From a virus, in the IMG/VR virus record IMGVR_UViG_3300042988_000088, positions 1-21,269 of that record: 21,269 nt of DNA; one strand, given 5' to 3'. Below are positions 1-21,269 of this stretch, one piece after another. The notes under the pieces are model-generated. The model saw nothing but the letters and a program-made list of their open reading frames with translations, was not told where the DNA came from and did not search any database. The translations under genes were made by a program, and so were the position numbers. Numbering within the stretch: the first letter of the stretch is position 1; each line of letters opens with the position of its first letter.

Positions 1-295
1 CAACAGCGACGAGGGCAAGACCATGACCGGGGCCCGCATCCTGGCAAAGGCCCACGAGAACCTGGCGCAGGCCTTTGGGCTTCAGACCAGGCCGACCGGC
101 GACAAGACGCCGAAGCCGCCCAAGGCCGACGCGCCGCCGAGCCTGCATGGTGTCCCGGCCGCCGACGCCAACGACGTGACGGGCGGGAAGTACGCCGCGC
201 TGGACCGCTTGGCCACCACCAACCCGATCGCCTATGAGGAAGCGCTGATGAAGCTGCCTGACTCCGAGCGCGACGCCTACCTGGCATCTCAGTAA
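1..295 (+). CDS. C-terminal fragment of a probable phage scaffolding protein (5' partial)
   Basis: The reading frame is open from base 2, so this is best read as the last 97 codons of a longer gene cut by the window start. An internal ATG at 23 has a GAGG seven bases or so upstream and could be a start, but the frame runs on before it. The visible protein is charged, has a Pro/Lys/Ala-rich linker (around KTPKPPKADAPPSL), and ends in a predicted helix (LDRLATTNPIAYEEALMKL...). That resembles the C-terminal, capsid-binding end of scaffolding proteins, and scaffolds normally lie just upstream of the major capsid gene, here two small genes away. The scaffold assignment is inference from position and general character. 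A portal-associated protein is the alternative. Confidence 0.45.
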   Translation, partial: NSDEGKTMTGARILAKAHENLAQAFGLQTRPTGDKTPKPPKADAPPSLHGVPAADANDVTGGKYAALDRLATTNPIAYEEALMKLPDSERDAYLASQ

Positions 296-304
296 GGGGG
301 CACC

Positions 305-808
305 GTGAAGCAATACATCGGCACCAAGCTCATCAACGCCATGCCCATGACCCGGCAGGCGTACAACGACCTGCGCGGCTGGACGCTCCCCGCTGACGAG
401 AACGGCGCTGACGAGGGCTATCTCGTTGAGTACCTGGACGGCGGCAAGGCCAATGTCCCGGGCTTCCTGGGCTACATCAGTTGGAGCCCGGCTGACGTGT
501 TCGACCGGGCCTACCGGCCGATCTTCGGCATGACCTTCGGTATGGCCATCGAGGCGCTGAAGGCTGGCCAGCGGGTGACTCGCGCCGGGTGGAACGGCAA
601 GGGCATGTGGCTGGTGCTGGTGCCGGGCACGCCGTCCGTCACGACAGCACCCGGCACGCCGTACCGCAAGGCGGGCATCGAGCAGTGCGAAATCCTGCCG
701 CACATTGATATGTGGACGGTCAACGCGCAAGGCCGCCGCGCCATGCTGCCGGGCTGGCTCGCCAGTCAGAGCGACATGCTGGCCGACGACTGGATGATCG
801 TCGAATAA
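305..808 (+). CDS. Two-domain protein with C-terminal DUF2829 / Tad2-like (anti-Thoeris) domain
   Basis: A 167-residue protein with a GTG start behind AAGGGGG (294-300). Residues 1 to about 72 form a small domain seen in many phage proteins, with the pattern GxK.....M...Y.....EGYLVEYLDGG......YISWSPADVFDRAYR. Residues 76-167 match DUF2829: MTFGMAIEALKAGQRVTRAGWNGKGM, then HIDM, then the characteristic end GWLASQSDMLADDWMIVE. DUF2829 includes Tad2, which forms tetramers that sequester the cyclic ADP-ribose signal of the Thoeris defence system. The 92-residue domain is the length of a stand-alone Tad2, so it looks complete. Odd points are the N-terminal fusion, a proline/threonine-rich insert (two PGTP repeats) mid-domain, and the placement between scaffold and capsid genes. 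Family membership is well supported; anti-defence activity is inferred. Confidence 0.8.
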   Translation: MKQYIGTKLINAMPMTRQAYNDLRGWTLPADENGADEGYLVEYLDGGKANVPGFLGYISWSPADVFDRAYRPIFGMTFGMAIEALKAGQRVTRAGWNGKGMWLVLVPGTPSVTTAPGTPYRKAGIEQCEILPHIDMWTVNAQGRRAMLPGWLASQSDMLADDWMIVE

Positions 809-818
809 GGACCGCATC

Positions 819-1034
819 TTGACCCGACGCTCAGTGTTGAAGATCGAATTGAAACCCGGTGAGGCCGTCTCAATCGGCGACCTCGCCGTCATCACGCTTG
901 AGGAAAAGTCGGGCAAGATCGCCCGGATCGCCATCGAGGCCGAGAAGTCCGTCCCGGTGCAGAGGGTGGCCCGGCCCACCGCCGCGCAATTCGCTGCCCT
1001 GGGCGGCATCACCGGGAAGCCGCAGCCCGCATAG
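819..1034 (+). CDS. CsrA-like small RNA-binding protein (phage type)
   Basis: A 71-residue protein. The TTG start at 819 is chosen because AAGGA (807-811, overlapping the previous stop) lies seven bases upstream. An in-frame GTG at 834 would give a protein starting like classical CsrA (V-L-K-I) but lacks a ribosome-binding site. The core LKIELKPGEAVSIGD, then VITLEEKSGKIARIAIEAEKSVPVQR, follows CsrA: GE.V.IGD turn, (V/I)T+.E strand, RI.I.A.K.V.V.R ending at the Arg equivalent to CsrA R44, a key RNA-contact residue. The CsrA R6/R7 pair is replaced by Leu-Lys, and the tail after residue 50 (RPTAAQFAALGGITG) is unlike the usual C-terminal helix. CsrA dimers bind GGA motifs in mRNA leaders and alter translation or stability. 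Here it sits directly before the capsid leader, so control of capsid or host mRNAs is possible (inference). Confidence 0.6.
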   Translation: MTRRSVLKIELKPGEAVSIGDLAVITLEEKSGKIARIAIEAEKSVPVQRVARPTAAQFAALGGITGKPQPA

Positions 1035-1130
1035 CCGGTTGCAAAATCGAACCACTTGGGAGAAAATCGCGCAAGCATCTGCGCAGGAGTGCCGAGGCTG
1101 ATTCAATTCAACCTTTGAAAGGGCACTCCT
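1035..1130 (+). promoter_or_regulatory. Structured leader of the major capsid gene
   Basis: This 96-base gap holds several signals. AGGAGTGCC (1085-1093) is perfectly complementary to GGCACTCCT (1122-1130), which ends at the capsid ATG. Inside it TTCAA (1107-1111) pairs with TTGAA (1115-1119). Together they would bury the likely Shine-Dalgarno GAAAGGG (1117-1123). A mutually exclusive small hairpin, GCGC/GTGC (1081-1084 with 1089-1092, one G-U pair), displays AGGA in its loop, the classic CsrA target shape. A second GGA is at 1059-1061. A weak sigma70-like pair TTGCAA (1039-1044) / GAAAAT (1062-1067) has 17-base spacing. The pairings are seen in sequence; the regulatory role is inference. Confidence 0.4.
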
Positions 1131-2231
1131 ATGGGAACCACGGTGGTGGCCTTCGGCGATCCGAAGGCACAAAAGAAATGGTCGGCGAACCTCGCCGTTG
1201 ATACGCGGAAGAAGTCGTACTTCGAGAACCGCTTCATCGGCACCGACGACAACAGCATCATCCAGCGCAAGACCGAACTCGAAGGCGACGCGGGCGACCG
1301 CATCAGCTTCGACCTGTGCGTCCAGATGCGCAACAAGCCGACCTACGGCGATGCGCGACTGGAGGGCAAGGAAGAAAGCCTGAAGTTCTACACCGATGAG
1401 GTCATCATCGACCAGGTGCGTCACGCCGCATCGGCCGGTGGCAAGATGAGCCGCAAGCGCACCGCGCACGACATGCGTGCCATCGCCAAGTCTCGCCTGG
1501 GCGACTACTTCGCCCGCCTGATGGACGAGTTGTTCTTCATGTACCTGTCCGGCGCACGAGGCATCAACGAGGACTTCATTGAAGGCCCGACCTACACCGG
1601 TTTCGCCGGCAACGCCTTCGAGGCCCCGGACTCTGACCACATCGTCTACGCTGGCGCCGCCACCTCCAAGGGCACGCTGACGGCCAACGACAAGATGGTC
1701 AAGGGCATCGTGGAGAAGGCGCTGAACAAGGCCGAGATGATGCAGGCCCGCAACCCCGAGACTGCCAACATGGTGCCCGTGATGAACGGCTCCGAGGAAC
1801 AGTACGTGGTGCTGATGAACCCCGACCAGGCTTACGACCTGCGCGTGGCAGACACGACCGGCTGGCTGGACATCCAGAAGGCCGCCGCTGCCGCTGAGGG
1901 CCGCAACAACCCGATCTTCAAGGGCGGGCTGGGCATGATCGGTGGCGCCGTGCTGCACAAGCACCGCAACGCGATCCGCTTCAGCGACTACGGTGCGGGC
2001 GGCAACGTCAACGCGGCACGCGCTCTGCTGCTGGGCCGTCAGGCCGCCGTGGTGGCTTTCGGTACCTCGGGTGGCCTGCGCTACTCGTGGGAGGAAAACA
2101 CCAAGGACTACGGCAACGAGCCCACGGTGGCCTCCGGCTTCATCGGCGGTATCAAGAAAACCCGGTTCAACGGCAAGGACTTCGGTGTCATCAGCATCGA
2201 CACCGCGTCCAAAGACCCGAACGCAGCCTAA
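1131..2231 (+). CDS. Major capsid protein, N4-gp56 (DUF4043-like) family
   Basis: A 366-residue protein that forms the icosahedral shell. The N-terminus (MGTTVVAFGDPKAQKKWSAN, then LAVDTRKKSYFENRFIG) and the segments DNSIIQRKTELEGDAGDRISFDL, RNKPTYGDARLEGKEESL and VRHAASAGGKMSRKRTAHDMR are typical of the N4-gp56 family of HK97-fold capsid proteins. The family also usually ends with a segment like SWEEN.KDYGNE.....G.I.GIKKTRFNGKDFGV. Length is normal for the family. The start has AAAGGG at 1118-1123. The gene ends in tandem stops TAA TAG (2229-2234). It lies between the scaffold-like gene and the decoration/adaptor genes, the expected position. Strong codon bias toward C/G third positions fits a highly expressed late gene. 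Confidence 0.93.
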   Translation: MGTTVVAFGDPKAQKKWSANLAVDTRKKSYFENRFIGTDDNSIIQRKTELEGDAGDRISFDLCVQMRNKPTYGDARLEGKEESLKFYTDEVIIDQVRHAASAGGKMSRKRTAHDMRAIAKSRLGDYFARLMDELFFMYLSGARGINEDFIEGPTYTGFAGNAFEAPDSDHIVYAGAATSKGTLTANDKMVKGIVEKALNKAEMMQARNPETANMVPVMNGSEEQYVVLMNPDQAYDLRVADTTGWLDIQKAAAAAEGRNNPIFKGGLGMIGGAVLHKHRNAIRFSDYGAGGNVNAARALLLGRQAAVVAFGTSGGLRYSWEENTKDYGNEPTVASGFIGGIKKTRFNGKDFGVISIDTASKDPNAA

Positions 2232-2247
2232 TAGGGGGTAACTCAAC

Positions 2248-2730
2248 ATGGCTACCAAAGCATCGACCTTCACCAAATACGCCACCACCTCCGTGAGTGG
2301 CGACTGCGCGGGCGACGTCATCACCAACGACTACTTCGTTGACGTGGCGGCCGCCGACATCGTGCTCAACGATGTCATCGACCTGGGCATCCTGCCCGCC
2401 AACCACACGGTGGTGGACGCGATCCTGATCGCCGACGACTTGGACACCAACGGCACTCCGACCGTTGCTCTGGACGTCGGCATCATGTCGGGCACGCCCG
2501 GCGACACTACCAGCGTCCGCACGTGCGGCAGTGAGTTCTTCGCTGCTGCCACCACGGGGCAGGCTGGCGGCGTGCTGCGCATGACCAAGAAGGAAGGCTT
2601 CCTCGTGAAGCCGACCGCAGCGGACCGTTCGATCGGCGTGAAGTTCCAGACCGCCGCCGCCACGGCTGCCGCAGGCCGCATTCGCGTGCGCGTGCTGATG
2701 GTCCCGGCATCGCCGGAAATCCAGTTCTGA
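2248..2730 (+). CDS. Probable head decoration / minor capsid protein
   Basis: A 160-residue, Ala/Thr/Val-rich protein directly downstream of the capsid gene, with AGGGGG (2233-2238) nine bases before the ATG. The pattern ...GDVITNDYFVDVAAADIVLNDVIDLG.LP.NH.VVDAILIADDLDTNGTPTVALDVGIMSG... followed by a GG.LRM and a beta-rich C-terminus recurs in small proteins placed after N4-gp56-type capsid genes and probably forms a beta-sandwich. By position and composition it is likely to bind the outside of the capsid or cement capsomers. No enzymatic motif is seen. The assignment rests on context and recalled similarity; an uncharacterised structural protein is the cautious reading. Confidence 0.6.
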   Translation: MATKASTFTKYATTSVSGDCAGDVITNDYFVDVAAADIVLNDVIDLGILPANHTVVDAILIADDLDTNGTPTVALDVGIMSGTPGDTTSVRTCGSEFFAAATTGQAGGVLRMTKKEGFLVKPTAADRSIGVKFQTAAATAAAGRIRVRVLMVPASPEIQF

Positions 2731-2743
2731 TGAACTGACCAGC

Positions 2744-2767
2744 GGGAGGGGGCTTCGGCCCCCTTCC
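2744..2767 (+). terminator. Strong UUCG-capped hairpin without a U tract
   Basis: GGGAGGGGGC (2744-2753) pairs with GCCCCCTTCC (2758-2767), ten base pairs with one G-U, around a TTCG tetraloop (2754-2757). It lies in the 56-base gap after the decoration gene. No T run follows (TGCAATTG), and a strong AAGGAG (2776-2781) for the next gene starts nine bases later. It could be a partial terminator, an RNase barrier that stabilises the capsid/decoration message, or a processing site. The structure is certain in sequence; the role is open. Confidence 0.6.
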
Positions 2768-2786
2768 TGCAATTGAAGGAGAAGCC

Positions 2787-3302
2787 ATGAAGATCGAATG
2801 CATCCTGAAGCGCCTCGGTGGCACCAAGGCCGAGATCGGCGGCATCGAATACCACTTCGAGCCCCAAACCGACGGCGCCCACGTGGCAGACGTCACCGAG
2901 AAGGCGCACATCGCCCGCTTTCTGAGCATGCCCGAGGGCTATGCCGTCTACCAGCCCGACGCAGAGCCGCAAAAGGCTGTGATCATGCTGCTGGGTAGCA
3001 ACGTTCACCCGGCCACCTTCGACATCAACGGCAAGACCTACTCGCTGGGCGACGTGGTGGCCAAGGCCGCCGCTGGCTTTGATGCCGACGACTGGAACGG
3101 TCTTTCTGACGACGCCCGCGCCGACCTGATCGACGAGGAACTGGACAAGCTGAAGGCTGAAACCGGTGACCTAAATGGCGATGGCGTGGTGGACAACAAG
3201 GACGAGCGCATCGCCCTGGTGGAAGCCTACGAGGCCAAGTTCGGCAAGAAGCCCAACGGCCGCGCGTCCCTCGACACCCTGCGCAAAGCGCTGGCCGAGT
3301 AA
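2787..3302 (+). CDS. Head-associated protein with a dockerin/EF-hand-like calcium loop
   Basis: A 171-residue protein with a strong ribosome-binding site (AAGGAG, five-base spacer). The N-terminal half (KIECILKRLGG....IGGIEYHFEP......VADVTEKAHIARFLSMPEGYAVY) resembles small phage head proteins. Residues 128-139 read D-L-N-G-D-G-V-V-D-N-K-D, with acidic or Asn ligands at loop positions 1, 3, 5, 9 and 12, the layout of a dockerin-type or EF-hand calcium loop. It is followed by a C-terminal helix-turn-helix (EAYEAKFGKKPNGRASLDTLRKAL) like the HeH/LEM-type ends of some phage structural proteins. Only one loop is present, whereas true dockerins have two. Location between decoration and adaptor genes suggests a virion or assembly protein; calcium binding is predicted only. 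Confidence 0.55.
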   Translation: MKIECILKRLGGTKAEIGGIEYHFEPQTDGAHVADVTEKAHIARFLSMPEGYAVYQPDAEPQKAVIMLLGSNVHPATFDINGKTYSLGDVVAKAAAGFDADDWNGLSDDARADLIDEELDKLKAETGDLNGDGVVDNKDERIALVEAYEAKFGKKPNGRASLDTLRKALAE

Positions 3303-3323
3303 CCCCACACACGAGACTGACCC

Positions 3324-4022
3324 ATGCCGACCATCCTCGCCTCATCTGTCATCGACCGGTCAGCGATCCTGCTGACCGACCCGACCAACATCCGTTGGCC
3401 TCGGACCGAGTTGCTGACGTGGCTCAACGATGGTCAGCAGGAAATCGCGCTCTACAAGCCCAATGCCTTCACCAAGAATCAGACGGTTCAACTGGTGGCC
3501 GGCACGAAGCAAACGCTGCCTGCCGATGCTGTGTCCCTGATTACGGTCATCCGCAACATGGGCACCAACGGCCAGACGCCCGGGCGCGGCATCACGCTGG
3601 TGTCGCGGGAGATCATGGATTCCCAGGTGTCGGACTGGCATTCGGCAAACCCGAGCGCCGAGGTCAAGCACTACGTCTACAACGAGTTCGACCCTAAGAC
3701 CTTCTACGTGTGGCCGCCGCAGCCTGCATCAGGGCAGGGCCAAGTGGAGGCCGTCTACGTGGCGAGCCCCGCGCAGGCAACGGCAAACAGCACGATCACC
3801 ATCGACGACATCTACGTGACGGCCCTGGTGAACTACATCATGTACCGGGCCTACTCCAAGGACGCCGAGTTCTCTGCCAACCCGAACATGGCGACAGGCT
3901 ACTACACGGCTTTCCAGAGCATCCTGACCGGCAAATTCAGCGCCGAGAAGATTTCCAGCCCCGAGGCCATCTCGACGCAGTTCAACCAGAACATCGTCGC
4001 CAGCCGCACCCCGCAAGGGTAA
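3324..4022 (+). CDS. Phage adaptor (neck) protein, DUF6682-like
   Basis: A 232-residue protein. The N-terminal segment AILLTDPTNIRWPRTELLTWLNDGQQEIALYKP is characteristic of the adaptor/connector proteins that dock beneath the portal: an (R/I)RW...ELL.WLNDGQ motif in a helical bundle. It is followed by a beta-rich insert with LVAGTKQTLPADAVSLITVIRN and FDPKTFYVWPPQP, then a C-terminal helix bearing YVTALVNYIMYRAYSKDAEF, also typical (the family pattern is ..AL..YvLyRAy.kDae....). It would form a ring between portal and tail. There is only a weak ribosome-binding site (GACTGACCC before ATG), so translational coupling to the upstream gene 21 bases away is likely. The family call is by recall of the pattern. 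Confidence 0.75.
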   Translation: MPTILASSVIDRSAILLTDPTNIRWPRTELLTWLNDGQQEIALYKPNAFTKNQTVQLVAGTKQTLPADAVSLITVIRNMGTNGQTPGRGITLVSREIMDSQVSDWHSANPSAEVKHYVYNEFDPKTFYVWPPQPASGQGQVEAVYVASPAQATANSTITIDDIYVTALVNYIMYRAYSKDAEFSANPNMATGYYTAFQSILTGKFSAEKISSPEAISTQFNQNIVASRTPQG

Positions 4023-4028
4023 TCACCA

Positions 4029-4649
4029 ATGAAAAGCCTTGACGCCTTCGCTTCGAGCATCCTGCCCTTCGCGCCGGGATGCTCAGAGCCGGCCATGCAC
4101 ATGGGCATCCGTCAGGCTGCCATCGAGTTCTGCGAGCGCACGCGGCTGTGGCGCTTCGACGACGAGTTCAAGGTCACGGACGGCGACTGTGAAGGCATCC
4201 TGGCGCCGTATGGCGCCGTGCTTCACGAGATCGAGGCCGTGTTGTTCGGCGGCCAGGAGCTTGAGCCGAAGGCGACGGCCTGGCTCGACCTGCACATGCG
4301 CGGGTGGCGCACGGGCGACCTGGCGGGCATTCCCAAATACTTCACCCAGACCGAGCCCAACACGATCCGGCTGGTGCCGTTCAACCCCGGTACGCTGCGC
4401 CTGAACGTGTGGCTCAAGCCCGCCCAGGACGCCACCGAGCTACCCGACTGGATGGCCGATCAGTACCGGGAAACCATCGCGCACGGCGCCCTGTCCCGCA
4501 TCCTGCTGATCCCCAAGCAGTCCTTTACCAACATCCCGCTCGGCACGGCCTTCGGCACCTTGTTTCAGGGCAAGCTGAACGAGCTTTTCACCAAGGGCTT
4601 CACGGGCCAACAGCGGGCGCCGACGCGCTCGCGTGCAACTTTTCTTTAA
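4029..4649 (+). CDS. Second neck / head-tail adaptor protein
   Basis: A 206-residue protein six bases after the first adaptor gene. The N-terminal pattern LPFAPGCSEPAMHMGIRQAAIEFCERTRLWRF is the helical start of a widespread phage neck family (PGCp....ALR.AA.EFCERT..W). It is followed by a beta domain (LAPYGAVLHEIEAVLFGGQELEP, then P.YFTQTEPNTIRLVPFNPGTLRLNVWLKP) and a C-terminal helix (LPDWMADQYRETIAHGALSRILLIP). This architecture parallels the preceding adaptor, and the two probably form successive rings linking portal to tail nozzle. The start follows AAGG at 4015-4018. The C-terminal residues (QRAPTRSRATFL) are basic. Function is inferred from family pattern and position. Confidence 0.65.
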   Translation: MKSLDAFASSILPFAPGCSEPAMHMGIRQAAIEFCERTRLWRFDDEFKVTDGDCEGILAPYGAVLHEIEAVLFGGQELEPKATAWLDLHMRGWRTGDLAGIPKYFTQTEPNTIRLVPFNPGTLRLNVWLKPAQDATELPDWMADQYRETIAHGALSRILLIPKQSFTNIPLGTAFGTLFQGKLNELFTKGFTGQQRAPTRSRATFL

Positions 4650-4658
4650 GGGGCTGAT

Positions 4659-5078
4659 ATGTCTGCTGCATCGAACTACACCGAGAACAACGTCATCAAC
4701 TCGCTGCTGCGCGGCGTGGCGTTCCCGCTTCCCGCCAAGACCTATGTGAGCCTGCACACGGCCAACCCGGGCGAGGCAGGCGGCAACGAGGTCACGGTGG
4801 GCGACTTCCCGGCCTACGTGCGCCGCGAGGCCGAGCAGGGCGGGGCTATCGGCACCGGCTGGAGCGCACCGTCCGATGGCGTGTCGCGCAACGCCAAGCA
4901 GTTGACCTACCCGGGCTTCGACGGTGCCGCGCCTGTCACCGTCACGCATTGGGCGGTGTACGACGCCTCCACGGGCGGCAACATGCTTTTCTACGCGCCG
5001 CTGCAAACCAGCCGCCAGCTTCAGACCGGCGACGTGTTCGTGTTCGACATCAACGCCCTGACGGCCACCATGTCCTGA
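4659..5078 (+). CDS. Small virion structural protein, Gp80 / tail-fibre-like family
   Basis: A 139-residue protein with AAGGGG (4648-4653) overlapping the previous stop. The features are those of the phage Gp80-like structural family: an N-terminal helix (NYTENNVINSLLRG), then KTYVSLHTANPGEAGGNEV (family pattern ..t.yvaLht.dPg..g..NEv), YVRREAEQG, TVTHWAVYDASTGGNMLFYAPL and a last strand QTGDVFVFDINAL. In related phages it is annotated as a tail fibre or structural protein that decorates the tail. The next gene begins two bases after its stop, and all following genes are tail-related, so this marks the transition from head to tail genes. The exact position in the virion is unknown. Confidence 0.7.
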   Translation: MSAASNYTENNVINSLLRGVAFPLPAKTYVSLHTANPGEAGGNEVTVGDFPAYVRREAEQGGAIGTGWSAPSDGVSRNAKQLTYPGFDGAAPVTVTHWAVYDASTGGNMLFYAPLQTSRQLQTGDVFVFDINALTATMS

Positions 5079-5080
5079 CC

Positions 5081-5965
5081 ATGCGGTATGCGCTGAATGT
5101 CACGCCGATCAACGGCTGGGAAACGCACCTTGGCGCAGGCCAGGCTGACGCATCCCTGGCCGCGACCGGCGATGGCTATCGCGCATTCTTTGCCGTCGGC
5201 CAGTCTGCCGACCTGGCTCTGTCAGCGGACGCCGCTGGCCACATCGTCATCACCGGCCTGCCGGATGGCGCCGCACTGGCGCTGACCGCATCGGGCGCCG
5301 GCATCCAGGCCCTGACCGGGACCGGCACGGCAGACCAGACGTTTTCCGCCGTCGGCGTGCCCGTGCTGTGGGCGCACCCGATCGGTGACGCTGCCATGGC
5401 GCTGGCCGTGTCTGGCGCCGCCGTCACTGCGCTGCTGGGCGCCGGCCTGGCCGAGCAGGTCATCACCGCCGAAGGGGCCGGGTATCTCGTGCTCAACGGC
5501 CTGGCGCAGCCGGCCGACATGGCGATCGCCGCCAGCGGTGCGGGCTACGGCGCCTTCTTCGCCGTCGGCGAGGCGGCCGCGATGGACCTTGCCGCCGCTG
5601 GTGCCGGATACCGCGAGCTTCACGGGTTCGCAGATGCTGCGGACCTGGAACTGGACGCGGCAGGCCTCGGGGCGCTGCTGGTAGCCCTCCACGGCCAAGC
5701 CGATCTTGCCCTGGACGCAGCCGACGCATCGGTCACCAACCTTGCGACCCTGGGCACCGGTCGGTCCGACATGCTGATGACCGGGATTGCCGGCATCCCG
5801 CGCCCGATTGTCATCCCCGAGGACTACGCGCCGGCCCATCCGTCGGGCCTCATAATCGTGCAGGCCGACCCGCGTGCATTCGTCGTGCCGCAGGGCCAGC
5901 GAGAGATCGTGGTGCACCAAGAACGACGCACGCTTGTCGTGCCCAAAGAAAGGAGTGTGGCGTGA
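5081..5965 (+). CDS. Tail-associated protein built of ~20-residue tandem repeats
   Basis: A 294-residue protein. ATG 5081 is chosen because it lies two bases after the upstream stop; the frame is open further upstream, but only inside the previous gene. After MRYALNVTPINGWET about ten imperfect units of 20-21 residues follow (residues ~22-240), with consensus (A/G)ADLALAASGAGY.A..AVG. The two most alike, GYRAFFAVGQ and GYGAFFAVGE, are six units apart, suggesting block duplication. The units are Ala/Gly/Leu-rich, consistent with a repetitive beta structure. The C-terminal ~55 residues change character: Pro-rich IPRPIVIPEDYAP, then AFVVPQGQREIVVHQERRTL, with a repeated R..VV(P/H) pattern. It is followed by a TGATG overlap with the fibre-tail adaptor gene, so it may form part of the fibre attachment site. 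No enzymatic motif is seen. Confidence 0.65.
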   Translation: MRYALNVTPINGWETHLGAGQADASLAATGDGYRAFFAVGQSADLALSADAAGHIVITGLPDGAALALTASGAGIQALTGTGTADQTFSAVGVPVLWAHPIGDAAMALAVSGAAVTALLGAGLAEQVITAEGAGYLVLNGLAQPADMAIAASGAGYGAFFAVGEAAAMDLAAAGAGYRELHGFADAADLELDAAGLGALLVALHGQADLALDAADASVTNLATLGTGRSDMLMTGIAGIPRPIVIPEDYAPAHPSGLIIVQADPRAFVVPQGQREIVVHQERRTLVVPKERSVA

Positions 5966-6243
5966 TGCTCGCTACCGTCATCAAGCAACCAGCCGACCAC
6001 CTCGACTACGACGTCGATTTTGGACGCTGGCTGCCCAGCGGCGACGCCGTGACTATGGCTGAGACGGCGGTGGAGCCAACCGGCCAGCTTGTCATCGACT
6101 CCGTGCAGATCACCGGGGCCATCGTGAAGGTGTGGACCTCCGGGGGACTGACCGGCGAAAGCTACAAGATCACCGTCACCGCCTCCACGTCGGGCGGCCG
6201 GATCAAGCAGGCGGAGTTCCGCGTCCGCGTGAGGGACAACTGA
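5965..6243 (+). CDS. Fibre-tail adaptor protein
   Basis: A 92-residue protein. The ATG at 5965 overlaps the preceding stop (TGATG) and lies ten bases after AGGAG (5950-5954); GTG 5962 would add one residue and is equally possible. The sequence (IKQPADHLDYDVDFGRWLP, then DAVTMAETAVEPTGQLVIDSVQITGAIVKVWTSGGLTGESYKITVTASTSGGRIKQAEFRVRVRD) is a compact all-beta, immunoglobulin-like domain. Phage annotations call this type a fibre-tail adaptor, a connector between tail tube and fibres. The pattern SGG..GESYKITV......G....AEF.V+V is typical. The location just before the nozzle-like and first fibre genes supports the role. Confidence 0.65.
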   Translation: MLATVIKQPADHLDYDVDFGRWLPSGDAVTMAETAVEPTGQLVIDSVQITGAIVKVWTSGGLTGESYKITVTASTSGGRIKQAEFRVRVRDN

Positions 6244-6276
6244 CGTGGCTTCATCACGCACCACAGGGGGCGCCGA

Positions 6277-7884
6277 ATGCCTGTGATCGCACTGGTGGGT
6301 TTTGCCGGTGAGAACCGGGCCATCCACCCCAAGCTGCTGCCCGATCCGGTCGGCACGGTTTCGCGCAACCAGAAGCCGGGCCGGGGCGACCTGCGATCAT
6401 GGAAACAGCCCACCACCGTGGCCTCCGTGCCGGGCGGCCGGCAGACCATCTACCGCATGGGCCGCGACGTTGCCAGCGACAGCCAGTATTGGCTTTCGTG
6501 GACTGGCGTGGTGCACGCCGTGCGCGGCTTCGATGCGCAGGACACCACCGAGCGCACCTACTTCACGGGCGACGGGGCGCCGAAGGTCACCGACAACGTG
6601 ATGGCGCTGGCGTCAGCGCCTTACCCGACCACCAGCCGGCCCCTGGGCGTGCCAGCGCCGACATCGCCCCCGCTGGTATCGACCGACACCGGCACCTGGG
6701 AAGGCGAGACGGAGACGTATTTCTACGTCTACACCTACGTCAACGATTGGGGCTGGGAGTCGGCGCCGTCACCGGTCAGCTTGCAGAACGAGCGCCCAAG
6801 CGACGCCACCGCCACGATCAGCGGGTTCGTGAACCCAGCGGCCGGCAACTACCAGGTCAACCGCATCCGGGTGTACCGAACGCAGACCGGAGCGGCGGGC
6901 GCGGAGTTCTTCTTCCTGCGCGAGATTGCGCTCGGCACGGCCTCCTTCAAGGACACCAACGGCACTCTGGGCGAGGTGCTGCCAACGGCCACGTGGTCGA
7001 TGCCGCCCTCGGACCTGAGCTTTCTGACGACGCTGTGGAACGGCATGCTGGCCGGCATCAGCGGCAACTCGGTGCGCTTCTGCGAGCCGTACACGCCTTA
7101 CGCCTGGCCGGGCTCCTACGATGTCATCCCACCGGACAGCAAGCCCGTGGGCTTGGGCGTGGTCGGCCAGTCGCTTGTCGTGCTCACCACCGGCCGCCCG
7201 CTGCTGGTGGCGGGCTCATCGCCCGAGGCTATGGATCAGCAACCGCTCGACCTGCCGCAGGGCTGTGTGGCGCCGCGCTCGATCGTGTCGATGGGCTCCG
7301 GCGTGGCTTGGGCCTCCGAAGACGGCCTGTGCTGGTATGGCGCTGGTGGTGCCCGCATCCTGACGGCCGGCATCATGACACGCGAGGACTGGCAGGCCAT
7401 GAACCCGGCCAGCATCATCGGCCGGTTCTACGAGGGCCTGTACTTCGGCAGCTACCTCGACGGCGCGACGCGGCGCGGGTTCATGATCGACCCCAACAGT
7501 CCGCAGGGCGTGTTCTTCCTCGACGCTGGCTACGTGGCCATGCACTTCGACGAGTTGAAGGACCAGCTTTACGTGCTGTCGGGCGCCGACGTGCAGAAGT
7601 GGGACGCCGGCCAGCCGTTCACCTACCGCTTCCGCTCTAAGGTCTTCAAGGCGCCGAAGCCGACGAACTTCGCGTGCTGCGAAGTCGTGGCCGACGCCTA
7701 CCCGGTGACGGTGCGGGTCTTCGGTGACAACGAACTCCGGCACACCGAGGAAGTCGCCGGCCGTGGCCTGTTCCGCCTGCCGTCCGGGTTTATGGCCACC
7801 GACTGGCAGATTGAGGTGGAGGGCACAAACCCCGTGCAGAGTGTCGCTATCGCGCATGCCGTCACCGAACTGAAGAACGCATGA
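6277..7884 (+). CDS. Tail nozzle-like protein A (T7 gp12-type architecture)
   Basis: A 535-residue protein with AGGGGG about seven bases before the ATG. It is clearly homologous to the protein at 16384-18123: shared blocks include LLPD.....N....G.L near the N-terminus, TIY..G......W..W..VV.AV.G..AQD, YTGDGAPK-like FTGDGAPK, Y(V)YTYV.D.G.ES, R(I/V)YR.QTG, VLP...WS.PP, L.NGM.A...G, FCEPY.P.AWP..Y and S.DGL..YGA. The middle region (find the object, give its position value, test a tag in [14 protein letters not shown]) resembles the platform of podovirus tail nozzles such as T7 gp12, which form a hexamer at the tail tip. That assignment is inference from pattern. The ATGA overlap with the next fibre gene indicates tight coupling. 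Confidence 0.6.
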
Positions 7885-10850
7885 GCGATCCGCGCACCGA
7901 CATCCCGACGCCGAACGCGCCGAACTTCGAGCAGCGCATCAGGGAAACCCTGATGACCTACCTCGGGCGCCAAGGGAGCCCGCTTGATCGTGGCGTGACA
8001 CTGCGCGACCTGGTGGAGAACGGGCTTGTCAGCCTGTCGCCTGGCTATCGCGGCAAAGGCACGCCGTCGCTGCGGCCCGGTGATGCAGTGGCCGAGTCCG
8101 ACGAGCCAGACCTGACGCCGCCGCCGACGCCCACGGGCTTCACCGTCACGGCTGGCATCAACTTCGTCTACATCGAGCACGACAACCCGACCTACCCGCA
8201 GGGCCGCGGCCATCTTCACACCCGGGTGTACGCCGTCAAAATGACGGCCGGAGCACCGCTGCCAACCTTCGGCGACGCCGTGGAAGTCGGCCAGTTCACG
8301 GGCGCCGTGTGGGCGATGCCGAGCGAGCCAGCGACCACCTGGCGACTGTGGATCAAGTGGGAAACCATCGACAACGTGCTGAGTGTCAGCCCCGCTGGCG
8401 GCACGAACGGCCTTGAGGCCACCACCGGCCAGGATGTCACGCTGTTGCTGGAGGCGCTGCGCGGGCAAATCCGCGAGTCGGAGCTATACCAGGCTCTGGG
8501 CGATCGCATCAACCTGATCGACGCGCCGGCGACGGTAGCGGGTAGCGTCAGTGCCCGCCTGCTTGCCGAAGCCAGCCAACGCGCTGCCGACATCCTCGCC
8601 GAAGCCAGGGACCGGATTGCCGCAGACGACTCGCTAGGCTCATCGATCACGACGCTGCAAAGCACGACTTCGACGCAGGCCACGCAGATTTTTGGGCTTA
8701 CGACCCGGGTGACGAATGCCGAATCCAGCATCGTCACACTCAACCAGACCACATCGGATCAGGCCACGTCACTGTCGGCGCTCACGACACGAGTAGGCAC
8801 CTCCGAGTCGTCGATCATCAGCTTGCAGACGACAACGGCTAGTCAAGCGACCGCGCTGACCAGCCTGACCACTCGCGTAGGTAACGCAGAGTCCAGCATC
8901 AGCACGCTTGAGGCGACAACGAGCGACCAGGCCACGACGCTAACCACGTTGTCCACCACCATTGGACAGAAGAACCGCACGTTCGCGCAAGCCAGCGCCC
9001 CGGCCAGCACGCCGTCGTACACGCTGATTGAGAACGACCTGTGGTACGACACCGACGACAATTTCAAGCTCTACCGCTGGACCGGCTTGGCGTGGGCCGA
9101 CACGTCTGACTCTCGAATCACGACTCAGGGTTCGCAGATCACCAGCCTTCAAACTACGACGGCCAACCAGGCAACCGCGCTGACCAGCCTCACTACCCGG
9201 GTGGGGACTGCCGAGTCCAGCATCACCAACCTTCAGACCACGACGGCCAACCAAGCGACCAGCATCAGCACACTGACGTCCACGGTCAACGGCAACACGT
9301 CGTCGATCCAGACGCTGGCGACCACCACGGACGGGCTCAAAAGCCAGTTCACCGTCAAGATCGACAACAACGGGTACGTCTCGGGCTTCGGGCTGGCATC
9401 CACTCCCGTCAACAGCACGCTGATTAGCGAGTTCATTGTCAGGGCCGACTCGTTTGCCATCGCATCGCCGTCGGGCCCCGGCATCTCGCCGGCCGAGCCC
9501 TTCATCGTGCGCACCACGCCGACCATCATCAACGGCGTGTTGGTACCGGTGGGCGTCTACATCGCCGATGCCTTCATCCAGAACGGCACTATCACCAACG
9601 CCAAGATCGCCACGGCGGCCATTGACGACGCCAAGATCGCCAACCTGAGCGCGAGCAAGATCAAGGCCGGCAGCATCGACACCGGTGAATACATCCAAAG
9701 CTCCAGCTACGTGGCGGGCTCCCAGGGCTGGCGGATCAACGGTAACGGCAACGCGGAGTTCTCCGGTGTCGTGGTGCGGGGCACCGTGTTTGCCACCGAC
9801 GGCGAGTTCACTGGCACCATCAAGGCCGGCACGACGATCCTGGGCAGCCAGGCCACCAACTACGGCAGCGGCACAGGCTTCTTTTCCGGCCTGGACGTCG
9901 GCACGTACAAGTGGCGTGTCGGCAACCCGTCAGGCGCCCGCATCCAGTGGACCGGATCGGCGGTAGAGGTCTACAACGCCAGCGGCCAACTGACGATTTC
10001 GTCGGGCGGCATCTCGGCCAGCTTTGTATCGGGGCTTGGCACGCTGGCCACGCAGAACAGCGTCAGCACCTCACAGGTGAGTGGGCTGGGCACCCTGGCC
10101 ACGAAGAACAGCGTGAGCGCCACCACGGAAGTCACGGGGCTTGGCACGCTGGCGACCAAGAACAGCGTGAGCGCGGCAACCGAGGTGACTGGCCTCGGGG
10201 CTCTGGCCACGCAGAACTCGGTCAACTGGAACACCCAGATTGTCAACATCCCGGCCTTCGGCAACTTCGCCTACCTGAGCCAGATCACGTCGGCGAACAT
10301 CAGCACCTACATCGCTGGCGCGGCCATCGGCGAGGCCTACATTGCCAACGCCGCCATCACGTCGGCCAAGATCGCGGATGCCGCCATTGGCAGCGCAAAG
10401 ATCGGCGACGCCGCGATCACCTCGGCGAAGATCGCCAATGCAGAGGTGAGCACGCTGAAGATCGCCGGCAACGCCGTGACGGTGCCGATCTACAACTCGA
10501 ACTTTGTCGATACCCGGACTTACGGCACATCCTGGTACACGGTTCTGAGCATGACTGTCCCGGTCAGCGGCCTTCAGTTTGGCGAATACATCGGCCTGAT
10601 CGTCAACTCGGTGTCCTCAATCTACCCAGCAGACTCGGTGAACACTGACGTCATTCTTGGCATCTTCATCAATGGCGTCCTGGTGACTGAGCTTGCGACC
10701 AGCATCAACATCTATGGCTTCAGCCACGCCGGCGCCGGGTATGCGCTTGTCACCAATGGCAGCAACTCGGTGGAGTTCAAGATCAGGACCAACGCCAACA
10801 AACAAATGACCGTCGTGACCTACGCAACAGCACTGGCAGGCAAACGATGA
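7881..10850 (+). CDS. Large tail fibre with gpJ-type DUF1983 module and coiled-coil repeats
   Basis: A 989-residue host-recognition protein. The N-terminal ~75 residues are the probable attachment region. Residues ~77-183 form a fibronectin-III-like domain ([12 protein letters not shown]...[17 protein letters not shown]...TTGQDV) as in lambda gpJ-type tip proteins. Residues 262-365 hold three full and one partial 28-residue repeats (TT..QAT.L..LTTRVG.AESSI..LQ). Residues 366-425 are an inserted module ([27 protein letters not shown]), and 426-481 two more repeats. Then comes DUF1983 ([34 protein letters not shown]). Two AKIA/AAI repeat tracts and four GLGTLAT repeats (716-786) follow. The last ~125 residues form a beta-rich, serine- and asparagine-rich tip that may bind receptor. 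The protein is unusual in a podovirus-like gene order, since gpJ modules are typical of long-tailed phages. Confidence 0.8.
8664..9323 (+). repeat. 84-bp coding repeats of the fibre coiled coil (3 + 2 units, interrupted)
   Basis: Units of 84 bases (28 codons) begin at 8664, 8748 and 8832, with a truncated fourth from 8916. After a 60-codon insert, two more units start at 9156 and 9240. Each encodes TT..QAT...LT(T/S).V...ESSI..L-type sequence; the last unit is the most diverged. Protein identity is higher than DNA identity, so the array is old and under selection for the coiled coil rather than freshly amplified. Confidence 0.8.
10026..10238 (+). repeat. Four GLGTLAT repeats in the fibre (51-54 bp units)
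   Basis: Units start at 10026 (51 bases), 10077, 10131 and 10185 (54 bases each). All encode V(S/T)GLG(T/A)LAT(Q/K)NSV followed by a variable Ser/Thr spacer. The motif recurs in many phage fibres and probably forms trimeric shaft turns. Flanking it are Ala-Lys-Ile repeat tracts at about 9598-9670 and 10330-10470 (AKIA, AAI(T/G)SAKI). Confidence 0.75.
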
Positions 10851-11434
10851 AGCGCTTTCTTTCGGTCGATGACCTTGGTTTCGTGTACGGCTACTCGGCG
10901 GGCCTGGAGCCCCCTGGGCCCGGGTGGGTTGAGATTGAGTTCGACGCGAGCCAGGCCGTCACCGCCATGACCAGGTTCCGCATGGTAGACGGCGAGCTTA
11001 TTGACACCGGCATCACGAAGCTGCCGCCGATGCCGTACATGCAGTGGGTCAACGGCAACTGGACCGACCCCCGCGACTTGGATGCCGTCAAGGCCGATAA
11101 GTGGGCAGAGATGAAGGCGCGGCGCGACCAGGAAGAACACGGCGGTTTCTATTGGGATGGTTCGCTGTTTGACTCCGATCTTGCGTCACAGTCCAAGATC
11201 ATCGGCGCCGTGCAGCTTGCCAACCTGCACCAGTCGTCGTTTTCGATCGACTGGACGCTGGCCGACAACACGGTTCGCACCCTGGACGCCGCTGACATGA
11301 ACGCCGTCGGCGTGGCCATGGCGCAGCATGTCAACGCGCAGCACGTCACGGCCCGGGCTGTGCGGCAAGCCATCGAGGCGGCCGCCACCATCGAAGAGGT
11401 GCAGGCCATCGCGTGGCCAGAGCCACCGAACTGA
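10847..11434 (+). CDS. DUF4376-type tail-fibre accessory / assembly protein
   Basis: A 195-residue protein whose ATG overlaps the fibre stop (ATGA). The N-terminal ~75 residues are variable and fibre-associated. After a linker ([23 protein letters not shown]), residues ~95-190 show the DUF4376 pattern: [26 protein letters not shown], then [47 protein letters not shown]. Such proteins follow fibre genes in many phages and are thought to assist fibre folding or attachment, or to be a fibre component. The overlapping translation with the 989-residue fibre suggests that fibre is its partner. Confidence 0.75.
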
Positions 11435-11478
11435 GCCTTGCGAGGCGATAATTCACCGACCATTGCAGGGTAGCCACA
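11435..11478 (+). promoter_or_regulatory. Possible promoter and GTAGCC element before the S74 fibre gene
   Basis: This 44-base gap contains a small hairpin GCCT/AGGC (11435-11446), a -10-like GATAAT (11447-11452) with no good -35, an AGGG (11467-11470) that can serve as ribosome-binding site, and GTAGCCACA (11470-11478) directly abutting the ATG. The last string also precedes the acetyltransferase start at 18454. Promoter activity is a weak inference. Confidence 0.2.
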
Positions 11479-14439
11479 ATGTCATCATTGCTACGACTCA
11501 CAAACAACGGCATCAGCACGCTACCGGCTGGCGCAGCGGCCGACGCCACCTCGATCACGGTGGCCACGGGCGAGGGCGCCCGGTTCCCGACCCTGAGCGC
11601 TGGTCAGTATTTCATGGCCACCCTCGTGCAGTCGGGAACCGCCTTGGAGATCGTGAAGGTCACTGCCCGATCAGGCGACGTGCTGACCGTCACGCGGGCC
11701 CAGGAGGGCACCACGGCCCTGACGCTTCCGGCTGGCTCGCGCATCGAGCACCGGCTGACGGCCGGCACCTTGCTGACCGAGTTCGCCAGGATCGACGCCG
11801 ACATCCTGGACCTGCAAGACCTGGTGGGCACCAAGCAAGATGCCCTCGTCTCGGGCACCAACATCAAGACCGTCAACGGCTCAAGCCTGCTGGGCTCCGG
11901 CAACCTTCAGATCGACGTCGGCGTCACTGCCTTCAACACGCGCACGGGCGCCGTCACGCTGACCTCGGGCGACGTCACCACGGCGCTGGGCTACACGCCC
12001 TACAACAGCACCAACCCGAACGGCTACATCACGTCCTCGGCGTTGACGCCATACCTGACTGCCGCGACGGCAGCAGCCACCTACCTGGCGCTTGCCGGAG
12101 GCACGCTGGCCGGAGCGCTCACCTACAGCCCCGGCACTGCCAACGGCCTGCTGTTCCTCAACGGCAGCAAGGTGGTCAGCAGTGGAGCGGGGTTGACGTT
12201 TGATGGGGTGAGTCTCGGGATCGGGACGGGCTTGCCCCTTCACCGCCTTCATGCAGTAACGTCAAACTCCGCTGGCGTGGCCCTGTTTGAAAGCGCGTCC
12301 AGTTCGGCGGTGGCTATTGGCCTTAAAAACACCGCATCGCCCCAGTTCTACACGCAGTTGGTATCTGAGGGCGACAACTTCTACGTCCAGACCAACGGTT
12401 CCGCCAGATTCTGGGTTGACGGCGCGGGGAATGCGGGCCTGGGGGTGCTGCCGAACACCTGGAGCCAACTTAAAGCAATGCAGATTGGCATGGGCGCTGC
12501 ATTCTCCGGGCACGGCTTCTACCCGGATGCGTACATGAATAGCAACGCCTATTACGACGGGGCAACTTGGCGCTATATCGTCAGTTCACAAGCTGCACTT
12601 GGTTTTGACGCTCGTGCAACTTCGGGCGAGTTTGTTTGGCTAGCCGCCCCTCCCGGAACCGCAGGTAGTCCGATTCCCTTCAGCAATGCTATGACGCTGA
12701 ATTCTTCGGGGGAATTGGTTGTCGGGTGGAGCGGTGCGACTGGAAATAAGCTGATTGTTGGCGGCGTCACAAGGTCTGCACAGCAGGGCCTTCGTAACGC
12801 GCTTGCGTTCAGTATTGACAATACATCAGGCGCACCTACTTGGGCGCAGCAAAATCTTATTGGTCACTATTACACTGGATCGCAAGACGCAATATCTATT
12901 CGCGTTCCATCGTATAGCAATTCAAACACCGCTAGTTACGACATTCTTGCGGATGGAACGCACATTCTGTACGCGGCTGGCGGCGGCGGCAACACTGGAT
13001 CAGCAGCAAGCGAATTAGTCCGTATTTCCGCTTCAGGGAACGCTTTATTCAACACGCCAGTTGGAGTGCATAACGCCACGGTCACCAACGTTTCCAACAT
13101 AGGTGGCGGGGTCACGATTCGCGGAACAGGAAGTGGCCCTAACAGCCGGGTTGGCCTGTTCTTGCAGGGCTCTGACCGTATCGGAGCCGCGATTGCTGCT
13201 GCACGCGAGGACTCGGGTCTGACGTGGAGAACGTACCTCGCGTTTTACACGAATAGCTTAACAGGCGGCGACACCCAAGACATCCAGGAAAGCATGCGCC
13301 TGGATTCGAGAAAAAACCTTGGAGTAGGGGTTGTGCCAATGCCTTGGACGCAGGGGCAGGCACTGCAAGTTGGCTCTACGGCCTACGGCTCTATTTCCGA
13401 TAACGGATTTTCTGCGTTCTCTTTTGGGACGAATTACTACATCAATTCCGGTGTTAACCGATACATCGGAGACGGGTATTCGGCTGTGTACTCTCAGGAG
13501 GCGGGTGCACACAAGTGGTTCACTGCCCCCTCTGGCACAGCAGGCTCTGAGGTTCCCTTCAACGGTCCGAAGATGATGCTGTCCCAGGTAGGAAATTTTC
13601 TGGTAGGCACGACCACCGTAAGCAACATATTTGGTCTTACGCACACTTTTGCGAACGCGGGAGGCAGTTCGACAATAGCGGTACAAGGCAACAGCGGCAC
13701 TGGATATATTGCTGCAATCGGTGCTGACACTGATATCGGCACCATCACCTCCGGGGGCGCCTTGCTACTTTCGGTCGCCAATGGGAATGCAGCCCGCATC
13801 ACCTCTGGCCGCTATTTCAAGGTTAGTAATACCGGCGTTTACTCGGTCACAAACCTTCTATCTGGAGTTGAAGCCACTCACCAGTTTGTAAGCAATAGCT
13901 CTATAAATCCGGCCGTATGGATTTCCAACAGAGACGGCTCAGTTGGTTCTTTGTTCCTAAGTTTGCCCGCGTCAAACGCGGCTGGTGACTATATTCGCTG
14001 TTTCGAGGAGGCAGGCGCTCAGACCGTTTTCAGAATTCGTGCAGATGGCAACGTTCAAAACACCAACAACTCCTACGGCGCAATCTCTGACGCCAAGCTG
14101 AAGAACGTCATCGGTGCAGTTTCGTCCACCTGGGAAAAGACCAAAGCCTACGAGTGGGTGGAGTACACGCTGAAGTCCGACCCGAGCGCGACGAAGTTGC
14201 TCGGCCTTGTGGCGCAGCAGGCGCAGGCCGTTAGCGGGGGGGTCATTGAGTCCACGCCTGACGTTGACCCAAAGACCAAACAGCCGACCGGCGATGTCAC
14301 GCTGGGCGTGAAGTATTCGGTGGTGTCCATGCAGTACCATCGCACCGTGCAGGAGGCCCAGCATCGCATCGAGGCGCTGGAGCAAGCCCTGCATCAACTC
14401 TTGCAGCGGATCGCTGCGCTTGAAACCCAAGGAGCCTGA
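11479..14439 (+). CDS. Tail fibre/spike with C-terminal S74 intramolecular chaperone
   Basis: A 986-residue protein. Residues 1 to ~95 (LTNNGISTLPAG...GEGARFP...EIVKVTAR...RAQEGT..L.LPAGSRIE.RLT) are an anchor homologous to the start of the collar fibre at 15450. A shaft section AFNTRTGAVTLTSGDVTTALGYTPYN follows. Residues ~238-867 are a lower-GC region carrying two diverged copies (~318-418 and ~613-713) of a unit G(V)LP..W.Q..A.Q.G..A......GF...N.YY......RYI...W..AP.GTAGS..PF. The end is a peptidase S74 domain: SDAKLKNVIG starting at Ser870, LGLVAQQ, KYSVVSMQYHRTVQEAQ and a final coiled coil (IEALEQALHQLLQRIAALE). S74 domains trimerise the fibre and then cut themselves off at the SD step; here about 116 residues would be released. 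Likely a receptor-binding or depolymerising fibre; no depolymerase motif is recognised. Confidence 0.88.
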   Translation: MSSLLRLTNNGISTLPAGAAADATSITVATGEGARFPTLSAGQYFMATLVQSGTALEIVKVTARSGDVLTVTRAQEGTTALTLPAGSRIEHRLTAGTLLTEFARIDADILDLQDLVGTKQDALVSGTNIKTVNGSSLLGSGNLQIDVGVTAFNTRTGAVTLTSGDVTTALGYTPYNSTNPNGYITSSALTPYLTAATAAATYLALAGGTLAGALTYSPGTANGLLFLNGSKVVSSGAGLTFDGVSLGIGTGLPLHRLHAVTSNSAGVALFESASSSAVAIGLKNTASPQFYTQLVSEGDNFYVQTNGSARFWVDGAGNAGLGVLPNTWSQLKAMQIGMGAAFSGHGFYPDAYMNSNAYYDGATWRYIVSSQAALGFDARATSGEFVWLAAPPGTAGSPIPFSNAMTLNSSGELVVGWSGATGNKLIVGGVTRSAQQGLRNALAFSIDNTSGAPTWAQQNLIGHYYTGSQDAISIRVPSYSNSNTASYDILADGTHILYAAGGGGNTGSAASELVRISASGNALFNTPVGVHNATVTNVSNIGGGVTIRGTGSGPNSRVGLFLQGSDRIGAAIAAAREDSGLTWRTYLAFYTNSLTGGDTQDIQESMRLDSRKNLGVGVVPMPWTQGQALQVGSTAYGSISDNGFSAFSFGTNYYINSGVNRYIGDGYSAVYSQEAGAHKWFTAPSGTAGSEVPFNGPKMMLSQVGNFLVGTTTVSNIFGLTHTFANAGGSSTIAVQGNSGTGYIAAIGADTDIGTITSGGALLLSVANGNAARITSGRYFKVSNTGVYSVTNLLSGVEATHQFVSNSSINPAVWISNRDGSVGSLFLSLPASNAAGDYIRCFEEAGAQTVFRIRADGNVQNTNNSYGAISDAKLKNVIGAVSSTWEKTKAYEWVEYTLKSDPSATKLLGLVAQQAQAVSGGVIESTPDVDPKTKQPTGDVTLGVKYSVVSMQYHRTVQEAQHRIEALEQALHQLLQRIAALETQGA

Positions 14440-14440
14440 C

Positions 14441-14803
14441 ATGGCCGACTACAAAGAAACGACTGTGGAGGGCACGGCCTACGTCCGGTGCCCGCAATTT
14501 ATTGGCTGGAACCCCTACGGTGGCACTCCGTCAATTTCGTTCGCCGAGGAACAGGTCATCAACCTGACGGGCGGGCAGACGATTCGCCAGCCGGCATCTG
14601 GCTTCACGGCCATGCTGACACCGGAGACGGCGACCAACGAGATCCCCATTCTTGACCCCACAACCGGTTTGCCCACCGGCACCTCGGTCACCTTCGCCCA
14701 GGTGTACGGGATCATGTACTCGGTCTACATCCAACTGGCGAAGGAGCGGGACGAAGCGGCGGCAGCGCCCGCGCCAACGCCAGCGCCTGCACCAGCCGAG
14801 TGA
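14441..14803 (+). CDS. Small conserved phage protein following the fibre, unknown function
   Basis: A 120-residue protein. ATG 14441 has AAGGAG (14429-14434) six bases upstream and follows the fibre stop by one base; the frame also has an earlier ATG at 14420 within the fibre gene, which is less likely. The sequence has TVEGTAYVRCPQFIGWNPYGGTPSISFAEEQVINLTGGQTIRQPASGF, then IPILDPTTGLPTGTSVTFAQVYGIMYSVYIQLAKERD, and ends with a flexible Ala/Pro tail of about 20 residues. Similar proteins of about 120 residues accompany tail genes in many phages without assigned role. It is probably a tail-associated or virion protein. The second half resembles a helix that could pack on another tail component. 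Confidence 0.6.
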   Translation: MADYKETTVEGTAYVRCPQFIGWNPYGGTPSISFAEEQVINLTGGQTIRQPASGFTAMLTPETATNEIPILDPTTGLPTGTSVTFAQVYGIMYSVYIQLAKERDEAAAAPAPTPAPAPAE

Positions 14804-14814
14804 CGAGGCAAAGC

Positions 14815-15081
14815 ATGAATGAGTTGAAGCGCCGCGTCCTGAATCTGCTGATCGCGCTGGACCAATTCATGTACGTGCTTTTGACGCTGGGCAACGGCTA
14901 TCCCGACGAAACCATGAGCGCGGCGGCATGGCGGCTTGAGCGGGCTGGCAAGTGGCAGGGCAAGCTGTTCCGGCCACTGATCGACGCCCTGTTCCGGCCG
15001 ATCGAGCGCGACCACTGCTACCAGTCTTTCATGTCCGAGGTGTACCGCCTGCACATTCCGGGCGTGCGCGATCTACCGTAG
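14815..15081 (+). CDS. Small conserved phage protein with hydrophobic N-terminal helix
   Basis: An 88-residue protein. ATG 14815 is preferred (GAGG at 14805-14808); a GTG at 14800 overlapping the previous stop would add five residues. The sequence MNELKRRVLNLLIALDQFMYVLLTLGNGYPDETMSAAAWR starts with a hydrophobic helix and is followed by basic, Arg-rich helices (GKLFRPLIDALFRPIERDHCYQSFMSEVYRLHIPG). The PDET.SAAAWR and HC..S...E patterns recur in small phage proteins of unknown function that often lie near lysis or tail genes. It could be membrane-associated, but one hydrophobic stretch of moderate strength does not establish a holin. No endolysin is visible next to it. Confidence 0.6.
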   Translation: MNELKRRVLNLLIALDQFMYVLLTLGNGYPDETMSAAAWRLERAGKWQGKLFRPLIDALFRPIERDHCYQSFMSEVYRLHIPGVRDLP

Positions 15082-15099
15082 CCAATCTATACTGGCTAC
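15078..15099 (+). promoter_or_regulatory. Dyad operator-like site around a -10-like box
   Basis: GTAGCCA (15078-15084) and its exact inverse TGGCTAC (15093-15099) flank an eight-base spacer in which TATACT (15088-15093) resembles a sigma70 -10 box. The left arm overlaps the end of the preceding gene. No convincing -35 is present. The layout suits a regulator binding over a promoter for the gene at 15130, but an RNA hairpin is an equally good reading. Confidence 0.3.
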
Positions 15100-15129
15100 A
15101 CATCCCTTCAACCACACTGGAGAACTGCT

Positions 15130-15327
15130 GTGCATATCAAGCTGCAACTGACCGTCGATCAAACGAACCTCGTGATGGCTGCGCTGGGCAAGCTGCCCTT
15201 TGAGGCGGTGGCGGACACCATCATGGAAATCCGAACCCAGGCGATGCCACAGGTGCAGCCGAAGCCGGAGGCCGAGCCGGAGGCCAAAGCTGAAGTTAAG
15301 CCCAAGGCCAAAGACAAGGCCGCCTGA
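15130..15327 (+). CDS. Small conserved phage protein, unknown function
   Basis: A 65-residue protein with a GTG start, supported by GGAGA (15119-15123) six bases upstream. The N-terminal part (HIKLQLTVDQTNLVMAALGKLPFEAVADTIMEIRTQA) matches a very common small phage protein pattern (L..eQ.N.vl.aLG.lPf..v...i..I..Q), predicted as a short strand and two helices. The remaining 25 residues are an alternating Glu/Lys/Pro/Ala tail (PKPEAEPEAKAEVKPKAKDKAA) that is probably disordered. The role is unknown. It is isolated by a 48-base gap upstream and a 122-base gap downstream, unlike most genes here, so it may have its own expression signals. Confidence 0.6.
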   Translation: MHIKLQLTVDQTNLVMAALGKLPFEAVADTIMEIRTQAMPQVQPKPEAEPEAKAEVKPKAKDKAA

Positions 15328-15449
15328 TACCACTGGCAAACCCTTCGCGCCTATAATCGGCGCCATGCGGCTGTTCCCCAACCCCCTGCGATCACGAGAC
15401 GACAGCGCTCAAGCGTATGTCGCTCTCGTTCGATCATCATGGGGGTTCT
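15328..15449 (+). promoter_or_regulatory. Possible promoter upstream of the collar fibre gene
   Basis: This 122-base gap is the longest in the window. It contains a perfect -10 hexamer TATAAT (15352-15357) bracketed by the inverted repeat GCGCC (15347-15351) / GGCGC (15359-15363). No -35 consensus lies 16-18 bases upstream. A 46-codon open frame begins at ATG 15365 and runs into the fibre gene in another frame; it is not supported as a gene. No U-tract terminator is seen. Promoter function is tentative. Confidence 0.3.
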
Positions 15450-16379
15450 ATGGCCGTCAAACTGGCAAACAATGCCGTATCCCGCCTTGCCGGGAACATC
15501 ACTAATTCCGCGACCACACTGAACCTGGTGCCTGGGGATGGCGCCAGGTTTCCCGCCATCACGGCGGCCGGTGACTGGTTCCCTGTCACACTCGTGAAGG
15601 CCGACGGCGATCTTGAGATTGTCCGATGCACAGGCCGATCTACTGACACACTGACGATCGAGCGAGGCCAGGAAGGCACGGCGACGCTGGCCTTCAGCGC
15701 GGGCGACCGGGTGGAGCTTCGCCTGACCATGGCGGCCATGAGCGAGATCATGCTGCCGCCCGGCACCGGCCCGCTGCCGTGGTCCCTTCCGACCGAGCCG
15801 ACAGGCTGGATTTTCTGCGACGGCCGCACGCTGTTGTCGGACACGCCTTACGGTGCACTGCGGGCGGCCTACATCGCGGCCGGCTTCCCGCATGGCCAGG
15901 ACGGCAGCGGCAACCCCAAGATACCCGACATGCGCGGGCGGGTGCCGGCTGGTGTGGACAACATGGGCGGCACGGCCGCGAACCGGGTCACGGCGGGCGG
16001 CTCCGGCATCGCCGGCACGACGCTCGGGGCGGCCGGTGGCGCCGAAACCCACACGCTCACCAGCGCCCAGATGCCGACGCACGCGCACGGCGTCACCGAC
16101 CCGACCCACGCCCACAGCGTCTATGACCCGGGGCACCGCCACAACCAGCGCTTCATCGAGGCGACGTCCGGCTACGGGTTGCAGAGCGGGTCCAGCTTTT
16201 TCAGCGGCCGGATTTCCGTCGCGGACACCGGGCTCAACGGCTTTGACGTGGACACGGGCTACACCGGCATCGGCATCTACGGCGCGGCCACCGGCATCTC
16301 GATCCAGAACGCCGGCTCGGGTGGGGCACACAACAACACCCAGCCGACGGTGATGATGAACTACATCGTCAAGACCTGA
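15450..16379 (+). CDS. Collar-domain tail fibre protein
   Basis: A 309-residue protein. ATG 15450 is chosen because the anchor homology begins there; the frame has an earlier ATG at 15417 giving 11 extra residues. Residues 1 to ~95 are the anchor shared with the S74 fibre (LANNAVSRLAG...GDGARFPAITAAG...TLVKADGDLEIVRCTGR...RGQEGT). Residues ~110-190 are a phage tail collar domain: PTGWIFCDGRTLLSDTPYGALRAAY, DGSGNPKIPDMRGRVPAGVDNMGG and ANRVTAGG. Next come GGAETHTLTSAQMPTHAHG, then HAHS and HRHN, three His-x-His motifs like those that bind metal in T4-type fibres. The end GGAHNNTQPTVMMNYIVKT is the standard collar-family finish. It is probably a short trimeric fibre that shares a docking site with the S74 fibre. 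Confidence 0.88.
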   Translation: MAVKLANNAVSRLAGNITNSATTLNLVPGDGARFPAITAAGDWFPVTLVKADGDLEIVRCTGRSTDTLTIERGQEGTATLAFSAGDRVELRLTMAAMSEIMLPPGTGPLPWSLPTEPTGWIFCDGRTLLSDTPYGALRAAYIAAGFPHGQDGSGNPKIPDMRGRVPAGVDNMGGTAANRVTAGGSGIAGTTLGAAGGAETHTLTSAQMPTHAHGVTDPTHAHSVYDPGHRHNQRFIEATSGYGLQSGSSFFSGRISVADTGLNGFDVDTGYTGIGIYGAATGISIQNAGSGGAHNNTQPTVMMNYIVKT

Positions 16380-16383
16380 AGCC

Positions 16384-18123
16384 ATGGCGACGCTGAAGCT
16401 GATGCAGTTCTTGGGCGAGATACCGCGCCTGTTGCCCCGTCTGCTGCCCGACACCGGGGCGCAGTTGGCCAAGAACGTCCGCCTGGACGATGGCGGCCTG
16501 ACGCCCACCAGGCGCAAGCGGGCCGTGCACACCGTCACCGGCATCGAGGGCGAGGTGAAGACCATCTACAAGCACGGCGAGACGTGGCTTGCCTGGGGCG
16601 AGGTGGTCAATGCCGTGCCGGGCCCGGTGGCACAAGACCGGCTCTACTACACGGGCGACGGTGCCCCCAAGATGCGGGTCGGCACCACGGTGTACGACCT
16701 CAAGGTGCCATCGCCGACGGCCGCACCCACGGCCAGCGTGTCGGGCGTGGGCACGGGCGACGTCATCACCCGGGTCTACGTCTACACCTTCGTCACCGAC
16801 TTCGGCGAGGAAAGCCAGGCCTGCCCGGCATCGAACGACGTGAACTGGCAAGCCGGCCAGACGGTGACGCTCTCCGGCATGCAGGCCGCACCTGCGGGGC
16901 GCGGCATCACCAAGCAGCGCATCTACCGCTCGCAGACCGGCGTGACGTCGGGCACCGACTTCTTCCTGATCGCCGAGCGCACGGCATCGAGCACCAACTT
17001 CACCGACACCGTGGCGGCCGACGACTTCGCCGAGGTGCTGCCGTCGCGTGACTGGAGCCCGCCGCCCGACACCATGCAGGGCCTGATCTCACTGCCCAAC
17101 GGCATGATGGCGGCCTTTGACGGCAAGGAACTGTTGTTCTGCGAGCCCTACCAGCCGCACGCCTGGCCGCAGAAGTACCGGCTGGCCATGGACTACCCCA
17201 TCGTGGCGCTGGCGGCCTACGGCACGGCCGTCCTGGTGACCACGGCAGGCCAGCCATACATCGTGGCCGGCGCGGCGCCCGAGAACATGCAGCAGGAGCA
17301 CATGGAGGTGAACTTCCCGTGCATCAACGCCAGGGGCATGGTCGATCTTGGGTACGGTGTGGCCTACCCATCGAAGGACGGGCTTGTCGTGGCCAGCGGC
17401 GCCACGGCGGAGATCGGCACGCAGGCGCTGATGACGCGCAACGACTGGCTCAAGACGTCGCCTGGCACTTTCGTGGCCGGCCAGTATTCCGGGCGGTACT
17501 TCGCCAGCTTTGAGTATCTGGAGGCAGACGGCACGCCAAGCCGGGGCACGTTTATCTTCGACCTGACCACCCAGACACCGTTCATGCTGCGCAACGGCGA
17601 GAAGGCCGACGCCTTCTTCTACGACATCACCGAGGCAGCGCTCTACATGCTGATCGGCCGCACGATCTACGAGTATGACCCGCTGGGCGAGATCAACGAG
17701 ATCATGTCGTGGCGGTCCAAGGAGTTCATCTTCCCGGCGATGTCCAGCTTCGGGTGCATGCTGATCGAGGCCAGCACCGTCAAGACGCCGGAGGAAGAAG
17801 CGGCCGACGCCGCCGAGCGCCAGACCATCGACGCCGCCAATGCCGTGCTGTTCGCGCAGCCGTCCATCGGCGGGGAGTTCGGGGCGCCCCTCAACGAGCG
17901 ACCCATCAACGGCGACGCCTTGCAACGCCTGGTGCCGGAGCAGTTCACGGTGGTGGAGGTCTTCGCCGACCGGCGCCTGGTGGCCACCGTGAGCACGGTG
18001 AACCAGCCCGTGCGCCTGCCATCCATTCCCCGGTACCGCAGTTGGGAGGTGGTGGTGAACGGCACGGCCAGGATCGAGCAGATCACCATGGCCACCACCA
18101 TGCGCGAACTCAACACCGTGTGA
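16384..18123 (+). CDS. Tail nozzle-like protein B, paralogue of 6277-7884
   Basis: A 579-residue protein starting five bases after the collar fibre, without a clear Shine-Dalgarno, so probably translationally coupled. The N-terminus (LMQFLGEIPRLLPRLLPDTGAQLAKNVRLDDGGLTPTRRK) has the pattern of T7 gp12-like nozzle proteins: a G..PR..P.LLP..GAQ.A.N....DG.L.P.R start. The middle LPNGMMAAFDGKELLFCEPYQPHAWPQKYRLAMDYPIVALAAYGTAVLVTTAGQPYIVAGAAPE parallels the gp12 region that tests object values. It aligns along almost its whole length with protein A but carries an extra acidic insert near residue ~465 (TPEEEAADAAERQTIDAANAVLF). Two copies in one virion region are unusual. The two may form different rings, or one may be a specialised fibre-docking or tip protein. 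Confidence 0.65.
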   Translation: MATLKLMQFLGEIPRLLPRLLPDTGAQLAKNVRLDDGGLTPTRRKRAVHTVTGIEGEVKTIYKHGETWLAWGEVVNAVPGPVAQDRLYYTGDGAPKMRVGTTVYDLKVPSPTAAPTASVSGVGTGDVITRVYVYTFVTDFGEESQACPASNDVNWQAGQTVTLSGMQAAPAGRGITKQRIYRSQTGVTSGTDFFLIAERTASSTNFTDTVAADDFAEVLPSRDWSPPPDTMQGLISLPNGMMAAFDGKELLFCEPYQPHAWPQKYRLAMDYPIVALAAYGTAVLVTTAGQPYIVAGAAPENMQQEHMEVNFPCINARGMVDLGYGVAYPSKDGLVVASGATAEIGTQALMTRNDWLKTSPGTFVAGQYSGRYFASFEYLEADGTPSRGTFIFDLTTQTPFMLRNGEKADAFFYDITEAALYMLIGRTIYEYDPLGEINEIMSWRSKEFIFPAMSSFGCMLIEASTVKTPEEEAADAAERQTIDAANAVLFAQPSIGGEFGAPLNERPINGDALQRLVPEQFTVVEVFADRRLVATVSTVNQPVRLPSIPRYRSWEVVVNGTARIEQITMATTMRELNTV

Positions 18124-18127
18124 CGCC

Positions 18128-18394
18128 ATGGACGACGCCAAGCGACAATTCGAGCGGGTCCGCGAGCAGGTGCAACTGCTGACCGGTGAACGGGGCGATG
18201 CCGACAGGAGCAAGACGGCCGTGCGCCGGGGTGAGCTTCGAGCCCTGGCCAGCCTCAAGATGCGGTCCACCCAGATCGCCGGAACGCCGACCCGGGATGA
18301 CTTCAACCGCTTGCAGGCCGACGTGGAGGCCGTCTATGCGGCCTTCGTGCTGATTTCCAACATCCTCGGGAACGCCCGCATACCACGGGTGTAG
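18128..18394 (+). CDS. Small helical phage protein, unknown function
   Basis: An 88-residue protein starting four bases after nozzle-like gene B; there is no ribosome-binding site, so coupling is likely. The sequence is almost entirely helical and charged (MDDAKRQFERVREQVQLLTGERGD, then SAVRRG-like KTAVRRGELRALASLKMRSTQIAGTPTRDDFNRLQADVEAVYAAFVLISNILGNARIP). It is consistent with a coiled coil or helical hairpin. The pattern is familiar from podovirus-like gene clusters, where it accompanies the nozzle and internal virion genes. It may be an assembly factor or minor virion protein. No catalytic motif is present. Confidence 0.6.
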   Translation: MDDAKRQFERVREQVQLLTGERGDADRSKTAVRRGELRALASLKMRSTQIAGTPTRDDFNRLQADVEAVYAAFVLISNILGNARIPRV

Positions 18395-18453
18395 GGTAGC
18401 CGCCTGGGCATGGAATCGCTACAATGGTGGCAGTTTCGCACCAGTGTAGCCAC
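18395..18453 (+). promoter_or_regulatory. Gap with -10-like box and two GTAGCC motifs before the acetyltransferase
   Basis: The gap holds GTAGCC at 18396-18401 and 18446-18451, and TACAAT (18420-18425), a five-of-six match to the -10 consensus without a recognisable -35. The second GTAGCC lies within GTAGCCACATG, which includes the proposed start codon, as at 11470-11481. No Shine-Dalgarno is present. An internal promoter for the ejection gene cluster is possible. Confidence 0.2.
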
Positions 18454-18885
18454 ATGACCGCAAGGCTGATCTACGGCGATGAAGGCCGGCTCTTGCCCTG
18501 GGCGCAGGAGCGCATCGGCGTGTCTTTCCGTGCCGACGCCTACACGATCGGCCTGGAACGCAGCGGCCGGATCGCGGCGGTGGTGGTCTACGACACCTTC
18601 AGCGAGGCCGATTGTTGCATGCACATCGCCAGCGACGGCACCCGGGCATGGATGACCAAGGCCTTGTTGCTGGCGGCCTTCGCCTACCCATTCGTCCAAC
18701 TCGGCCTGCGGCGCGTCACGGGGGTGGTGGCGGCAAGAAACCACGAGGCCCTGGCCTTCGATGAGCACCTCGGTTTCCGGCGCGAGGGCCTTCACCCGCA
18801 CGGGCTCCGCGACGATGACCTCATCACGCTCGGCATGCTGAGACAGGATTGCCGGTTTATTCCAGAGGAATACAGACATGGGTAA
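18454..18885 (+). CDS. GNAT-family N-acetyltransferase
   Basis: A 143-residue protein. ATG 18454 matches where family members begin (MTARLIYGDEGRLLPWAQERIG); ATG 18424 would add ten unrelated residues. The second half carries the GNAT acetyl-CoA fold signature: PFVQLGLRRVTGVVAARNHEALAFDEHLGFRREG (from about residue 78), followed by the last strand ..DDDLITLGMLRQDCRFI. Similar GNATs recur in the late regions of phages. They could acetylate a virion protein, a host protein or a small molecule, and the substrate cannot be read from sequence. Its 3' end overlaps the start of the next gene by eight bases, tying it to the ejection protein gene. Confidence 0.82.
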   Translation: MTARLIYGDEGRLLPWAQERIGVSFRADAYTIGLERSGRIAAVVVYDTFSEADCCMHIASDGTRAWMTKALLLAAFAYPFVQLGLRRVTGVVAARNHEALAFDEHLGFRREGLHPHGLRDDDLITLGMLRQDCRFIPEEYRHG

Positions 18886-19708
18886 GAGCAGTTCTTCCGC
18901 ACCGGCACCCGATCCGAACATCGGCGCCGCCGCCCTCAAGAACGCGCAGCTTGGCGAGGAATGGCTGAAGTTCGCCCGCGATCAGTTCGACGTCGGCAAC
19001 GTCCGCCAGGAGGAGCTGGATGAACTGACGCAGCGCGTCATCGAGCAGCAGATGGACACCCAGGACGAGACAAGCGCCTGGGCCCGCGAGGATCGACAGC
19101 GCACCAAGACTGTCTTCCAGCCGCTGCAAGACGAGTTCATCCAGGAGGCTCGCACCTACGCCAGCCCGGCGAAGCAGGAGCAGGCAGCCGCCGAGGCCGC
19201 CGCCGATGTCACGCAGGCGCTGACCACTCAGAGCCAGATCAACAAGCGCAACATGGCCCGCATGGGGATCAACCCCAACTCGGGCCGGTATCAGGAAACG
19301 CAGCGCCTGGACGACTTGAGCACCGCCTTGGCAGTGGCTGGCGCCAAGAATTCGACCCGCCAGCAGGTGCGCGACAAGGGCCTGATGCTCAAGGCTGACG
19401 CCATCAACGTGGGCTCGGGCCTGCCGTCATCCACCGCCGCCGCCTACGGGATCGGCCTCAATGCCGGCAACTCCGCCACAGGCAACGCGACGCAGGCCAA
19501 CGGCAACTGGCGGGCGAACACGGGCATCGTCGGGCAGGGCTTCGGCGGCGCTATGCAGGGCTACGCCAACCAGGGCAACATCCTCAACAACCTGTACGGC
19601 AACCAGGTGCAGGCATGGCAGGCCCAGCAGCAGGCCAACGCCACCAGCGCGGCCGGCATCGGCAGCATGGTGGGCACTATCGCGGGCGCCGGGATCACGG
19701 TGTTCTGA
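18878..19708 (+). CDS. Internal virion / ejection-type protein
   Basis: A 276-residue protein with AGAGGAA (18864-18870) seven bases before the ATG. The N-terminus (MGKSSSSAPAPDPNIGAAALKNAQLGEEWLKFARDQFDVGN) is a recurrent start among podovirus internal proteins. A long helical body follows (RQEELDELTQRVIEQQMDTQDETSAWAREDRQRT, then AAAEAAADVTQALTTQSQINKRNMARMGINPNSGRY). The C-terminal third is Gly/Asn/Gln/Ala-rich and ends in a small-residue hydrophobic segment (AAGIGSMVGTIAGAGITVF) suited to membrane insertion. Such proteins are packed in the head and ejected into the cell envelope to form the DNA conduit (T7 gp14-16-like role). This is inferred from character and position; no enzymatic motif is visible. 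Confidence 0.65.
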   Translation: MGKSSSSAPAPDPNIGAAALKNAQLGEEWLKFARDQFDVGNVRQEELDELTQRVIEQQMDTQDETSAWAREDRQRTKTVFQPLQDEFIQEARTYASPAKQEQAAAEAAADVTQALTTQSQINKRNMARMGINPNSGRYQETQRLDDLSTALAVAGAKNSTRQQVRDKGLMLKADAINVGSGLPSSTAAAYGIGLNAGNSATGNATQANGNWRANTGIVGQGFGGAMQGYANQGNILNNLYGNQVQAWQAQQQANATSAAGIGSMVGTIAGAGITVF

Positions 19709-19709
19709 C

Positions 19710-20435
19710 ATGCAGGACACCATCAGCCGCCACCAGCGCATCGCCCTCCAACTGTCGGGCGGCCGCGACTCGCTCGCCTGCCTGTACCTGATGCGGCCCT
19801 ATTGGGACCGCCTGACGGTTTACTGGTGCAACACGGGCGACCCGTTCCCCGAGACGGTGGCGCTGATGGAGCGCATCCGCGCCGAGGTGCCGCGCTTCGT
19901 CGAGATCGCCGGCCGTCAGCCGCAGGTGGTGGCGGAGTTCGGCATCCCGACCGACATCCTGCCGGCCAGCCACACGCCCATGGGCATCGCCGGATCGGGC
20001 AATGGCGCCGCGCCGATGCAGGACCGCTACTCGTGCTGCCTGCGATCCTTCATGCTGCCCATGCACGAGCGCATGGTGGCCGACGGCATCACGCTCATCG
20101 TGCGCGGCCAGAAGAACGCCGACCGCCTGAAGGGCCCGCTGCGCTCCGGCCAGGTGGACGGCGGCATCGAATACCTGTTCCCGATCGAGGGCTGGACCGA
20201 CCGGCAGGTGATGGACTTCCTGCGCGAGCAGGGCGTAAAGCCACCGCGCTTCTACGAGGTTCTGCCGGCCGCACCCGACTGCATGACGTGCTCGGCCTGG
20301 TGGGAAGAAGGTTTCTCCCGGTACCTGAAGCGCTACCACCACCCGCAGTACCAGGAGGTCCAGCGCCGGCTGGACGTCATCCGCGAGGCCGTTGGCCAGC
20401 ACATCGCGCATTTCAACGACGAGGTGAACACATGA
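19710..20435 (+). CDS. PAPS-reductase-like PP-loop protein with CC...CxxC iron-sulphur motif
   Basis: A 241-residue protein; ATG 19710 follows the previous stop by one base. The PP-loop nucleotide-binding motif SGGRDS is at residues 16-21, followed by VYWCNTGDPFPET. Cys109-Cys110 (YSCCLRSFMLPMH), RGQKNADR, FPIEGWTDRQVMDFLREQG and Cys191-x-x-Cys194 (DCMTCSAWW) follow the order found in assimilatory APS/PAPS reductases. The CC...CxxC set is the [4Fe-4S] ligand set of the APS-type enzymes. The catalytic C-terminal ECG(L/I)H is absent, so normal sulphonucleotide reduction is unlikely. Related phage proteins have no settled function; a thiolation or other nucleotide-activating reaction is conceivable. 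It is inserted between two ejection-type genes with ATGA overlap downstream. Confidence 0.82.
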   Translation: MQDTISRHQRIALQLSGGRDSLACLYLMRPYWDRLTVYWCNTGDPFPETVALMERIRAEVPRFVEIAGRQPQVVAEFGIPTDILPASHTPMGIAGSGNGAAPMQDRYSCCLRSFMLPMHERMVADGITLIVRGQKNADRLKGPLRSGQVDGGIEYLFPIEGWTDRQVMDFLREQGVKPPRFYEVLPAAPDCMTCSAWWEEGFSRYLKRYHHPQYQEVQRRLDVIREAVGQHIAHFNDEVNT

Positions 20436-21269
20436 ATTGGGGCGGTTTCGCGGGTGGTTTCTCGCAGGGCTTCAGCAACGGCGTCAGCATGGGCAAGACC
20501 CTGAGCGATGCCATCAAGCAAAAGAAGATCGAAGACGTGCGGGCCAAGGGCATCGAGGAAGCCCGGGGCATGCAGGAGGCCGCTGTCGCCGGCATGGTCA
20601 AGGAAAACGGCATCGAGCCGCAGAAGACGACGACGCCGGCCGATGCCAGCGTGGCGACCGTCACGCCCGACACCCGCGATGTCGCGCCGGCCAATCAGGT
20701 GGCCACGGTGGACGTCAACCCGGGCCAGCCGACCGGCGTGCCCGCGATCGCCGCGCAGACCGGCGTGACCCCGGCCAAGCGCTTCACGGTGGGCGACCAG
20801 GGTTTCGACACCCGCGAGCAGGCGATGGAAGCCGCCCGCAAGAAAGCGCCGTCGGTCATGGACTTCATGGGCAAGACGCTCGTGCCGCGCATGCAGGAGG
20901 TCTACATGGCGCAGGGCGACGTCGAGAAGGCCGAGGCCTGGGGCCAGTGGGCCGAGCAGCGCCAGAGCAAGAAGGCAATGGCCGAATGGGCGGGCGCCTG
21001 GCGTGCCGCCAGCATGGGCAACATCGAGAAGGCCGCCGATCACGTCTTCAACCTCTACAAGACCTACGACGACGGCATCACGCCCCTGTCGAAGGAAATC
21101 GTGAAGGACAAGGACGGCAACATCACGGGCTTCAACGTGCGCCTGAAGACCGACTCCACGGGCGAGGAACGCACGCAGTTCATCGACCGCTCTGCGCTGA
21201 CCGAGATGGGCCTGTCTGCGCTGTCGCCGCCGCAGATGTTTGAGCAGGCCTACCGGCGCCAGGCCGAGG
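20432..21269 (+). CDS. Second internal virion / ejection-type protein (3' partial)
   Basis: ATG 20432 overlaps the preceding stop (ATGA). The frame stays open to the end of the window (279 complete codons), so the C-terminus is missing. The start (MNWGGFAGGFSQGFSNGVSMGKTLSDAIKQKK) is Gly/Ser-rich with GxxxG spacing, then helical with basic and acidic stretches. A Thr/Pro/Val-rich linker lies at about residues 70-115 (TTTPADASVATVTPDTRDVAPANQ...). Helical domains follow with EKAEAWGQWAEQRQSKKAMAEWAGAWRAASMGNIEKAADHVFNLYKTYDDG and a beta strand pair (ITGFNVRLKTDSTGEERTQFIDRSAL). The overall pattern is that of large podovirus internal proteins that leave the head with the DNA. The assignment is inference. 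Confidence 0.6.
   Translation, partial: MNWGGFAGGFSQGFSNGVSMGKTLSDAIKQKKIEDVRAKGIEEARGMQEAAVAGMVKENGIEPQKTTTPADASVATVTPDTRDVAPANQVATVDVNPGQPTGVPAIAAQTGVTPAKRFTVGDQGFDTREQAMEAARKKAPSVMDFMGKTLVPRMQEVYMAQGDVEKAEAWGQWAEQRQSKKAMAEWAGAWRAASMGNIEKAADHVFNLYKTYDDGITPLSKEIVKDKDGNITGFNVRLKTDSTGEERTQFIDRSALTEMGLSALSPPQMFEQAYRRQAE

Follow-up and report, generated by a model that had tools for sequence, protein, structure and literature searches.

The open reading frame at positions 305-808 of a 21,269-nucleotide viral DNA fragment (IMG/VR record IMGVR_UViG_3300042988_000088; hereafter the window) encodes a 167-residue protein that is probably a nucleotide-signal sponge with an accessory N-terminal module (N-module); its gene would be exchangeable cargo for counter-defence, located in a slot between the scaffold gene and the CsrA-like and capsid genes. 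The module-Tad2 fusion is common and is already a catalogued family (phrog_872; phage N4 gp49). What is new here is not the fusion but the company that the N-module keeps across the Tad2, Acb4 and crAss001_48 families, and the value of the finding lies in the shared module and the slot. Phage sponges have mostly been discovered singly, through genetic or biochemical screens, and a module that recurs on Tad2, Acb4 and a third family provides a sequence handle for finding more phage counter-defence proteins.

Genomic context

The source phage is a Bcep22-like podophage, and the nearest named phages by DNA are the Burkholderia phages JC1, CSP3 and BcepMigl and their relatives. The window is a 21-kb fragment, and its edge falls inside the gene upstream of ORF 305-808. 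This scaffold-like gene is homologous to the gene that follows the portal gene in CSP3 and JC1. The genes around the ORF all lie on the + strand and comprise the scaffold-like, CsrA-like, capsid, head adaptor and tail genes. An earlier note on this DNA placed the ORF between the scaffold and capsid genes; its location in the head-gene operon holds, but the CsrA-like gene separates it from the capsid gene. The features of this region are as follows:

2-295, + strand: C-terminal part of the scaffold-like gene, whose 5' end lies beyond the window (phrog_8246, E 1.1e-24)
294-300, + strand: Shine-Dalgarno-like AAGGGGG, read directly, overlapping the upstream stop codon (293-295)
296-818, + strand: variable cargo slot between the scaffold and CsrA genes, empty in most related phages
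305-808, + strand: Tad2-like protein of two domains and 167 aa, with a GTG start (phrog_872 match to aa 2-167, E 1.4e-58)
305-520, + strand: N-terminal module, aa 1-72, without a family name (AlphaFold2 pLDDT 96.1; conservation in 134 sequences)
530-805, + strand: Tad2-like domain, aa 76-167, with motifs RAGWNGKGM and GWLASQSDMLADDW (PF11195, E 2.1e-24; Foldseek PDB matches)
819-1034, + strand: CsrA-like regulator, 71 aa (PF02599, E 9.6e-7; phrog_8397, E 7.4e-22)
1131-2231, + strand: major capsid protein, N4-gp56 family (TIGR04387, E 8.9e-80; PF13252, E 4.5e-75)

A consensus scan of positions 1-2400, which is a weak test, gave no sigma-70-like promoter and thus no internal early promoter of the kind that the earlier note considered. 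A PADLOC search gave no match. The CsrA-like gene is found at the scaffold-capsid position in most related phages too.

The Tad2-like domain

The earlier note claimed a full Tad2-like domain at residues 76-167, and the profile search bears this out. PF11195 matches residues 76-166 over its entire length (1-73 of 73) with 86.3 bits against a cut-off of 25, and all core motif residues are present. The sequence matches in the PDB are SptTad2, HgmTad2/AcrIIA7, ModTad2 and SPO1 Tad2, with SptTad2 and HgmTad2 the best of them. A comparison with solved Tad2 structures, which the same note had suggested, was made with an AlphaFold2 model of the monomer (mean pLDDT 94.0) and agrees with the assignment: all 24 of the 24 significant Foldseek matches in the PDB are Tad2 structures (TMt 0.65-0.84). 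The top matches are ModTad2 with hisADPR (E 2.0e-8, TMt 0.81) and HgmTad2 with 1',2'-cADPR (E 3.6e-8), and SptTad2 and SPO1 Tad2 are also among them.

The alignment behind the structure prediction has 142 rows, 23 of which are module-Acb4 proteins; for the Tad2 part, the remaining 119 were analysed separately. Alignments with these 119 relatives and with SPO1 Tad2, ModTad2, SptTad2 and HgmTad2 revealed that the core motifs F..A....K.G..R.GWNGKGM and W..SQ.D.LA.DW are kept. A WLASQ[TS]DM motif is common to the ORF product, SptTad2 and HgmTad2. The stretch from GKGM to the tryptophan of GWLASQ is 49 residues long here, 42 in SPO1 Tad2 and ModTad2, 54 in SptTad2 and 60 in HgmTad2; since 49 is intermediate between the length solved with ADPR-type ligands (42) and the lengths also solved with cyclic di-GMP (54-60), the ligand class is not readable from the length.

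The known Tad2 proteins (SPO1 gp34.65, ModTad2, SptTad2 and HgmTad2) resemble the ORF product in domain sequence, core motifs and predicted fold, but they are short, mostly about 90-105 residues, and lack the N-module, whereas the ORF product, at 167 residues, adds 72 and is not a single-domain protein of the SPO1 Tad2 type. Among 369 cellular genomes from a single class, only 3 have PF11195.

The N-terminal module

The fusion of the Tad2 domain to a second phage domain of ~72 residues, also described in the earlier note, is confirmed. The N-module is conserved and distinct, and the phrog_872 match (profile 14-172 of 172) includes it. Purifying selection acts on the N-module and the Tad2 domain alike, with dN/dS of about 0.07-0.37 and synonymous sites that are saturated in some pairs. 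When modelled alone from 134 sequences, the N-module gives a confident beta-alpha-beta-beta-alpha fold with the conserved pattern GxK ... GYLVEYxDGG ... GYxSWSPxxVFxxAY, and K8, G38, Y43, S59, P62 and Y70 are invariant across these sequences.

No Pfam model matches the N-module, and its fold gave no significant match in the PDB. A second structure comparison yielded a chromodomain likeness with a best Z of 2.5, which is not meaningful. The BFVD matches at E <= 0.001 seemingly belong to the module's own family (36-66% identity); one is named Tad2-like and the others are unnamed. The crAssphage module, used as a query against viral contigs, gave no matches. A protein in the corresponding slot of locus L403 (2416-2793) contains the stretch GDYLV..DGY....PKDVFERKYRP, with a weak match to PGDYG (PF14083), and aligns with the N-module at an hhalign probability of 93 over 28 columns. 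Going by this likeness, the N-module may be one member of a broader phage superfamily.

Spread of the fusion and partners of the module

The earlier note took the fusion to be unusual, and this is contradicted by the full-length phrog_872 match, by N4 gp49 and by the at least 598 relatives that were found in a scan of viral contigs. A tblastn search of named phages matched 294 records, in 89 of which at least 80% of the protein is covered. Phage N4 gp49 (YP_950527.1), in phrog_872, has the same two-domain architecture over its full length. Its gene, which the record annotates with no function, adjoins that of the virion RNA polymerase and immediately follows the Acb4-family gp48, whereas ORF 305-808 lies in the head-gene operon. 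The setting differs among other relatives: the gene has lysis genes next to it in Kapi1 and Louie, recombination genes in Vibrio 44E38.1 and, as in N4, the virion RNA polymerase gene in ECBP1. In Skulduggery it precedes the portal gene, and in phiAH14a it has a head morphogenesis gene on one side and the capsid gene on the other. In Erwinia phage phiEaP8 the module stands alone (78 aa), at the position that gp49 occupies in N4 next to the gene for the virion RNA polymerase.

A census of module proteins collected 281 distinct sequences, whose domains were assigned with separate HMMs and Pfam; the queries were the module or module-Tad2, so the sample is biased and its proportions are not population frequencies. 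The search for other DUF2829 proteins with the same N-module, an idea of the earlier note, was productive in this sample: 183 proteins are module-Tad2, and in 11 more the Tad2 or module match is split in two. Module-Acb4 accounts for 31 proteins (plus 1 split) and module-c48, in which the partner is crAss001_48 (PF21825), for 18 (plus 1 split). Longer chains are module-c48-Tad2 (9 proteins), module-Acb4-Tad2 (3), Acb4-module-c48 (3) and module-c48-Acb4 (1), and the remaining 20 consist of the module by itself or with some other tail. Multi-domain cases checked with Pfam (PF11195, PF13876 and PF21825) were confirmed, with PF13876 just below the cut-off in the module-c48-Acb4 protein of L313. 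The existence of the module with Tad2, Acb4 and crAss001_48 in several orders is secure. The proteins of L120, L126 and L316, which join the module, Acb4 and Tad2 in a single chain, are predicted double sponges.

SPO1 Acb4 (gp1.3) and eight homologues bind 3'3'-cGAMP, and PF13876 is the Acb4 family (PMC11722364). The same paper describes the Acb4 fold as unrelated to that of Tad2 and mentions extra extensions on some Acb4 homologues; the portions covered here name no shared module. Many members of the Acb4 family, whose ligand is cGAMP, bear the same N-module as the ORF product, for example crAssphage gp41; the product itself has no PF13876 domain in a Pfam search. The crAss001_48 proteins with the same N-module, such as that of Burkholderia phage CSP3 (WBF05205.1), occupy the same genomic slot, but their C-terminal domain differs from Tad2 and is helical-looking. 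No publication naming the shared module was found in the accessible literature outside the primary Tad2 papers.

Acb4 is also a neighbour of module-Tad2 genes. It is the commonest family among 98 genes that adjoin them (8 of 98, with the Acb2/Tad1 hairpin protein found once), in a set that may contain some module-Acb4 loci. A second count used 120 loci with called genes, in which the module-Tad2 proteins have no Acb4 domain. Acb4 is found at 15 of 234 positions one gene away, at 0 of 223 second positions and at 3 of 944 positions from the third gene outwards, so that it adjoins module-Tad2 genes well above chance; Fisher's test gives p 9e-9, which is only a guide given that the sequences are related. 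In Pseudomonas phage Skulduggery, gp07 (L084:4559-4861) lies directly upstream of the module-Tad2 gene and overlaps its start; its match to the Acb2/Tad1 hairpin is weak (E 2.3e-5) and falls short of the cut-off.

The scaffold-CsrA slot

A survey anchored on the capsid gene identified 50 loci that have both the scaffold and the CsrA genes. The gap between them is short in 43 of these and holds an insertion of more than 150 bp in 7, and in 5 of the 7 the insertion encodes Tad2, Acb4 or module-c48 (domains confirmed by Pfam). The slot of L382, whose capsid protein is 95% identical, holds a Tad2 without the module and an Acb4. Those of L383 and L245 (87%), which are near-identical to each other, hold module-c48. 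A Tad2 without the N-module and an Acb4 occur in L386 (3107-3693), and module-Tad2 and an Acb4 in L387 (2926-3692). The other two insertions encode an 85-aa membrane-like protein (L384) and the 125-aa protein of L403, in which a short PGDYG-like motif resembles the second half of the module. The JC1 slot is empty.

Five further loci were found through the module, outside the 50-locus survey, and are not independent of it. Their slots contain module-Tad2 (L099), a 98-aa gene and module-c48 (CSP3), module-c48 and Acb4 (L204), and the module with a tail of no known kind (L137); in L199 (845-1928), consecutive genes for module-c48, a stand-alone Tad2 and Acb4 each overlap by 4 bases. The scaffold-CsrA gap behaves as a cargo site that is often filled by sponge-family genes, which describes its cargo behaviour and not the function of the genes.

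Not every Tad2 or Acb4 needs the N-module, because module-free versions fill the same slot in close relatives. L386 and L387 are near relatives with apparently the same Acb4 gene, and the adjacent Tad2 differs by the N-module, absent in L386 and present in L387. They constitute a natural pair for probing the role of the module.

Proposed function and alternatives

The Tad2-like domain, presumably assembled as a tetramer, would bind and sequester a TIR-derived immune signal, most likely a cyclic ADP-ribose isomer or His-ADPR. Tad2 domains vary in ligand, which includes gcADPR, His-ADPR and cyclic dinucleotides, and for this reason the label anti-Thoeris is not certain. A sponge for another signal, such as the cyclic dinucleotides of CBASS instead of Thoeris signals, is possible but rather unlikely. 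It agrees with the titles of the SptTad2 and HgmTad2 structures with cyclic di-GMP (8wjd, 8kbk), these two being the best sequence matches and sharing the WLASQ[TS]DM motif, and with the most frequent neighbour being Acb4, an anti-CBASS sponge. A review ties cyclic-dinucleotide binding by Tad2 to a long insertion (PMC12043709), which counts against this alternative, and the inter-motif stretch of 49 residues, between 42 and 54-60, is intermediate and not decisive.

If the Tad2-like domain were an oligomerising scaffold, the main activity would reside in the N-module, which might bind or hydrolyse another signal or a host protein. The module equals the Tad2 domain in conservation, has varied partners and stands alone in phiEaP8; this reading is nevertheless improbable, given that the Tad2 core motifs are fully conserved and that module-free Tad2 proteins fill the same slot in L382 and L386. 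The position of the gene between the scaffold and capsid genes would suit a head-assembly or virion protein that reuses an old Tad2-like fold, but JC1 and the majority of the 50 loci in the survey lack the gene at this position, and relatives lie beside lysis, recombination or virion RNA polymerase genes, which makes such a role very improbable. An anti-CRISPR function is suggested by the other name of HgmTad2, AcrIIA7, by the deposition of 8kbi as 'Inhibitor of Type II CRISPR-Cas system' and by the annotation 'anti-CRISPR protein' of relatives in some records. HgmTad2 was also solved with 1',2'-cADPR and with cyclic di-GMP and the neighbours are sponge genes, and this function is very improbable here.

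Within the preferred reading of a nucleotide-signal sponge, the N-module would be an accessory domain common to other phage sponge-type proteins, which might perhaps aid oligomerisation, raise the affinity or supply a second site for binding. The earlier note suggested that the module could target the protein or bind a different ligand; a role in sponge function is plausible given its association with three families, two of which are sponges.

The sponge gene would be exchangeable cargo that is co-directional with the head genes. The earlier note regarded late expression of a counter-defence gene as unexpected; this is doubtful, although the timing itself is a prediction from gene order. In staphylococcal and streptococcal Thoeris the trigger is the major capsid protein (PMC12578639), in these cases that of siphophages and not of the N4-gp56 family. 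Since the capsid protein itself can trigger some Thoeris systems, late expression is not paradoxical, and sponge genes recur in the same slot of related phages. The sponge would be encoded just upstream of the capsid trigger and hence produced alongside it. The location of the slot next to the capsid gene thereby offers a testable idea on when counter-defence against capsid-sensing immunity must be made. As a tentative and broader proposal, the N-module could have a function in phage nucleotide-signal sponges generally and be exchangeable among them. It would then join the structurally unrelated Tad2 and Acb4 families, point to PF21825 as a third family of sponges or signal handlers that has gone unrecognised and, in Bcep22-like phages, occupy a dedicated slot beside the capsid gene, where the sponge would be co-produced with the trigger of the alarm.

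Other features of the window

Rfam and tRNA searches of the window gave no matches. The genes at 6277-7884 and 16384-18123, 8.5 kb apart, encode paralogous proteins without a Pfam match that are 35% identical over 517 aligned columns. The fibre-like protein at 11479-14439 has a Peptidase_S74 (endosialidase chaperone) match, and an N-terminal domain of ~94 residues (46% identity) is common to it and the tail-collar protein at 15417-16379. An acyl-CoA N-acyltransferase-like gene is located at 18424-18885 (phrog_4470, E 9.6e-50), and a PAPS-reductase-like gene lies within the structural region at 19704-20435 (PF01507, E 2.7e-8).
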